A stretch of DNA of 64,000 nucleotides from Fervidobacterium thailandense (GCF_001719065.1 NZ_LWAF01000005.1:62001-126000), one strand, 5' to 3'. Positions 1-64,000 are shown, counted from the stretch's first letter. The notes: generated by a model not told the origin, from the sequence alone. Made by a program: numbers and translations.

Positions 1-33
1 TCAACTCGAACACCCCCGTTCCAACTTTAGAAC

Positions 34-59
34 AAACCGGGGACGTGAGTCCCCGGTTT
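34..59 (-). terminator. Hairpin downstream of the sugar-binding protein gene
   Basis: A perfect inverted repeat with 10-bp arms (AAACCGGGGA and its complement) and a 6-base loop lies just beyond the stop codon of the minus-strand binding-protein gene. In the minus direction it is followed by TGTTCT, so the U tract is weak, but position and strength fit an intrinsic terminator. Confidence 0.6.
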
Positions 60-76
60 GCGGTTCGGTACTGAAA

Positions 77-1327
77 TTACTTACCGAGAACTCTGCGGAG
101 TTCCTTGGCCATTTCTTCGATGGCCTTCTGAGCTGTCATCTGCTGGGTTAGTGCTGCGTGGATGTATTTCTGCATAACATCCGAAAGCTCGCTGTACTTG
201 GCAGTCCTCGGTCTCGGTTCCGCATTGATGAAAACTCCGTACAATTCCACCATGAACGGTGCAGCTTTTTTAAGTTGCGGGTCTTTGTAAACCGCTTCCC
301 TTGTTGGGTTCTGACCAGCGTTTATAGCTTTGTAAAGTTGTTCGTCGTAGCTTGTCAAGAACTTGATCAACTTCTTCGCAGCTTCTTTTTCTTCCGGTGT
401 TGCGTTCTTGTTGATTCCGAGCATCCATCCACCGAGTGTTGCTGCTGACCTTCCGGCTGGACCTGCTGGGAGTGGGGCTACACCGACCTTACCAGCAACT
501 TTCGATTCCTTTGGATCATTCAAAAGTGCCCATGCGTACGGCCAGTTTCTCATGAACACTGCTTGACCGTTTTGGAAGACCCTTCTTGCTTCTTCTTCCA
601 TGTACGTTGTAACTGCTCTTGGGGAGACATTCTCTTTGTATATGAGGTCGACCATGAACTGAAGAGCTCTGACGGCAGCCGGGCTGTTGATGACCACGTT
701 ACCAGCTTCATCGAGGACGTCTCCACCAAAGGAAATCAAATATTCCATGAAGTCACAAACAAGTCCTTCATAGCGTGCTCCCTGCCACACAAAACCGTAC
801 ATGTTCTTCTCTTTTGCGGTAATTGTCTTTGCCATCCTCACGAGTTCATCCCAAGTCTTTGGTGGGTTTTTGAACCCGTACTTTTCAAGAAGGTCTTTTC
901 GGTAGTAAAGAAGACCAGCGTCGGTAAACCAAGGAATTGCCACTATCCTCCCGTTGACAGTTGCAGATTTCACCGTACCAGGCAGGAACTTGTCGAGTTC
1001 AAAGTAAGCTTTGTCGTTTGTCAAATCCTCGAGGTATGGCGCGAACTCGGCGGGCCAAATAACATCCAACATCAGAACAGTTGGCTCTTTTTCCCCTGCA
1101 GCCAAGTACGTGACATAAAGGTCGTGCCTTTCGGTCGATGAATTTGGCATCGGCATGACGGAAACTTTAATGTCTGGGTTGGCCTTCATGAACCTATCAA
1201 GTTGAGCGTAGAGTACCTCAAGTTCTTTACCTACTGCACCGGCCGTCATCGTGATGGTGACCCTTTTCTGCGCAAAGCTGAATACCGCAAGAACAACCAA
1301 CAAAACAACAAGTAGATACTTCCTCAT
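77..1327 (-). CDS. Sugar ABC transporter substrate-binding protein (family 1, MalE-like)
   Basis: This 416-residue protein begins with a cleavable signal peptide (MRKYLLVVLLVVLAVFSFAQ) and has the fold pattern of family 1 extracellular solute-binding proteins. It shows the PWFTDAGLLYYRKDLLEKYG segment near residues 130-155 and a C-terminal stretch of helices predicted to cap the binding cleft. It would capture an oligosaccharide in the periplasm and hand it to membrane permeases, which are not in this window. It stands divergently beside treT and a ROK regulator. This context suggests trehalose, maltose or a related alpha-glucoside as ligand, which is inference. The ATG start at 1327 is preceded by GGGGAGGTGTCACC, a strong ribosome site. 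The length is normal for the family. Confidence 0.9.
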   Translation of the reverse strand: MRKYLLVVLLVVLAVFSFAQKRVTITMTAGAVGKELEVLYAQLDRFMKANPDIKVSVMPMPNSSTERHDLYVTYLAAGEKEPTVLMLDVIWPAEFAPYLEDLTNDKAYFELDKFLPGTVKSATVNGRIVAIPWFTDAGLLYYRKDLLEKYGFKNPPKTWDELVRMAKTITAKEKNMYGFVWQGARYEGLVCDFMEYLISFGGDVLDEAGNVVINSPAAVRALQFMVDLIYKENVSPRAVTTYMEEEARRVFQNGQAVFMRNWPYAWALLNDPKESKVAGKVGVAPLPAGPAGRSAATLGGWMLGINKNATPEEKEAAKKLIKFLTSYDEQLYKAINAGQNPTREAVYKDPQLKKAAPFMVELYGVFINAEPRPRTAKYSELSDVMQKYIHAALTQQMTAQKAIEEMAKELRRVLGK

Positions 1328-1374
1328 GGTGACACCTCCCCATCAATGGTGTGGTTCCAAACAGAATACATATG

Positions 1375-1420
1375 TTTGAATTTCAAATTTAATATACCAC
1401 GCCTTTTGATTTGTTAACAA
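1375..1420 (-). promoter_or_regulatory. Promoter and operator-like palindrome of the sugar-binding protein gene
   Basis: On the minus strand TTGTTA (1415-1420) and TATATT (1391-1396) are 18 bases apart and form a plausible housekeeping promoter. Directly downstream of the -10 box is a perfect palindrome with arms TTTGAA/TTCAAA around one base (1375-1387), well placed for a repressor. The ROK-family regulator encoded at 2893 is a natural candidate, but that link is inference. Confidence 0.5.
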
Positions 1421-1500
1421 CACATGCATTAAGATGCCGACTGTAGATTTTTTAAGATTTGCAAAGTTTTAAGCTGTTATATGGCTTTGCTCGACATTTT

Positions 1501-1526
1501 TACCAATATTTCACCATATATTGGTA
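1501..1526. promoter_or_regulatory. Inverted repeat in the treT upstream region (operator candidate)
   Basis: TACCAATAT and ATATTGGTA form perfect 9-bp arms around an 8-base loop, in the roughly 320-base gap between the divergent binding-protein and treT genes. There is no U tract, so it is not a good terminator. Its place in a divergent regulatory region next to a ROK-type regulator favours an operator. I could not find a convincing -35/-10 pair for treT itself. Confidence 0.4.
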
Positions 1527-1592
1527 TCAGAAAGGGTTCGTACGGAGTGATAGAATATTTTCGAAGTTCGAATATAACTGTGGAATTTGGAA

Positions 1593-1611
1593 TTTCAAGT
1601 TAAGCTTGAAA
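1593..1611. promoter_or_regulatory. Inverted repeat just upstream of treT
   Basis: TTTCAAG and CTTGAAA are perfect 7-bp arms separated by 5 bases. The repeat ends about 35 bases before the treT start and about 15 bases after a TATAAC box (1573-1578). It shares the TTTCAA core with the palindrome at 1375-1387 on the other side of the divergent region, so both may be sites for one regulator. This is inference from sequence similarity only. Confidence 0.35.
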
Positions 1612-1645
1612 GAACCTATAAAACACGACATGGAGGTGCTCGGAT

Positions 1646-2860
1646 ATGACAGTAGAGGTACCGGTAAAGAAGCTATCAGACTACGAAAGGTTTTCAAAAG
1701 AAGATGTTGAACGCATCTTAGAACTGGGCAGAGAACTGAAGGGACTGAGGGTTGTTCATGTGAACGCCACGGCTTACGGTGGAGGCGTTGCGGAACTATT
1801 GATGACGATTGTTCCATTGATGAGGGATGCTGGGTTGGATGCTCGCTGGGAAGTGTTGGAAGCACCGATGGAATTCTTTAATGTCACAAAAAAACTACAT
1901 AACACACTTCAAGGAGCTGAAATTGAAATCACAGAAGAAGAGTGGGCCCTTTACGAGAAAGTAAATGAGGAGAACGCTAAGAAGCTGAGTCTTGACGCCG
2001 ATGTAGTTATAATTCATGATCCACAACCTGCATGGATTCCGAACTACCTTTCAAAGGGTACTTTTATTTGGAGATGCCACATAGACACAAGTACACCTAA
2101 CCTGAAGGTATGGGATAGGCTTACTTCGAGGATGGGAATGTACAGGAAAGCACTATTCCACATAATGGATTACGTTAGAGCACCGTTTGATAAAATTGCC
2201 GTGGAGTTTCCGCCGAGCATAGATCCGTTGAGTCCGAAGAACAAGGATTTGACAGAAGAGGAACTCGAGGCTGTCGCAACGCGTTACGGGATCGACACTT
2301 CCAAGCCGTTGATCACGGTTGTTGCAAGGTTCGATCCTTGGAAGGATCTCTTCTCTGCGATCGACGTCTACAGAGTTGTTAAATCTAAGAGAAACGTGCA
2401 ACTTGCAATAGTTTCGGCTATGGCGAAGGATGATCCGGAGGGTTGGATATTCTTTGAAGACGTCCTTAGGTACGCAGGAACGGACAAAGATATACTGTTC
2501 CTCACAGACTTAAAAGGTGTTGGACATGTTGAAGTTAACGCAATTCAACGGCTTTCGACGGTAGGACTTCACACCGCTACACGTGAGGGATTCGGGCTTG
2601 TTATCAGCGAAATGATGTGGAAAGAGCATCCCGTTGTTGCAAGGCCGGTGGGTGGTGTTAAAATACAGATTGACGACGGTGTCAACGGCTTCCTAAGGCA
2701 TAACGTTTCGGAATTAGCCGAAGCTATCCTGTTGTTGCTGGAAAATCCAACTTTGTTAACGGAGATGGGCAAAAAGGCTAAGGAGAAAGTACGAAGTATG
2801 TACCTATCCACTGCAAACGTCAGAAGGTACTTGGAGGTCATAAAGTCCGTTGTAAGTTGA
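1646..2860 (+). CDS. treT: Trehalose glycosyltransferring synthase (TreT-type GT4)
   Basis: The 404-residue protein matches the TreT family, GT4 enzymes that reversibly join NDP-glucose and glucose to form trehalose. It has an N-terminal GT-B domain with VHVNATAYGGGVAELL near residues 34-49 and a C-terminal nucleotide-sugar domain with TREGFGLVISEMMWKEHPVV near residues 311-330, which contains the E-x7-E signature. It acts in the cytoplasm in trehalose synthesis or breakdown. The ATG at 1646 follows GGAGGTGCTCGGAT. It is the first gene of a treT-ROK-udk run and is divergent from a sugar-binding protein, which fits uptake and use of trehalose or maltose. The length is normal for the family. 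Confidence 0.88.
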   Translation: MTVEVPVKKLSDYERFSKEDVERILELGRELKGLRVVHVNATAYGGGVAELLMTIVPLMRDAGLDARWEVLEAPMEFFNVTKKLHNTLQGAEIEITEEEWALYEKVNEENAKKLSLDADVVIIHDPQPAWIPNYLSKGTFIWRCHIDTSTPNLKVWDRLTSRMGMYRKALFHIMDYVRAPFDKIAVEFPPSIDPLSPKNKDLTEEELEAVATRYGIDTSKPLITVVARFDPWKDLFSAIDVYRVVKSKRNVQLAIVSAMAKDDPEGWIFFEDVLRYAGTDKDILFLTDLKGVGHVEVNAIQRLSTVGLHTATREGFGLVISEMMWKEHPVVARPVGGVKIQIDDGVNGFLRHNVSELAEAILLLLENPTLLTEMGKKAKEKVRSMYLSTANVRRYLEVIKSVVS

Positions 2861-2892
2861 CAACATCAATTAATAAGGAGGGAGACATCCAG

Positions 2893-3996
2893 TTGAAGAA
2901 CGAGGCAAAGTTACTTTTACACATCCTAAGAAGGAAGAGGATTAAAAGAAAGGAACTCGAAGAGTTATTGGACGTTACTCCCTCCACCATGACTTATTTG
3001 ATAGACAAACTGAAGGACTATCTTGATATAGAAGAGGAGACTTCCGGTGTTGGGAAGCCTCCTCAATTCTTAATGATCTCCAAAAACGCCTGGCGAATCC
3101 TCTCCATCGCCGTCGGCAGGGAAAAAATTCGGGCCGTTGTGTATAACGGTCACGGTGAAGAGCAGGAAAGCTACGTTCAGCGTGTAAGAGGTGAACACCT
3201 TTCCAGTGAGGTGATTAACGAGTTACTTTTATCTATCTTGGAAAAGTTCTACGATTACGATGCACTGGGAATAGCATTTTCAGGTTTGGTGATGGATGAG
3301 AAAGTTCATTCAAAGATCCTGAAACTTGACGGGTACGATCCGGTTAGGGGATTGAGACTCAAGTCCAGAGGCGTACCTTACGTTGTCATTTCTGACGTAG
3401 AGGCTATCGCGGCGTACGAATCAAAGACAACGGGAAAGGACAGGGTTTTCGTTTTAAACTACGGAACGGGGCTCGGAGCGTGTTATTACGAACATCACGC
3501 ATTGTTCACCAGGGACGAGTTTAAAAACATACCGTTTGGACACTTGTACGCTGGAGGCAACGAAAAATGTTACTGTGGTAACGTAGGTTGTTTGGAAACG
3601 GTTGCCAGCGATTATGTGGCCGTAAAGAATTACCTAAAACGGGAAATTTCCTTCGTTGAGTTCATTGAGAATGAAGAACGATTTGTTGACGAATTGAGAG
3701 CTGTCAGGTCGATGTACAAGTCTAATTTGAAGAAATACGATCAACTGCATGAGCAAATTTTTGATTACCTGTCAATGTTCATTGGCAACACGGCGATCCT
3801 TCTTGGAGTAGACGAAATAACGCTTTACGGCGAAGGGGTTTCTGAACATTTTAGCAGCAAACTCCAAGCAAGGGTTCGTGAAAGGTTTGGTAGGGATTTT
3901 GTAAAGCTTCGGCACGGTACTGTAAATGATGCTGTGGAACGTGGAGTATCGTTGGAAGCGGCAATAGTGCTGGTAAAAACACGTTTTGCAAAGTGA
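2893..3996 (+). CDS. ROK-family transcriptional regulator
   Basis: The protein has an N-terminal winged helix-turn-helix of about 60 residues (HILRRKRIKRKELEELLDVT) followed by a ROK sugar-kinase-like domain. The ROK zinc signature CYCGNVGCLE is present, so this is a ROK repressor or activator of the XylR/NagC type. I chose the TTG at 2893 because AAGGAGGG lies just upstream. A longer frame from 2857 would overlap treT but has no ribosome site. It probably senses a sugar linked to the adjacent treT and binding-protein genes and binds the inverted repeats in their shared upstream region. The effector cannot be read from the sequence. Whether the kinase active site is functional is not clear. 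Confidence 0.82.
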   Translation: MKNEAKLLLHILRRKRIKRKELEELLDVTPSTMTYLIDKLKDYLDIEEETSGVGKPPQFLMISKNAWRILSIAVGREKIRAVVYNGHGEEQESYVQRVRGEHLSSEVINELLLSILEKFYDYDALGIAFSGLVMDEKVHSKILKLDGYDPVRGLRLKSRGVPYVVISDVEAIAAYESKTTGKDRVFVLNYGTGLGACYYEHHALFTRDEFKNIPFGHLYAGGNEKCYCGNVGCLETVASDYVAVKNYLKREISFVEFIENEERFVDELRAVRSMYKSNLKKYDQLHEQIFDYLSMFIGNTAILLGVDEITLYGEGVSEHFSSKLQARVRERFGRDFVKLRHGTVNDAVERGVSLEAAIVLVKTRFAK

Positions 3997-4022
3997 TGAC
4001 ACTATAAAGCGGGGTGAAAAAC

Positions 4023-4637
4023 TTGTACATAGTGCTCATAGGTGGTGGAACCGGTTCGGGGAAAACCACGGTGGCTAGGAAAATAATGGAGGAACTGGGT
4101 AACGAAAAGTGTGTGATGTTACCTTTGGATAACTATTATAAGGATATGTCGCACGTTCCCCTTGAGGAGCGGAGAAAGTACAACTACGACCACCCGGATA
4201 TGATCGAGCATACGTTGATTGTAAAGCACGTTAAGGAGCTCCTTTCCGGTAGACCCATAGACCTTCCTGAGTACGATTTTGCTCAGTACACACGAACGGG
4301 TACAACGACGAAAATCTACCCAAAACCCATTCTTTTAATAGAGGGAATATTTGCGCTCTATTACGATGAATTACGTGCCTTGGCTGACTTGAAGATTTTC
4401 GTCGATACAGAAAGCGATGAAAGATTCATACGTCGATTGCAAAGGGATATCTTTGAACGTGGAAGGACGATAGAATCTGTTATCGAGCAGTACCTCTCAA
4501 CGGTTAAGCCTATGCACGATGCGTACGTTGAACCAACAAAGAAACACGCGGATATAATAATCCCGCGAGGGGGGTACAATGAGAAGGCAATCAGTGTAGT
4601 GGTTGAGTTCATCCAAAGCCTGACCAGCTCGTCCTAA
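4023..4637 (+). CDS. udk: Uridine kinase
   Basis: A P-loop kinase with Walker A GGGTGSGKTT in its first 15 residues. The following LPLDNYYKDM segment and the PEYDFAQYTRT segment are typical of uridine/cytidine kinases, and a lid region carries FIRRLQRDIFERGRTIESV. It phosphorylates uridine and cytidine in pyrimidine salvage. At about 204 residues it is full length. The start is either GTG at 4014 or TTG at 4023. I favour TTG because GGGGTGA sits 5 bases upstream of it, whereas the GTG lies inside that ribosome site. The gene is the last of the treT-ROK-udk run and ends at a strong terminator. Confidence 0.88.
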   Translation: MYIVLIGGGTGSGKTTVARKIMEELGNEKCVMLPLDNYYKDMSHVPLEERRKYNYDHPDMIEHTLIVKHVKELLSGRPIDLPEYDFAQYTRTGTTTKIYPKPILLIEGIFALYYDELRALADLKIFVDTESDERFIRRLQRDIFERGRTIESVIEQYLSTVKPMHDAYVEPTKKHADIIIPRGGYNEKAISVVVEFIQSLTSSS

Positions 4638-4641
4638 AATG

Positions 4642-4675
4642 AAAATGCAGGGGAGAATTCCCCTGCATTTTTTGT
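4642..4675. terminator. Bidirectional terminator between udk and the nucleotidase gene
   Basis: AAAATGCAGGGGA and TCCCCTGCATTTT form a perfect stem with T runs on both strands, between two convergent genes. It should stop transcription of udk from the left and of the nucleotidase gene from the right. Confidence 0.88.
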
Positions 4676-4691
4676 ATACTCGTTATTCGCA

Positions 4692-6221
4692 TTATTTTCG
4701 TTCCACTCTCGGTTTGTCATCATACGATGTTATTCGTCCTTTTAGGACCTGTTGGATGTATTCAACAACAACATCCGCCATCACGAAGTACGTGTTGTAT
4801 CCCTTCTGGCCTTTGAACATCGAATAGCCATCTCCACCGGCTGCCATGTAATCGTTAGTAACAACTTTGTAGACTTTTTCTGGATCGATTGGCTTGCCAC
4901 CGACAAGTACCTCGACGAGTTTACCACCTTCGCTTTTGTAAGTACAACCTGCAACCTGCAAGAACGCACCCTGGCCTGCAGGAACACTCGCGGCGTATTC
5001 GAATACTTTGATGAGGTCAGACCCTTTCATTTCCAAGACGTACAGTGTATTACCAAACGGCAAAACTGTGAGCACGTCTCTTATTGTAATGTTACCAGGC
5101 TTGATTGATGCGCGAATTCCACCACCGTTTGTCAAAGCCAAGTCAGCTCCTGTCTTCCACAGCATAGAGTCCGTTATTAGGTTGGCAAGGTTTGTTGTTT
5201 TGGAGCGTACGTTCGCCCTTTCACCATCAAGGAAAATTTCCGTCACACCAATGACTGTATCGAGTTTTGCGCCTCCGAGTTTTCTGAAGTAATCAAGAGG
5301 TGTTTTAACGTACACAGCCTCTTTCGTTACAACCTGATAGATGTTTTTCCCAGCAGCGTCTTTGCCTACAACCCTTGATTGCACAACGGGGATTGCTTGC
5401 CATGTGATCTTTGTTACCTTACCTGCCTCGACTTCTATATCCGCCCTTCCCAAAACCTTACCCCATTCGAACGCTTGAACTATTGGGACACCGTTTACAA
5501 CTAAAGGTTTATCCATATTCGTGTGGCTGTGCCCGTCGATTATTAAATCGATTCCCGAAACTTCTTTCGCCAATTGATCGGCTGTTGTGTACAAGTCGGA
5601 GTAACCTTGCCCCACACCAAGATGCGTCAGTGCTATTACAACCTGAGCTTGTTTCCTCAATTCCGGTATCAAGTTCTTGGCAACATCGATCACGTTCTTG
5701 AATTCCAGATCTTCGCTGTTCGGTCCCTCGAGAATACGCGTATGTTCGGTGGTGAATCCAACTATGGCAATTTTGACACCACCGAGTTCTTTGATGATGT
5801 AAGGTGTGAAGAATGGCTTGCCATCCTTGTATATGTTTGCACTGAGGAAGGGGAACTTAGCCCATGCCATCTGCTTTAGCAACACATCACGCTTTTTGTC
5901 GAACTCATGGTTTCCAACAGCCATCGCATCCAAGTTCATTCGGTTGAGTGCGAAGATGTCCGGTAGGGCATTCAAAAGGTCGGATTCGGGCACACCAGTG
6001 TTAAGGTCGCCTGCGTGTAGGAACAGGACGTTGGGGTTTACTTTCCTCTCAGCGTCGATCATTGTGGCGATCGTCGCGAATCCTCCGATAATGTTACCTG
6101 CCGAATCCGTAAAAGGCCACGCTCTGCCATGCGTGTCGTTGATGTGGAAAACGGTAATCCTAACTGCCAACGAGAGTACCGTTAACAAAAGAACAAGAAG
6201 TAGGACAGAATACCTTTTCAT
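4692..6221 (-). CDS. Secreted 5'-nucleotidase / cyclic-nucleotide phosphodiesterase family protein (UshA/CpdB-like)
   Basis: The 509-residue protein has an N-terminal signal peptide and then a calcineurin-like metallophosphatase domain. Metal-binding motifs are visible in order: HINDTHGR (about 26), HAGDLNTG (about 66), GNHEFDKK, THLG and DGHSHTN. The C-terminal 5'-nucleotidase substrate domain follows, with GGGIRASIKPGNITIRD and NDYMAAGGDGY. It probably hydrolyses nucleotides or 2',3'-cyclic nucleotides in the periplasm for phosphate or nucleoside salvage. The nearby uridine kinase would fit nucleoside reuse. The ATG start follows GGAGGTGAAAGC. The exact substrate cannot be decided from sequence. 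Confidence 0.88.
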   Translation of the reverse strand: MKRYSVLLLVLLLTVLSLAVRITVFHINDTHGRAWPFTDSAGNIIGGFATIATMIDAERKVNPNVLFLHAGDLNTGVPESDLLNALPDIFALNRMNLDAMAVGNHEFDKKRDVLLKQMAWAKFPFLSANIYKDGKPFFTPYIIKELGGVKIAIVGFTTEHTRILEGPNSEDLEFKNVIDVAKNLIPELRKQAQVVIALTHLGVGQGYSDLYTTADQLAKEVSGIDLIIDGHSHTNMDKPLVVNGVPIVQAFEWGKVLGRADIEVEAGKVTKITWQAIPVVQSRVVGKDAAGKNIYQVVTKEAVYVKTPLDYFRKLGGAKLDTVIGVTEIFLDGERANVRSKTTNLANLITDSMLWKTGADLALTNGGGIRASIKPGNITIRDVLTVLPFGNTLYVLEMKGSDLIKVFEYAASVPAGQGAFLQVAGCTYKSEGGKLVEVLVGGKPIDPEKVYKVVTNDYMAAGGDGYSMFKGQKGYNTYFVMADVVVEYIQQVLKGRITSYDDKPRVERK

Positions 6222-6269
6222 GCTTTCACCTCCTGCAGTTTGTGTTTAAAGCTTCGTTACCCCATCCAG

Positions 6270-6275
6270 ATTATA
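6270..6275 (-). promoter_or_regulatory. Extended -10 promoter element of the nucleotidase gene
   Basis: On the minus strand the sequence TGCTATAAT forms an extended -10 box (TGn TATAAT) about 50 bases before the ATG. No good -35 is visible, which is common for extended -10 promoters. It lies within 40 bases of the end of the pel-like operon, so read-through from that operon is also possible. Confidence 0.55.
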
Positions 6276-6307
6276 GCATGACAAAATCGCAAAACTCTAA
6301 TGTGTTT

Positions 6308-7183
6308 TCAATCGTTTTCGCTTAAAAACTTTCTAAGATCCTTTTCACTGAGCTCTCTACAAGTTCTGATCAACTCGCGCACACTTTCGTACTCTCGTTT
6401 GCGTATCTTCTCGAGGATGTACCTCCTAAGCATCCACAAATGCCCAAATTTCTTGTACCCAGAAAGTAGGTACTCTTCGTCTTTGGTTAAGTAGAACATC
6501 ATCTCATAGTATTGCCAAGTTTTTGGACACGAATTTTTAAGATTGTTAAGTAATATTTCCTCGAGCCTTTGTCTTAGCAAGCCCTTTGGGATGCCCGTTC
6601 TGAGGTAATAATACAACGATAGGCAAAACTCCGAAGAGCGCGTGTTTCTGAGTCGTGCGATTTTCTCTTCGAAATAGTTCTCGATATCTTCCATAGCTTG
6701 GCTCGCGTAGAGTACAACGTCCAAATGGGGATCTCTGAGTAAAGTTTCAAGGTATTTCATGTTTTCCTCTATCCTTATGCCGTGGATAACGAACTTTGCA
6801 AGGTTCTTTGCTATTAACTTTTTTTCGTTCACACTTCCGACAACGAGCAACGCTTTAATTGGGAGGGAATTAATAATTGAATCTTCGAATTTCACGTCTT
6901 TCTGTTCCGGAATGGGAACCGAGAAGTAATCTTCTATCTCCGCTTCTTTCGTTCTAACGAGTAATATCGTAGAGAATGGATAAAACATCGCAAAGAGTAA
7001 TCCTTCGGCGATTGAGTGTCTTGTTAGAGCGAACATTAACACCGAGGTAGCGTAGAGCAGTATGTTCAGAACTCCGAACTTCGAAGTCAGAAATATTAGT
7101 GTGAAATTCAAAAGGACGATCAACAGATTTCCAAAGTCAAGAAGCGTAAGCAAAATTCTTCGCTCAGCAAACTCGGATTTCAT
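6308..7183 (-). CDS. PelE-like membrane protein with helical repeats
   Basis: A 291-residue protein whose first roughly 80 residues hold several hydrophobic segments (LLIVLLNFTLIFL, FGVLNILLYATSVLMF, AEGLLFAMFYPFSTILL). The remaining soluble part is rich in amphipathic helices and could be TPR-like. Pseudomonas PelE likewise combines membrane segments with TPR repeats and partners PelD. The gene overlaps the end of the PelD-like gene by 20 bases and is last in the operon. I assign PelE by architecture and position rather than clear sequence motifs. It would help assemble the inner-membrane exopolysaccharide synthase complex. Alternatively it is an unrelated membrane protein with HEAT/TPR-like repeats. 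Confidence 0.55.
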   Translation of the reverse strand: MKSEFAERRILLTLLDFGNLLIVLLNFTLIFLTSKFGVLNILLYATSVLMFALTRHSIAEGLLFAMFYPFSTILLVRTKEAEIEDYFSVPIPEQKDVKFEDSIINSLPIKALLVVGSVNEKKLIAKNLAKFVIHGIRIEENMKYLETLLRDPHLDVVLYASQAMEDIENYFEEKIARLRNTRSSEFCLSLYYYLRTGIPKGLLRQRLEEILLNNLKNSCPKTWQYYEMMFYLTKDEEYLLSGYKKFGHLWMLRRYILEKIRKREYESVRELIRTCRELSEKDLRKFLSEND

Positions 7184-8462
7184 ATTTCCGCTTCAACCTC
7201 TCCAAAAATCTTTCCTTTCCAGAATCGTCACAAACGGCCAGGAGTACCTTCAGGCGGACCTTATCACCAAACCTTATAGCGCAAGCTACATCGCTTTTGC
7301 GAAGCTCACCGAGGATTGATTCGTGGAGGGTAGCGTTGTACTCCAGGCAAACTTCCCTGTAAGGCACACCGAATCGTTCTAATCTCTTCTCCATGATTCG
7401 CTTCTTGTACTCGTAGTATTCTTCTTTCCATGTTCCGTCAATGTTTTTGAATCTTTCCTCCATGAATTTCTCTTGCTCGGCCACGACTCTGATGTTGGCG
7501 TACAACCAACTCGCGATGGAGTGTATGTATCTAACGAGTACCTGAGAAAACTTGGTCGGCTCGATTTCTTCAGAAACTAACACCCCAAACACTCGTTCAC
7601 GTTCCCCAACTGATACTGCAAACCACGGTTCATAGGTTTCTGTCAAAGTGCCTTCCATTAACACGTCGGTGATTGTACAACTACCTCTACGAGTTGCCAT
7701 CTCGATAACTTTACTTTTGCTTAATTCGAACGCATTTGGAAGAATTTTCTTGCCAATACCGGCAACGTACCTTAAGAAGTCACGTTCCATCTTGTAGAAG
7801 TGCAAATTACTCAGACCGAAAAATTCAGCGATCATTTCGATAGCTCTCGTAATTATTTCATCAACGTCAAAAACTTCAAGTTCCTTCAGTCTTTCTAGTA
7901 AAACGATTAGTCCTTCGCCTTCAAAGTATATTCTCATTTGGAGTTGTTCGACAACACTTTTCAAGGTTAACGAATCTTCGTAGAGCCTCTCAAGATCGCT
8001 TTGAAGTCTTGATTTCTCGTTTTCCAAAGTTTTGATTCTTTTTCGAAATATCTCGCCTACAATCCCCAACGGCAGACCACCGATCACCAGTATCAATGAG
8101 ATGGACTCAAAACTGAACCTATATTCGAAAATACTGTTGAACGAACGCGTCAACAAAATTATCTCCGTCACGATTAAACCGAACACATACAAGGCAAGTC
8201 CGTAACGAACAGCCCAGAGAAATAATCCTAAGATTAGCAGCAGAACCGAATAGTTCGCGGGCAATCGTCCAATCCATGTAAGAAGGAGTATTACAAAGAC
8301 AAATATGACATACTCAAGTACGTACCTTAAGTTCTTCAGACTCTGGGACAGGCTTGTTCCACTACGTGTTGCAAAGAGACTTGGTAATTCTAAGAAACTC
8401 TTCTTGTTGCCTGTCTTCCTTTTTAAACTATACATTCTTTTGGATTCTCTAACGATTTTCAT
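7164..8462 (-). CDS. PelD-like c-di-GMP receptor (TM helices, GAF, degenerate GGDEF)
   Basis: About 432 residues. The order is a short cytoplasmic N-terminus, four hydrophobic segments around residues 48-125 and a coiled coil around 140-170. A GAF-type domain follows at about 180-320, then a short C-terminal GGDEF-like domain. In that last domain LRKSD (RxxD at 388-391) sits where diguanylate cyclases have their c-di-GMP inhibitory site. The catalytic GGDEF loop is replaced by a stretch reading RFGDKVRLKVLLA. This is the PelD pattern: catalytically dead but able to bind c-di-GMP and switch on polymer synthesis. The ATG at 8462 follows AGAGGT and overlaps the pelG end. Family assignment rests on architecture, motif and neighbours. 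Confidence 0.75.
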   Translation of the reverse strand: MKIVRESKRMYSLKRKTGNKKSFLELPSLFATRSGTSLSQSLKNLRYVLEYVIFVFVILLLTWIGRLPANYSVLLLILGLFLWAVRYGLALYVFGLIVTEIILLTRSFNSIFEYRFSFESISLILVIGGLPLGIVGEIFRKRIKTLENEKSRLQSDLERLYEDSLTLKSVVEQLQMRIYFEGEGLIVLLERLKELEVFDVDEIITRAIEMIAEFFGLSNLHFYKMERDFLRYVAGIGKKILPNAFELSKSKVIEMATRRGSCTITDVLMEGTLTETYEPWFAVSVGERERVFGVLVSEEIEPTKFSQVLVRYIHSIASWLYANIRVVAEQEKFMEERFKNIDGTWKEEYYEYKKRIMEKRLERFGVPYREVCLEYNATLHESILGELRKSDVACAIRFGDKVRLKVLLAVCDDSGKERFLERLKRKYEIRVC

Positions 8463-9837
8463 GCACAATTACCTCTCTCTTTGGTAAATTCAGTTTAGTG
8501 CGGTTGAATTCGAAACGGAGGATATCGTCGTAAACCTTCTTAAAGCGCCTGTAGATAAAAATCGTAGAGATAACAAACGCTGCGGCGAAACCAAAGCCGG
8601 GAAGTCTTTTTAAAAGAAATGGCGAAGTTCCAAGGTTGATGCTAAAAGCGATGAGTGAACCGAAAAGAGGAATGTCTGGCAAATCGTAATAGTAGGATAT
8701 CAACGCAAAATAAAGAAAAAGGCCGTTTGCAGCCGCGCCAATCAGCCCGAATCTTAGTGCGGTGCTTGAGTATTCCGAGAATCCGAGAAGCTTAGATACG
8801 TAATTCGAGGTTACAAGTCCTGCTATAGTGAACGACACTTGAACGGACATGACTATTTTTGTGGATGCCCAAAGATTGTTGTCCATAGTTGATCTTGCGA
8901 TGTTTATATACCTCAGTGGCCTGTTTTCCTCGATAGAGCGGTAAAAGACGCGATAGCTCTCGTAGAATTCCGTTTCCAAATTTAGCACAAAAAGAATCAT
9001 CGTAGGTATTATGAATAGGTAAGAGAAGAACATTGGCAGGTCGTATTCGGGAGCAAAAACGAATCCCTTAGCAGGACTGTACCTGAAATGATACCAAGCG
9101 ATGAAATCATCAACCCAGGCGGCAAGATAGACGAGAAATCCGGTGATTGCTTGCTTCGGATAAACTTTGATTGCTTTTACGAATAAACTCTCACGCTGCT
9201 CGCTGTTGGTAGTTGAAAGGAACTTCTTGATACTGAATTGAAGCACCGTGCCAATTATCATAAGTCCCAGGTTGTATCCGAAGTATCCCAGTGCTTCGCT
9301 GAATTTGTTCCAGGCAGTGCAAAACATTAAACTCAGAAGACTCCCGCTTAGAAAAGCGACTATCACCGGCGAAAATTTTCTAATCGATGTTACAAAGGTC
9401 AACTGAACCCAGATGACGGTGAGCAAAATCATGGATTGTAGAAATAGTAGAAGTTTAACAAGATTTAAAGGATGGTTGATTACCCAAAATAGAATCACAA
9501 ACAAGCTGCTGAAACTTGCTGCGTATACGATGGTGTCTTTGTAGAAAAGGTAGATCTTACCGTATTCCTTTCGGTATATCAAATCAGATAAGTATCTCGT
9601 GACGGACGTTGAGAAACCTCCGTAGATTATTGTGGAAAATATGAACGTGTATATGAGTGCTGATATCGTGAATTCAGATCTTCCCTTTGGGAGAAGGATT
9701 TGTAAAAGAATCAACGTCACCGAGGACATTAACCAAGGTCCGGCAGCTACATTAGCTGAGTAAAAGACTGCGTAGATGTCGGAGAAAAAAGAGTTTCTCC
9801 TCAGAAGTTTGTTCAGTTCGAACCCTATACCAGCCAG
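8449..9837 (-). CDS. pelG: PelG-like exopolysaccharide membrane transporter, apparent CTG start
   Basis: An inner-membrane protein with about a dozen hydrophobic segments, matching PelG, the polytopic partner of the PelF glycosyltransferase. The first ATG in frame is at 9729, but the frame is open upstream for another 36 codons. Those codons read AGIGFELNKLLRRNSFFSDI, which resembles the conserved PelG N-terminus (MAGIGFEL-type). Reading starts after an in-frame TAA. The only initiator-like codon is CTG at 9837, seven bases after a strong GGGAGGG ribosome site. I therefore extend the gene to 9837 (about 462 residues, near the usual PelG length) and infer CTG initiation. It follows pelA by 39 bases and overlaps pelD. 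Confidence 0.82.
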   Translation of the reverse strand: MAGIGFELNKLLRRNSFFSDIYAVFYSANVAAGPWLMSSVTLILLQILLPKGRSEFTISALIYTFIFSTIIYGGFSTSVTRYLSDLIYRKEYGKIYLFYKDTIVYAASFSSLFVILFWVINHPLNLVKLLLFLQSMILLTVIWVQLTFVTSIRKFSPVIVAFLSGSLLSLMFCTAWNKFSEALGYFGYNLGLMIIGTVLQFSIKKFLSTTNSEQRESLFVKAIKVYPKQAITGFLVYLAAWVDDFIAWYHFRYSPAKGFVFAPEYDLPMFFSYLFIIPTMILFVLNLETEFYESYRVFYRSIEENRPLRYINIARSTMDNNLWASTKIVMSVQVSFTIAGLVTSNYVSKLLGFSEYSSTALRFGLIGAAANGLFLYFALISYYYDLPDIPLFGSLIAFSINLGTSPFLLKRLPGFGFAAAFVISTIFIYRRFKKVYDDILRFEFNRTKLNLPKREVIVHENR

Positions 9838-9876
9838 AAATTACCCTCCCCGCTTTCAAACCGCAAAATTTTCCTT

Positions 9877-12096
9877 TTACCGAAGAAGTTCAACTTCCAT
9901 TACGTTTTCGAACTGTTCCACAACCCAGAGATTTCCGTATGAGTAGATAACCTTTCCACCTTTCAGTTTGAACGGCCCGGCCGTTCTGAGGAAGTAATAC
10001 TTTGGTAGGTGCCAACCTATTGGCAAAATGGCTGTCAGTCGTTGTCCGTTCACTTTGATAAACGGACGTTCTGTAAAAAAGCGATAAATCAACTCTCCGC
10101 TCTCGGAAGCAAAGTGACTTTCAAGAAACGGATAGTATTGCCGAATTATCGTCAGAAAGGTTCGCAGTGTGTTGTACATTTCCATCCAAGTCTTTTTTTC
10201 AGGATTTCTGTCCTCGGAAAAGAGATCGTCGGGATGCAGGTAATACTGGAACCCCCCGAGGCTCATTATTGAGAGCACCGCGAGTGATACGAGCCTGTTA
10301 AGTGGATAGTAACCACTCACAGTTCTTGGAACAACCACCGCTGAGTCGTTAAACACTGTAAATTCAGAAATTGTCGTATCATCAAAATAAGTGGTGCCGA
10401 TGTACCGTATTGTTGGAAAATGTTCCAAGAGCTTCTTAACTCCGAATTCGTCTATCTTGTTGTTCGGTGCTACGTAAGAGTAAGCAATGTAGCGTTCACC
10501 AACGATTTGTTTGAGAAAGACCTTAAACATACGCAGTACGTTGTCAAGTTCCGCTTCATCCCACTTGTCTTTCATGAGCTCAATGTGGTTATATCCGTGG
10601 ATCGCTATTTCGTACCCTTCCGAAAGAAGTTCCAACAAAGCCTGCTTTTGCTCCGGAGTATTCACAAACTCCTGGAAGTTGTACGGCCACCGCGTGTCGC
10701 CTGAGTAGCTCGCAACGAAAACAGCGGTAAGTTTTAGACCGAGCTCCTTACCGAGCTTTTTCATCATGGGCCACCAGATCTTGTAAAAGAAATCGTTATC
10801 CGTGATATCCCCAAACTCTCTGGTTATCATGTCTATCTTTCTGTTATACGCCGGCAGCGGAAAGTCATCGAGTTGAATAGATATGCTGTTTATAATTGGC
10901 TGGACGTAAAGTGGTAAGCTCGAAAACACGGTCTGAACGAATAGTCCTCGACGTATTTTGTTAATCAAATCCAGCGGATAGTAGACTATCGTTCCACTTC
11001 CCAACCTCAGACTCCAAGCGAGTGGTTCACCATTCTCTCCGGAGAGTAGTACCTCTGAACCTGGAAGTGGTTCCTGAAAGCCAACATTCGCACCAATTGG
11101 TATTGTCAATCCTTCTGGAACGGGAAACACACGAGCTGAAATCTTCAGTTCCTTGATAAATTTTCGTATTGTACCTCTCCCCACAAATACGTATGTACCG
11201 CCCGTTGAAAGATACCTGTTTAGTTGCTCACTCCCAAGAACCAAGGAATCACCAAAATTGATGACAACGTTGAACTGTGAAATGTATTCGGGCATGTTGG
11301 TGAGCCAGAAGTAATTAACGCAAGCGTAGTCCATTGCTTTCCTCACGTGAAAATTATCCGGGCCAACCACGAGTACTTTGAAATCACTTTCGCTACCATA
11401 AATAAGTCTACTTAGAATTCTGAACAGGTCGACGGTCAGGTTTCCGTTATCGTCGAAAAGATAACCGTAGCTGATCATTCCACCTTGCGGACTGATAAAT
11501 GCCATTTCGTAAGTCTCACCTTGCACTGACACCTGGATAAGTGGTTCAGCAAATGCCCCAATTCGTCTGAAAGGTTCGACATCCCTCTCCCTCTTGAATT
11601 CGGAACGAACATTGGACGAAAAGACATCATTTACCGAAATCCTGTCTGGCTTGACTCTCTTCCAGCCGTAGGTGTACGAAACACCAAGGAGATTATATAC
11701 AGAGTTGAGTTCCCTTAAAGTGGGATGGTTCATGCCAGATATGTCGGTTAGAGCACCGATATTGTTGATAATTAGAATCTTTCCACCGTAAACCAAGAAA
11801 TCAAAGAGGGCTTTCAGATACGCTTTCGCATTCCTCATAGATGGTGTGTAATAACAGGTCACCAAAAGATCAAACTTTCTGATATCGTCATATGAAAAGT
11901 TAGAATCCTCGACGTCGAGGATTTTGTAATTTACCGCAAGCTTTGTGAATTCCGGAGCGACGTACCTCATAAGTATGTTGTAACCGTAACCTTGCTCTGA
12001 TCCCTTATAGAGAAGTAAGGCACTTTTCCCGAACACGAACGTGTAAAATGATATAACTAGAAATATTAAGAATCCAATTTTTCTAAGGTTCACCAT
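9877..12096 (-). CDS. PelA-like polysaccharide deacetylase (DUF2194 type), exported
   Basis: About 739 residues with an N-terminal hydrophobic signal (LRKIGFLIFLVISFYTFVFG). An N-terminal half looks like a class I glutamine-amidotransferase/DUF2194-type Rossmann region. A C-terminal half looks like a carbohydrate esterase deacetylase. Metal-ligand candidates are D410-D411 in QLDDFP and H500/H504 in HGYNH, the D-H-H triad pattern of CE4-like enzymes. It would remove acetyl groups from the polymer outside the membrane, as the PelA deacetylase domain does. I use ATG 12096, which follows GAGGTGTTCAGTC and overlaps the end of pelF by 14 bases. A longer frame to 12135 lacks a ribosome site. No glycoside-hydrolase domain like that of Pseudomonas PelA is obvious. 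Confidence 0.75.
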   Translation of the reverse strand: MVNLRKIGFLIFLVISFYTFVFGKSALLLYKGSEQGYGYNILMRYVAPEFTKLAVNYKILDVEDSNFSYDDIRKFDLLVTCYYTPSMRNAKAYLKALFDFLVYGGKILIINNIGALTDISGMNHPTLRELNSVYNLLGVSYTYGWKRVKPDRISVNDVFSSNVRSEFKRERDVEPFRRIGAFAEPLIQVSVQGETYEMAFISPQGGMISYGYLFDDNGNLTVDLFRILSRLIYGSESDFKVLVVGPDNFHVRKAMDYACVNYFWLTNMPEYISQFNVVINFGDSLVLGSEQLNRYLSTGGTYVFVGRGTIRKFIKELKISARVFPVPEGLTIPIGANVGFQEPLPGSEVLLSGENGEPLAWSLRLGSGTIVYYPLDLINKIRRGLFVQTVFSSLPLYVQPIINSISIQLDDFPLPAYNRKIDMITREFGDITDNDFFYKIWWPMMKKLGKELGLKLTAVFVASYSGDTRWPYNFQEFVNTPEQKQALLELLSEGYEIAIHGYNHIELMKDKWDEAELDNVLRMFKVFLKQIVGERYIAYSYVAPNNKIDEFGVKKLLEHFPTIRYIGTTYFDDTTISEFTVFNDSAVVVPRTVSGYYPLNRLVSLAVLSIMSLGGFQYYLHPDDLFSEDRNPEKKTWMEMYNTLRTFLTIIRQYYPFLESHFASESGELIYRFFTERPFIKVNGQRLTAILPIGWHLPKYYFLRTAGPFKLKGGKVIYSYGNLWVVEQFENVMEVELLR

Positions 12097-13525
12097 GACT
12101 GAACACCTCTTCGTAAAGCCTTCTATAACTTTCAATCATTCTTTTGAGATTATATTTCTCCCTTGCGATCATTTTTCCGTTTTCGGAGAAGGATCTGTAA
12201 ACTTCTTTATTCTTAGCCAGCTCAATCAATTTTTCAGCCATAGCATTGTAGTCCTTTGGTTCTACGATAAATCCAGACTGTCCATCTGGATCAAGTGCGA
12301 TTTCTGCACAGTTTCCAACGTTTGTTGCAACAACCGGAATTCCACTTGCCATTGCTTCAAGTTGCACAAGTGGCTGACCTTCCGAAATACTACTAATAAG
12401 CAAGACATCAATTATCTTGTAATAATCCAGCACGTTTGCTTTTCCAGTGAAAATCACGTTGTCTGTCAATCCGAAGAGCTCAACCAAACCAGTGCACTTT
12501 TCGTAATATTCTTCATCCTCGTCCCAAGGTCCTATGATGTACAACCTCGCGTTGGGAATTTGCTTTACCACCAGATCAAAAGCTTTGATCGCCGTGACGA
12601 TGTCCTTTATTGGAACCACACGCCCCACAACACCTATGTTAAATGTTTCATGTGGTTCGCGTTGAACAGCACTGAACTTATCAACATCAATACCGTTTGG
12701 AATGATTCTCATCTTTCGAAAATCAGCTTCCAGCTCGAGTTGGAAGAGCTGGTTTTTTTCAAACAACGTCGTCAACGCGTCACAGGACGTATACGCAGCT
12801 TTACTTATGAGTCTGAAAATTTCTATCCAAACTGGTTTGTAAATTTCGTCGATGCTTTTTGATCTTATAATCTCAATCTCACGTTCCCGATGATATATAC
12901 CGTGCTCGGTTACAATCAGCTTCCCGCCGTGATAGAACTTTCCAGCCATCGCTGAGAGAACTGCATACCCGGTAGTAGTTGAATGGTAAATATCGGCTCG
13001 AGGAGGCAACGATTGTATAGCGCTCAAGATGGGCATTATAAATCCTACGACAGTCCAGTAGAATCGAGTAAATCCCTCTTTTGAGAAATACCTGTAATAG
13101 ACATCCGTTAAAAATCGCCAAAACTCTTTAGTCTTGAGTATGAAATCCAGTCTTTTTCCAGCAACATCTCTCAGTAATTCTAAGAAGAGCTCGCCGCGGT
13201 TGATTTTGTAATCAATTAACTCGCGGATTTTGATAAAAATCCCATCAAGATCAATAGAAGAATCCATCGTTTCGAAGTCTGCCGAGAACAAAAGGTACTC
13301 GTATACCTTCTGCACATTGCTGGGAAGTTTATAAGCAAACGAACGTGTCCATCTCCATGGTGCAAGATGGACAACGTCAAATTCAACATCAGGCATATTT
13401 TCCATGAGCATTTGGAGCCAGTTTGATACACCACCGGTAACGTAAGGATACGTTCCCTCAACGATGACGCAAACTTTCATAGGTGTCATTCTTCTGCTAC
13501 TTGTCAAAGAGTACCTGATTTTCAC
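12083..13525 (-). CDS. pelF: PelF-like GT4 glycosyltransferase
   Basis: A 480-residue GT-B glycosyltransferase. The N-terminal VCVIVEGTYPYVTGGVSNW is the typical PelF opening. The C-terminal donor-binding domain contains GVVGRVVPIKDI and the E-x7-E motif in EGQPLVQLEAMASGIPVV. In the Pel system PelF uses a UDP-sugar, UDP-GlcNAc being the usual proposal, to build the polymer in the cytoplasm for export by PelG. The reading frame begins with a GTG at 13525 that overlaps the slyD stop. In-frame ATGs at 13489 and 13480 are alternatives, and no start has a strong ribosome site. Translational coupling with slyD is therefore likely. It is the polymerising enzyme of the operon. Confidence 0.82.
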   Translation of the reverse strand: MKIRYSLTSSRRMTPMKVCVIVEGTYPYVTGGVSNWLQMLMENMPDVEFDVVHLAPWRWTRSFAYKLPSNVQKVYEYLLFSADFETMDSSIDLDGIFIKIRELIDYKINRGELFLELLRDVAGKRLDFILKTKEFWRFLTDVYYRYFSKEGFTRFYWTVVGFIMPILSAIQSLPPRADIYHSTTTGYAVLSAMAGKFYHGGKLIVTEHGIYHREREIEIIRSKSIDEIYKPVWIEIFRLISKAAYTSCDALTTLFEKNQLFQLELEADFRKMRIIPNGIDVDKFSAVQREPHETFNIGVVGRVVPIKDIVTAIKAFDLVVKQIPNARLYIIGPWDEDEEYYEKCTGLVELFGLTDNVIFTGKANVLDYYKIIDVLLISSISEGQPLVQLEAMASGIPVVATNVGNCAEIALDPDGQSGFIVEPKDYNAMAEKLIELAKNKEVYRSFSENGKMIAREKYNLKRMIESYRRLYEEVFSHGEP

Positions 13526-13944
13526 GAGACGATGTTCAGAATCTCAACCTCGAAAATCAAATTCTTTCCTGCAAGTGGATGATTCGCGTCCAACGTTGCG
13601 GTTTCGTCTTCTATTTCGTCAACACGAACGATGAACATGTTACCATCAGGTTGATGAACTTCCAATAAATCACCCACGGACACACCTGCGGGGAGCATCG
13701 ACTTATTAATCTTGAACTTCAATTCCTCCCTCACGGGGCCGTACGCTTTTTCGTAAGGAACGGTAAATCTCTTCCGTTCTCCAATTTCCATTCCCAAGAT
13801 TTCTTCTTCAAAACCTTGAATTATCTGCCCAGCCCCAACAACGAATTCGAGAGGTTGTCTACCCACCGAAGAGTCGAAAACCTGGCCATCTTCAAACATA
13901 CCGGTGTAGTGAAGTGTAACCTTGTCCCCGAACTTAATTCCCAT
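13522..13944 (-). CDS. slyD: SlyD-type FKBP peptidyl-prolyl isomerase
   Basis: A 140-residue protein with an FKBP half at each end, interrupted by an insert-in-flap domain, the SlyD layout. Motifs include VTLHYTGMFEDGQVFDSS at the start and DANHPLAGKNLIFEVEIL at the end. It should catalyse proline isomerisation and act as a folding helper in the cytoplasm. No histidine-rich metal-binding tail is present. ATG 13944 is chosen because AAGGGAAGTGAACAC precedes it; the frame could extend to a TTG at 13962. It sits inside the exopolysaccharide operon and its stop codon overlaps the pelF GTG, so it is co-translated with pelF. Whether it serves that pathway is unknown. Confidence 0.88.
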   Translation of the reverse strand: MGIKFGDKVTLHYTGMFEDGQVFDSSVGRQPLEFVVGAGQIIQGFEEEILGMEIGERKRFTVPYEKAYGPVREELKFKINKSMLPAGVSVGDLLEVHQPDGNMFIVRVDEIEDETATLDANHPLAGKNLIFEVEILNIVS

Positions 13945-14026
13945 GTGTTCACTTCCCTTCAAAAAAGTTTTCTTGAAGATCCTTCTCTTGTGTTAACAAA
14001 TAAAAGTCTAAGATTTGGGCGTAAAC

Positions 14027-15607
14027 TTATCTTTGCAGCTGGTAGCTTGAAATTACCTCGTTTAGGTAGTTACGTCTAAGTGAAAAGAATTCTTTTAACC
14101 AAGAGACTTCTTCTTTCCACTGCTCGTATGTTGGTAATCCCCATCTGATGGAATGGAGAGACATCTCCGGTTCCAAGAGCTTTTCATACTTCTCAACAAC
14201 TTCTGTCGCAAGACCGCTGGCAAAGATTTTTTCAAAGATCTCGACCAATCTTTCAAAGAATAAAGCCCGGACGTCTTCGTTTTCGAGTAACTTTCTGAGC
14301 AAAACAGTAGCGTACTCGTTCATTGTCCATGGAAGCGTCGGATTACCGGACGTTGCAACTTTAAACGTATCATGCTCCGGTTCCCAGAACGCAAGGTCCA
14401 TGTCGTACATCATCCAACGCCAACGTCCGTCGCCAAGTGGTACCTTTTCAGCTTTCAACGTACGCCACATACGTTCGTTGTTACCGGGCCAATCGAGGTT
14501 TGCTGCAATAATCTCTGCAACATGAAAGTTGATAAAGTTATCCAGATCGATCATACTCTTTAGTTTCTCGAGCTCTGCACGTTCCGAGAAGTTTGTATTC
14601 TTTACGTACTCTATCAATTCTGAATAAAGTTTTTCGTCACCTTCCTTGCCGTCGTGTAACGTCATATCGTAATTGACTATGACAACGTTTTTTTCGCTAA
14701 CCCCATACTTAACCTGTAAGTAGCGTACGTCATAGTATTCCATCAAATAAACGATTCCCCAATACTCGCCGTTGATGTAGTGAACAACTGGATAACCATC
14801 TTGCGTATCAAAGCCTAAACCTTTGAAAATTTCACTTGCTACCATATCTCTCATATAGGCATATTCCCAATCGTTACCAGCGTTCCTGAGAAGCAGTTTT
14901 TTGTAACCAGTTCTTCCGAAAAATGGATACGTAAATTCTTTTGACTCGTTTCGTGCGTACAATCTGAGGGATTTTATTGGCAAACTCCTGGTGAATTCAC
15001 CATGAATTCGGATACCTATGTTCGTTCTGTACTTTAATATTCCACCCTCGAAATACTCCATCACCGCTTCACGTTCCCATTCACTTCCCCTCTGGTGGTA
15101 ATTCCCCGTCCAGTACGGGTTAGATGGATCAAAAAGCTTCCCTGGGACGTATATACCGCGTTCCTCGTCAAACAAGTTTCTTTCGTCGGTTATTATTGAG
15201 ATCACAGGTAAGGTATGTTCAATACCGATGAAATACGTTCTGAAGGTGCTGTCCACTATTTTGCCATCTTTAACCTCTATGATCCTCAAGATCCAAGCCT
15301 TTGGAAAATTCTGGGAGGGTGCTTGCCAGATAGGAGAAGTGGGAATAAACACCAAGGTTGAACTTTCATGACGGTCGATAATGAGCGGTTTTGAGTACTC
15401 CAACGTTCGGGCTGCTCCAGGTTGAGGAGCGGAACCGTCGAGAGTGTAGTAAATCGTGCCATTTAAAGTGGATTTGATAGAGACAGTGATTGGATTTTTG
15501 TAAAATCCAGACTCGTGGGAGACAATTATCTGTCCGAAAAGGAAAATGCTTGTAACCAAATACATCGCCGTAAAAATGACGGGTAGCACCTTCAATGCCC
15601 TAAACAT
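14027..15607 (-). CDS. Exported CotH-family protein with chitobiase-type N-terminal domain
   Basis: The 526-residue protein starts with a signal peptide (VLPVIFTAMYLVTSIFLFGQ). A beta-sandwich of the chitobiase/hexosaminidase C-terminal type follows at about 30-115 (IYYTLDGSAPQPG). A CotH kinase-like domain follows from about 130, with IGIRIHGEFTRSLPIKSLRL and YDMDLAFW, where DMD is the likely metal site. CotH proteins are atypical kinases first known from spore coats, and many are found near surface-polysaccharide genes. It may modify or anchor polymer or a surface protein; the substrate is not readable here. It is the first gene of the pel-like operon, behind a promoter, and its ATG follows AGAGGTG. 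Confidence 0.8.
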   Translation of the reverse strand: MFRALKVLPVIFTAMYLVTSIFLFGQIIVSHESGFYKNPITVSIKSTLNGTIYYTLDGSAPQPGAARTLEYSKPLIIDRHESSTLVFIPTSPIWQAPSQNFPKAWILRIIEVKDGKIVDSTFRTYFIGIEHTLPVISIITDERNLFDEERGIYVPGKLFDPSNPYWTGNYHQRGSEWEREAVMEYFEGGILKYRTNIGIRIHGEFTRSLPIKSLRLYARNESKEFTYPFFGRTGYKKLLLRNAGNDWEYAYMRDMVASEIFKGLGFDTQDGYPVVHYINGEYWGIVYLMEYYDVRYLQVKYGVSEKNVVIVNYDMTLHDGKEGDEKLYSELIEYVKNTNFSERAELEKLKSMIDLDNFINFHVAEIIAANLDWPGNNERMWRTLKAEKVPLGDGRWRWMMYDMDLAFWEPEHDTFKVATSGNPTLPWTMNEYATVLLRKLLENEDVRALFFERLVEIFEKIFASGLATEVVEKYEKLLEPEMSLHSIRWGLPTYEQWKEEVSWLKEFFSLRRNYLNEVISSYQLQR

Positions 15608-15623
15608 TTAACACACCTCTGAA

Positions 15624-15682
15624 GAGCGAGCCGTGCGCTCAAGCTTTAACACAATTATAACACACAAAATCTAAAAAGTTCA
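15624..15682 (-). promoter_or_regulatory. Promoter region of the pel-like operon
   Basis: On the minus strand a perfect TATAAT (15654-15659) lies about 45 bases before the cotH ATG. TGAACT stands as a weak -35 at 15677-15682, with 17-base spacing. Between the -10 and the ribosome site is a small inverted repeat, GAGCG/CGCTC with a 7-base loop (15624-15640), a possible operator or leader hairpin. Confidence 0.5.
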
Positions 15683-16327
15683 TACCTTCATTTTTCCAAG
15701 AATCATCAAAACACCAAGCAAAACTATGAACGAACCACCCACGAGTCTAATCCATTTCTCCCACGCTGGTTTCCCAAAACCTATCGTGAGTGCCTTGGAT
15801 AGCGCGGAGCCGATCGTCAAAAATGGTATGGATATCCCCAGCGAATACACGAACAGCAAAACCGTCCCCCTTAAAATACTTTTCTGAGCGGCTATGAGCA
15901 GAATAGAACCCAAGACAGGACTGCTACACGGTATCCATACAAACCCAATAGCCGAACCTAATGCGATGCCACCTAGGAATCCGGAGCCCTTAAATTTCCA
16001 AACATTCACACCTTTCGATTTGAAAATCTGCATTTCAAGAATAAAAAGAATACCAAAGGCAACTATCGCGGCTCCCAATATCTTTTCGATCACGCTGCCA
16101 AATCTCCCAAGGAAAGTGCCCAAGAAAGACGACAGAGCCCCCAGAAGTGTAAAAATTACAGAAAAGCCCACGAAGAAACCAAAGAGTCGCTGCAACCTCT
16201 TCTCACCGGACAGAACCACACCCACAAAAGCGGGGATTAAAGGCAGAACGCATGGACTAAAGAACGCAAGGATTCCATGCGACAGGGCCAACCAAATCGA
16301 GACATCCTTTCCGAGAAGATCCACCAT
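15680..16327 (-). CDS. ccdA: CcdA-type transmembrane thiol reductant transporter
   Basis: A roughly 215-residue membrane protein with about six hydrophobic segments. Two conserved cysteine motifs are visible, SPCVLPLIPAF near the N-terminus and PCSSPVLGS in the middle; these are the redox pair of the CcdA/DsbD family. It would carry reducing equivalents from cytoplasmic thioredoxin-type proteins across the inner membrane. The exported CYYC thioredoxin gene lies immediately upstream in the same direction, a natural electron acceptor. The ATG at 16327 follows GGGGGAATCAAAA. A GTG at 16345 in the same frame is less likely. No cytochrome c biogenesis genes are nearby, so a general periplasmic reducing role is more likely. 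Confidence 0.85.
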   Translation of the reverse strand: MVDLLGKDVSIWLALSHGILAFFSPCVLPLIPAFVGVVLSGEKRLQRLFGFFVGFSVIFTLLGALSSFLGTFLGRFGSVIEKILGAAIVAFGILFILEMQIFKSKGVNVWKFKGSGFLGGIALGSAIGFVWIPCSSPVLGSILLIAAQKSILRGTVLLFVYSLGISIPFLTIGSALSKALTIGFGKPAWEKWIRLVGGSFIVLLGVLMILGKMKV

Positions 16328-16376
16328 TTTTGATTCCCCCAGCACTTTTCAAAAGTTCTACTACTTGAATACACAC

Positions 16377-17114
16377 TTAGTTAGTTGTGACGAGCAAAAC
16401 TCGAATCACACCCGCTTTGTTGAGCTGATTGGCAACAGTTTGTGAGTTTGTTACGTACAATTTGTTGATATCAACCTCTTTTGGCATCGATTCAACGTAT
16501 TCAGCATTTTTGTCGCTTTTCAGCACAAAGTCTGCGTCTGACTTACTGACCGACAAAATCTTGGGATTACCTGCAAAGTTGTCCTCACGCTTGGAGTAGG
16601 ATTCGAACGATTCTTTTAATCCGTTTTCAACTGATCTCACCAGGTACCGTAGCGCTTTCAAGAACATATCCGGTTTCATGTAACCGGGTACCTGAGTTAC
16701 AACCTCGTTGCCTTTCATAAAGATAAAAGTAGGGGTTCCACGAATTCCGAAAGCACCAAACAGTTGGTCGTTAGTGTAAGACTTGCCAAGGAACGTCGTT
16801 TTGTAACTGCCTGGCTCGATCTTCACGTAAATGTAGTTACCCCTCAAAAATTCCTGAACTTGTTTATTGGTCAGCGTTTCTTTGTCGAATAGGATACAGT
16901 AATAACATGACGGTGAAGAGAAGTTTATGACCAGCATTTTGCCGGTTATGTTAGAGACTCTGTGGGCTATTCCCAAATCTTTGAAGGTATACTGGTAACC
17001 AAATATCGTTGAGGGGACGAAAGCGATAGAAATCGAACTTAAAAATAGAACTAGGAAAATTGCTGCGCTTATAGAAATACCCTGCGACCCTCTTTGCTTT
17101 ACTCTGCTCCACAT
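16377..17114 (-). CDS. Membrane-anchored or exported thioredoxin-fold protein with CYYC motif
   Basis: About 245 residues. A hydrophobic segment at residues 16-34 (ISISAAIFLVLFLSSISIAF) serves as signal anchor or signal peptide. A thioredoxin fold follows with the redox motif CYYC in NFSSPSCYYCILFDKE and a typical cis-proline region, GIRGTPTFIFMKG. The last roughly 70 residues, after the thioredoxin fold, match nothing I recognise and may be a small partner domain. It probably works as a periplasmic thiol reductase that receives electrons from the adjacent CcdA. ATG 17114 is used since AAAGGAGG precedes it by 10 bases; the frame is open to 17135. A terminator separates it from the glutaredoxin-like gene. 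Confidence 0.78.
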   Translation of the reverse strand: MWSRVKQRGSQGISISAAIFLVLFLSSISIAFVPSTIFGYQYTFKDLGIAHRVSNITGKMLVINFSSPSCYYCILFDKETLTNKQVQEFLRGNYIYVKIEPGSYKTTFLGKSYTNDQLFGAFGIRGTPTFIFMKGNEVVTQVPGYMKPDMFLKALRYLVRSVENGLKESFESYSKREDNFAGNPKILSVSKSDADFVLKSDKNAEYVESMPKEVDINKLYVTNSQTVANQLNKAGVIRVLLVTTN

Positions 17115-17152
17115 ATCTACGACGCCTCCTTTCAAAAGAACCAGTTCGAAAC

Positions 17153-17187
17153 AAAAAACGCGCGCCAGACTATACCACCTGCGCGCG
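17153..17187 (-). terminator. Terminator between the glutaredoxin-like and CYYC thioredoxin genes
   Basis: On the minus strand CGCGCGC and GCGCGCG arms enclose a 15-base loop and are followed at once by TTTTTT. This is a good intrinsic terminator for transcripts of the glutaredoxin-like gene. The thioredoxin and ccdA genes downstream then need read-through or their own promoter. The roughly 120 bases between this hairpin and the glutaredoxin stop hold no recognisable gene. Confidence 0.7.
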
Positions 17188-17308
17188 GATTCTTGAAACC
17201 TTACTTGGTTTTAAGGGACTTTAGGGAGAACTTCTTCATGAAAAGCTTGGCCAAGAATCTTAAAATCGGACAACTTATTTTCATTCTCCTACCTACTTTC
17301 TTACTTTC

Positions 17309-17551
17309 TTAGCTTATTCCCAGGATTTTATCAATTCTCGCCTTGTCAAAACCAACGATGATCTGGTTACCAATTTCAATTACTGGAACTCCCATCTGTC
17401 CGGACTTTCTCACCATTTCCTCGGCTCCTCTTGGATCTTTGGAAACATCAACCTCCACGAATGGAATACCCAGTTGCCTAAAGTACTCCTTTGCCCTTCT
17501 GCACCAGGGACACGTCGGTGTTGTGTATATCTTGACTCTTACGTGCGCCAT
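17309..17551 (-). CDS. Glutaredoxin-like protein (CPWC, NrdH/YruB type)
   Basis: An 80-residue glutaredoxin fold with the active-site motif CPWC at about residues 14-17 and cis-proline segment MGVPVIEIGNQIIVGF. The size and motif resemble the small YruB/NrdH-like glutaredoxins, which take electrons from thioredoxin reductase rather than glutathione. ATG 17551 follows AAAGGAGG. The gene is 35 bases downstream of trxB, so the reductase and this carrier are very likely one functional pair in the cytoplasm. Confidence 0.88.
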   Translation of the reverse strand: MAHVRVKIYTTPTCPWCRRAKEYFRQLGIPFVEVDVSKDPRGAEEMVRKSGQMGVPVIEIGNQIIVGFDKARIDKILGIS

Positions 17552-17586
17552 GTATTCACGACCTCCTTTCTGCTACGAGATTTTAC

Positions 17587-18537
17587 TTAAAAGTACTTTT
17601 TCGCCGCGTGTTCTACAGCGATTGCGCCGTCGGCTGCTGCCGTAACAATTTGCCTTAAGTTCTTCACTCTTATATCTCCAACCGCGTAAACACCAGGCAC
17701 GTTCGTTTCCATGTTTTCGTCGGTTAAGATATATCCGTATTCATTCATTTGCACGAAGCCTCTGAAAATTTCAGTTTTCGGAACAAGTCCAACGTAAATG
17801 AACACACCTTCGGCCTTAATAACCTGTTCTTCATTCGTATCGTTATTCACGATCACAACTTCTTCAACCTTGTTGGTTCCGCGAATTTCCTTCACAACGT
17901 GATTAGTAATAACCCTGATTTTAGGGTTATTCAGCACTCGTTCCTGAAGAACCTTGGCTGCGGTTAAGTACGGAAGGTTCTGCACCATAGTAATGCTCTT
18001 GACGATTTTCGCCAAAAAGTGCGATTCGTCACACGCGCTGTCACCACCACCAACGACAACAACGTCCTTATCTTTAAACAAGTAACCATCACAAGCAGCG
18101 CAGTACGTCACACCTCTTCCACGAAATTCGGCCTCGCCGGGTACTCCTAATTTTCTCGGTTCAGTTCCTGTTGCTATTATCAGTACTCGGCCTTTAACTT
18201 TTCTGCCATCGTCGAGTTCGACGACTTTGTAATCATCTTCGACGTACGCCTTTTGGGCGAACGCATAGTGAATCTCCGCACCGAAATGCCTTGCGTGATC
18301 GGCAAATTTTTGTGCCAGTGCCTGCCCTTCGATGCTTATCTCACCAGGCCAGTTTTCCACTACATGCGTTTGCGTTACCGCACCACCCTCGATGGCTTTT
18401 TCTATCACCAACGCAGTCAAGCCAGCTCTACGTGCATATATAGCGGCTGTCAAACCGGCTGGGCCACCACCAACTATGACCACGTCGTAATAGTCCTTTA
18501 TCTCGGCTCCAAATCCTCCGATTTCGAACATGTCCAT
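17587..18537 (-). CDS. trxB: Thioredoxin-disulfide reductase
   Basis: A 316-residue flavoprotein with the FAD-binding motif VVIVGGGPAGLTAAIYARRA near residue 20, a second dinucleotide-binding motif VVVVGGGDSACDE, and the redox-active CAACDG between them. The C-terminal GVYAVGDIR contacts FAD. It reduces thioredoxin-fold partners with NAD(P)H. Neighbours suggest the glutaredoxin-like protein downstream and the PDO upstream as substrates. The ATG at 18537 follows GGGAGGAACCGGAC; a second ATG two codons on is less well spaced. The gap to the upstream gene holds a strong stem-loop. Confidence 0.92.
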   Translation of the reverse strand: MDMFEIGGFGAEIKDYYDVVIVGGGPAGLTAAIYARRAGLTALVIEKAIEGGAVTQTHVVENWPGEISIEGQALAQKFADHARHFGAEIHYAFAQKAYVEDDYKVVELDDGRKVKGRVLIIATGTEPRKLGVPGEAEFRGRGVTYCAACDGYLFKDKDVVVVGGGDSACDESHFLAKIVKSITMVQNLPYLTAAKVLQERVLNNPKIRVITNHVVKEIRGTNKVEEVVIVNNDTNEEQVIKAEGVFIYVGLVPKTEIFRGFVQMNEYGYILTDENMETNVPGVYAVGDIRVKNLRQIVTAAADGAIAVEHAAKKYF

Positions 18538-18560
18538 GTCCGGTTCCTCCCTTCAAAGAT

Positions 18561-18597
18561 GAGCGACCAACGTGCGCATCAACACGGTTGGTCGCTC
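18561..18597 (-). other. Perfect 11-bp stem-loop between pdo and trxB
   Basis: GAGCGACCAAC and GTTGGTCGCTC form a perfect 11-bp stem around a 15-base loop in the 94-base pdo-trxB gap. There is no U tract in the minus direction, so it is not an ordinary intrinsic terminator. It could protect or process the mRNA, set the expression ratio of the two genes, or bind a regulator as DNA. Confidence 0.6.
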
Positions 18598-18631
18598 TGA
18601 CTTTCAAGTTGAATTAACTACGATGCTCGGT

Positions 18632-19282
18632 TCATTTTGAAAGCTCAAGAACCTGCTGCAAGAACTGGGGCTCTGGATACGCACCAATAAAATACCTATC
18701 GGGATTCCTGTTTATGGCTATGTGCGGAACGGACGAGACTCCAAATTCTTCGCTAAGATCGTAAAATTCGTTCGCTTCGATAACCTCGGCCGTGACCATG
18801 TCACTCGCCAGTGCCATGTTATGTGCCGTTAATGCGGCCCTCGGACAGTATGGACATGTCGGTGTCACAAAAACACTGATTTTCACAGGTCTATCCAGGC
18901 TTTGGAGCTTTTTTATCGTGTCCTCCGAAAGTTGCGGCTTTGCACCCTTACCAAACGTGACGATATCTTGAATCAGCGTGCCGAATTCGTGACCCGACGG
19001 GATTCCGTAGAACCTAACACCTCTGTCCTTTCCATCGCTCAATGTAAGAATAAGTGCAGGAGCATATTCTACTTTGTATTCAGCACCCTTTTCACTGTTC
19101 TTGTGGTACTTTTCAACGATGATCTTGTCGGAAAGTTCCTTCACCTCGTCCAAAAGTTGACTCTCAAGGTCACAGTACTCGCAGTTCTCATCGTAGAAGA
19201 AAAGAAGCTTAACCTCGTTTTGAAGTTCCTTTGAGAAAAGATCCTGTAAGTATCTTCTGTCTTTTTCCGCTAACAAACCCAT
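18632..19282 (-). CDS. pdo: Protein disulfide oxidoreductase (PDO), two thioredoxin folds
   Basis: A 216-residue protein made of two thioredoxin-like units. The first has CEYC near residue 33 and the second has CPYC near residue 145; the conserved SVPHIAINRN cis-proline region follows. This two-domain arrangement is the PDO typical of hyperthermophiles, which use it to form, reduce or isomerise disulfides in intracellular proteins. It is likely recharged by the adjacent thioredoxin reductase. The ATG at 19282 follows GGAGGTGTTTTAG. A TATAAT -10 sequence lies about 40 bases upstream. It is the first gene of the redox cluster. Confidence 0.9.
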   Translation of the reverse strand: MGLLAEKDRRYLQDLFSKELQNEVKLLFFYDENCEYCDLESQLLDEVKELSDKIIVEKYHKNSEKGAEYKVEYAPALILTLSDGKDRGVRFYGIPSGHEFGTLIQDIVTFGKGAKPQLSEDTIKKLQSLDRPVKISVFVTPTCPYCPRAALTAHNMALASDMVTAEVIEANEFYDLSEEFGVSSVPHIAINRNPDRYFIGAYPEPQFLQQVLELSK

Positions 19283-19319
19283 CTAAAACACCTCCAACTC
19301 TTCTTGTTCCTTCGGGAAT

Positions 19320-19325
19320 ATTATA
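19320..19325 (-). promoter_or_regulatory. -10 box upstream of the redox gene cluster
   Basis: A perfect TATAAT on the minus strand lies about 38 bases before the pdo ATG. I see no matching -35, so it is given low weight. It is the only promoter-like element between the permease gene and pdo. Confidence 0.4.
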
Positions 19326-19379
19326 CCCCAAGGAAACCGAATTAGTGTTACCTAACTGTTAAATTTAGACAAATTTTGT

Positions 19380-20384
19380 CTATTTTTCCTCCCCAGCCCC
19401 GGTGCGTTGTAATGGAAGTATGTATTCTTTCCATAAGTTTCGCAGAAATATCACCGTTGGAAAGGCAATAAGAACGCCCACGAAATTCATCAAGCTTGCG
19501 AATATAATGAGCGAGACAACGAGGGCAAACCAGTGGATTCTCAGGTTTGAGCTTTGAATCTTTGGGCCGTAAGTCCACGATTCGAGCTGGTTTACACCGA
19601 CAAGCAGCACTGTAATCCAGAGAAGTCCAGCAAGCCCCTTTTCAGCAAGTGCAAAGATATACATAGGTATTGAGGAAACTATGATTCCAACGATGGGAAA
19701 AAAACCGCCCAGAAATGTTAGAATCCCCAGTGAAATGGCCGACGGAATTTTGAGTAGAATTAGTCCTACCGTGGTTATACTTGCGCTGATTGCAGAAACG
19801 AGGATCATACCTCTGACAAAACGTTTTATATCGTGAAAAAAGGATAGTATGAATCTCTCAACCCTTTCTGGATCGTCCAAGAATAGCTTATGGATGCGTG
19901 GGCGAACGTAGGCCTTTATACTCTCAAGACCTATCAAGGTGGCTATTAGAAGTGTCACCATTGTAACAATAGCTGGAAGAATGTTGGCTACCGCTCCGAG
20001 TACTTTCATGACAAAATCCGATACGTTATTTTTCAGTTCGTCGATAAGCGGCAAAACCCAATCTGGTAGAGAATGTAGCTTCGTCGATTGAACTATCTTA
20101 AATGTGTCTATGATTCGCCTGACTATGTTTGGAAAAACCGATAGGCTGGCGTATATTAGCAAGATGACTGTTAGCACGTAAGCCACTGTAGCAAGAACTT
20201 TTATCTTCGTCCTTTTTACAATGATCTCCCTCGGGACTTCGAGGAGAACTGAAAGATAAAAAGCTACCACGATCGCACCGATAACGAACGGAACTGCGCG
20301 AGCGAGGAACAGAAAGAACAAGAAATAAAATATCAAGAGGAATATATCCCTGAAGCATTTTCGTTCGCTTACCCTTTGAACCAT
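19380..20384 (-). CDS. AI-2E family (PerM/TqsA-type) membrane permease
   Basis: A 334-residue inner-membrane protein with about eight hydrophobic segments in the AI-2E transporter layout. There is a pair near the N-terminus (IFLLIFYFLFFLFLARAVPF), a soluble middle part around residues 100-150, and a conserved block reading FLGGFFPIVG near residue 215. Family members export autoinducer-2 or act as Na+/H+ exchangers, and the substrate cannot be told from sequence. The ATG at 20384 overlaps the end of the esterase gene by 16 bases and no clear ribosome site precedes it, so translation is probably coupled. Confidence 0.8.
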   Translation of the reverse strand: MVQRVSERKCFRDIFLLIFYFLFFLFLARAVPFVIGAIVVAFYLSVLLEVPREIIVKRTKIKVLATVAYVLTVILLIYASLSVFPNIVRRIIDTFKIVQSTKLHSLPDWVLPLIDELKNNVSDFVMKVLGAVANILPAIVTMVTLLIATLIGLESIKAYVRPRIHKLFLDDPERVERFILSFFHDIKRFVRGMILVSAISASITTVGLILLKIPSAISLGILTFLGGFFPIVGIIVSSIPMYIFALAEKGLAGLLWITVLLVGVNQLESWTYGPKIQSSNLRIHWFALVVSLIIFASLMNFVGVLIAFPTVIFLRNLWKEYILPLQRTGAGEEK

Positions 20385-21130
20385 TCTATCAACGCCTTCG
20401 TTACCGCTTCTTTTTCTATATCGTTACTCAGCACATGACCGGATCTTTCAAACACCAGTAACTTACGCCGTTCGGATTTGACGTTATCGTAGATAAACTG
20501 TGCGGCTTTTAAGGGAACGGTATTGTCGTTACGTGCAGCCATCACGAGGATATCGGATGTTATTTCCTTGACGCACTTCCTTGACAGTTTCATCAGTTTC
20601 CAAAGTTCCGCGGCCTGCTTTGGCCAGTTGTAGGACCAGTACTCGTTTCTCAGGTACTCGAGGTCTGGATCATCGTATTTTTCATTATTTTCTCGCGGAA
20701 GCCGGTTCTTAAAGAGTGCTATCAATGGAGTGAGCTTTATCCGGTTGTCGAAAACATGCGTTGCCGCTGCTAACGTGGCCAGCTTCCTCGGTTTGAGCTT
20801 TGCCCCCATAATCAGCGCAATAACCCCACCCATGGAGAGTCCGGCAATGTACACTTCCTTACAGATTCCTGATAGATCGTAGTACGCGTCGTAAGCCCTT
20901 CTAAGCCAGTCGTGTGCGGTGGTGGTGAGAAAGTCGGCAGATGAAGTTCCGTGACCTGGAAGTCGGGGAACCGAAACCGTGAATCCCGCCTTATTTAATT
21001 CATGGGCCATGTAAGTGAAATCGTGGGGCGAGCCGGTATAGCCATGAATGAGGAGAACTCCGATGTCTCCTCCGGGCAGGAATATAGGTTGTGAGATCTT
21101 ACGAGTTTTTGCGGTTGTGAATTCGATCAT
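20369..21130 (-). CDS. Alpha/beta hydrolase, carboxylesterase (Est30-like)
   Basis: A 253-residue alpha/beta hydrolase. The oxyanion-hole region is LLIHGYTGSPHDF near residue 26, and the nucleophile elbow GLSMGG near residue 97 supplies the serine. The acid D in MAARNDNTVP and the H in ERSGHVLSND near the C-terminus complete the triad. The closest known group is the thermophilic carboxylesterase/monoacylglycerol lipase family (Est30 type). It probably hydrolyses short- to medium-chain esters in the cytoplasm, with no signal peptide. The ATG follows GGGAGGTATTAGGG. It is transcribed with the permease gene and is divergent from potD. Confidence 0.85.
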   Translation of the reverse strand: MIEFTTAKTRKISQPIFLPGGDIGVLLIHGYTGSPHDFTYMAHELNKAGFTVSVPRLPGHGTSSADFLTTTAHDWLRRAYDAYYDLSGICKEVYIAGLSMGGVIALIMGAKLKPRKLATLAAATHVFDNRIKLTPLIALFKNRLPRENNEKYDDPDLEYLRNEYWSYNWPKQAAELWKLMKLSRKCVKEITSDILVMAARNDNTVPLKAAQFIYDNVKSERRKLLVFERSGHVLSNDIEKEAVTKALIEWFKG

Positions 21131-21231
21131 TCCCTAATACCTCCCGTTTTCCGCACTTTTTGGAGATCAGTTGAAAATTTGGCTTGTTTTGTTGGAGAGA
21201 ATGTTCAAAAGGAATTATACCACGAACGTTG

Positions 21232-21260
21232 TTGATTCAGCTAAAGAAATTTGGTAACAT
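21232..21260 (+). promoter_or_regulatory. Promoter of the potD-like gene
   Basis: TTGATT (21232-21237) and TAACAT (21255-21260) are 17 bases apart and end about 40 bases before the ATG, a good match to a housekeeping promoter. On the opposite strand a TATAAT at 21214-21219 may serve the divergent esterase gene, though no -35 is clear for it. Confidence 0.55.
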
Positions 21261-21301
21261 TATTCTGGGACTGAATCTTTCGTGCAAAGGAGGGAAAAGT
21301 C

Positions 21302-22336
21302 ATGATGTCGAGAAGACTCTTTGTAGTGTCCTTAGTCTTTCTGGGTATCACCATTCTAATCGTGTTGTCCGCTTGTGGAAAAGGAAAGAGCACTCTCAGA
21401 ATTTACAACTGGGCTGATTATATCCCGCAAGAGGTTATCGAGAAGTTCGAGAAAGAATACAACTGTAAAGTAATATACGATGCCTTTGCGTCGAATGAAG
21501 AAATGTACGCAAAAATCAAGAGTGGTGGCTCGGGTTACGATATTGTCTTCCCGTCAGGTGACCACGTCAAGATGATGATAATAGCGGGATTGTTGGAGAA
21601 ACTAGATCTCAGTAAAATACCGAACTTCAAGTACCTGGACGAACTTGTGCTTTCAAAGACCACCTACGATCCGAACCACGAATACTCCGTACCGTACCTG
21701 ATGGGGACAACGGGAATTATCGTGAACAAGAAGTACGTCAAAGACTTTGAAAGATCTTGGAGTATTTTTGAACGAAAGGATTTGGCCGGTAAGATGACAC
21801 TTCTTGACGACATGAGGGAGGTCTTCGGTGCCGCTTTAAAATACCTTGGATATTCGGTCAACACAACTAATCCCGAGGAGATCCAAAGGGCAAAAGAGCA
21901 GATTTTAAAGTGGAAAGAAAACATTGCTAAATTCGACGCGACAAATTACGCCCAAGGTGTTGTGAACGGAGAGTTCTGGGTTGTCCACGGCTATCCGGAA
22001 AATGTGTTCCAACTTATCCCAGAGGAAGAGATTGAAAACTTCGAGTTTGTAATTCCAAAGGAAGGAAGCACTCTTTGGATAGATAGCATGGTAATCCTCA
22101 AGGATGCGAAGAACAAGGAACTTGCCTATAAATTCATCGACTTCATCTTACGACCGGAGATAGCGGCCGAAATTGCCGATTTCTTGTACATGCCATCGCC
22201 AAACAAAGAGGCTGGGAAGTACAGAAAGATCAAGCCACTGTACGAGATCTCTGATTTGGAGAACTGCGAGATCATCGATTACTTGGGAGATAAGATCGAC
22301 CTGTACAACAAGGCATGGGAGGAAATAATAAAATAA
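21302..22336 (+). CDS. potD: Polyamine-type ABC transporter substrate-binding lipoprotein (PotD-like)
   Basis: A 344-residue solute-binding protein with a lipoprotein signal: a hydrophobic stretch followed by LSACG, so Cys near residue 23 would be lipidated. The mature start TLRIYNWADYIPQEVIEKFE is the hallmark of spermidine/putrescine-binding proteins, and GGSGYDIVFPSGDHV follows. It would bind polyamines in the periplasm. Long and branched polyamines matter in thermophiles, which gives the call some context. No potA, potB or potC genes are adjacent, so it is either an orphan or works with permeases elsewhere. Two ATGs (21302 and 21305) follow AAGGAGGGAAAAGTC. The gene ends at a terminator. 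Confidence 0.88.
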   Translation: MMSRRLFVVSLVFLGITILIVLSACGKGKSTLRIYNWADYIPQEVIEKFEKEYNCKVIYDAFASNEEMYAKIKSGGSGYDIVFPSGDHVKMMIIAGLLEKLDLSKIPNFKYLDELVLSKTTYDPNHEYSVPYLMGTTGIIVNKKYVKDFERSWSIFERKDLAGKMTLLDDMREVFGAALKYLGYSVNTTNPEEIQRAKEQILKWKENIAKFDATNYAQGVVNGEFWVVHGYPENVFQLIPEEEIENFEFVIPKEGSTLWIDSMVILKDAKNKELAYKFIDFILRPEIAAEIADFLYMPSPNKEAGKYRKIKPLYEISDLENCEIIDYLGDKIDLYNKAWEEIIK

Positions 22337-22367
22337 CACGATAGCACGAACGATACAAAGCGAAATT

Positions 22368-22398
22368 GAAGACAGGGTGTATGCCCTGTCTTCGTTTT
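22368..22398 (+). terminator. Terminator of the potD-like gene
   Basis: GAAGACAGGG and CCCTGTCTTC form a perfect 10-bp stem with a 6-base loop followed by GTTTTGT. It separates potD from the phosphofructokinase gene. Confidence 0.75.
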
Positions 22399-22412
22399 GT
22401 GAGTTAGTGTGG

Positions 22413-22447
22413 TATAATTCAAAAAAGGATTATCGTTATTAATAACG
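22413..22447 (+). promoter_or_regulatory. -10 box and 14-bp palindrome before the phosphofructokinase gene
   Basis: A perfect TATAAT (22413-22418) is followed 16 bases later by the perfect palindrome CGTTATTAATAACG (22434-22447), which abuts the ribosome site of the gene. The -35 is weak. The palindrome covers the likely start of transcription, an ideal place for a repressor or redox/sugar sensor to block expression of a glycolytic gene. Confidence 0.55.
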
Positions 22448-22459
22448 GGGGTGAAGACG

Positions 22460-23638
22460 ATGCGCGCACTTTACGCTCAATCTGGAGGTGTTACCAGTGT
22501 CATTAACGCAAGTGCGTATGGTGTTATCGATGAAGCTCGCAAGAACGGTTTGGAGATATGGGTTGGAATAAACGGAGTGACCGGTATACTGAAGGAACGG
22601 TTCCTAGATGCCACAGAACTTGACATCGAGTTCTTGAAACACACCCCAGCCGGTGCTTTCGGTTCTTGTCGAAAAAAGATGAAGAACGAGGCTGATATAC
22701 AGAAACTCTTCGACATATTCCAGAAATACAATATCAGGTACTTCTTCTACAACGGTGGTAACGATTCGATGGATACAGCGTGGAGGGTGCAGGTGGAAGC
22801 ACAAAAGCGTGGTTACGAGCTTAAAGTTGTCGGTGTTCCCAAGACGATAGACAATGACTTGCCACACACGGACCACTGTCCAGGTTATGGTAGTGCCGCC
22901 AAGTATATCGCCATTGCCATGATGGAGGCGGCACTCGATTTGAGAAGCATGTGGGTGGATTCCACTCAAGTGTTCGTTATGGAAATTATGGGAAGGCATG
23001 CTGGATGGCTTGCCGCAGCTGCGGGATTGGGATGGTTAAACGGTATAGGTGCGGACATCATTCTTTTACCGGAAAAACCGTTCGATAAAGATGAGTTTAT
23101 TGCCGCCGTCGACAGAGTCGTCACAAAAAAGGGATACTGTACAATCGCTGTCGCGGAAGGTTTAAAGTACCCGGACGGATTCTTCGTCTCGGATATGGGA
23201 TATACCGACAGCTTTGGTAACCGACAGCTCGGTGGTGTGGGATTCACAATTGCTGGCATGATCCGCTCGGAACTGGGTTTGAAGATTCACGTAGCTATTC
23301 CCGATTATCTGCAGAGAAGTGGTAGACACATCGCAAGTGCGACCGACGTCGAAGAAGCGGAAATGTGTGGACGAATGGCTGTCAGATATGCACTGGAGGA
23401 TAATTACGGTGTAATGGTGACGATGGAGCGTGTTTCGGATTCGCCGTACCAGATAAGGTACTCATCCGTACCACTTAACCTTGTAGCGGACCAGACAAAG
23501 ATGCTACCAAAAGATTACTTTGACGGTTACGAAATCACGGAGAAATTCATCAGATACGCACTCCCGCTCATTCAGGGCGAACCCTATCCACCTTACAGAA
23601 ACGGTTTGCCAGACTATAGAATGTTCGACATCGGCTGA
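22460..23638 (+). CDS. pfp: Pyrophosphate-dependent 6-phosphofructokinase
   Basis: A 392-residue phosphofructokinase. The phosphate-donor loop reads GGNDSMDTA: where ATP enzymes have GGDGS, the second position after GG is Asp, the residue that blocks ATP and marks the PPi type. PKTIDNDLP with its lysine, and GRHAGWLAAAAGL, are the substrate-binding motifs of the same class. It interconverts fructose 6-phosphate and fructose 1,6-bisphosphate using PPi, saving ATP in glycolysis. ATG 22460 follows GGGGGTGAAGACG; a GTG at 22451 in the same frame overlaps the ribosome site. It lies 36 bases before an amylase gene, a sensible pair for starch breakdown. Confidence 0.9.
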   Translation: MRALYAQSGGVTSVINASAYGVIDEARKNGLEIWVGINGVTGILKERFLDATELDIEFLKHTPAGAFGSCRKKMKNEADIQKLFDIFQKYNIRYFFYNGGNDSMDTAWRVQVEAQKRGYELKVVGVPKTIDNDLPHTDHCPGYGSAAKYIAIAMMEAALDLRSMWVDSTQVFVMEIMGRHAGWLAAAAGLGWLNGIGADIILLPEKPFDKDEFIAAVDRVVTKKGYCTIAVAEGLKYPDGFFVSDMGYTDSFGNRQLGGVGFTIAGMIRSELGLKIHVAIPDYLQRSGRHIASATDVEEAEMCGRMAVRYALEDNYGVMVTMERVSDSPYQIRYSSVPLNLVADQTKMLPKDYFDGYEITEKFIRYALPLIQGEPYPPYRNGLPDYRMFDIG

Positions 23639-23674
23639 AAACGTAACCTTAAATCTTAACTGGGAGGTTTGGAG

Positions 23675-25105
23675 ATGCACCCATCGTATCCAACGCCGAC
23701 TTGGGTTTACGAATCGGTCATTTATCAAATCTTTCCCGATCGGTTTGCCATCGGGAAAGGAAAGACTGTACACGACAAGGCTCAACTTTACACCTCACGC
23801 GGAGGAAACATCGTTGAGTGGAATGTGTTACCAAAAGCAAAGCCTCATGCTGCTCATGTAAACGATTTTTATGGTGGAGATCTCTGGGGGATCGTTGAAA
23901 AGATACCTTACCTGCAAGACTTGGGTATCAACGTCGTGTACACCACACCGATATTTTTGTCCCCGTCGAATCACAAGTACGACACCGTTGATTACCTCAC
24001 GGTGGATCCTCAGTTTGGTGGTAACCAGGCTTTTAAACGTTACATTAGCGACATGAAGAAGAACGGATTTAAGCTCATTCTCGACGGTGTATTCAACCAC
24101 CTCAGCAAAGATCACCCCTGGTTCAAGAAAGCCCTCAAAGGTGATAAAAAACACGCTGCCAAATTCACCTTCTACGAAGATGGTTACCGTTCTTGGAACA
24201 ATTTTTCACACATGCCAGAGTGGAACTGGGAAGAAATAGAGGTTCGCGAATATTTACTCGGAGTTGTTGAACATTACCTTAGACTGGGAATAGATGGCTG
24301 GAGGCTCGATGTCGGTTTTGACCTCGGATACGTTAACAATGCTCTGATAGCTTCAAAGGTTAAATCGGTATCTTTGGAGAAGTACGTTGTTACGGAGACA
24401 TGGAACTTCCCTGCTGGGTGGGAGATTGTCGATGGTATAATGAATTACCACTTCAGGGAAACCGTCCTGGGGTACTTAAAAGGTGAACGGATAAACATCG
24501 CTCAGGCCTTGCAGAGCGCGTTCGATAGAACTAAGAACATTTACGGCTGCTGGAACATCCTCGACAGCCACGACACGCCGCGCCTGGCCACCGTTTTACC
24601 AGACAAAGAACTGCGTAAGCTTGCCATCGTACTCCAATTCACGTACCCCGGCGTTCCGATGATTTATTACGGTACGGAAATCGGAATGGAAGGTGGGCCG
24701 GATCCGGAAAACCGTGCACCAATGATTTGGGATGAGCAACGTTGGGACAACGAACTAAGGGACTTTTACAAAAAGCTTATCTCATTGCGACGAAAAGAAA
24801 TTGCACTGAAAGTGGGAACTTTTGAAGTTTTAAACGATGAACCACTTGTGTTTTTCAGAAGGGCACCTCACGTGCTTGATTCGATCGTTGTAGCGGTTAA
24901 CAAAGGTGAACACACGAAGGTCAGTCTTTCCGTTCCGGACGGAAGGTTACTTGCGGGAACGCCGTTTGTGGATCTGTTTACCGGAGAGGAATTTTGGATC
25001 GTAGGTGGTGTGCTCAGGATTGACATCCCAAAGAAGGGTTTCAGGATTCTCAGAGTTACAAACAAGGTCAAGAAGGGCTATGATCAGTACAAGAGAATTT
25101 ACTAA
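23675..25105 (+). CDS. GH13 alpha-amylase family enzyme (cyclomaltodextrinase/neopullulanase-like), cytoplasmic
   Basis: About 476 residues with no signal peptide, so intracellular. The GH13 barrel opens with VYESVIYQIFPDRF. The catalytic residues are visible: nucleophile D in DGWRLDVGFD, acid/base E in VTETWN, and stabiliser D in ILDSHDTPR. LDGVFNHLSKDHPWF is conserved region I. A short beta-sandwich closes the protein. It should cut maltodextrins or cyclodextrins that have been imported, and feed glycolysis through the adjacent phosphofructokinase. ATG 23675 follows GGGAGGTTTGGAG. The absence of the N-terminal domain found in classical neopullulanases argues for a shorter maltogenic type. 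Confidence 0.88.
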   Translation: MHPSYPTPTWVYESVIYQIFPDRFAIGKGKTVHDKAQLYTSRGGNIVEWNVLPKAKPHAAHVNDFYGGDLWGIVEKIPYLQDLGINVVYTTPIFLSPSNHKYDTVDYLTVDPQFGGNQAFKRYISDMKKNGFKLILDGVFNHLSKDHPWFKKALKGDKKHAAKFTFYEDGYRSWNNFSHMPEWNWEEIEVREYLLGVVEHYLRLGIDGWRLDVGFDLGYVNNALIASKVKSVSLEKYVVTETWNFPAGWEIVDGIMNYHFRETVLGYLKGERINIAQALQSAFDRTKNIYGCWNILDSHDTPRLATVLPDKELRKLAIVLQFTYPGVPMIYYGTEIGMEGGPDPENRAPMIWDEQRWDNELRDFYKKLISLRRKEIALKVGTFEVLNDEPLVFFRRAPHVLDSIVVAVNKGEHTKVSLSVPDGRLLAGTPFVDLFTGEEFWIVGGVLRIDIPKKGFRILRVTNKVKKGYDQYKRIY

Positions 25106-25130
25106 CCTTACTGTAATGTGAGGGAATTGT

Positions 25131-25865
25131 GTGAGACTTAACCGCTCATACGAGTACTACGATCGCATTGCGCCAATCTACGATTCGATGTACAAAGACG
25201 ATTATTGGAAAAGTGCCCACGAGCAGATAAAAAGAACCGTCCTCAAGTATGTCCCGAGTTTGGACGGGCTAGAGGTTGTAGATATCGGAGCTGGTACGGG
25301 AACTTGGGGGCTCTGGTTTGCACAATTGGGAGCGTGCGTGACACTTGTGGAGCCGGCACGGAACATGCTCGAAATTGCTAAACGTAAATTCGAGAGTAAC
25401 AACCTTACTCAAAAAGTACGTAGATTCATCTGCAGCAAAATCGAAGATCTGGAAAACTATCAACAATACGATATAGCTCTATTACTCGGAGATGTTCTTA
25501 GCTACGTTGAAGTTCCGGACTTGGTTCTTCGGAAGGTTGCAAAGCTACTTAAGAATCGTGGATTTGTATTTGGTACGGTTGATAACTACTTTTCGTATCT
25601 GAAAGATGTAATAATTTACGGAACGCTGAATGATTTCAAAAGACTCCAGGATGTGGGAAGACTTCCTATAGGCTCTGAGTACGGAGTTTTTGAAGCCAAG
25701 GGTTTTACTGAGGAGGAGCTGAGGGCACTTCTCAAGCTGTCTGGATTCTACGTTGTTGAAATCACGAGTTTAGCTGTTTTTATGGACACAGAGCTCAATC
25801 TAAAGTTTGGAACATACTTTAATCGGGAAGCGGAGCATCTGCTGTACGTAGCTGTGAAGAAGTAA
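25131..25865 (+). CDS. Class I SAM-dependent methyltransferase
   Basis: A 244-residue protein with the SAM-binding motif VVDIGAGTGTWGLWFAQLGA near residue 45, followed by the acidic motif II in VTLVEPARNMLEIA and an LLGDVLSYVE segment. The fold is that of small class I methyltransferases acting on metabolites, quinones or proteins; nothing indicates the substrate. The GTG start at 25131 is preceded by TGAGGGAATTGT. It follows the amylase gene by 25 bases in the same direction and is convergent with the SRP RNA gene. Confidence 0.8.
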   Translation: MRLNRSYEYYDRIAPIYDSMYKDDYWKSAHEQIKRTVLKYVPSLDGLEVVDIGAGTGTWGLWFAQLGACVTLVEPARNMLEIAKRKFESNNLTQKVRRFICSKIEDLENYQQYDIALLLGDVLSYVEVPDLVLRKVAKLLKNRGFVFGTVDNYFSYLKDVIIYGTLNDFKRLQDVGRLPIGSEYGVFEAKGFTEEELRALLKLSGFYVVEITSLAVFMDTELNLKFGTYFNREAEHLLYVAVKK

Positions 25866-25879
25866 TCGAATAAAAAAAT

Positions 25880-26151
25880 GGTGCCGTACACCCCGCTTCG
25901 ACTCACCCAGACCCGGTCGCACGTACCCACCATGGCTCCGACCGGGCGCTCCCACGGCACACACTTGCCTGCTTAGGGCTGCTTCCTTCCGGACCTGACC
26001 CGGTTCACAGGTAGTTGTTGCGTGGGACCCGATCTTCAACGCCACTGGGTACGCCGATACCGAACCCAGGTGGCCTCAGTCGGGGAATTCAGCCCCGCTA
26101 AGGTGGGTTTCGGGTACAGGGGACCACCAACCCCCCGCTTAGTACGGCACC
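25880..26151 (-). ncRNA. ffs: Signal recognition particle RNA, large bacterial form with Alu domain
   Basis: The minus strand carries the SRP core, including GGTCCGGAAGGAAGCAGCCC and the following TAAGCAGGCA, the hallmark of helix 8 and its tetraloop region. The two ends, GGTGCCGTAC and GTACGGCACC, are perfectly complementary and enclose about 272 bases, so this is the long form with an Alu domain rather than a short 4.5S RNA. A run of seven T residues follows the 3' end and gives the terminator. With Ffh protein it delivers nascent membrane and secreted proteins to the translocon. The short reading frames over it on both strands are artefacts. Confidence 0.93.
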
Positions 26152-26158
26152 ATGGATT

Positions 26159-26186
26159 ATTCTACCACCAATTTCTGAATTTTCAA
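26159..26186 (-). promoter_or_regulatory. Promoter of the SRP RNA gene
   Basis: On the minus strand TTGAAA (26181-26186) and TAGAAT (26159-26164) are 16 bases apart. The -10 box ends 7 bases before the inferred 5' end of the RNA at 26151, exactly the expected start distance. Confidence 0.7.
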
Positions 26187-26202
26187 CGTTTGAGTTTTGT
26201 GG

Positions 26203-26208
26203 TATAAT
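26203..26208 (+). promoter_or_regulatory. -10 box before the plus-strand housekeeping run
   Basis: A perfect TATAAT lies about 60 bases before the first gene of the long plus-strand gene run, divergent from the SRP RNA promoter. A TTTCAA at 26181-26186 could be a weak -35 with 16-base spacing, overlapping the -35 of the SRP promoter on the other strand. Confidence 0.5.
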
Positions 26209-26269
26209 TTGGGTGTTCGAAACACTCTCTGCAAAAGATTTGCAATACAAGCAAAAGGGGGTAAGCATT

Positions 26270-26896
26270 ATGGATATCAGAAAGATGACTGTGGAGGAAT
26301 TTTGCAATAGGGTAAAAGAAAAGACTCCTGTGCCCGGTGGAGGTGCGGTTGGCGCTGTTGTTGCGAGTTTGGGAGCCGCATTGAACTCCATGGTTGCAAA
26401 TCTCACACTTGGGAAAAAGAAGTACGAAGAATACGAAGGATTGATGCAGGAAGTAATTGAGAACATGGAACTTATGCTCGAAAGATGTTTAAAGCTCGCT
26501 TCGGCCGATGTTGACGCCTTCAACGCCGTAATGGAGGCTTACAAACTTCCCAAAGAGGATCCGACGCGTGAAGAAAAACTGCAGAATGCGTTGAAAAAAG
26601 CTATCGAAGTACCTTTCGAGCTCGTTGAATGTGCCAGGGACATTCTTAAGTACAGTGAGATTGTGGCAAAATGGGGTAACAAGAACGCGATTTCCGATGC
26701 TTTCAGTGCAGCGGAACTTGCACGAGCTGCATGCAAAATCGGAGAGTACAATGTCATGATTAACCTTAAGTCACTAACTGATGAGGAGTACTCAAAGAGG
26801 ATCCTCGACGAGTTGTACGAAGTCATAGGGGAAGCGAAAGTTTACTACGAGAGGATACAGGAGATGGTAAAGGAAAATGGGTTCACTAAGATTTGA
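26270..26896 (+). CDS. fchA: Stand-alone formiminotransferase-cyclodeaminase C-domain protein (methenyl-THF cyclohydrolase-like)
   Basis: A 208-residue, all-helical protein whose N-terminal segment [19 protein letters not shown] is the conserved start of the cyclodeaminase domain. [13 protein letters not shown] follows. Free-standing members act as methenyltetrahydrofolate cyclohydrolase or formimino-THF cyclodeaminase in one-carbon metabolism. ATG 26270 follows AAGGGGGTAAGCATT; the frame is open further upstream to 26213 but without a ribosome site. Its end overlaps tgt by 20 bases, so the two are translationally linked. Confidence 0.85.
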
Positions 26897-27969
26897 AGTA
26901 CTCACAACTGATGGGAGCGCTCGTCGTGGAAGGATACACCTACCTCACGGGGTCGTCGAGACTCCTACGTTTATGCCCGTTGGAACGAACGCGAACGTTA
27001 AGCTTGTGACTCCGGACATCCTGAAGGAGAATAACGTTCAAATAATCCTATCGAACGCGTTTCACCTTTACTTAAAACCTGGACTCGACGTTATCCGTGA
27101 ATTTGGCGGTCTTCACAACTTCATGAACTGGGACCGCCCCATTCTTACAGACAGTGGTGGGTTCCAGGTATTCAGTCTCAAGAAGGGACAAAAAATTACC
27201 GACGACGGTGTTTGGATCGTCTCTCCGATCGATGGTTCAAAGCATTACATCACTCCGGAACTTTCCATGGAGATACAGGCCACACTGGGCTCCGATATTG
27301 TCATGGCTTTTGACTACTGCGCCGATCCCAAAGATGGTTACGATGAAGCCAAGAGAGCGGTAAAACTAACGACCAAATGGGCTCGGAGGAGTTTGGAACA
27401 TTTGAGAAGAATATCTCATCAGGCCATCTTTGGAATCATCCAAGGCGCGGTGTACGAGGACCTCCGAGAACTCAGTCTTCAAGAGATTACCGAGATGGAC
27501 TTCGACGGTTTCGCGATAGGTGGTTTGAGTGTTGGAGAGCCACGTGAGGTTACTGTGAAGATGGTTGAATTCGTTGCCCCGAAGATGCCTGCGGAAAAGC
27601 CGAGGTACTTTATGGGAGGAGGGTCTCCCGATCTTCTTGTGGACCTCGTGGCAAGTGGTGTGGACATGTTCGACAGCGTGTTTCCAACCAGGGTGGCGCG
27701 ACACGGATTGGCGGTCACTTGGAATGGAAAGTTCAATATCAGGGCAGCAAGGTACAAGTACGACAAAAGGCCGATTGACGAGCATTGTAACTGTTACACG
27801 TGCAGGAACTTCTCGCGTGGTTACATTCGGCACCTCTTCGATCGCGAAGAGGTTCTTGGACAAATCCTTTTAACTATCCACGATATCCATTTCATGATGG
27901 AGTTTGGGCAGAGGATGAGGGAGAGTATCGAAAAAGGTCAATTCCAGAAGTTCAGGGAGGGGATAAAGG

Positions 27970-27998
<29 letters not shown>
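26877..27998 (+). CDS. tgt: Queuine tRNA-ribosyltransferase (bacterial TGT)
   Basis: A 373-residue TGT. It shows the substrate-binding [12 protein letters not shown] near residue 88 and GGLSVGEP. The catalytic aspartate region is MFDSVFPTR near residue 262, and the zinc site is CNCYTCRNF with a downstream His. It swaps guanine 34 for preQ1 in tRNAs with GUN anticodons on the way to queuosine. The ATG at 26877 is inside the end of the previous gene and follows AAAGGAAA. Its own end overlaps the next gene by 29 bases. Length and motifs are complete. Confidence 0.95.
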
Positions 27999-29264
<1,266 letters not shown>

Positions 29265-29277
29265 GGAGGAATATCGA

Positions 29278-29952
29278 ATGAAGTACGAGGTTCAGTACAA
29301 GGGTAGTTACGCCATCCTACGGATAATGCTTCCACTTGGAGCGGAAGTCTTGGCCGAACCCGGAGCCATGGTGTACATGAGGGGACCTGTAGAGATACAG
29401 ACATCTACCGGCGGTATTTGGAAGGCGTTGAAGAGAACATTTCTTGGCGGTGAATCGTTCTTTATGAACAAGTACCTATCAAAAGGTGATGCTGAAATCG
29501 GTGTTGCTCCAGAACTTCCGGGTGATGTCGAGGTGGTTCAGGTCTCCGGTACGTTGTACGTTCAATCTACCTCTTATCTTGCGAGTGACACCTCACTTGA
29601 CCTCGACGTTTCGTTCGGTGGATTCAAATCCTTCTTCGCTGGAGAGGGAATTTTTCTTCTCAAACTCCAGGGATACGGAGACGTTGCCGTTTCATCCTTT
29701 GGTGCGATTAAGATGCTCCAGTTGGAGCCAGGAGAAACGATAACCATCGACACCGGACACGTGGTTGCATTCGATGGGAGTGTCACGTGGAACGTTAGAA
29801 CATTTGGTGGATTAAAATCGACGCTCTTTGGTGGAGAAGGTTTGGTTTGCGAATTTCGCGGCCCTGGACGTGTTTACATCCAGACCAGGAATTATCCCGC
29901 GTTTGTTGAGTGGATAAAGTCGCTGATTCCGAGGGACACCGGTAGCCGCTAA
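29278..29952 (+). CDS. AIM24/TIGR00266 family protein
   Basis: A 224-residue, glycine-rich beta-helix-like protein of the AIM24 family, with the typical EVLAEPGAMVYMRGPVEIQT near the start and GGEGLVCEFRGPGRVYIQTR near the end. Bacterial members have no established function; the yeast relative is a mitochondrial inner-membrane organiser. No signal peptide or membrane segment is present. ATG 29278 follows GAGGAATATCGA. It sits between pyrR and glmM in the same direction. Confidence 0.85.
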   Translation: MKYEVQYKGSYAILRIMLPLGAEVLAEPGAMVYMRGPVEIQTSTGGIWKALKRTFLGGESFFMNKYLSKGDAEIGVAPELPGDVEVVQVSGTLYVQSTSYLASDTSLDLDVSFGGFKSFFAGEGIFLLKLQGYGDVAVSSFGAIKMLQLEPGETITIDTGHVVAFDGSVTWNVRTFGGLKSTLFGGEGLVCEFRGPGRVYIQTRNYPAFVEWIKSLIPRDTGSR

Positions 29953-29993
29953 TGCGCGTTTGATGAAGAATTATACTCAAGGAGGAAGATAGG

Positions 29994-31316
29994 ATGTCGC
30001 TCTTTGGTACCGACGGGATCCGGGGTGTTGTCAACGAGGAATTAACACCTGAAATAGCGTTTAAACTCGGTAACGTCGTCGCAAGGTACGTGGACAAGAG
30101 GGTGTTTATTGCCAAAGACACGAGGGCGAGTGGTGACATGTTTGAGGCGGCACTGATAGCGGGGACCACCGCCGCGGGTGCAACCGTTTACAGATGTGGT
30201 GTCTTACCAACCCCTGCGTTGGCTATCCTAACGAAGCTTGAGGATGCCGTTGGTATAATGATCTCAGCTTCCCACAATCCTCCGGAATTCAACGGTTTGA
30301 AGGTCATATCCCGGGGTTATAAACTGCCAGACGACGTTGAAGAAATGCTTGAGAAAAGGATGAAGGAGGATGTATACCACGCACCGTACAATGAAGTCGG
30401 TTGCGTGATCGACTACAAATTGGCCTTTGAGGAGTACGTAAACTACGTGCTCCAGCAGTTCCAGGACTTGGATCTGGCTGGTCTGAAGGTCTTAGTTGAT
30501 CCTGGAAACGGGGCTGCTTTGGAAACGACTGCTTACGTGCTCACCAAACTCGGAGCGAAAGTGGAAGTAATCAACAACACGCCAGATGGGTATAACATCA
30601 ACGTTAACTGTGGCTCCACTAATCCTGAAGTTGCGATGGCAAAGATGACAAGTCATCATCTTGCAATACTCCACGACGGAGATGCCGACAGGTGCATTCT
30701 GATCGATGAACATAAGCGAGTTGTTAACGGTGACAGAATTTTGGGTATCTGCGGAAAGTTCATGAAAGCTGAGGGACGGTTGAAAAACGACGTGGTGGTT
30801 GGGACGGTTCTAACCAATAAGGGGCTTGAAGTGTTTTTGAAGCAAAACGGGATCAGACTCGAACGTACGAAGGTCGGTGACCGTTACGTTCTCGAGCGGA
30901 TGATGCAAATCGGTGGTGTTCTCGGCGGTGAAGGAAGCGGGCACGTGATATTCCTGGATCGTTCAACAACGGGTGACGGTCTTATAACGGCCCTCGAGAC
31001 TGTCCGCGTGATGGTGAAAACTGGTAAGAGCTTGGGAGAGCTCGCGGACGAAGTACCCGAGTATCCTCAGATAATGTTGAACGTCCAAACGAGGTACAAA
31101 CTCCTTGTGGAACATGAGGAAGTTAAGGAACTCGTTGAGAAGTTCAAAAGAGATGACGTGGACATCGTGGTGAGACCTTCAGGTACCGAACCGCTCATAA
31201 GGGTATTTGTTCAGGGACCGGATGAGCAGTACATTTCCACCGTCGCGTACGAAATAGCTGGTGCAATAGAGAAGCTATCGAAAAGTTACGAGGATAGTTC
31301 CAAGAAGGGAGAGTAA
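29994..31316 (+). CDS. glmM: Phosphoglucosamine mutase
   Basis: A 440-residue phosphohexomutase. FGTDGIRGVVNEELTPE opens the protein. The phosphoserine loop is ISASHNPPEFNG near residue 92, the metal-binding loop is DGDADRC near residue 233, and the C-terminal phosphate-binding loop is RPSGTEPLIRV. It converts glucosamine 6-phosphate to glucosamine 1-phosphate for UDP-GlcNAc synthesis. That product feeds peptidoglycan and also the WecB epimerase and Pel-like polymer encoded in this window. ATG 29994 follows AAGGAGGAAGATAGG. Confidence 0.94.
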   Translation: MSLFGTDGIRGVVNEELTPEIAFKLGNVVARYVDKRVFIAKDTRASGDMFEAALIAGTTAAGATVYRCGVLPTPALAILTKLEDAVGIMISASHNPPEFNGLKVISRGYKLPDDVEEMLEKRMKEDVYHAPYNEVGCVIDYKLAFEEYVNYVLQQFQDLDLAGLKVLVDPGNGAALETTAYVLTKLGAKVEVINNTPDGYNINVNCGSTNPEVAMAKMTSHHLAILHDGDADRCILIDEHKRVVNGDRILGICGKFMKAEGRLKNDVVVGTVLTNKGLEVFLKQNGIRLERTKVGDRYVLERMMQIGGVLGGEGSGHVIFLDRSTTGDGLITALETVRVMVKTGKSLGELADEVPEYPQIMLNVQTRYKLLVEHEEVKELVEKFKRDDVDIVVRPSGTEPLIRVFVQGPDEQYISTVAYEIAGAIEKLSKSYEDSSKKGE

Positions 31317-31320
31317 GGAT

Positions 31321-31629
31321 ATGACGAAGGAAGAATTGAAGACGGCTGTTTGGAACAAACTCAAAGAGGTTATCGACTGGGAGATAGGACTTGACGTTGT
31401 CACACTGGGCTTGGTATACGATATTCAAGTGGATGATCAAAACAACGTCAAGGTTTTGATGACAATGACAACGCCGATGTGCCCGCTGGCCGGGAGTATA
31501 CTGGCCGATGCGGAGATGAAAATTCGCTCGATAAATGGTGTGGGCAACGTTGAAGTGGAACTGACCTTTGATCCACCATGGACTCCGGATAGGATAGACC
31601 CCATCATACGCAAGCAGCTCGGAATCTAA
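31321..31629 (+). CDS. MIP18/DUF59 family protein (SufT-like, iron-sulfur assembly)
   Basis: A 102-residue DUF59 domain protein with LGLVYDIQV, the conserved cysteine in TTPMCPLAG and the C-terminal DPPWTPDRI. Family members help in iron-sulfur cluster maturation. The gene starts five bases after glmM; the ribosome site GGGAGAG lies in the glmM end. No suf genes are adjacent. Confidence 0.88.
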   Translation: MTKEELKTAVWNKLKEVIDWEIGLDVVTLGLVYDIQVDDQNNVKVLMTMTTPMCPLAGSILADAEMKIRSINGVGNVEVELTFDPPWTPDRIDPIIRKQLGI

Positions 31630-31655
31630 TCTTACCGTCCGGGAGCGGTTCTTTC

Positions 31656-32441
31656 TTGAAACTCTACGATCTCATTTCGCAATACAAAGCATGTGGCCTG
31701 AGCGAGCGGGAGATAATCCTGATCGCGAGTCACTTAACTGGGAAGTCAAAGGAATACTTGATAGCCCATCCGGAAACGGAGTGCCCAGACGAGGTTTTGG
31801 GTTTACTCGATTTGAGGCTTGAAGGTTATCCGTTACAGTATATACTCGGCAGTGTGGAATTCTACGGGAGGACGTTCAAAGTTGAGGAAGGTGTGCTAAT
31901 CCCCCGTTGGGAAACGGAAGGACTTGTGGAAATTGCGGTAGACATCATCAAACGCAAGCAGATTAAGCTTGTGGCGGATATTGGTGTTGGCAGTGGTGTC
32001 ATCGCCGTAACGCTTGCACTCGAAACTGGTGTCACGGTTTTGGGAACGGATGTGGAGAGAAAGCCTCTTGAAGTAACGCTCAAAAACGCCAAGACCTACG
32101 GTGTTGAGGATAAGATAGAGTTGCGGCTTGGCAAATTCTTGGAACCTTTCAAGGAACGGTACGCAGAGATTCAGCTGATCGTCTCAAATCCACCGTACGT
32201 AAAGTGCGGAACTCCACTTCAAAAAGAGTTACTCTACGAGCCGGAGTGTGCACTCTTTGGCGGAGTTGATGGTCTTGATTTTTACCGCGAGTTCTTCCGA
32301 AGGTACGACGTGACCGGGAAGATTGTGCTCATGGAAATAGGTGAGGACCAAGGTGAGGAACTGAAGAGAATGACCGGTGGCACAGTGTTAAAGGATCTTG
32401 CTGGGAAAGACAGGTATCTGCTTGTGGAAAGACTGAGTTAA
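31656..32441 (+). CDS. prmC: Release factor glutamine methyltransferase
   Basis: A 261-residue methyltransferase of the HemK/PrmC family. It has an N-terminal helical substrate domain, VLIPRWETEGLVE near residue 85, the SAM motif VADIGVGSGVIAVTLA near residue 107, and the catalytic NPPY motif near residue 176. It methylates the GGQ glutamine of release factors. Translation starts with TTG at 31656, weakly supported by CGGGAGCGGTT. It sits between a DUF59 gene and rplI in the translation-related run. Confidence 0.9.
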   Translation: MKLYDLISQYKACGLSEREIILIASHLTGKSKEYLIAHPETECPDEVLGLLDLRLEGYPLQYILGSVEFYGRTFKVEEGVLIPRWETEGLVEIAVDIIKRKQIKLVADIGVGSGVIAVTLALETGVTVLGTDVERKPLEVTLKNAKTYGVEDKIELRLGKFLEPFKERYAEIQLIVSNPPYVKCGTPLQKELLYEPECALFGGVDGLDFYREFFRRYDVTGKIVLMEIGEDQGEELKRMTGGTVLKDLAGKDRYLLVERLS

Positions 32442-32486
32442 ATTGGCGAATCCTGAGAACTGGAAGGAGGAAAAGGAGGAAAGAGG

Positions 32487-32939
32487 ATGAAAGTTGTTCT
32501 CGTGCAAGATGTTCCAAAACTTGGTCGGAAGGGAGAAGTTATAAACGTTTCCGATGGTTACGCGCGGAACTTTCTCATACCACGTGGTCTTGCCAAAGAG
32601 GCCACAGAAGAGGTACTGAAAAAACTCCAGGAGGAAAAGGAGCTCGAACGTAAACGGTTGGAAGAGCAGCGAAAGGAGAGCGAGCAGTTACTCTCCGAAC
32701 TTCAAAGACACGTCTTCAAAATACACGCGAAAGCCGGTGAAAGTGGGAAGCTCTTCGGTTCTCTTACGGCAAACAACATCGCCGAAGAAATATCGAAAGT
32801 TACCGGTAAACAGGTTGACAAAAAGTGGATTGTGCTCGACAATCCTATAAAATCTACGGGTTTGTACGATGTTGCCGTTAAACTTCCCGGTGGTGTTTCC
32901 GGTAAGATAAAAGTTGAGGTTTTGCCATCTGAGAAATGA
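32487..32939 (+). CDS. rplI: 50S ribosomal protein L9
   Basis: A 150-residue L9 with the N-terminal domain [18 protein letters not shown] and the [13 protein letters not shown] signature. A long charged connecting helix rich in E and K covers about residues 42-75, and a C-terminal domain follows. It binds 23S rRNA at the L1 side. ATG 32487 follows AAAAGGAGGAAAGAGG. It lies in a run of translation and tRNA genes. Confidence 0.96.
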
Positions 32940-32986
32940 ATCGCAAAAGTTGAGAACTTAACATAAGCGGTAAGGAGCGTGGTCTT

Positions 32987-33823
32987 TTGAACTTCATAGC
33001 TTTTTCAAAAGCTCTGTACTCGACGTGGATTTACTATTCACCCGAACGTATCCTGTTTGACGCCGGTGAGGGCGTGGCTACGCGCTTGAGTAACAAGATA
33101 TACGCGATACGCTACATATTCTTGACACACGGCCACGTGGATCACATAGCTGGTTTGTGGACGATAATAAATACTCGAAACAACGCGATGGGGGACAGGG
33201 AGAAACCGTTGACCGTTTACTATCCTAAGGGAAACAGAGGTATCGAAGCTTACGCGGAGTTTCTCAGGCGCGTAAATAGCGAGCTCAGGTTCGAACTGGA
33301 GTTTATCAGTGTTAATCCCGGTGAAAAGATATTCTTGAGACAGTCTGGCTCTTTCATGCGGTACATCCAGCCCTTTCCGGTACAGCACACGTACAACGAG
33401 ATATCCGTTGGTTACCACGTCATAGATGTACGCAAGAGGTTGAAAGAAGAGTACAGAAATCTTCCACCGAACGAAATAGCGAGGTTGGTCAAGACACTGG
33501 GGCATGCAGAGATGACGGAGACTTACGAAAAGAAAATCCTCACGATTTCCGGGGATACTATCCTACTCAAGAAAGAGGACATCATGGATACGGAAATACT
33601 CTTCCACGAGTGCACTTTCTTGAAAAAGGAGGATAGAAAATTTAACAACCACGCATCGTTGGATGAAGTGGTAGAACTCGTTAAAGGAACGGATATCAAA
33701 ACGCTTGTCCTGTACCACATTTCTTCAAGGTACGTGAAAAATATCGAGCGTGCGATAAAGAAGATAAATTTACCCAACGTCAAGATTGCTTACGTTCATC
33801 CGGAGAAACTTTTTGAAATGTGA
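32987..33823 (+). CDS. rnz: Ribonuclease Z (tRNA 3' endonuclease)
   Basis: A 278-residue metallo-beta-lactamase fold protein. The zinc motif FLTHGHVDHIAG is near residue 45. The C-terminal half has ISGDT, FHECTFL and LYHISSRY, the pattern of the short RNase Z of Thermotoga. It trims the 3' ends of tRNA precursors. Start is TTG 32987 after AAGGAGCG. The tRNA nucleotidyltransferase fusion is two genes downstream, so both tRNA 3'-end enzymes share one gene run. Confidence 0.85.
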   Translation: MNFIAFSKALYSTWIYYSPERILFDAGEGVATRLSNKIYAIRYIFLTHGHVDHIAGLWTIINTRNNAMGDREKPLTVYYPKGNRGIEAYAEFLRRVNSELRFELEFISVNPGEKIFLRQSGSFMRYIQPFPVQHTYNEISVGYHVIDVRKRLKEEYRNLPPNEIARLVKTLGHAEMTETYEKKILTISGDTILLKKEDIMDTEILFHECTFLKKEDRKFNNHASLDEVVELVKGTDIKTLVLYHISSRYVKNIERAIKKINLPNVKIAYVHPEKLFEM

Positions 33824-33897
33824 AGAACAGGACAGAACTGTTGTTTTTTTTAATTGAAAAAGCTTCCTGGGAAGTTCTCATTTCAGGCGGTGGCGTG

Positions 33898-35085
33898 ATG
33901 AAACACGTAATCTTTATCAGTGACACACACATCGGTGATGGTAGTAGCAAGGATGACTTCAATCAAGATGAAGTAATGGAAAGCCTTGTTTTGGACTGGT
34001 CCACCCTGGAGAATCCTGAACTCGTCATTGTTGGGGATGGTTTGGAACTACTCGAATCCGACGCGGTTAGAAAACTTGGGGTCACGGGTTTTTGGGAAAC
34101 GGTGGACCTGATTGACCGCACGCTCATAGACAAGATAGTCAGTGTTCACCCGAAAGTTTTTAAGAGCCTGGCCAACTTCCCGGGGAAAATATGGTACGTT
34201 GTGGGAAACCACGATTATTACCTGTGGAAAAACAGGAGTCTTCAGCAGGCTCTTAAAGAGTACCTCCCGAACCTGGAGATCGTCCCGTATTACCTTAACA
34301 CTCAAGCGGGGATATTGGCTGTGCACGGTAACCAATTCGACTCGATAAACAAATTCAAGGAAGTAGACGGTGAACTCGTCCCCCCTCTGGGGGACTTTAT
34401 CGCCAGATACATGATGGTCAACTTCGATGAGTCGTTGAGAAGTTACGTACCTGAGGAAGTATTACGGGATTACGATAACGTCCGTCCCGTGCTCGATGTC
34501 TTCGACTGGCTCGAGAAGATCTCGCAGCTTTATGAGACCAGTGTTGACCTGATGAAGGTTTGGGTGGACAATTTTTTGGAGATGATGAAGCACGAGGAAG
34601 CAAAAAGCTGGATGAAGAAGAACTATCCTGCGCTCAGCAAATTGTCGATACTCTTTCTGAACAGAACCGGTGGAATACGCCTGGGAGAGTTCATCGTACG
34701 TACCGTTATGAAAGTCAGAAATCTCCGCAAAACTGACTACCTGAAAAAAGCGGCAATGAAGATATTTGTGAACCCTTCGTGGATGAAGAAAAATATGGAC
34801 GGTTATCTGGATAAACGGAAGACGTACGACTTTGAGCATTCTGCACTAAACGGAATCGTGATGGGACACAACCACAAACCGTCGTTCGACGTTTTAAAAA
34901 TAAAAGGTGAGCTCAAATTTTACCTCAACTGCGGATCGTGGAAACCGGTCGTTGAACGCCGCGGGCGAAACATGTTTCAGCGTTACTTTGAAATCTTCTA
35001 CGCAATCACGAAGATTGAATCCGATGGAGAGATCGAGATAATAACTGGATCCATCAACAAACTTAGAAAAAGTCAGATCATTTAA
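33898..35085 (+). CDS. Calcineurin-like metallophosphoesterase
   Basis: About 395 residues with metal-binding motifs in order: ISDTHIGDG (N-terminus), IVGDGLELLES, VVGNHDYYLW, AVHGNQFD and MGHNHKPSF near the C-terminus. It is a cytoplasmic phosphoesterase with an extra helical segment between the motifs (about residues 165-290). The substrate is unknown; nucleotides, phospholipids and UDP-sugars are all possible in this fold. I use ATG 33898 at the start of the conserved strand. The frame extends upstream to the end of the RNase Z gene, but that part shows no conserved sequence. Confidence 0.82.
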   Translation: MKHVIFISDTHIGDGSSKDDFNQDEVMESLVLDWSTLENPELVIVGDGLELLESDAVRKLGVTGFWETVDLIDRTLIDKIVSVHPKVFKSLANFPGKIWYVVGNHDYYLWKNRSLQQALKEYLPNLEIVPYYLNTQAGILAVHGNQFDSINKFKEVDGELVPPLGDFIARYMMVNFDESLRSYVPEEVLRDYDNVRPVLDVFDWLEKISQLYETSVDLMKVWVDNFLEMMKHEEAKSWMKKNYPALSKLSILFLNRTGGIRLGEFIVRTVMKVRNLRKTDYLKKAAMKIFVNPSWMKKNMDGYLDKRKTYDFEHSALNGIVMGHNHKPSFDVLKIKGELKFYLNCGSWKPVVERRGRNMFQRYFEIFYAITKIESDGEIEIITGSINKLRKSQII

Positions 35086-35144
35086 TGCGCGCTGTAATTC
35101 ATCGGTACCCAGGCCAGATGTGAATTTTGCGCGGAGGTGCGAGT

Positions 35145-37793
35145 TTGAAGGTAATAACAACGCACATAAACCCCGATTTCGATGGTTTTGCTTGCTGTGT
35201 TGGGATGAAGAGACTTCATCCCGACTTTGAAATAGTACTATCGGGTTCCCCGGTTCAAAATTTAAAGGAATTCCTCCGCCTGTACGAGGAAGAGTTTCCA
35301 TATAGAACCGACAGTGAACTGAGGGAGTCTGAGCGGGAGCTGGAAGAGCTAATCATCGTGGATACCAACGGTACGGAGAGGATCAGTTCTCTGTTGAAAG
35401 AAAGAATAACTCAGAATACAAAAATAACGATCATCGACCATCATCCCGACATACGTCCCCCCGAAGACGACCGTCCAAACGTGACCAAGTTGGTGAGAAC
35501 CACTGGTGCCGCAACCTCGATAGTCGTTTCCTTACTCCGAGAGAATGGGATTAGGATATCTAAAAGCGAGGCCACTCTCCTTGCAATCGCTGTTTACGAG
35601 GACACCGGCAGCTTGCTCTTCCCGAGCACAACGGTGGAAGATGTCCTCGCGGTTGCGTACCTTCTGGACAACGGTGCTAACCTTGAGACCGTTGCCGAGT
35701 ACGTGCGGTACGATCTCACCATCGATCAAAAAAAGCTCTTGAACGACCTCCTTCAAAACGTCGTAACCCACACTATCAACGGTTACAATGTTACAATCGC
35801 CTACGCCGAAACGGAGAAATTCGTCGGGGGATTGGCCGCGATAACGGCCAAGTTCTGGTACACCCACAACGCGGAGACGTTGATCGTAGTAGTCAGGATG
35901 GGAAAGAAAGTGGTCATCGTCGGACGGACCAAGTCACCGGACATCGATCTTGCCGGTCTGATGGCCGAGTTCGGCGGAGGTGGCCATCATCAAGCCGCGT
36001 CGGCAACACTCAACTTAGCCTCGGTTGACGAGGTTATTCACAAAGTTTTGAAGCTCTTACCGAAGTACATAAATACCGCCTTGCGCGCAAAAGATATCAT
36101 GTCCGCCCCTGTCCGAACCGTACTTGCCTCGGAAACGATTGAGGAAGTGAACAAGATTATGGAGACAACCGGGCACGGTGGTTTACCCGTTGTCGAGGGC
36201 AACAAACTCGTCGGTATCGTCACGAAAAAGTCGGTGGACAAAGCCATCCACCATGGCCTTGGTAAACGCCCGGTTAAATCGATCATGAGCTCTAAGCTCA
36301 TCACCGCCCGTGTAGACACACCCGTGAGCCAGATCAAAAAGCTTATGGTCGAAAACGACATTGGACGGGTCCCAATACTCGATGAAAATAACATCCTCGT
36401 CGGGATCGTCACAAGGTCGGATATAATGAGGGCGATGACTGGTAACATCATACCGAACGTCCAAGATATTTCTCGGGAACCCGTCTTCGAGAACTTACTC
36501 GACGTGATGAAAAGTCGATTACCGAGTCGTTTGATGAATCTTCTACGATTGCTCGGAACTTACGGATCCGAATTGCGCATGTCAGTTTACGTTGTCGGTG
36601 GCTTTGTAAGGGATTTGTTGCTGAACATCCCTAATTATGATGTGGACATCGTAGTGGAGGGTACCGAAGAAAAAGCTGGCATAGAATTCGCCAAATACGT
36701 AGGGCGTGAGTTGAACGCAACCGTTGTTCCGTACGAGAAATTCCTGACCGCGAGCATAGTTTTTAAGGACGGTTACAAAATTGACATAGCGACCGCAAGA
36801 ACAGAATACTACGAGCGTCCCGGCGAGTTACCGCAGGTGGACATCAGCACCATCAAGAAAGACCTCTACAGACGGGATTTCACCATCAACGCGATGGCGA
36901 TAAAACTCAACCCGCAAGAGTTCGGCACGCTATACGATTTCTTCAACTGTCGAAAGGATCTCGAAAACGGAATCATTAGAGTTTTGCATAACCTCAGTTT
37001 CGTAGAAGACCCGACCCGAATGATTCGTGGCATCAGGTTCGAGCAAAGGTACAACTTTCGCATGGAAGAACGCACGCTCGAGCTTCTGAAGAAGAACTTG
37101 GAGGAGAATTACCTTGAGCGTGTCTCCGGAGCGAGAATCAGACAGGAGATAGAGAAGATTCTCGAAGAGAAAGAACCCATAAAAGCCTTCAGGAGGATGG
37201 CAGAACTCGGGGTTCTCAAACACGTCTTCCCAAAGACCTATTACACGTCCCTCATGGACGAAAAGCTGACTCGTTTGTTCAAATACCTCCCACGTTTTAA
37301 GGAAAGATTCCAAAATATCAACGACTTCTACGCCGTCTCGACGATACTCTTGGAATACTACGATCGTGACACACTCGAAGAGATGCGAAAAAAGTACGGA
37401 TACCCGAAACGGTTCATCGAGAGTCTTAAAATGACCGAAGGGCTCATACTACCACTCAAGGCCATGATAGAGGAACGACTCCATTTCTCGGAAATCTACA
37501 AGGTTCTTGGAAAATCAACACCGTACGTATACATCCACCTTTCGGCGTATCTTGACGATGCCAGCGTCGATTATCTCTTGAGGTACATCGATGCACTAAA
37601 TACCACAAAACTTGACCATGTTACGGGAAAGTATTTGGTCGATACCTACGGTTTAAAGCAGGGACCCGTGCTGAACCGTATTCTTGAGGAACTTTACTCG
37701 ATGAAACTCGATGATCCGAATCTTGACGAACGGGCGACGGTTGAGAAAATTGTCCAGCGCTTGCAAAACGAAGGATATTCCAACGTTCTGTGA
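35145..37793 (+). CDS. DHH-CBS-CBS-tRNA nucleotidyltransferase fusion (CCA/A-adding type)
   Basis: About 882 residues with four parts. A DHH/DHHA1 phosphoesterase comes first (THINPDFDGFACC at the start, IIDHHPD near 95, GGGGHHQAAS near 280). A tandem CBS pair follows at about 310-425 (GLPVVEGNKLVGIVT, GRVPILDENNILVGIVT). Then comes a class II nucleotidyltransferase head, VVGGFVRDLLLNIPNYDVDI near 490, with its DVD metal site, and last a helical RNA-binding tail. It adds A or CCA to tRNA 3' ends, while the DHH part may act as a 3' nuclease. CBS domains may sense adenine nucleotides. TTG 35145 follows GGAGGTGCGAGT. The same architecture is known in Thermotoga and Aquificales. Confidence 0.9.
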   Translation: MKVITTHINPDFDGFACCVGMKRLHPDFEIVLSGSPVQNLKEFLRLYEEEFPYRTDSELRESERELEELIIVDTNGTERISSLLKERITQNTKITIIDHHPDIRPPEDDRPNVTKLVRTTGAATSIVVSLLRENGIRISKSEATLLAIAVYEDTGSLLFPSTTVEDVLAVAYLLDNGANLETVAEYVRYDLTIDQKKLLNDLLQNVVTHTINGYNVTIAYAETEKFVGGLAAITAKFWYTHNAETLIVVVRMGKKVVIVGRTKSPDIDLAGLMAEFGGGGHHQAASATLNLASVDEVIHKVLKLLPKYINTALRAKDIMSAPVRTVLASETIEEVNKIMETTGHGGLPVVEGNKLVGIVTKKSVDKAIHHGLGKRPVKSIMSSKLITARVDTPVSQIKKLMVENDIGRVPILDENNILVGIVTRSDIMRAMTGNIIPNVQDISREPVFENLLDVMKSRLPSRLMNLLRLLGTYGSELRMSVYVVGGFVRDLLLNIPNYDVDIVVEGTEEKAGIEFAKYVGRELNATVVPYEKFLTASIVFKDGYKIDIATARTEYYERPGELPQVDISTIKKDLYRRDFTINAMAIKLNPQEFGTLYDFFNCRKDLENGIIRVLHNLSFVEDPTRMIRGIRFEQRYNFRMEERTLELLKKNLEENYLERVSGARIRQEIEKILEEKEPIKAFRRMAELGVLKHVFPKTYYTSLMDEKLTRLFKYLPRFKERFQNINDFYAVSTILLEYYDRDTLEEMRKKYGYPKRFIESLKMTEGLILPLKAMIEERLHFSEIYKVLGKSTPYVYIHLSAYLDDASVDYLLRYIDALNTTKLDHVTGKYLVDTYGLKQGPVLNRILEELYSMKLDDPNLDERATVEKIVQRLQNEGYSNVL

Positions 37794-37832
37794 TATTGTA
37801 CAACACTTACCACCCTGGAGAGGAAACGAACT

Positions 37833-39518
37833 ATGAGGTCAAAAGTTGAGCGACCCGACAACAGGTTGATCCTCCCGTTTTTCCTGTACGCGCTGATGTT
37901 CGCTTACGTGATTTACGGTCTCTTCAAAACGCAGGTTTTTGACAGGGAACAGCACCTCGCCACACTCGACCAATTGCTCGGCAGAAGCGTTTACGAAAGA
38001 GGATTGAGAGGTACCATATATTCCATCGACGGAGTTAAATTAGCCTGGAGTGAAAGAGCTCCAGTCCTATCGATGAAGTCGCTTGACGAAAAAGGCGAGG
38101 AGAAGCTTAAAAATATTTTAACCGAGGAGCAGATCGCGGTTCTCAGAAACACGGGAGAGGTACAAGTCTCCTGGGAACAGGCCTTTTTCCTCCGCAACGC
38201 TGGATTCGAAACGAAAGTGAAAGAACTACGCAAATCGTACGGTTTTGTCTACCACCTCGTTGGTAATGTAAACGTTGATGGTGATGGGGTTTCCGGACTT
38301 GAACTCGTTTACAATGATGTCCTCAAGGGACGGACGGGGTTGATGTACGAGATAAGAACACCGGGAGGTGGGTACAGACAGAGCATCGTCCAGACCCAGC
38401 CCGAGGACGGTTTGGAGCTACAGACGACGATTCACTTCGGCCTCCAGAAGTTCGTGGCGGACCTACTAACGACTGAGTCAACACCATCCGTCGCGATCGT
38501 CTCCGAAGTGAAGACGGGAAACATCCTGGCCATGGTTTCATTCCCATTCCCGGATTTTGATATGAACGGGATAGATAACATCACTTGGAAGAAAGTTTTA
38601 AACGATCCGTTGCGCCCACTCCTTAACCGCGCGATTTCGAGCACGTATCCGCCTGGTTCGATCTTCAAGGTCGTCCCAGCCATCGCTCAGATCCTGTACG
38701 ACGATTCATCCCGTGTTGTTCAGTGTGGCGGGATCTTTCGCTACAGGGATTCGAAGGGACGGGTCACCGGGCGTTACAAGGACTGGTACCTTCCCGGTCA
38801 CGGTCCGGTTAGTTTGAAAAAGGCACTCAGAGTATCGTGCAACGTCTATTTCTACAACGTCGGTTTGGACGTTGGGATAGATAAAATGGTTGAAGTGGCC
38901 AGAGCTTTGAAACTTGGTGAGAAAACCGGTGTAAGTCTACCCGGTGAAGTGAGTGGAACGTTACCGGATCCGGATTGGAAGCTGAAAAACATTGGTGAAA
39001 AATGGTATCCCGGTGACACGATACTCTTCAGCATCGGGCAGGGGTACATCAACCTCACCCCCTTGCAGATGTTGACGTTGTACAATACAATAGCTAACAG
39101 AGGGATTAGAACTACTCCGAAATTGTTGCTTAACGAGGAGGTTAAGCAAGAACCTATCAACCTCGAGCTTTCCAAAGAACAGTGGGACATTATCATAGAT
39201 GGACTGACGGAAGTGACGACGGTACTCGGTAGCCCGGCGAATGCGGGAACGGCGGCCAAGGCGTTTAGGGGATTCCCAATAAAAGTTGCGGGCAAGACCG
39301 GAACAGCACAAACGGGAAAACACACACCACACGCGTGGTTTGTTGGATTCGCACCGGTTGAAGACCCCAAATACTCGGTGTTGGTACTCGTTGAAAACGG
39401 TGGTAGTGGTGGAGAGGTTGCCGCACCGCTGGCACGCAAGATATTCGATTACATGCTCCGGGAAGGCTTCTTCTCCGAATCTCCGGACAAAAGGGAGGAA
39501 AAGGATGTCCGAAAATAA
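37833..39518 (+). CDS. mrdA: Penicillin-binding protein 2 (transpeptidase)
   Basis: A 561-residue class B PBP. One membrane segment is at residues 12-32, a reduced pedestal domain covers about 40-200, and a transpeptidase domain follows. The latter has the active-site SxxK in YPPGSIFKVVPA, SCN in RVSCNVYFYNVG and KTGT in VAGKTGTAQTG. It cross-links peptidoglycan, probably for side-wall growth, in the periplasm. ATG 37833 follows GGAGAGGAAACGA-type sequence. Its end overlaps the next gene by 14 bases. The length is on the short side for PBP2 but all motifs are intact. Confidence 0.9.
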   Translation: MRSKVERPDNRLILPFFLYALMFAYVIYGLFKTQVFDREQHLATLDQLLGRSVYERGLRGTIYSIDGVKLAWSERAPVLSMKSLDEKGEEKLKNILTEEQIAVLRNTGEVQVSWEQAFFLRNAGFETKVKELRKSYGFVYHLVGNVNVDGDGVSGLELVYNDVLKGRTGLMYEIRTPGGGYRQSIVQTQPEDGLELQTTIHFGLQKFVADLLTTESTPSVAIVSEVKTGNILAMVSFPFPDFDMNGIDNITWKKVLNDPLRPLLNRAISSTYPPGSIFKVVPAIAQILYDDSSRVVQCGGIFRYRDSKGRVTGRYKDWYLPGHGPVSLKKALRVSCNVYFYNVGLDVGIDKMVEVARALKLGEKTGVSLPGEVSGTLPDPDWKLKNIGEKWYPGDTILFSIGQGYINLTPLQMLTLYNTIANRGIRTTPKLLLNEEVKQEPINLELSKEQWDIIIDGLTEVTTVLGSPANAGTAAKAFRGFPIKVAGKTGTAQTGKHTPHAWFVGFAPVEDPKYSVLVLVENGGSGGEVAAPLARKIFDYMLREGFFSESPDKREEKDVRK

Positions 39519-39792
39519 ACTGAGAATTTTGTATTTCAAAAATGATTCGTGCGGAGTTTGCAAAGCATTTTTACCAAAAATCCAGAGAATTAGCAACGAT
39601 TACGGACTTGAGGTTGAGATAGTTGACATTGTTGAAAAGCCCGAGTTGGCCGGTCAGAACATGGTCTTCACCGTTCCGACGATCCTTATCATGGACCAAA
39701 CCGGAAGCGAAATCAAACGTTTCGCGAGAAACTTTTCCGAACTCGAAATTAGAGAGTTTATCGAAAGATTGCTATCCTTGATGAACGGTTGA
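39505..39792 (+). CDS. Small thioredoxin-like protein (CGVC)
   Basis: A 95-residue thioredoxin fold with the redox motif CGVC in FKNDSCGVCKAFLPK and a cis-proline region VFTVPTILIMDQTG. ATG 39505 follows GGGAGGAAAAGG and overlaps the end of the PBP2 gene. A longer frame from 39286 lies inside the PBP2 coding sequence and is not used. It is cytoplasmic; its partner is unknown. It could be reduced by the thioredoxin reductase encoded at 17587. Confidence 0.82.
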   Translation: MSENKLRILYFKNDSCGVCKAFLPKIQRISNDYGLEVEIVDIVEKPELAGQNMVFTVPTILIMDQTGSEIKRFARNFSELEIREFIERLLSLMNG

Positions 39793-39825
39793 AAACGCGA
39801 GCCAACTTCCAAGGGGGTGGCGAAA

Positions 39826-40323
39826 GTGGAAAGGATACTGGGGATCTTGCGGTTCGCACTGGCCAGGGAAATCGAAGGTGTAGAATTTTATAGGGAAAAA
39901 GTCGGTCGTGTGAAAAACAAGGACGTCCGGGATGTTCTCGAAAGCCTCTCGAAGATGGAGACGGAGCACGTGCAGTTCATCAAGGGACTGATGGAAAAAG
40001 TCTCAAAGGATGAAGAAATCACGATCGAAACCGAACTCATCAAAACCGATTTCTTCAAGTCGAAAGAACGTTCGGAAATGGTGACCGGAACTGTTGACGA
40101 ATTGGCGAACGATTTGAGCATACTCAGAATGGCATACCTCATCGAAGAGGATTTTGAAAAATTCTACCGCACGGGTGCGGAAAAAGTCGAAGATCCTGAG
40201 ATGAAGAAAATACTGAACTTGCTCGCAGACTGGGAAGACGGTCACAAAAAGATGCTGCTGGAATTCTACGAGGAAGCTATGCGAAATTATTGGCAAAAGC
40301 AAGGGTTCGAACCGCTGTACTGA
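39826..40323 (+). CDS. Ferritin-like / rubrerythrin-type diiron protein
   Basis: A 165-residue four-helix protein. Metal-ligand residues sit at EIEGVEFY (helix 1), METEHVQF (helix 2, ExxH), IEEDFEKFY (helix 3) and WEDGHKKM (helix 4, ExxH-like). This is the diiron carboxylate pattern of erythrin-vacuolar iron transport/rubrerythrin proteins, without a rubredoxin domain. It may protect against peroxide or store iron in this anaerobe. GTG 39826 follows AAGGGGGTGG; a GTG at 39817 lies within that site. Confidence 0.82.
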   Translation: MERILGILRFALAREIEGVEFYREKVGRVKNKDVRDVLESLSKMETEHVQFIKGLMEKVSKDEEITIETELIKTDFFKSKERSEMVTGTVDELANDLSILRMAYLIEEDFEKFYRTGAEKVEDPEMKKILNLLADWEDGHKKMLLEFYEEAMRNYWQKQGFEPLY

Positions 40324-40374
40324 GGCACATGAGAAACGATTAGTACTAAAATTCCCGAAAGGAGGAACGTTACG

Positions 40375-41355
40375 TTGCGCATTCTCAGTGGAATTCGTCC
40401 CACCGGAAAGGTGCATATTGGTCATTACGTGGGAGTTTTCGAGAACTGGTTGAACTTACAAGAAAACCATGAAACCTTCTACTTTGTTGCCGACTGGCAC
40501 GCGTTGACAACCCATTACGAGGATACAAGCATGCTAAAGGGATACACGTACGATTTATTAAAAACGATGATAGCCGTAGGACTTGATAAATCCGTACTCT
40601 TCGTCCAGTCGGCCGTCAAAGAGCACGCAGAACTGATGCTACTATTTTCCATGATCGTTCCACTCTCTTGGCTTGAAAGAGTTCCCACATACAAAGAACT
40701 CAAGCAACAACTTGCAAACAAAGATCTATCGAACGCAGGCTTCTTGCTCTATCCCGTCCTCCAGGCGGCTGACATCCTCATTTACAAAGCTGAAGGAGTG
40801 CCGGTCGGGGAGGATCAAGTGTACCACATAGAACTCACCAGGGAAATCGCCAGGAGGTTCAACTACATCTTCAAGAAGCAGGTCTTCCCGGAACCGAAAG
40901 AGCTGCTATCAAAAGTTCCTAAGCTTCCGGGTACGGACGGCAGGAAGATGAGCAAGAGCTACGGCAACATCATTCCCCTTATAACCAACGAGCAAGATCT
41001 CTCGAAAATGGTACTACCGATGATAACCGACCCGGCCCGAAAAAGACGCACCGACCCGGGTAATCCCGAGGTGTGTCCGGTGTGGGAGTACCACAAAGCG
41101 TTCGGAACGGCTGATATTCCCGAAGAAAAACAATGGATCTTTGAGGGATGTACACAAGCAAAGATAGGTTGCGTGGATTGTAAAAAGCTCTTGCTCAAGC
41201 ACATGGTGGAGAAGCTCCAGCCCATTTGGGAACGGTACGAAAAAATCACCAACGACGACGTGATGGAGACGGTTGAGAGGGGAAATAAAAGAGCTTCGGA
41301 AATCGCCCAGAGAACGATGGAAGAGGTACGCGAAGCGGTCGGGATTATGTATTAA
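40375..41355 (+). CDS. trpS: Tryptophanyl-tRNA synthetase with Fe-S type cysteine set
   Basis: A 326-residue class I synthetase with the HIGH-type motif GKVHIGHYVG and the KMSKS motif GRKMSKSYGN near residue 190. In the C-terminal domain a cysteine in NPEVCPVW is followed by CTQAKIGCVDCKK, giving a C-x24-C-x6-C-x2-C set. This resembles the [4Fe-4S] ligands of the Thermotoga maritima enzyme, which sit near the anticodon-binding region. It charges tRNA-Trp. TTG 40375 follows AAAGGAGGAACG. Length is normal. Confidence 0.94.
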   Translation: MRILSGIRPTGKVHIGHYVGVFENWLNLQENHETFYFVADWHALTTHYEDTSMLKGYTYDLLKTMIAVGLDKSVLFVQSAVKEHAELMLLFSMIVPLSWLERVPTYKELKQQLANKDLSNAGFLLYPVLQAADILIYKAEGVPVGEDQVYHIELTREIARRFNYIFKKQVFPEPKELLSKVPKLPGTDGRKMSKSYGNIIPLITNEQDLSKMVLPMITDPARKRRTDPGNPEVCPVWEYHKAFGTADIPEEKQWIFEGCTQAKIGCVDCKKLLLKHMVEKLQPIWERYEKITNDDVMETVERGNKRASEIAQRTMEEVREAVGIMY

Positions 41356-41400
41356 GCGCTTTCAAAAAAGGGAATACCTCTGTTTTGGGAGGCATGGTAC

Positions 41401-42216
41401 GTGGAGAAAAGCATGCTGACAATCGTCAATAGAACCGTACTTTCCTTAATCACCTTGTTCATCGCCTACATCGTACACAAGGTCATCATGAAATCCATAG
41501 AGCGCGTCACAGAAACCGTAGGAAAAGAGGTCAAAGCACCGAAGACATTGTCCGTTCTTTTAGCGTTCTTAATCTACGGTTTTGCGATTGCCGGTATCTT
41601 GGCTATCTGGGACCTGAACCTCGCACCCTACTTGGCCGGTCTTGGTATCTCAGGTATTGTCCTCGGTCTTGCGTTCCAGGAACCGCTTACGAATTTCTTA
41701 TCGGGCATTTTGGTGCTTGTCACGCGTAAAGTCTTCGAGGGAGAGGTTGTCGATATCGACGGTCTAACAGGCGTTGTTGATGTCATCAAGATGAACCACA
41801 CGCACATCCGCACGTTCGACGGGAAGCTCATCTTAATACCGAACCGTCGGGTCTGGACCGGTACGGTGACAAAATTCTGGCCAGGGAAATACAGAAGAAT
41901 CGACATCGACGTAACGGTAGACTACTCGAGTGATCCGAACGTGGTACTGGATGTTCTGAAAAAAGTGTTGGAAGACGAGCCACTGGTAGTGAAGGATGGA
42001 TCCGTGGAAAATGCGGTTGTATTCAAATCATTCGACTCAAACGGGATGACTTACACGCTCAGGTTTTGGACCGAACGGGAGACTTATTTCGACACGTTAA
42101 ACGCGGTTGCTGGGCGAACGAAGGTGTACCTTGAGAACGCCGGAATAAAGATCCCGTACAACATTCTTGAGGTAAGATTAAGAGAAGACACGCAAGGAGG
42201 TACAAGGACCCGATGA
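41401..42216 (+). CDS. mscS: Small mechanosensitive channel, MscS family
   Basis: A 271-residue MscS-type protein. Hydrophobic segments are at residues 4-24 and 43-65. The pore-lining TM3 region is LAGLGISGIVLGLAFQEPLTNFLSG near residues 80-104, and a beta-domain and C-terminal cage follow. It opens under membrane tension to release solutes, including compatible solutes such as trehalose. The GTG at 41401 follows GGGAGGCATGGTAC. Its stop overlaps the lepA ATG. Confidence 0.88.
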   Translation: MEKSMLTIVNRTVLSLITLFIAYIVHKVIMKSIERVTETVGKEVKAPKTLSVLLAFLIYGFAIAGILAIWDLNLAPYLAGLGISGIVLGLAFQEPLTNFLSGILVLVTRKVFEGEVVDIDGLTGVVDVIKMNHTHIRTFDGKLILIPNRRVWTGTVTKFWPGKYRRIDIDVTVDYSSDPNVVLDVLKKVLEDEPLVVKDGSVENAVVFKSFDSNGMTYTLRFWTERETYFDTLNAVAGRTKVYLENAGIKIPYNILEVRLREDTQGGTRTR

Positions 42217-44027
42217 GGAAGATAGAGAACGTTCGCAACATATGTATCATCGCGCACATCGACCACGGAAAAACGACACTCACTGACCGCATTCTCGAGA
42301 TGACCGGAGCGGTCGATAGACGGAAGATGCGCGAACAATACCTTGATAGCATGGATATTGAAAGAGAACGAGGTATCACTATCAAATCACACCCACTGAG
42401 AGTGTACTACACCGCTGACGATGGGAAAACTTACGAGATAAACATCGTTGACACTCCTGGTCACGTTGACTTCTCTTACGAAGTCGATAGAAGCATGGCC
42501 GCTGTCGAAGGTGCCATTCTGCTTGTTGACGCCACGCAAGGTGTCCAGGCCCAGACGGTGGCTAATACTTACAAGGCTCTCGAGCATAATTTGGAGATAG
42601 TACCAGCGGTCAACAAGATAGACATGCCCCAGGCGAACATCGAAGAAACTATTGCCGAGATTGAGGATCTAATCGGTATTCCCGGTGAGGACGTCTTCCG
42701 CATCAGTGCGAAGGAAGGTATTGGTGTGAAGGATCTCATAGAAGCCGTTATCAGGCTCGTTCCACCTCCAACCACGAGGGACGATGGCCACCTCAGAGCT
42801 TTGATTTTCGACGCAAAATACGACAAATACAGGGGAGTTATCACCTACATTCGCGTCTTCGATGGCGAAATCAAACCTGGAGATAAAATCATGATGATGT
42901 CAAGTGGGGAGATTTACGAAGTGATGGAGGTTGGTACCTTCACACCCGAGATGACCGCGGTGGAGGCTTTGAACGCCGGGGACATAGGTTACATAATAGC
43001 CGGTCTAAAAGACGTCTCAAAAGCAAAAATCGGCGATACGATAACCAAACCGGACAACCCAGCACCAGAACCACTGCCCGGATACAAAGAGGTCAAACCG
43101 ATGGTCTACGCTGGTATGTATCCGGGATTGCCTGAGTATTACGAAGAACTCCGAAAAGCTTTAGAAAAATACAAACTCAACGATGCAGCACTCGTCTTCA
43201 AACCAGACCATTCACCCGCACTCGGATTCGGTTTTAGGTGTGGTTTCCTCGGACTTTTACACATGGACGTTGTTCGTGAAAGGCTTGAAAGGGAATTCGA
43301 TATTGCCGTCATCCTCACGGCACCGAACGTTGAGTACAAGGTCATCACCCACGATGGTAGGGAATTAATGATAAACGACCCGGCAAAATTTCCGGAAGAG
43401 GGAGAAGTAAGGGAAATATACGAACCGTACGTGAAACTCTCCATCATCACACCACCGGAGTACATCGGCAAACTCATGAACCTTGTGCAGAACGAAAAAC
43501 GCGGCACACTGATTTCAACGGAGAACGCCGGTCACGAACGTGTAGTGATGCACTTTGAAGTACCACTCGCGGAGATAATATTCGATTTCTTCGACAAAAT
43601 GAAAGCCGTGAGCCGTGGTTACGCATCCATGGACTACGAGTTCTTGGAGTACAGAAAGAGCGACCTTGTGAAGATAACCATTTACGTCAACAGAGAACCT
43701 GTTGATGCTCTGTCATTCGTTGCACATCGGGAAAAGGCCTATACGATCGCAAGAAAGTTGGTTGATAAACTCGCCGAACTCATACCGCAACACCAGTTCG
43801 AAATCCCGATCCAGGCAAAGGCCGGAGGAAGGTTCATCGCACGCTCGACCATCAGAGCCCTCAGAAAAGACGTCCTTGCAAAATGTTACGGTGGTGACGT
43901 AACAAGAAAGATGAAACTACTTGAAAAACAACGCGAAGGAAAGAAGAAACTAAGAGAAATTGGAAACGTGACCATTCCACAGGAAGCGTTCCTTGCCATG
44001 CTCCGCATCGGTGAGGAGGAAGAGTAA
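42213..44027 (+). CDS. lepA: Elongation factor 4 (LepA)
   Basis: A 604-residue GTPase with G1 AHIDHGKTTL, G2/G3 DTPGHVDFSYE, G4 NKIDMPQ and G5 ISAKEGIG, then the EF-G-like domains and the LepA-specific C-terminal domain. The region FLEYRKSDLVKI and the final QAKAGGRFIARSTIRALRKD are intact. It acts on stalled ribosomes. The ATG overlaps the stop of the mscS gene (ATGA). It is preceded by AAGGAGGTACAAGGACCCG. Confidence 0.96.
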   Translation: MRKIENVRNICIIAHIDHGKTTLTDRILEMTGAVDRRKMREQYLDSMDIERERGITIKSHPLRVYYTADDGKTYEINIVDTPGHVDFSYEVDRSMAAVEGAILLVDATQGVQAQTVANTYKALEHNLEIVPAVNKIDMPQANIEETIAEIEDLIGIPGEDVFRISAKEGIGVKDLIEAVIRLVPPPTTRDDGHLRALIFDAKYDKYRGVITYIRVFDGEIKPGDKIMMMSSGEIYEVMEVGTFTPEMTAVEALNAGDIGYIIAGLKDVSKAKIGDTITKPDNPAPEPLPGYKEVKPMVYAGMYPGLPEYYEELRKALEKYKLNDAALVFKPDHSPALGFGFRCGFLGLLHMDVVRERLEREFDIAVILTAPNVEYKVITHDGRELMINDPAKFPEEGEVREIYEPYVKLSIITPPEYIGKLMNLVQNEKRGTLISTENAGHERVVMHFEVPLAEIIFDFFDKMKAVSRGYASMDYEFLEYRKSDLVKITIYVNREPVDALSFVAHREKAYTIARKLVDKLAELIPQHQFEIPIQAKAGGRFIARSTIRALRKDVLAKCYGGDVTRKMKLLEKQREGKKKLREIGNVTIPQEAFLAMLRIGEEEE

Positions 44028-44052
44028 AACTTACGGAAGTGGAGGGGTGTTC

Positions 44053-45777
44053 TTGAGGTGGGATCTCAGTAAGATATTTCCGGACGATGCTTCAGCACTC
44101 GAGCATGCGAACGCTCAGTTGAACAGATTGAAAGGTTTCGTTTCGAAACTCGAGACAGAACATGAACCCGCAAAACTTCTGGAACTGATAAAACTCATCG
44201 AAGACAGTGTTGACGAGTTTGGCAAAACTTCCCAGTACACCTGGATGCGTTACTCAGTTGCAACCGACGACCAAGGTGCGCAAAAACTCCTTGGAACTCT
44301 GGAGAACCTCTGGAGCCAGGTTTCAGAACAACTTTCGGTTGTTCAGGTCCACTTGTCGAACCTCTCCGACGAAACATTGAGGGAAATTGCCCGGCTCGAT
44401 CCGAATTACGAGCACTACATCGAGCGCGTTATCCTCGAGCGAAAACACACACTCTCAAAGGATGCCGAGCGCATTCTCGCATTAACCTCGGCCACAAGAC
44501 GTGGTGCGATCGCAAAAATCCACAGCCGGTTGGAAAGTTCGTACACTTTCGAGGTCGAGATTGACGGTCAAATTCAGAAACTCACAACCGAACAGATGAA
44601 GGCACTGAGACGCTCTCCGGATGGTAACCTCAGGAAACTTGGCATGAAGATGCTACTTGAAAGATTCGCAAACGATTCCATCGCCATCACCGAGATCTAC
44701 AACCTCATCGTCAAGGATTACGCGCTCGAAAGTAGACTGAGAAATTTTGAACGTCCCATATCGATGATGAACTTCCACAACGAAGTTAGTGACGAGATTG
44801 TTGATAGACTTATCGAAACTACCAGCAAAAATGCCGAAATCTTACGCAAGTACTACAGGTGGAAGTCTAAGTACATGAACGAACAACTCACACTTGCGGA
44901 TGTTTACGCACCACTCAAACCGGTCAAGCGCAAATTCGAATTCGAACATGCCAGGGATATAATTCTCGATGCTTACTACTCATTCAGTAAAAAAGCAGGA
45001 GAATTGGTCCAGCGCTTTTTTGAAGAGGAACGTATAGACCTCTACCCATATCCTGGAAAAGTCTCCGGAGCGTACTGCATCTACTCGACCACGAAACTTC
45101 CACCTTACGTGCTCACGAATTACAACGGAGACATGTACGACGTCATGACACTGGCCCATGAACTTGGCCACGGGCTCCACGGTGAGCTCTCACGACAGCA
45201 AACCTATTTCAACCACGATACCCCGTTGACGCTTGCGGAATTAGCTTCCGTCTTCGGGGAATTCCTCGTCTTTGACAAACTCAGGAAAACACTCGATGGA
45301 GAAGAAAGAAAACTCTTCACAGCGTCGAAGATCGAGGAAATATTCGCCACAACGTTCAGACAAAACATGTTCACGAAGTTTGAATTACGCGTCTTTGACG
45401 AGGTCGAACGCCAGGGTTACCTCTCGTGGGATGAATTAAGGGAAATATACCACGAAGTACTTCTGGAACTTTTCGGGGATGCTGTAGAGATACCCGAATG
45501 GTACAAAAACGAATGGGCGATGGTTTCACACTTCTTCGAAACCCCGTTCTACGTGTACGCTTACAACTTCGCGAACTGTCTGGTGATTGCGCTGTACAAA
45601 AAGTACCTGAACGAAGGACAAGAATTTGTTGAAAAATACCTCGAACTTCTCTCGTACGGGGGCAAATACTCTCCCGAAAAATTACTCTCACGCGTGGGCA
45701 TAGACATTACAAGGGAAACGTTCTGGCAAGAAGCATTTGACTTTATTGCTGAACTTGTAAACGAAGTAGTTGATTGA
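44053..45777 (+). CDS. pepF: Oligoendopeptidase F (M3 family)
   Basis: A roughly 574-residue M3 zinc peptidase with the HExxH motif in LAHELGHGLHGEL near residue 375 and the third ligand E in PLTLAELASVFGEF. The rest is helical. It degrades short peptides in the cytoplasm. TTG 44053 is used because GGAGGGGTGTTC precedes it. An upstream ATG at 43993 lies inside lepA and has no ribosome site. The N-terminus RWDLSKIFPDD is typical for the family. Confidence 0.92.
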   Translation: MRWDLSKIFPDDASALEHANAQLNRLKGFVSKLETEHEPAKLLELIKLIEDSVDEFGKTSQYTWMRYSVATDDQGAQKLLGTLENLWSQVSEQLSVVQVHLSNLSDETLREIARLDPNYEHYIERVILERKHTLSKDAERILALTSATRRGAIAKIHSRLESSYTFEVEIDGQIQKLTTEQMKALRRSPDGNLRKLGMKMLLERFANDSIAITEIYNLIVKDYALESRLRNFERPISMMNFHNEVSDEIVDRLIETTSKNAEILRKYYRWKSKYMNEQLTLADVYAPLKPVKRKFEFEHARDIILDAYYSFSKKAGELVQRFFEEERIDLYPYPGKVSGAYCIYSTTKLPPYVLTNYNGDMYDVMTLAHELGHGLHGELSRQQTYFNHDTPLTLAELASVFGEFLVFDKLRKTLDGEERKLFTASKIEEIFATTFRQNMFTKFELRVFDEVERQGYLSWDELREIYHEVLLELFGDAVEIPEWYKNEWAMVSHFFETPFYVYAYNFANCLVIALYKKYLNEGQEFVEKYLELLSYGGKYSPEKLLSRVGIDITRETFWQEAFDFIAELVNEVVD

Positions 45778-45799
45778 CTTTGGAAAAGTAAGCGAAATG

Positions 45800-45828
45800 T
45801 TGACAAACCAGCGCACTTTGATTAAAAT
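45800..45828 (+). promoter_or_regulatory. Strong promoter of acpP
   Basis: A perfect TTGACA (45800-45805) and TAAAAT (45823-45828) with exact 17-base spacing lie about 40 bases before the acpP ATG. This is the best consensus housekeeping promoter I find in the window, fitting an abundant protein. Confidence 0.8.
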
Positions 45829-45868
45829 ATACCAGAAGCAAACATCCTTGCATGGGAGGGAATAAACG

Positions 45869-46120
45869 ATGGAAAGAGAAGAACTCTTCCAGAAGGTTGC
45901 CGAAATAATCTCCGAAAAACTCAACATCCCCATTGAGGACATCGACGAAGATTCTCACTTGATCGAAGATCTCGGGGCCGATTCCCTTGATGCGTTCGAC
46001 CTTGTTATGGTATTCGAAGACGAATTCGGTATCAAACTTGAGGATGCGGAGATAGAAAACCTCTTAACCGTCAAAGATATCGTTGATTTACTCTCCAAAA
46101 AACTCGCCGAGCAGGAGTGA
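45869..46120 (+). CDS. acpP: Acyl carrier protein
   Basis: An 83-residue acidic protein with the phosphopantetheine attachment serine in GADSLDAFDLVM. It carries growing fatty acyl chains as a thioester. ATG 45869 follows GGGAGGGAATAAACG. It has its own promoter and a strong terminator, so it is a monocistronic unit, separate from the usual fab cluster. Confidence 0.95.
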   Translation: MEREELFQKVAEIISEKLNIPIEDIDEDSHLIEDLGADSLDAFDLVMVFEDEFGIKLEDAEIENLLTVKDIVDLLSKKLAEQE

Positions 46121-46126
46121 AAAATG

Positions 46127-46156
46127 AAAAAACCGAGCGGAAACGCTCGGTTTTTC
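46127..46156. terminator. Bidirectional terminator between acpP and wecB
   Basis: AAAACCGAGCG and CGCTCGGTTTT enclose a GAAA tetraloop with A and T runs on both sides. It serves acpP from the left and the convergent wecB gene from the right. Confidence 0.9.
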
Positions 46157-46169
46157 TTTATAAATCCCA

Positions 46170-47225
46170 TTATCCTAAGAGAATATCGACAATTTTGTTC
46201 GCGGCATCGCCATTCCCGTACAAACCTGTTGGATACGTGGTTTCGTCATCTTGAAAGATCTTCTCTGCAATTTCATCCTCCCTTGCGAGCACGTTCCACC
46301 CAACGTCAACAAGCTCGCGCCACCCAGTGTCCGGCATCACAACGACAGCTCTCTTACCGGCAAAGTATGCCTCCTTTTGTAAACCTCCACTATCGGTAAC
46401 CACCTTCCAGCAACGCTTGAGTAATCCCATCAAGTTCAAATAATCCACAGGCTCAATCACAGTCAAACCGTCCAGAAGGCCCACCAAACCGAACTCGAAA
46501 ACCCGCTTCCTCGTCCTCGGATGCATTGGAAAAACAACCTTTTTGACTCTATTGATAGCCCTTAGTTCGTTGAGAATCCTCTCCAGCTTTTCCGGAACAT
46601 CGACGTTGAAATCTCTGTGGAGTGTAACAAGTACAAAATCATCCTCGAACAAATTCAGGGTCTCGAAAACTTCGTAAGAAAATTTGGGCTCCATCATCAA
46701 GAAGAGATCGTACATAACATCTCCAACGAAGTACACGCCTTTGGTTATACCTTCCTTCTCCAGGTTCAGGACCGCTTGCTTAGTTGGGCAAAACAAATAC
46801 GAAGAAACGTGGTCCGTAACGACCCTGTTAATCTCCTCGGGCATATCCTTAGGTTCTTGCCTGATACCCGCCTCGATATGTGCAACGGGAATCTTTAACT
46901 TTGCCCCCACGAGTGCACCGGCCAGTGTAGTGTTCGTATCACCGTACACAAGAATCACATCGGGCTTTTCTTTGAGAACCACCTTTTCAAACTCGATCAT
47001 GATCTTACCAGTCATCTCTCCGTGGTTGCCAGACCCAACGTTCAAAAAATAATCCGGTTGACGTATTCCCAAAACCTCGAAAAACACGTCCGACATGTTG
47101 GCATCGTAGTGTTGCCCTGAGTGAACGAGAATCTCATTCACACCTTCGCGCTCAAAAACCTTGTGTACAACGGCTTCTTTTATAAATTGAGGACGCGCAC
47201 CGACTAAGGATAAGATTCGTTTCAA
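46170..47225 (-). CDS. wecB: UDP-N-acetylglucosamine 2-epimerase (non-hydrolysing)
   Basis: A 351-residue epimerase of the WecB family. VGARPQFIKEAVVHK opens it, followed by HSGQHYDANMSDVFFEVLGI, YGDTNTTLAGALVGAKL, AHIEAGIRQ and the C-terminal SGGLQKEAYFAGKRAVV. It makes UDP-ManNAc from UDP-GlcNAc for surface polysaccharides. I use TTG 47225, which follows AAAGGAGGAGAGCTT. The frame extends to 47312 into the upstream gene but with no conserved sequence. With the formyltransferase gene upstream it forms a small surface-sugar operon at the edge of a decayed region. Confidence 0.92.
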   Translation of the reverse strand: MKRILSLVGARPQFIKEAVVHKVFEREGVNEILVHSGQHYDANMSDVFFEVLGIRQPDYFLNVGSGNHGEMTGKIMIEFEKVVLKEKPDVILVYGDTNTTLAGALVGAKLKIPVAHIEAGIRQEPKDMPEEINRVVTDHVSSYLFCPTKQAVLNLEKEGITKGVYFVGDVMYDLFLMMEPKFSYEVFETLNLFEDDFVLVTLHRDFNVDVPEKLERILNELRAINRVKKVVFPMHPRTRKRVFEFGLVGLLDGLTVIEPVDYLNLMGLLKRCWKVVTDSGGLQKEAYFAGKRAVVVMPDTGWRELVDVGWNVLAREDEIAEKIFQDDETTYPTGLYGNGDAANKIVDILLG

Positions 47226-47268
47226 AAGCTCTCCTCCTTTCTGTTGCTGAGATGATATTATTAAAGCA

Positions 47269-47949
47269 CTACACGTGAAGTGGATTTGCAAATTTTTGTT
47301 TGTAATCTTCAAATTTTTTGAGCAGTTGTTCTTCTATGCTTATCGGCATTCTTCTTTTTGGCTCACCTTCCGGTATGTCCTTGAATGGATTAGAGGGATT
47401 AGAAAGATAGTATTCAAAATTGGCAAGGACATCTATTTCGTTTTCATAATGCCTTCTTGCCAAAGTTTCCAAGGTATCTGACTGATAAACATCAGTTGGA
47501 ATGATTGCAACAATTTCTCCAGCGTCCACATTTTCATCTATAAAATGAAGCGTTACTCCCAATGGTTTCATGTCATATATTGCCCATTTAAAAGCGTCGA
47601 GACCCCTAACGGCCGGAATTATTCCTGGGTGACAGTTTAATATCCGTTTTCCTTTAACACACTCTTCTGATAATATGCCTGCCCCTAGTATCAAGTAAAT
47701 GTCGCAGTCGTTTTGTATTTCTCTATCATTCATCACAAAGCTATATGGAATTTTGTAGCGTTCTGCTATTTCGTATGCTGGTATTGCCTTAGACTGATCT
47801 GGTCGATGATTTAAAAGCGCGGAACGTGTCTTCCTAGGGACGTATGGTAGAGCGTAGATTTTCATATTGTATCCTTTCCTTAGCAGTTTTAGAAGTACTT
47901 GTTCGCTTTTTAAATGCGGATAGTGATATGTTATGAGACCAATAAGCAT
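47269..47949 (-). CDS. Formyltransferase-family protein (sugar or amino-acid formyl transfer)
   Basis: A roughly 226-residue protein of the formyltransferase fold. The motif NCHPGIIPAVRGLDAFKWAI near residue 110 contains the HPG element that binds formyl-tetrahydrofolate, and VTLHFIDENVDAGEIV follows. It lacks the tRNA-binding domain of Fmt. Position next to wecB in a surface-sugar region suggests an N-formyltransferase for an amino sugar, but PurN-like activity cannot be excluded. ATG 47949 follows GAGAGGAGGAATC. A TAGAAT -10-like box lies at 48012-48017 on the minus strand. Confidence 0.75.
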   Translation of the reverse strand: MLIGLITYHYPHLKSEQVLLKLLRKGYNMKIYALPYVPRKTRSALLNHRPDQSKAIPAYEIAERYKIPYSFVMNDREIQNDCDIYLILGAGILSEECVKGKRILNCHPGIIPAVRGLDAFKWAIYDMKPLGVTLHFIDENVDAGEIVAIIPTDVYQSDTLETLARRHYENEIDVLANFEYYLSNPSNPFKDIPEGEPKRRMPISIEEQLLKKFEDYKQKFANPLHV

Positions 47950-47973
47950 GTTTGATTCCTCCTCTCCGATCAT

Positions 47974-48377
47974 TTTAGCAATTAAAGAGCCTGAAAGTGT
48001 CAGCTGAAATTATTCTACCATATCATTCTTAAAATTTGACAGTTGTCTGAAAATTAACTAAGGGTCCATAAGCATAAATTACACGTTAAACTTTTTCCCT
48101 ACTTTGACAAGGTCGGTCTATTCAAATTTCAACTTTTGAAAATTTGGTTCTAAACATTTGCGTAAGGAATGTACATTATGATATTCGAAAATTAATCGCC
48201 AATTCAAATCCTTACTTACGGATGCTCTATCGATTATCTTATGGTCAACTGAGATCTGGCGAACACATTTTCTGTTTATTCCGATCACATAAAATCATGA
48301 GAAGTTACGACATGGGGACGGAAAATACGTTAAAATAGAAACTAACGCGTACACACCGATACCTTCGATTATATTCG
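47974..48377. other. AT-rich stretch without a recognisable gene
   Basis: This stretch holds only a possible promoter for the minus-strand formyltransferase gene (TAGAAT at 48012-48017). Frames on both strands are short and show no family I recognise. It leads directly into gene remnants, so it is probably decayed coding sequence of the same surface-sugar locus. Confidence 0.5.
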
Positions 48378-48679
48378 ATTATAGAGGATTATTGTTTCAT
48401 AGCTCCCAATGCTACACTCACGAACGACAACTTTCTCGGGCGCACTGAGGAAAGAAAGAAATTCTTCAAAGGTGTCATTATCAGAAAAGGAGCTCGCATC
48501 GGAGCAAACGCTACGATTTTACCAGGGAAGGAATAGGAGAAGATGCTTTAATTGCGGCTGGTGCAGTCCTAACAAAGGATGCCAAACCCAGAATGATTTA
48601 CGTTGGAACCCCGGCGCGGGAGCTCAGACCTGTTCCGGAGGAACAACTTTTAGAAAACCAGGAATACTACAAAGGTTAG
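48378..48679 (+). pseudogene. Left-handed beta-helix N-acetyltransferase remnant (WbpD/WlbB-like), frameshifted and truncated
   Basis: Read in two frames, the segment encodes the C-terminal part of a hexapeptide acyltransferase of the sugar 3-N-acetyltransferase type. The first part gives IEDYCFIAPNATLTND and ARIGANATILPGKE, then hits a stop. From about 48531 the next frame continues with IGEDALIAAGAVLTKDAK and VGTPARELRPVPEE to a natural stop. One missing A in GGAATAGGAG explains the break, since GGAAATAGGAG would restore the family sequence. The N-terminal part is gone. It would have acetylated an amino sugar for surface polysaccharide, fitting wecB nearby. Confidence 0.82.
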
Positions 48680-49430
48680 AACTCAGTTGGAAGATCTCCG
48701 AAAATTTTTGAACGATTAGCGAAAGTGAACGGTCTAAAAATTAGAAAATCGATCTTATGCCCAAGATCCACAAGTCGCGGCCGTCCAAAATTCGCAACTA
48801 ACATTTTGAAGGTCGCGAAGAATGTTTTAACCTCAAACTTTTTGAGTCCAGTCTCGAAATCCTCACCTTTGGGCATTTTGCCGACCTTCCTGAAAAATTA
48901 CCACCACCTGGACTGCTACTTTACTTTGTCAAGAGGTTGCTTTTTCAAAACAACGAGCAAGTAGCTTGAAGAAGGAAACAACTTGCTGCCAGACAATATC
49001 CAGCGGAAATCACTGCTATGTCCTGATAAAATCAAAGAGCTTTGAAACAGCATACTAACCGTAAAACGTTAATTGGACGAGGATTTTATAGCTTTTCAAA
49101 AAAGACAAAGCATATTTATTGAAAGTGTACCGTGAACCTTCCTATGCAGAACGGATAGATTTTTATATCAATGTTTTCCAAGCCCGGTTGCAGAATGCTG
49201 AGATTTAGGAAGCACCATGACACTGTTGATAGTTCACCGTTAGTGAGTTATAACCATGGAAGGAAAACAAAATACAGGTGGTTCTCTTTTTGCGGCAGTT
49301 GGTTAACAGAAATTATTCAGAAGGCAGTGGCAATATTGTTGCGTTTGTCATTCATAGAGCGACAATTCAAAGATTCGTCGGAAATGCGAGATTTTTGCTA
49401 CTACTTAGGTTTTAGAACTTATTGAAAGGA
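48680..49430. other. Decayed region with no intact gene
   Basis: About 750 bases hold only short frames with frequent stops on both strands, none showing a motif I can name. Given pseudogenes on both sides, this is best read as degraded coding sequence. I see no terminator, promoter of good quality or repeat in it. Confidence 0.5.
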
Positions 49431-49440
49431 GGCGAGTTGT

Positions 49441-49967
49441 ATGGCAAAAGTTTAAAGGAAAGTTAACATTTACTTCCTGTGCAGCATCTTAGCAGTTACA
49501 GCTTTCGTGGTTGTGGGGGGGTGTTTGAACTTAGGGCTGGACCCTTGTAAGGGAGGAGTATCAGAAGTCTATGTAAGTTTCAGTGACCCACATCCACCGG
49601 TTGGACAACAGTCGGTTTATCTTGACGTAAGACTTCGTTGGACAATGGATGTTGAGCATCAAGTTGTGAAACCCCGGGAGGTTGCTATGTGACAGTATAC
49701 CGTTATCCCTTGACATTCACGATATACATGGGGAAATCTCAGACCGCTCTGAGTCCTATTGGAAGCTTCAGTGCCAGGGACGAGAGCTCGAGATCTACTG
49801 AATGGTACTACGATTTAAAGGAAAAAGGTAAAAGACTTGAACCTAATACGACGTACTACTGGCAAGTGGAAGTAAAAGTTTCTCACGGAACAGATGAAAA
49901 GCCTCTGGAAACAACAGTGAAAAGCCCGATTTGGAGTTTCAAAACTGGATACGATGTCAGACCATGA
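49441..49967 (+). pseudogene. Broken lipoprotein with fibronectin III-like domain
   Basis: A GGAGG ribosome site at about 49427 precedes ATG 49441, but the fifth codon is TAA. Reading on in the same frame gives a lipoprotein signal (ILAVTAFVVVGGC) and then SEVYVSFSDPHPPVGQQSVY and LDVRLRWTMD. The frame stops at about 49691. The next frame, overlapping there, continues with TVYRYPLTFTIYMGKSQ, LEPNTTYYWQVEVK and SPIWSFKTG, a fibronectin III-like pattern. One nonsense change and one frameshift thus inactivate a secreted lipoprotein. The intact version was probably a cell-surface beta-sandwich protein. Confidence 0.75.
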
Positions 49968-50011
49968 GTCCAGATTAGATCTTCTGGACACAAACTTTGG
50001 ACCAATATTCT

Positions 50012-50386
50012 TTATTTGAGAAAAGAGAGAAATCGTTCTTTCCAAGTCACTGGGAAATGCCCATCTTTAGGTTGGTAGCGCGGACGCTTAGTATGCTTAT
50101 TAAAGGTATTCTTCCAGGCAACTTGAAGCTTCTGAAGGACAGCTTGAGCACTCTGAGAATGCAAGTTACAAGCAAAGAAGTTATCTTTGAGCTTATGCTC
50201 AAGTTCGTAGATAGACACACCGTTCGTCTCTACTTCGTAATTAGCAACATTCCACAGTTTGGATGCTGGATATGTTAGGTGTCCGAAAATTATAGCCAGC
50301 TTCTTATGTGTTTTTCTTGACAAGTCAAAGGCGAAAGATTTAGTTACACGAATAGGTGTGGACATACTTACCAGGTAGAAAAACAA
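50012..50386 (-). pseudogene. tnpB: Truncated TnpB (IS200/IS605 OrfB) N-terminal fragment
   Basis: The 124-residue minus-strand frame resembles the N-terminal helical part of TnpB, with the segments LWNVANYEVETNGVSI, LKDNFFACNLHSQSAQ and VLQKLQVAWKNTFNK. It ends abruptly at WKERFLSFLK, so the RuvC nuclease domain and the zinc ribbon are missing. TnpB is the RNA-guided nuclease of IS605-type elements; this piece cannot cut. No TnpA gene or complete element ends are visible. It marks past transposition in the island. Confidence 0.7.
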
Positions 50387-50508
50387 AACAATACAGATGG
50401 AGCTCTAAAAAGAATAGAGGCTGCCTCCATCCTGTTTGATATAATTAAAACATGTAACATCCCCTTTTATCGTACTACCAAATTCCTTCCAGGATGGGAG
50501 GTCAGCCT

Positions 50509-51609
50509 ATGAATATTATATCATATCACGAGCTAAGAAAACTATCCCCTCAAAAAGCAAGGGAAGTCGTTCGTAAGGTCTTTGAAGCTAATAACCGGAA
50601 TGTATCAAAGACTGCAAAGATATTAGGTATCGCAAGAGCAACAGTAAGAAGAGCTGTGTACGATTGTTTGGAAGATAAGTCAAGAAGACCGAAACACTTT
50701 CCTAAGAAGCTAAAATCAGAGTTTGAGGACATAATCGTTGAAGAAGCCAAGAGGACAGGATTTAGATACAGAAGATTGTCTACGTATTTGCAGAAGAAAT
50801 ATGGGCTTGTGATAAGTGAAAATACGATAAAATCTGTTCTGAAACGAAATAAAGTACCGAAAAAGACAAGGAAGACAAAGAAAGGAGAAAGGAGCTTATA
50901 CGATTACGAAGCGTTAATACCATTCAGTGAGTTTCAATTAGATACGAAGCATTTATTGGACAAAGAAAGCTTACCGAAAGAAGTGTATGAACACATGAAA
51001 AATTACAGATTGCCGAGATACGAATGGAACATGATAGACGTAGCAACCAGGACAAGATTTACGGCATACTCGTATGAATTAAACTCGACGTTTGGGTTCA
51101 TGTTTATTTCGATAGTGGCACTATGGTTAAGGGTGCACAATGTGAGAGGAAGGATGAAAATACGGATGGATAACGGGATGGAGTTTTGTGGAGGAAGCGA
51201 AAGGAAATTGAACGAATGGAACGAAATATTCGAGAAGTTAGATTTACAGTTAAGCCCAATACCACCGAAGGCAAAACATTTGATGGGGGTAATAGAAAAC
51301 ACGCACAGAGCGGATGATGAATACTTTTTGATGATCCATGCGGAAAGATGTAGGAGAAAGGAAGAATTTCTAGACAAGGCACAAAGATGGCAAGACACGT
51401 GGAACAAAGCAAGGCCAAGCAACGGGAAAGGGATGAAAGGAATGACGCCATATGAAAAATTCAGAGAAAGCAAAATAATGGTATCAGGACATGTATACGA
51501 ATATCCTGTGGTATTACTTGAGGAGGTATTCAGGAAAGTGGGGAGCTTGTATTATCTTTTCAACAAATTAACTGGTAAATATGTCTTCACCAACTGCCGA
51601 AAGATTTAG
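50509..51609 (+). mobile_element. DDE transposase (integrase catalytic core, IS481-like), apparently intact
   Basis: A 366-residue transposase. The N-terminal helix-turn-helix reads NVSKTAKILGIARATVRRAV near residue 30, and a second HTH-like segment covers about 85-120. An rve-type catalytic core follows, with D in FQLDTKHL, D in IRMDNGMEFC and E in GVIENTHRADDEYF, the DDE triad. It looks complete and possibly active. ATG 50509 follows GGGAGGTCAGCCT. I could not define terminal inverted repeats. A shared AGCTCTAAA motif in opposite orientation, near 50412 and 51730, is the only candidate and is weak. It lies between a tnpB remnant and the nuclease gene array. Confidence 0.8.
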
Positions 51610-51769
51610 TTATGTACTTTTTCAAGTGCATCACCACGGTTTGAGGAGTACTAAAAAGAGTATACCATAGAGAATCTGATTAAGTTAACGGCTCTCTATC
51701 CTTGCACATTGAAATGCGGGGCTTTAGAGCTTCGAAGTTCTGTAAAATCACCGACTTTGATACTCTTGC

Positions 51770-53383
51770 TCAAACGTACACCTTCTCCCACACCCATTCT
51801 TCTATCATCCCTGTTTTACTCGAAATGTTCACACCGATCAAGTAAACCTCCTTACCCTTGTATGGCTCGTGGTATCCTTTTGCCTTAATCTGCTCCAACG
51901 CTTCCTTTGCTGACCTGTCTACCTTCAGCTCTATCACGTACACCACCCCGTTGTACCTCACCACCACATCCGCCCTTCCTCCAGCGCTCTCCTCCTCACT
52001 CACCACATGTACCCCTGTCGATTCGAACAAACTCACCATGATGCTTTGATAAAACGCCTCAAGGTGCGTTAACCTGTCTTCTTTTCCACTTTTCTCTATT
52101 TGCCTCCTCGCACGCGAACTCACCCGCGCATAAATCCCGTTTATCGCTTCTATCATCTCCTTTATGTCCCTCACCTCTATCGCGTACGCCAAAGCGTTTA
52201 CTTTACTCGATACCGTCGCAAGGTCTATCTTCTGTTCCGTACTCAACAAAAGCTTTTCTATCCCAAGTTTCGCATCGATGTTCGGAATTGACAGTTCGTA
52301 TATCGGCTGTAGTGACGTTGGTGTGGTGAGTAATCTTTGCGTGAGATATCCAGCTTGCGCTAAGAACAAGTGCGGGGGATTGTCCTCGATTTCCCACTGG
52401 GAAAAGTCACTCTCAGCGACCTTCTGATTGAGTAGGTCTTGTTTTGAAACGTTATGCTTTCGCAGGTATTCATACACAAAGCTTGGTGCACCAGAGTCAC
52501 TCCAATATGGTGCAAACCGCATGTTATCAAAGAACAACAACACCGCGTACGGATTGTACACCCTCCTGTCGTTCCCTACCTCATCGTACCATATCCCATC
52601 GAACGAATATCCGTCGTAGTATTCCCTGAACATCTCCAGGAACTCTTCTTTGCTCAGTCCTGTGAGCTGGAGGTACTTGTTGATGTATGCATCAAAGTAC
52701 TGAACCACTTCCTCGTGCGTGTATCCCAGCATCTGGGCATACTCGGGCTTGAACGAGATATCTGTTAGGTTGTTCAGGGCGCTGAACACTCCCATTTTTG
52801 TGAATTTTGTCAACCCGGTGATGAGCAAAAAGCGAATCATGCCCGTGTAGTCCTTGAGTACGCTGTAAAATCCCCTGAGTATTTCCCTCATCTCTTTTGC
52901 TTTCTCTGGATTGGTTATGTTGTCCAGCACCGGCTTCTCGTATTCATCTATCAATATCACTATCGGTTTACTGTACTTTTCGTACAATTTCGTCAATAAT
53001 TCCACGAATTTCTCGTCTGGTTCGGTGTATTCATATTCAATTCCATATTGCTTAGCACAAAAGTTGAGAATCATATTCAACTTACTTTCCAACTTTTGAG
53101 AGTTCTCAAACCGACCACTTGCAAAGCTAATATGCACAACGGGATACTCTTGCCAGTCCCATTTGTCGTGTATCCACGTTTCTTTGAACAGTTCTCTTTT
53201 TCCCTTAAACAAACAGCTGACTGTGCTCAACAGCAAACTCTTTCCAAAACGCCTCGGTCGGGAAAGAAAGTACATCCCCTCTTTGTTTACTAGTTCGTGT
53301 ATGTACTTAGTTTTGTCAACGTATATGAAATTGCCTTTGATGATTCTTTCAAAATCCCCTATTCCCAATGGCAATGACTTCAC
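51770..53383 (-). CDS. AAA-ATPase / PD-(D/E)XK nuclease protein, array copy A
   Basis: A 537-residue protein of the AAA-ATPase-like plus PDDEXK_9 family (Pfam PF09820/PF08011 type), of unknown function. The Walker A variant is RPRRFGKS (42-49) and Walker B is IVILIDEYEK (141-150). A sensor-like segment LLITGLTKFTKMG lies near 186. A C-terminal nuclease core has D471 in GGRADVVV and E484-x-K486 in YVIELK. GTG 53383 follows GAGGTGG. Relative to copies B and C it has its own sequence at residues about 89-140. It shares residues about 306-428 with B. Its C-terminus has two extra residues (WEKVYV). Confidence 0.85.
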   Translation of the reverse strand: MKSLPLGIGDFERIIKGNFIYVDKTKYIHELVNKEGMYFLSRPRRFGKSLLLSTVSCLFKGKRELFKETWIHDKWDWQEYPVVHISFASGRFENSQKLESKLNMILNFCAKQYGIEYEYTEPDEKFVELLTKLYEKYSKPIVILIDEYEKPVLDNITNPEKAKEMREILRGFYSVLKDYTGMIRFLLITGLTKFTKMGVFSALNNLTDISFKPEYAQMLGYTHEEVVQYFDAYINKYLQLTGLSKEEFLEMFREYYDGYSFDGIWYDEVGNDRRVYNPYAVLLFFDNMRFAPYWSDSGAPSFVYEYLRKHNVSKQDLLNQKVAESDFSQWEIEDNPPHLFLAQAGYLTQRLLTTPTSLQPIYELSIPNIDAKLGIEKLLLSTEQKIDLATVSSKVNALAYAIEVRDIKEMIEAINGIYARVSSRARRQIEKSGKEDRLTHLEAFYQSIMVSLFESTGVHVVSEEESAGGRADVVVRYNGVVYVIELKVDRSAKEALEQIKAKGYHEPYKGKEVYLIGVNISSKTGMIEEWVWEKVYV

Positions 53384-53434
53384 CTTTCCACCTCGCTCAG
53401 GAATGATAGGAGCAAAACTTCTTCCTTTCCAAAC

Positions 53435-55042
53435 TTACACCTTCTCCCACATCCACTCTTCAATCATTCCTGTCTTACTCGATACACTCACACCAATGAG
53501 ATACACTTCCTTGCCCCTGTATGGCTCGTGGTATCCTTTTGCCTTAATCTGCTCCAACGCTTCCTTTGCTGATTTGTCCACCTTCAGCTCTATCACGTAC
53601 ACCACCCCGTTGTACCTCACCACAACATCCGCCCTTCCCCCAGCGCTCTCCTCCTCACTCACCACATGTACCCCTGTCGATTCGAACAAACTCACCATGA
53701 TGCTTTGATAAAACGCCTCAAGGTGCGTTAACCTGTCTTCTTTTCCACTTTTCTCTATTTGCCTCCTCGCACGCGAACTCACCCGCGCATAAATCCCGTT
53801 TATCGCTTCTATCATCTCCTTTATGTCCCTCACCTCTATCGCGTACGCCAAAGCGTTTACTTTACTCGATACCGTCGCAAGGTCTATCTTCTGTTCCGTA
53901 CTCAACAAAAGCTTTTCTATCCCAAGTTTCGCATCGATGTTCGGAATTGACAGTTCGTATATCGGCTGTAGTGACGTTGGTGTGGTGAGTAATCTTTGCG
54001 TGAGATATCCAGCTTGCGCTAAGAACAAGTGCGGGGGATTGTCCTCGATTTCCCACTGGGAAAAGTCACTCTCAGCGACCTTCTGATTGAGTAGGTCTTG
54101 TTTTGAAACGTTATGCTTTCGCAGGTATTCATACACAAAGCTTGGTGCACCAGAGTCACTCCAATATGGTGCAAACCGCATGTTATCAAAGAACAACAAC
54201 ACCGCGTACGGATTGTACACCCTCCTGTCGTTCCCTACCTCATCGTACCATATCCCATCGAACGAATATCCGTCGTAGTATTCCCTGAACATCTCCAGGA
54301 ACTCTTCTTTGCTCAGTCCTGTGAGCTGGAGGTACTTGTTGATGTACACATCAAAGTACTGAACCACTTCCTCGTGCGTGTATCCCAGCATCTGGGCATA
54401 CTCGGGCTTGAACGAGATATCTGTTAGGTTGTTCAGGGCGCTGAATACTCCCATCTTTGTGAATTTCGTCAACCCGGTGATGAGCAAAAAGCGAATCATG
54501 CCCGTGTAGTCCTTGAGTACGCTGTAAAATCCCCTGAGTATTTCCCTCATCTCTTTTGCTTTCTCTGGATTGGTTATGTTGTCCAGCACCGGTTTTTCGT
54601 ACTCGTCTACCAGTACCACTATTGGCCTTCTCGTTTTACTGTACAAACCAACCAAAAGATTTTCGAACCTCGATGCCACGCTCTTTCCTGACAAGTTCAA
54701 ATCATATTGGATAGCGTTAAACCTTAGGATATTGTCTATCTTCTCTTCCAAGTCCTCCGGACTCTTGAACAATCCGGCAGCGAAACTGATATGCACAACG
54801 GGATACTCTTGCCAGTCCCATTTGTCGTGTATCCACGTTTCTTTGAACAGTTCTCTTTTTCCCTTGAACAGACAGCTAACTGTGCTCAACAGCAAACTCT
54901 TTCCAAAACGCCTCGGTCGGGAAAGAAAGTACATCCCCTCTTTGCTTACCAGTTCGTGTATGTACTTAGTTTTGTCAACGTATATGAAATTGCCTTTGAT
55001 GATTCTTTCAAAGTCCCCTATACCCAATGGCAATGATTTCAC
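53435..55042 (-). CDS. AAA-ATPase / PD-(D/E)XK nuclease protein, array copy B (mosaic)
   Basis: A 535-residue paralogue of copy A with all motifs intact: RPRRFGKS, VDEYEKPV, GGRADVVV and YVIELK. Its residues 89-140 match copy C almost exactly. Its residues 306-428 match copy A exactly over long stretches. It therefore looks like a recombinant of its two neighbours. GTG 55042 follows the same GAGGTGG ribosome site as in copy A, in a 50-base spacer that is nearly identical in both intergenic gaps. No other genes lie between the copies, so the three are probably one transcript. Confidence 0.85.
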   Translation of the reverse strand: MKSLPLGIGDFERIIKGNFIYVDKTKYIHELVSKEGMYFLSRPRRFGKSLLLSTVSCLFKGKRELFKETWIHDKWDWQEYPVVHISFAAGLFKSPEDLEEKIDNILRFNAIQYDLNLSGKSVASRFENLLVGLYSKTRRPIVVLVDEYEKPVLDNITNPEKAKEMREILRGFYSVLKDYTGMIRFLLITGLTKFTKMGVFSALNNLTDISFKPEYAQMLGYTHEEVVQYFDVYINKYLQLTGLSKEEFLEMFREYYDGYSFDGIWYDEVGNDRRVYNPYAVLLFFDNMRFAPYWSDSGAPSFVYEYLRKHNVSKQDLLNQKVAESDFSQWEIEDNPPHLFLAQAGYLTQRLLTTPTSLQPIYELSIPNIDAKLGIEKLLLSTEQKIDLATVSSKVNALAYAIEVRDIKEMIEAINGIYARVSSRARRQIEKSGKEDRLTHLEAFYQSIMVSLFESTGVHVVSEEESAGGRADVVVRYNGVVYVIELKVDKSAKEALEQIKAKGYHEPYRGKEVYLIGVSVSSKTGMIEEWMWEKV

Positions 55043-55093
55043 CTTTCCACCTCGCTCAGGAATGATAGGAGCAAAACTTCTTCCTTTCCAAAC

Positions 55094-56698
55094 TTACACC
55101 TTCTCCCACATCCACTCTTCAATCATTCCTGTCTTACTCGATACACTCACACCAATGAGATACACTTCCTTGCCCCTGTATGGCTCGTGGTATCCTTTTG
55201 CCTTAATCTGTTCCAACGCTTCCTTTGCTGATTTGTCCACCTTCAGCTCTATCACGTACACCACCCCGTTGTACCTCACCACCACATCCGCCCTTCCTCC
55301 AGCGCTCTCCTCCTCACTCACCACATGTACCCCTGTCGATTCGAACAAACTCACCATGATGCTTTGATAAAACGCCTCAAGGTGCGTTAACCTGTCCTCT
55401 TTTCCACTTTTCTCTATTCGTTTCCTGGCCCTTGAGCTTACTTTTGAATATATCGAGTTGATCACTCCTATCATCTTCTCTAAATCTTTGAACTTTATCG
55501 CTTTGAACAACTCGTTTGACTCTTTAATCACTTCCGCCAGTTCTATACTGTTCTGAATCGACAGAATAAACTTCTCCAGCCCTTTCCTCACATCAGTATT
55601 TGGTATGTACAATTCGTATATCGGTTCTGGGTCTGTTCTATCTGTGATCAGTTTCAACGACAGGTACCCGGCCTGGGCAAGAAACATACTCGGTGGGTTA
55701 TCCTCTATCTCGAAGGTTGAGAAATCACTTTCTGAGAATTTTTGCAATAACTCCTGTTTAGAGATGCCATGTTTTTTGAGATATTCATACACAAAGCTTG
55801 GTGCACCGGAGTCGCTCCAATATGGTGCGAACCGCATGTTATCAAAGAACAACAACACCGCGTACGGGTTGTACACCCTCCTGTCGTTCCCTACCTCATC
55901 GTACCATATCCCATCGAACGAGTATCCGTCGTAGTATTCCCTGAACATCTCCAGGAATTCTTCTTTGCTCAGTCCTGTGAGCTGGAGGTACTTGTTGATG
56001 TACACATCAAAGTACTGAACCACTTCCTCGTGCGTGTATCCCAGCATCTGGGCATACTCGGGCTTGAACGAGATATCTGTTAGGTTGTTCAGGGCGCTGA
56101 ACACTCCCATTTTTGTGAATTTTGTCAACCCGGTGATGAGCAAAAAGCGAATCATGCCCGTGTAGTCCTTGAGTACGCTGTAAAATCCCCTGAGTATTTC
56201 CCTCATCTCTTTTGCTTTCTCTGGATTGGTTATGTTGTCCAGCACCGGTTTTTCGTACTCGTCTACCAGTACCACTATTGGCCTTCTCGTTTTACTGTAC
56301 AAACTAACCAAAAGATTTTCGAACCTCGATGCCACGCTCTTTCCTGACAAGTTCAAATCATATTGGATAGCGTTAAACCTTAGGATATTGTCTATCTTCT
56401 CTTCCAAGTCCTCCGGACTCTTGAACAATCCGGCAGCGAAACTGATATGCACAACGGGATACTCTTGCCAGTCCCATTTGTCGTGTATCCACGTTTCTTT
56501 GAACAGTTCTCTTTTTCCCTTGAACAGACAGCTGACTGTGCTCAACAACAAACTCTTTCCAAAACGCCTTGGTCGGGAAAGAAAGTACATCCCCTCTTTG
56601 CTTACCAGTTCGTGTATGTACTTAGTTTTGTCAACGTATATGAAATTGCCTTTGATGATTCTTTCAAAATCCCCTATACCCAATGGCAATGATTTCAC
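55094..56698 (-). CDS. AAA-ATPase / PD-(D/E)XK nuclease protein, array copy C (first in transcript)
   Basis: A roughly 534-residue paralogue of copies A and B. Walker A, Walker B and the nuclease residues are intact. It differs from both at about residues 306-428, where it reads YEYLKKHGISKQELLQK and later VINSIYSKVSSRARKR. Its 89-140 segment matches B. The frame extends to an ATG at 56713, but I use GTG 56698 by analogy with A and B, after GAGGTGG. It is the promoter-proximal copy. A TATAAT lies about 100 bases upstream, behind a terminator that isolates the array. Confidence 0.85.
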   Translation of the reverse strand: MKSLPLGIGDFERIIKGNFIYVDKTKYIHELVSKEGMYFLSRPRRFGKSLLLSTVSCLFKGKRELFKETWIHDKWDWQEYPVVHISFAAGLFKSPEDLEEKIDNILRFNAIQYDLNLSGKSVASRFENLLVSLYSKTRRPIVVLVDEYEKPVLDNITNPEKAKEMREILRGFYSVLKDYTGMIRFLLITGLTKFTKMGVFSALNNLTDISFKPEYAQMLGYTHEEVVQYFDVYINKYLQLTGLSKEEFLEMFREYYDGYSFDGIWYDEVGNDRRVYNPYAVLLFFDNMRFAPYWSDSGAPSFVYEYLKKHGISKQELLQKFSESDFSTFEIEDNPPSMFLAQAGYLSLKLITDRTDPEPIYELYIPNTDVRKGLEKFILSIQNSIELAEVIKESNELFKAIKFKDLEKMIGVINSIYSKVSSRARKRIEKSGKEDRLTHLEAFYQSIMVSLFESTGVHVVSEEESAGGRADVVVRYNGVVYVIELKVDKSAKEALEQIKAKGYHEPYRGKEVYLIGVSVSSKTGMIEEWMWEKV

Positions 56699-56800
56699 CT
56701 TTCCACCTCGCATAAAAAACGATTGGTGAGAGTATCTTTTCTTAGAATTACTAAACTACATCACACCAAGGAACCAAAAATTTCGGAGTTTCTAAAATTA

Positions 56801-56806
56801 ATTATA
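56801..56806 (-). promoter_or_regulatory. -10 box upstream of the nuclease array
   Basis: A perfect TATAAT on the minus strand lies about 100 bases before copy C and 14 bases downstream of a minus-strand terminator. No good -35 is visible. The roughly 90-base leader that follows is AT-rich without an obvious fold. Confidence 0.4.
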
Positions 56807-56819
56807 CCATTAAGAAACG

Positions 56820-56845
56820 AAAAAAGCAGACCGAAAGGTCTGCTT
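56820..56845 (-). terminator. Minus-strand terminator isolating the nuclease array
   Basis: AAGCAGACC and GGTCTGCTT form a perfect 9-bp stem with a GAAA/TTTC tetraloop. On the minus strand the stem is followed by TTTTTT. It would stop any transcript arriving from the glycosyltransferase gene at 57396-60557 before the array. Confidence 0.8.
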
Positions 56846-56908
56846 CCGGAATAAAATAAACTTTGCGCAACGTTTAATGTTTCATCGCATTTGAAAGGAG
56901 TGTATCGT

Positions 56909-57328
56909 ATGGCTTCTATCTCCGATGAACAATTCCGTCAGGTTGTTGATGATACTTTTAAACAACTTTCTTTGCAATACAACATCGATTTACAACCTGG
57001 TTCTCCCCTTCGTTTGTTCTTGGAAGCCGCTATCAATGCCATTATGCGTGGTGAACGCGATGTCTTTCTTTCTAATGACCCTGGTAACAAAGCTAATGGC
57101 TTTTATTCCCGTTTCCTTGATACCGCTATGGGCAAACTTAATCTTTCTGTCCCTCGCGATCGTAATTCTAACTTCCGCCCTCAAATTATCCCTGGTAAGT
57201 ATATCAGAAACGATGCGTCTTATTCTAACTTACTCCAATCTCTTCTTGTCAATGGTTATTCTGATTCTTCATTACGTAATACTCTTAAAGCTCTTGGACT
57301 TTCTTATTCCCAAAAGGTAAAAACTTAA
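56909..57328 (+). pseudogene. Truncated IS256 (mutator) family transposase
   Basis: The 139-residue frame is the N-terminal part of an IS256-type transposase: NGFYSRFLDTAMGKLNLSVP near residue 65 and VPRDRNSNFRP are family hallmarks, and NGYSDSSLRNTLKALGLSYS follows. It stops before the DDE catalytic domain, so it is inactive. Codon choice is strikingly pyrimidine-rich at third positions (many TCT, CTT, GAT, CGT codons), unlike its neighbours, which suggests foreign origin. ATG 56909 follows GAAAGGAG. No element ends are recognised. Confidence 0.85.
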
Positions 57329-57395
57329 AACAGTTTACTTACTCGGTTGGTTGTTCTCTTTTCTCCGAACACAAAATTCTTGGACAGTCTCGCAG

Positions 57396-60300
57396 TTATT
57401 CTGCATGGTTCGTCAGCACCTTTCTAAATTCTCTTTTATAAAACTCATATCTCTCGATCAATTTCTTGCCATTGATTTCGCCATAGAATTTCAATGCGTT
57501 CTCCTTCATTAATCTTTCGATTTCAAAGAGATACTTTTCGTCGAACATTTTTTTCTTGTAGGTTAAGAAGTTTACTAATAGTCCGATCCAAACAGGTATA
57601 TCCATAATTCTTCTCTCCAACTTTTTTGAAAACGAATCAGGATTTCCTCTTTCATACCCACAGTAGGTATAGAATACCGGCAAAAATAACAGATTTCCTT
57701 CAAGAGTTAGCATATCCCCAAGAAGAGAATCTTCAGCAACAGAAAGTTTTTCGATCCCAACATAACTCAACAGTTTCAAGATGGTATTTCCTGTGTTCAC
57801 AACTTCTTGTCTATCAAGTAATGTGTTAATTATGGATGTTCGACCGCTGAGGGCAATAATCTCTTCCGTAAAACGCTCAATATCGTTTTTGAAGAAATTT
57901 ACAGACCAAATTTGACCAATGAAACTGCCGTTATTCATCAGTGCACACGGGACTGCAAGCAAAGGTTTTCGATCTTCAAAATTTTCAATATCATTTAGCA
58001 ATCTTTCTATTGTCTTTGGATGGATTAAATCATCTGCATCATGAAAAACTACAAACTTTCCTTCACTATTTTCTGCACCGATTTGTCTTGCTTTGAAGGT
58101 TCCAAGATTTGTCTCATTACGTATTATCTTTACCTCACAATCAGCTAATAATTCTTTGTCTTTATTCACTTCATCAAGAGTTCCATCAGTGGAACCGTCG
58201 TCAACTATGATCAACTCAAAATCTCTAAAAACTTGATGACTTATGTTTTCTAGCAACCTACTTATGTATTTTTTGCGATTAAGTATTGGGACAACTATTG
58301 ATACCGGTGGAATATCGCGTTCATAAATTCTTGGCATACCCTCTACAAAAGCAATTTTTTGTCTCGGTTGAAGTGACTTAAAAATATTAGCAAGGTATTC
58401 ATTTGCTGTACCTATTGCAACGAGCCAAGAACCAGCAGATTCGTTCCTAAAAAATTTAGTTAGGTTCTCTGCCAATTTTAGAGAAACTACATTAGGATTA
58501 ATCCATCTTGCATATCCCGCTTCTGCTCCAACCCCTATTACCTCTTCGTGGAGCATTATTAAGCCTGCTCGTTCAAAAATTCCTCTCAGGGTTTCAAAGT
58601 CTCTTTCAAAACCGTAACTCCACGTGTTAGTTTGTATCCTGAGCTCTTTTGATAGCCTGTAAATTTCAGATTTTGAGTAAGGTACAGTAACCACAACATA
58701 TTTTCCTGCATATGCCATTTCTTTCAAAAGTTTAAGTAATTCCTCATCATTAAAATGCTCAATTACACCCCTGCTGAACACAATATCAAAGAACTCTTTG
58801 GACCATTTTTTTGAAAGTAGAAAGCCATCGTAAACCTCAAAACTCACGTTCTTTGCACCATACTCGCTTACTAGTTTTTTCGCAAGATGAATTGAGTTCT
58901 CAGAAACATCAATACCAACAACCTCTGCTCCGCGAATACCAAATTCCAAAGCGTGCGCTCCAGTTCCAGTACCGACTTCGAGAATTCTGGCTCCGCAAAG
59001 TTTGAAGAATCTGTTTAAAACTTCGAGCGTTTCAGAACGTAGTGAAGCACCAAAATATTCACTCATTATTTTGGTGCTATCAAACTGTGAATAATCTTTC
59101 CATAGTTCGTCCCAGTTAGAATTATTTCTTTTCTTGTCAGAAATACTACATGATTGCGACTCAACTCTTTCAGACAAAATGTTGTTCTCGGTACCAACAG
59201 TCTTAATTTCATTAAGAATTTCTAAAATTGATGCAATTTGCTTTTCAAGAGAGCTGGTTTCTTCGACAAATCTTCTGTATTTTTCACTGTCATACTCGTT
59301 AGATGTAATCATTGCAACTGCCTCATCAACATCATTAAATAAAAATTCTTGAGGATAGAACTCCTTTGCGACAAAGAAGTTATGTATAACTGGTTTTAGA
59401 CCTTTAGCCATGGCTTCTAGAATTGCAACACCGTAGCCTTCGTGTATACTTGTTGAGAGGAATATATTTTTGTTCTCAAGAAATTGGTCGACGTCTTTAC
59501 CGAATTCCTCGAAGACGAAATTTTCTTTTAAGTTTAATTCCTCAAGTAGATAATCAGTGTATTCTTTCAACCTTTGATCCTGAATGACACCTTTCCAATA
59601 AAGTTTGTATTCTGGTGATTTTTTTATCAGCTTCAACAATATTTGAATGGCCAGAGCTGGATTCTTTTTATAGTTGAAGTTTCCTACAAAAACTAAGTCA
59701 GTCCCGGGATAGCGATTCTTGAACCGAAAAGAAGAAAGATTCACGCCATTATTAACGACAAAGCTTCTTTTCTTGCTCAAGTTTGGATTATTCATATAAG
59801 CCGTCTTTTGAACGTGCCATGCAACGAAGAGTATAACATCTACGTTATCCCAATTTAAGGATGATAGAAAATCTGTTCTTAGCGCTTCATATCCGTGAAG
59901 TCTGCAAAGTACTTTTTTGTGTCCCTTAGGTAGTTTATTTGTTATTTGAACTGCCATTTCATTAGCCCATTCGAGCCATACGATATCAGCCCAGGTGTAA
60001 GTGTCTACGATCTGTTTGGAATCAGTTGTAATTGCCAACCGAACATCGTAAACGTGCGATAGAATGCTTGCTATGTCATGAATGAAGCTATCAAGTCCTG
60101 GAAGGCAAAAAATTGCAAGTTTGTTTCCCTTGTAGTATTGTTTTCTTACTTCGTCATATTTTTGTTTAAGCTCTGGGATATTTGAGGATTTGAAGGCTTT
60201 ATCATAGTAGTGCAAGGCCATAGCTGGGTTTCCGAGTTTGAGTTGCGTGTCACCAAGCATATCCCAAACTTCCCAGGTTTTCTCAGGAATCCTGGTTAAG

Positions 60301-60557
60301 TACCTCCACGATTCGAAGTAGTTTCCCTTTTCAAAAAGCGTCTTTGAGTAATTGAAAAGAACGTCTGGGTGCACGGGATCAATTTTAAGCGCAGTTTGGA
60401 ATAGTTCGAGAGCTCCATCGAGATTTCCCTCATAGAAGTGAATAATTCCAAGAACGTTGTATCTGTCCACCTCACTGGGAATGTTCGTAGCCAGTTCTTT
60501 TGCCTTCGAGAAGTTTTTTTGCAAAATGAATTGGTTGATACTCTGGAAGATGTCCAT
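57396..60557 (-). CDS. TPR-GT4-methyltransferase-GT2 fusion glycosyltransferase
   Basis: A 1053-residue cytoplasmic multidomain protein. Residues 1-150 are TPR-like repeats (GNLDGALELFQTALKIDPVH). About 155-460 is a GT-B GT4 glycosyltransferase with LVFVGNFNYKKNPALAIQIL and SIHEGYGVAILEAMAKGL. About 490-720 is a class I methyltransferase with ILEVGTGTGAHALEFGIRGA and SRGVIEHFND. About 755-1000 is a GT2 domain with VSIVVPILNRKKYISRLLEN, VDDGSTDGT and HDADD, its metal site. It could add and methylate sugars on one target in succession. It stands next to and divergent from flagellin, so flagellin glycosylation is the leading idea. ATG 60557 follows GGAGGGCTAATTT. A TATACT box lies at 60587-60592. 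Confidence 0.85.
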   Translation of the reverse strand: MDIFQSINQFILQKNFSKAKELATNIPSEVDRYNVLGIIHFYEGNLDGALELFQTALKIDPVHPDVLFNYSKTLFEKGNYFESWRYLTRIPEKTWEVWDMLGDTQLKLGNPAMALHYYDKAFKSSNIPELKQKYDEVRKQYYKGNKLAIFCLPGLDSFIHDIASILSHVYDVRLAITTDSKQIVDTYTWADIVWLEWANEMAVQITNKLPKGHKKVLCRLHGYEALRTDFLSSLNWDNVDVILFVAWHVQKTAYMNNPNLSKKRSFVVNNGVNLSSFRFKNRYPGTDLVFVGNFNYKKNPALAIQILLKLIKKSPEYKLYWKGVIQDQRLKEYTDYLLEELNLKENFVFEEFGKDVDQFLENKNIFLSTSIHEGYGVAILEAMAKGLKPVIHNFFVAKEFYPQEFLFNDVDEAVAMITSNEYDSEKYRRFVEETSSLEKQIASILEILNEIKTVGTENNILSERVESQSCSISDKKRNNSNWDELWKDYSQFDSTKIMSEYFGASLRSETLEVLNRFFKLCGARILEVGTGTGAHALEFGIRGAEVVGIDVSENSIHLAKKLVSEYGAKNVSFEVYDGFLLSKKWSKEFFDIVFSRGVIEHFNDEELLKLLKEMAYAGKYVVVTVPYSKSEIYRLSKELRIQTNTWSYGFERDFETLRGIFERAGLIMLHEEVIGVGAEAGYARWINPNVVSLKLAENLTKFFRNESAGSWLVAIGTANEYLANIFKSLQPRQKIAFVEGMPRIYERDIPPVSIVVPILNRKKYISRLLENISHQVFRDFELIIVDDGSTDGTLDEVNKDKELLADCEVKIIRNETNLGTFKARQIGAENSEGKFVVFHDADDLIHPKTIERLLNDIENFEDRKPLLAVPCALMNNGSFIGQIWSVNFFKNDIERFTEEIIALSGRTSIINTLLDRQEVVNTGNTILKLLSYVGIEKLSVAEDSLLGDMLTLEGNLLFLPVFYTYCGYERGNPDSFSKKLERRIMDIPVWIGLLVNFLTYKKKMFDEKYLFEIERLMKENALKFYGEINGKKLIERYEFYKREFRKVLTNHAE

Positions 60558-60640
60558 AAATTAGCCCTCCAACTGATGTGTTTTCAAGTATATTTTTCAG
60601 ACTTAGAACGTTAAATTCCTAAGAATTGATTTATGTACCC

Positions 60641-60664
60641 TTAGCTCTGTTATTAGCTCTGTTA
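60641..60664. repeat. 12-bp tandem duplication upstream of the flagellin promoter
   Basis: TTAGCTCTGTTA occurs twice in direct succession. The copy pair ends 25 bases before the sigma-28-type promoter. It may be a replication-slippage duplication or a repeated activator site. Confidence 0.6.
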
Positions 60665-60689
60665 TTTCGCACTGCATACGGGACGGCCC

Positions 60690-60716
60690 TAAAATTTTCC
60701 CAACAAGTTCCGATAA
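60690..60716 (+). promoter_or_regulatory. Sigma-28 (FliA/SigD) promoter of flagellin
   Basis: TAAA, then exactly 15 bases, then TCCGATAA: this differs by one base from the flagellar consensus TAAA-N15-GCCGATAA. It lies about 75 bases before the flagellin ATG. This is where a late-class flagellar gene is expected to be controlled. Confidence 0.85.
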
Positions 60717-60728
60717 TATAAATGGCAA

Positions 60729-60793
60729 TCAAGGGCGCCCTTGAGGGAATTTAGGAAACTTCAGGAAAAACTTTCACATGGAGGTGGGCAGGT
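60729..60793 (+). promoter_or_regulatory. Flagellin mRNA leader: 16-bp palindrome and repeated GGA motifs
   Basis: The leader starts with a perfect 16-bp palindrome, TCAAGGGCGCCCTTGA (60729-60744). Three GGA motifs follow, in TTAGGAAAC, TTCAGGAAAA and ATGGAGGTGG; the last is the ribosome site. Repeated GGA motifs, one covering the ribosome site, are the pattern that CsrA uses to repress flagellin translation in Bacillus. Whether CsrA acts here is inference. Confidence 0.5.
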
Positions 60794-62392
60794 ATGAGGA
60801 TTAACCACAACATCAACGCTCTGAACAGCTGGCGCAACATCACGATGGTCAACATGGACATGAGCAAGACGCTCGAGAGGCTCTCTTCAGGTTTGAGGAT
60901 CAACAGAGCCGGTGATGATGCGGCTGGTCTTGCCATCAGTGAAAAGATGAGGGGCCAGATCCGCGGTTTGGAGATGGCAGTAAAGAACGCGCAAGATGCG
61001 ATTTCCTTGATTCAAACAGCGGAAGGAGCACTTACGGAAGTTCACTCGATACTCCAGAGGATGAGGGAACTTGCAGTTCAAGCGGCATCAGATACCAACA
61101 CAAACGTTGACAGAAACCAGATCCAAGCCGAGCTTGACCAGTTGAGAGAGGAAATCGACAGAATCGCCAGGACAACGGAATTCAACACAAAGAAATTACT
61201 CGATGGAAAGATCGAAAGCTTCAGGGCATACCAAGATGTAAAAGTGGTTACCGGAGGAAACTTTGATTTAAAAGTTGTAAACAGTGGAAGTGTAACCGTT
61301 CTGGCTGCGAATTCCGGAACGACTCTTGCAAACATAGCAACGAGTTTTACGAACGGCACTGTTGTGGCGCTCAGAATAGGAAATGTCAATGTTGGTAATG
61401 TGACAATTGATATCTCTGGCGCAACAGTTTATGTGAGATACGCGGGTCAAACTTTGGGAAGTGTGGCTATTTCTAACGATTCAACTAATGCCTTGAAGAC
61501 ACTGACGCTTGGTGATCTGCGATTTGAATTCACCTTAAGCGATGCTTCTACCGGAGCGAATGTAAAAGCTCGAGTTGAGAGGCTGAACATAACACTCACT
61601 ACTTCAAAAGCAGCTGTTGCGAATGTTAACTTCACAGATGTAGCCGAGGGTTCTTACATCGTTGAGGTAGGTCAGTTTAGAGGTGCTCAAACGTCTGCAC
61701 TTGACGTCAGGATTAATTACTTTAACGAAACCGGACTCGCGTCAGCTCCGATTGTTGATTTCTCGCAAGGTCGGTATATCTTTGCAGAAAATCAGCCCAA
61801 CGTGAATGGAAGTTTAAGTACAACAAATAATGGATTCTTCCTGACGTTAACTGCTTCGACAATTACCGGGCGCGGTATAATTTTCACTTGGGATCCGACA
61901 GTTTATAATATCAACTCCTTCGGTGATGCATTACCAACGGAAGCCGTTATCGACAGCGGTGTAGTCAGAGCTGAAGAGAGAAACTACCGAGACACTTCGT
62001 TGGTGTTCCAGATCGGTGCTAACGAAGGTCATAACATGATCGCTGGTCTTGATGATATGCGAGCTGCGGCACTTGGGTTGACCCGCGATTCGCTGAAAGT
62101 CACTGACCAGAATAGTGCTGAAAGAACGATAATGGTTATCGATGCTGCTATTCACAAGGTAAGTACCGCAAGGGCTGCACTTGGTGCTGTCCAGAACAGG
62201 CTTGAACACACGATTGCAAACCTCGGTGTAGCTGCGGAGAACCTGACAGCAGCCGAAAGCCGAATCAGAGATGCCGATATGGCAAAAGAGATGATGCAAT
62301 TCACCAAACAACAGATCCTGCTCCAGTCGAGTATGGCGATGCTCGCGCAGGCGAACGCTCAACCACAGAACGTGTTGCAGCTGCTGAGGTAA
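60794..62392 (+). CDS. fliC: Flagellin
   Basis: A 532-residue flagellin. The N-terminal D0/D1 domain, [20 protein letters not shown] with [20 protein letters not shown], and the C-terminal domain, [20 protein letters not shown] with the final [10 protein letters not shown], are strongly conserved. The middle, about residues 140-440, is a variable domain rich in T, N, S and V, exposed on the filament. It is exported through the flagellar type III system and has no signal peptide. ATG 60794 follows GGAGGTGGGCAGGT. A sigma-28 promoter and a strong terminator make it a single-gene unit. Genes for glycosyltransferases on both sides suggest its Ser/Thr-rich middle is glycosylated. Confidence 0.96.
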
Positions 62393-62426
62393 TTTTAAAA
62401 ATACCTTTAGAGGTCGAGTTCTGCAA

Positions 62427-62461
62427 ACAAAAGCGGGCCTTTCGGCCCGCTTTTGTTTTTT
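62427..62461 (+). terminator. Terminator of flagellin
   Basis: AAAAGCGGGCC and GGCCCGCTTTT enclose a TTTC loop and are followed by GTTTTTTG. It is a very strong intrinsic terminator, as expected for a heavily transcribed gene. Confidence 0.92.
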
Positions 62462-62552
62462 GTCCTTAGGATTCCTTCACAAATGAATCGAAATATTTGA
62501 TTTGGACAAAATTAAGATCAAGTTAGTATGCTGATAGTAGGAGGTTTTTCGA

Positions 62553-64000
62553 TGTCGCAAGAACGCTGCCTTCTAAGTGTTGCGATGATTATGAGAGATG
62601 AAGCCCACAACTTGGATAGGGCTTTAGGAAGTATAAGACCCTATGTGGATGAGATTATTGTGGTTGACACAGGTTCGAAGGATAATAGTGTGGAAATTGC
62701 AAGAAAGTACACTGACAAAATCTATTACTACGAGTGGCATGATGACTTCTCCGCTGCACGGAATTTTTCACTCCAGTTTCCCACCTGTGAGTGGGTACTC
62801 ATATACGATGCTGACGAAGAGGTTAGGGAGGATTTTGCCGGGATAAGAGAGTTTTTGAAGAGCCTTCCGAAGGACGTTAACACCGTGTATCTGCCGACCA
62901 TCAGTTATCTTGACTGGGATCTGAAGAAAGTGGAAGTTGCCTCGACCGCCAGGGTGTTTAGAAACGGGACTGTTAGGTACGAGCACATTGTACACAATCA
63001 GCCTGTTTACAAAGGAAAAGTAGTCGAGGCAAAGTTTCCGATTTACCATTATGGATACATTTGGACAAGGAGCTTAAAGAAGAAAAAATACGCGCGTTCC
63101 AGTACACTTATCCGCAAGACGCTGGAAGAGAAGGATTTATCGCCTCACGAAGAAATTTACTACACGGCGCAATTGTACAAGATTGAATCTATTGGTGGTA
63201 AGGTTCACGAAAAATATCAACTGGCCGAAAGAACTATCCGCCTTTTGAAAGAATACAAGGCACTAACCCCTATTGCCCTCGAGGTCATGTTCCTTCATGG
63301 CATGGACTTATACGCGAAGGGACTACATGATTCAGCGGAAGAACTTTTCCGATGGACGATAAGTTTTGTATCCGAGAATCCCGATCCTTATTGCGGGCTT
63401 GCAATCTTATACGATGCAAAGAAAGACTACGAAAAAGTTATTGAAGCTGCAGAAAAGTTTTTTGAGAATAAAGCATTGGTGGAAAGATTTCCAGAAAAGT
63501 TCGTTTGGACAATAATGTCTCTAAAATTTTCGGCATCAGTTAGGATGGTATTGAGTTTGGCTTATCTAAGGTTGGGAAACATTTTAAAGTTCAGAGAGCA
63601 CTTCCCTAAAATCTTTGAAGAAGCAGAGTTAACGGCCGAAGACCCAAAGAAGATAGGGAGCTACATCTTAGCGAGCTTTCTTCAACTTAGCGATGAACAA
63701 CTTCGTGAAATTGAACCAGAGTTTTACGAAACGGTTCGTTTTTGTCGCTTACACGGGGTTAAAATTCCTCTTTTGCAAGTTGTTGACAAGCTTCAGCATG
63801 CTGGACTGACTGTAAGGGATGAGTTGTTTGAAAATGCCGAGCTTTCTAACTTTGAAAAACTCGTTTTTGAAAAGCTCAAGGGAACAAATAAAGACCTGCT
63901 TATGGATTGGCTTTTTGGAATTGACAGGGTTTCGAAGATCTCGGAACTGGGTGTTGGTGCTCTGCTAACTTACTTTCAGTTTAGTAGCGATGATTTGACT
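62553..64000 (+). CDS. GT2 glycosyltransferase with helical-repeat C-terminal region (runs off the window)
   Basis: The frame opens with ATG 62553 after TAGGAGGTTTTTCG and stays open to the end of the window, about 482 codons, so the 3' end is missing. The N-terminal 230 residues are a GT2 domain: LLSVAMIMRDEAHNLDRALG, then DEIIVVDTGSKDNSVEIA and VLIYDADEEVRED with the DAD metal site. FRNGTVRYEHIVHNQPVY follows. This matches the SunS/TPR-linked GT2 group. The rest is helical and could be TPR-like. It probably glycosylates a protein or a surface sugar. Position right after flagellin suggests a flagellin target, which is inference. Confidence 0.85.

What the first reader, a model, noticed from the sequence alone, without database searches (positions are those of the whole stretch)
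6308..15607. A c-di-GMP-type Pel-like exopolysaccharide operon in a Thermotogota chromosome
Seven minus-strand genes with overlaps or short gaps read cotH-slyD-pelF-pelA(deacetylase)-pelG-pelD-pelE. PelF, PelG and PelD are supported by sequence motifs, and the PelA-type deacetylase by its D-H-H motif. PelE is supported only by layout. Known biology: Pseudomonas Pel needs PelA-G, and Gram-positive pelDEADAFG clusters lack PelB/PelC. Inference: this thermophile makes a regulated, deacetylated, amino-sugar exopolysaccharide, perhaps for biofilm or cell aggregation.
Basis: partly seen in the sequence, partly recalled or inferred. Interest (0 to 1): 0.85.

Follow-up and report, generated by a model that had tools for sequence, protein, structure and literature searches.

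The report
Pel biofilm-sugar operon in a Thermotogota
This heat-loving bacterium carries a real, complete set of genes for making Pel, a sticky biofilm sugar, of the kind known from Bacillus; the set is scattered through its phylum, and tracing it gives a likely job to a puzzling Thermotoga maritima enzyme whose structure is solved.

Summary
Confirmed. Window 6308-15607 (minus strand) holds cotH-FKBP-pelF-pelA(DA)-pelG-pelD-pelE. PelF, PelG and the deacetylase pass curated family cut-offs. The deacetylase keeps every catalytic residue of Bacillus cereus PelADA. PelD and PelE, invisible to single-sequence searches, match proteobacterial PelD/PelE by profile-profile comparison (98% and 95%; swapped controls 0.3% or less). 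The PelD model's five best PDB hits are all P. aeruginosa PelD, and its c-di-GMP I-site RxxD is invariant in 29 of 29 Thermotogota. PelG starts at a CTG codon (9837), not at 9729.

It is a new member of the known PelDEADAFG type; Pel in Thermotogae was already reported in one phrase (PMC7112194). New here: Pel is patchy (about 40 of 103 Thermotogota genomes), in two lineages, much rearranged. The PelAH-type hydrolase (GH114/GH191) usually lies in the cluster, but here it is on another contig. In two genomes it is identical to T. maritima TM1410 (TmGH191), for which no activity was found on fungal GAG; Pel is its likely substrate. CotH and pelGDE changed place together between this genus and its sister genus. 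Product, export past the toga and c-di-GMP binding are inferred.

The parts
14027..15607 (-). CotH-type kinase-fold protein with signal-like N terminus and chitobiase C-terminal/Fn3-associated domain; accessory, probably co-transcribed
   Evidence: CotH PF08757 198.9 bits; adjacent to FKBP-pelF in this genus only; in the sister genus it lies near pelG-D-E instead
13522..13962 (-). FKBP/SlyD-type peptidyl-prolyl isomerase (ATG at 13944); stop overlaps the pelF GTG
   Evidence: FKBP_C 82.3 bits; next to pelF in this genus and its sister genus, not elsewhere
12083..13525 (-). PelF, GT4 retaining glycosyltransferase (polymerase); EX7E motif; conserved start region at ATG 13480
   Evidence: NF038011 307.8 bits vs cut-off 100; DUF3492 248.7 bits; EX7E in 30 of 31 Thermotogota PelF
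9877..12096 (-). PelADA, exported DUF2194/CE26-like polysaccharide de-N-acetylase with N-terminal signal or anchor
   Evidence: PF09960 495.6 bits; phmmer to B. cereus PelADA 9ZAU E=1.9e-32 with DD, HxxxH, R and HPDD conserved; motifs in 26 of 27 homologues
8449..9837 (-). PelG, Pel exporter, CTG start codon
   Evidence: PF16933 271.9 bits; start assigned by comparison of 33 sequences
7164..8468 (-). PelD: TM helices, coiled coil, GAF, degenerate GGDEF with I-site RxxD (R390-D393); ATG at 8462
   Evidence: GAF_3 E=5e-5; hhalign to proteobacterial PelD 98%, 364 columns; RxxD invariant in 29 of 29; Foldseek top five are P. aeruginosa PelD
6308..7183 (-). PelE: N-terminal TM helices plus alpha-solenoid
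   Evidence: hhalign to proteobacterial PelE 95.2%, E=2.8e-8, 190 columns; controls 61 and 62 negative; all-helical AF2 model; found next to PelD in about 30 loci
4692..6221 (-). UshA-type 5'-nucleotidase/UDP-sugar hydrolase, downstream neighbour, probably not part of the operon
   Evidence: 5_nucleotid_C 149.9 bits; also downstream of pelF-pelADA in the sister genus

Best explanation
It is a Pel exopolysaccharide operon of the PelDEADAFG type. PelF polymerises a nucleotide amino sugar (by analogy UDP-GalNAc) at the inner face of the membrane. PelG carries the chain across, with PelD and PelE forming the inner-membrane complex. PelD switches synthesis on when c-di-GMP binds the RxxD site of its degenerate GGDEF domain. 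PelADA removes part of the acetyl groups as the chain emerges, giving a cationic GalN/GalNAc polymer. A GH114/GH191 hydrolase encoded elsewhere in this genome trims it. No outer-membrane PelB/PelC is encoded nearby, so passage through the toga is by an unknown route. Shown here: gene identities, catalytic and I-site residues, co-occurrence, and presence of c-di-GMP enzyme genes. Inferred: activity, sugar, complex formation, regulation, export, biofilm role.
For: Family scores; PelADA catalytic residues against 9ZAU; PelD/PelE profile matches (57, 58) with clean controls; PelD fold hits; invariant RxxD (43); co-occurrence over 103 Thermotogota: pelG in 40 of 41 pelF genomes, every DUF2194 gene over cut-off in a pelF genome, GH114 in 34 of 41 pelF genomes against 4 of 62 others; GH114 in or beside the cluster in many genomes; 17 GGDEF, 12 HD-GYP and 2 EAL matches in this genome. 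B. cereus PelD binds c-di-GMP through its RxxD and PelADA activity is needed for biofilm (PMC7112168, PMC13254593).
Against: No biochemical data. PelD and PelE fall below every single-sequence detection limit, and the PelD model is confident only in its C-terminal domain. Some Thermotogota pel clusters lack the deacetylase and the hydrolase (G054, G055, G059, G062), so the polymer may differ between lineages. The same-genus relative G076 has its pelG ORF in two frames. T. maritima also has another reported EPS-related operon near its oxygen reductase gene (PMC3065215).
Confidence: 0.9

Rival explanations
1. The genes make a different amino-sugar or neutral polysaccharide with the Pel-type PelF/PelG/PelD/PelE chassis; 'Pel' is right for the machine but not for the product.
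For: PelF is at most about 41% identical to PelF of other phyla in the plasmid collection; lineages lacking PelADA and GH114 exist; related T. maritima TmGH191 failed on fungal GAG (PMC12054363).
Against: PelADA active-site residues are all conserved; GH114 of the alpha-1,4-galactosaminidase kind co-occurs strongly with pel; Env-GH191 cleaves Pel.
Confidence: 0.2
2. The operon is present but silent or decaying: a relic in this lineage.
For: Rare CTG start on pelG; the relative G076 has pelG in two frames; patchy distribution over the phylum.
Against: All seven window genes are intact and closely packed; catalytic and I-site residues are conserved; CTG at the same site also occurs in G088 with an intact cluster.
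Confidence: 0.07
3. PelF/PelG belong to teichoic-acid or capsule transferases and flippases.
For: PelF C-terminal half resembles many GT4 enzymes.
Against: PelF equivalog and PelG models match nearly full length far above cut-off; next-best models fall below their own cut-offs.
Confidence: 0.02

Closest known systems
Bacillus cereus ATCC 10987 pelDEADAFG (PMC7112168; PelADA structure 9ZAU, PMC13254593)
   Same: Same five core genes, stand-alone deacetylase with the same catalytic residues, RxxD in PelD, separate hydrolase gene, no PelB/PelC in the cluster; CotH is a known accessory of Gram-positive pel clusters
   Different: Order F-ADA-G-D-E instead of D-E-ADA-F-G; FKBP in the operon; hydrolase far away; host is a toga-bearing thermophile; PelD and PelE strongly diverged
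Pseudomonas aeruginosa pelABCDEFG
   Same: PelD, PelE, PelF, PelG homologous; PelD I-site RxxD
   Different: PelA here is only a deacetylase (CE26-like, not GH166+CE21); no PelB or PelC seen near any Thermotogota cluster
Cetobacterium somerae pel cluster (L111)
   Same: PelAH-type hydrolase, GAF-domain PelD, DUF2194, hypothetical in the PelE position, PelF, PelG all contiguous
   Different: Order GH-D-ADA-E-F-G; only about 40% identity in PelF
Thermotoga maritima TM1410 = TmGH191 (2AAM, 9EUX, 9EUZ; PMC12054363)
   Different: In this genome the hydrolase gene is not in the operon

Membership tests
Pel biosynthesis operon, Gram-positive-type PelDEADAFG | PelF GT4 polymerase of the PelF equivalog family | tested here: met
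   NF038011 307.8 bits, cut-off 100
Pel biosynthesis operon, Gram-positive-type PelDEADAFG | PelG exporter | tested here: met
   PF16933 271.9 bits, cut-off 29
Pel biosynthesis operon, Gram-positive-type PelDEADAFG | PelADA deacetylase with zinc and catalytic residues | tested here: met
   phmmer 1.9e-32 to 9ZAU; DD, HxxxH, R, HPDD aligned
Pel biosynthesis operon, Gram-positive-type PelDEADAFG | PelD with GAF plus degenerate GGDEF and I-site RxxD | tested here: met
   hhalign 98%, R390/D393 invariant, Foldseek top five PelD at E about 2e-3 to 7e-3
Pel biosynthesis operon, Gram-positive-type PelDEADAFG | PelE next to PelD, TM plus helical repeat domain | tested here: met
   hhalign 95.2% over 190 columns, all-helical model
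Pel biosynthesis operon, Gram-positive-type PelDEADAFG | PelD binds c-di-GMP and this is required for polymer | not testable with these tools
   residues only
Pel biosynthesis operon, Gram-positive-type PelDEADAFG | Product is partially deacetylated alpha-1,4-GalNAc | not testable with these tools
   needs sugar analysis
Gram-negative pelABCDEFG | PelA with GH166 hydrolase domain fused to the deacetylase | tested here: not met
   protein has DUF2194 only; the GH114 gene is on contig C1
Gram-negative pelABCDEFG | PelB porin/TPR and PelC lipoprotein | tested here: inconclusive
   no such ORF in the window operon and no recurrent PelB/PelC-like neighbour in about 30 Thermotogota clusters; no genome-wide search was made

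The most novel reading that the evidence does not exclude
Thermotogota carry a c-di-GMP-controlled Pel system of the stand-alone-deacetylase type that works in a toga-bearing envelope without PelB/PelC, so Pel must cross or coat the toga by an undescribed route; its trimming hydrolase is the GH191 family, whose solved member TM1410 is a PelAH with Pel, not fungal GAG, as its substrate.
Probability: 0.5. Interest if true: 0.6.

Novelty: new member of a known kind. Interest (0 to 1): 0.45.

Why it matters
It gives a concrete, probably c-di-GMP-controlled candidate for the exopolysaccharide long seen in Thermotoga cultures and co-cultures. It supplies the missing genomic context of TmGH191/TM1410, whose authors could not find a substrate and asked whether it is a galactosaminidase at all: it sits inside a pel cluster. 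It also poses a sharp question about how Pel leaves a cell with a toga but no PelB/PelC in sight.

Tried and rejected
Single-sequence PDB search with PelD found nothing. Profile hmmsearch with PelD gave P. aeruginosa PelD only at E about 0.3 to 0.5, mixed with coiled-coil noise, so hhalign and fold search were used. The genome-contig scan with PelG found only one close relative. No riboswitch or other Rfam RNA near the operon in the window or near pel in six type A clusters. Promoter and terminator scans did not exceed shuffles. The PelE model gave no PDB match of significance. The small membrane protein between pelE and pelF in other genera is not a PelE duplicate. I considered CotH as a Pel core gene and rejected it: absent near pel in most Thermotogota loci read. 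For structure prediction I used only sequences the tool explicitly admits (window and L002), hence the shallow alignment.

Full report
OBSERVATION. The minus strand of window 6308-15607 encodes seven closely packed genes: CotH, FKBP/SlyD, PelF, a DUF2194 deacetylase, PelG, PelD, PelE. Gaps and overlaps: 64, -4, -14, 39, -20, -20 nt. Family scores are decisive for five of the seven: PelF NF038011 307.8 bits against a cut-off of 100; PelG 271.9 against 29, DUF2194 495.6 against 30.4, CotH 198.9, FKBP_C 82.3. PelD shows only a weak GAF match and PelE nothing.

CORRECTION TO THE GENE MODEL. The ORF table starts PelG at 9729, which cuts off the conserved N terminus. The true start is most likely at 9837: a CTG codon followed by AGIGFEL, with GGGAGG upstream and an in-frame stop two codons before. 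Among 33 sequences from Thermotogota, Cetobacterium and Proteobacteria (the window included) the same codon is ATG 21 times, TTG 7, GTG 3 and CTG 2; the same-genus genome G076 has TTG. PelADA most likely starts at ATG 12096 inside the end of pelF.

DEACETYLASE. The protein matches the solved B. cereus PelADA (9ZAU) at E=1.9e-32. The alignment keeps the metal/catalytic Asp pair (LDDFP), the HxxxH (HGYNH), the arginine (PRTVSG) and the HPDD motif that holds the catalytic His and its activating Asp, as named in PMC13254593. The same motifs were found in 26 of 27 Thermotogota sequences.

PelD AND PelE. A 29-member Thermotogota PelD alignment has R390 and D393, the I-site RxxD, invariant. Profile-profile comparison with five proteobacterial PelD proteins gives 98% probability over 364 co-linear columns with the two RxxD motifs aligned. 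PelE gives 95.2%, E=2.8e-8, over 190 columns. Swapped controls (PelD against PelE profiles) give 0.1 and 0.3%. An AlphaFold2 model from only two sequences is poor overall (pLDDT 48.7) but its C-terminal GGDEF-like domain is confident; the five best of 350,542 PDB chains are all P. aeruginosa PelD, at E about 2e-3 to 7e-3. The PelE model is helical throughout and finds no significant PDB match.

DISTRIBUTION. In 103 Thermotogota genomes PelG (PF16933) matches in 42, 40 of them over the cut-off, PelF in 41, DUF2194 over cut-off in 35, all of them with pelF. GH114 over cut-off occurs in 34 of 41 pelF genomes and 4 of 62 others (Fisher p about 6e-16, which treats related genomes as independent and so overstates the case). 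All genomes have GGDEF domains; pel genomes have more (median 15 against 9.5; same caveat). T. maritima, a named control, rings for PelF, PelG, DUF2194 and GH114. This genome has 17 GGDEF, 12 HD-GYP and 2 EAL matches.

GENE ORDER. I read stretches of up to 20 kb from about 30 genomes. Type A (family f10, two genera of f1, one f2 genus): D-E-x-F-G, usually followed by ADA and GH114. Type B (f3, f5, f8, the rest of f1): mostly ADA-G-D-E with F on the other strand nearby or elsewhere, GH114 often next to ADA. Trees of PelG, PelF and PelADA separate the two types, and the window's own family is split between them, which suggests transfer between lineages (FastTree, limited outgroups, Firmicutes not sampled). 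In the window's genus all genes are in one run with CotH and FKBP. In its sister genus FKBP-F-ADA-UshA stand in one place and G-D-E in another, beside MetF-like and PriA-like genes with CotH a few kb away. In this genome the PriA block exists on contig C7 but lacks both CotH and G-D-E. So CotH and pelGDE changed place together, which hints that CotH matters for Pel. Which state came first is not settled; f2 genomes with contiguous F-G-D-E nested among the sister genus favour a contiguous ancestor.

HYDROLASE. No hydrolase is in the window operon. The only GH114 gene of this genome is at C1:95508-96203 and is a homologue of T. maritima TM1410 (E=2.9e-34), with the catalytic Asp and Glu regions conserved. 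In genomes G090 and G093 the GH114 gene lies between pelF and pelADA; the G093 protein is identical to TM_1410 over its 323 residues and the G090 copy reads the same. One of them is therefore T. maritima or a species with the same protein. PMC12054363 reports that TmGH191 (TM1410) neither bound nor cut fungal GAG, that a homologue cuts Pel, and asks whether the T. maritima enzyme is a galactosaminidase; in the passages I read, the paper does not mention a pel cluster in Thermotoga and reports no Pel test for TmGH191. The genomic context makes Pel its most likely substrate.

EXPORT. Thermotogae have a toga, discussed as a modified or replaced outer membrane, and keep bamA (PMC8871954). No PelB/PelC-like gene recurs beside these clusters; a genome-wide search was not made. 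How Pel passes the toga is open.

NOVELTY. PMC7112194 already lists Pel operons in Thermotogae in one phrase, and PMC7112168 describes the same five-gene type with CotH as an accessory in Gram-positive bacteria. So this is a new member of a known kind. I found no paper in the library that joins Fervidobacterium with pelF, and only one that names TM1410; the library holds only open-licence papers, so this is weak evidence of absence. Exopolysaccharide and biofilm in T. maritima, alone and with a methanogen, are reported in PMC3065215 and PMC3038420, with another EPS-related operon suggested there.

Noticed in passing
L071:4546-5244, and equivalents in L075, L076, L108: A YcgR-type PilZ (c-di-GMP receptor) gene lies directly upstream of pelD in the f10 g32 clusters (PilZ 36 bits): a second c-di-GMP sensor beside pel.
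   Followed up: partly
L071:7400-7906, L075:7223-7828, L079:11886-12296 and five others: A conserved, apparently single-TM protein of about 130-240 residues without any Pfam match sits between pelE and pelF in type A clusters; it is not a PelE duplicate. Possible new Pel accessory.
   Followed up: partly
L083 and L089 (G093, G091); G094 by search hits: Tandem duplication of pelG-D-E and pelF with a single pelADA and single GH114 in genus g13, the genus of the TM1410-identical genomes.
   Followed up: partly
window 9837: pelG uses a CTG start codon; G088 (L085) has CTG at the same site.
   Followed up: yes
L096:8956-10367 (G076): pelG of the same-genus genome is split over two frames: frameshift or assembly error.
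   Followed up: no
L097:8663-9402 (G076): About 700 extra bases between CotH and FKBP compared with the window, without detectable similarity to the window.
   Followed up: partly
window 25884-26147: Large SRP RNA on the minus strand.
   Followed up: no
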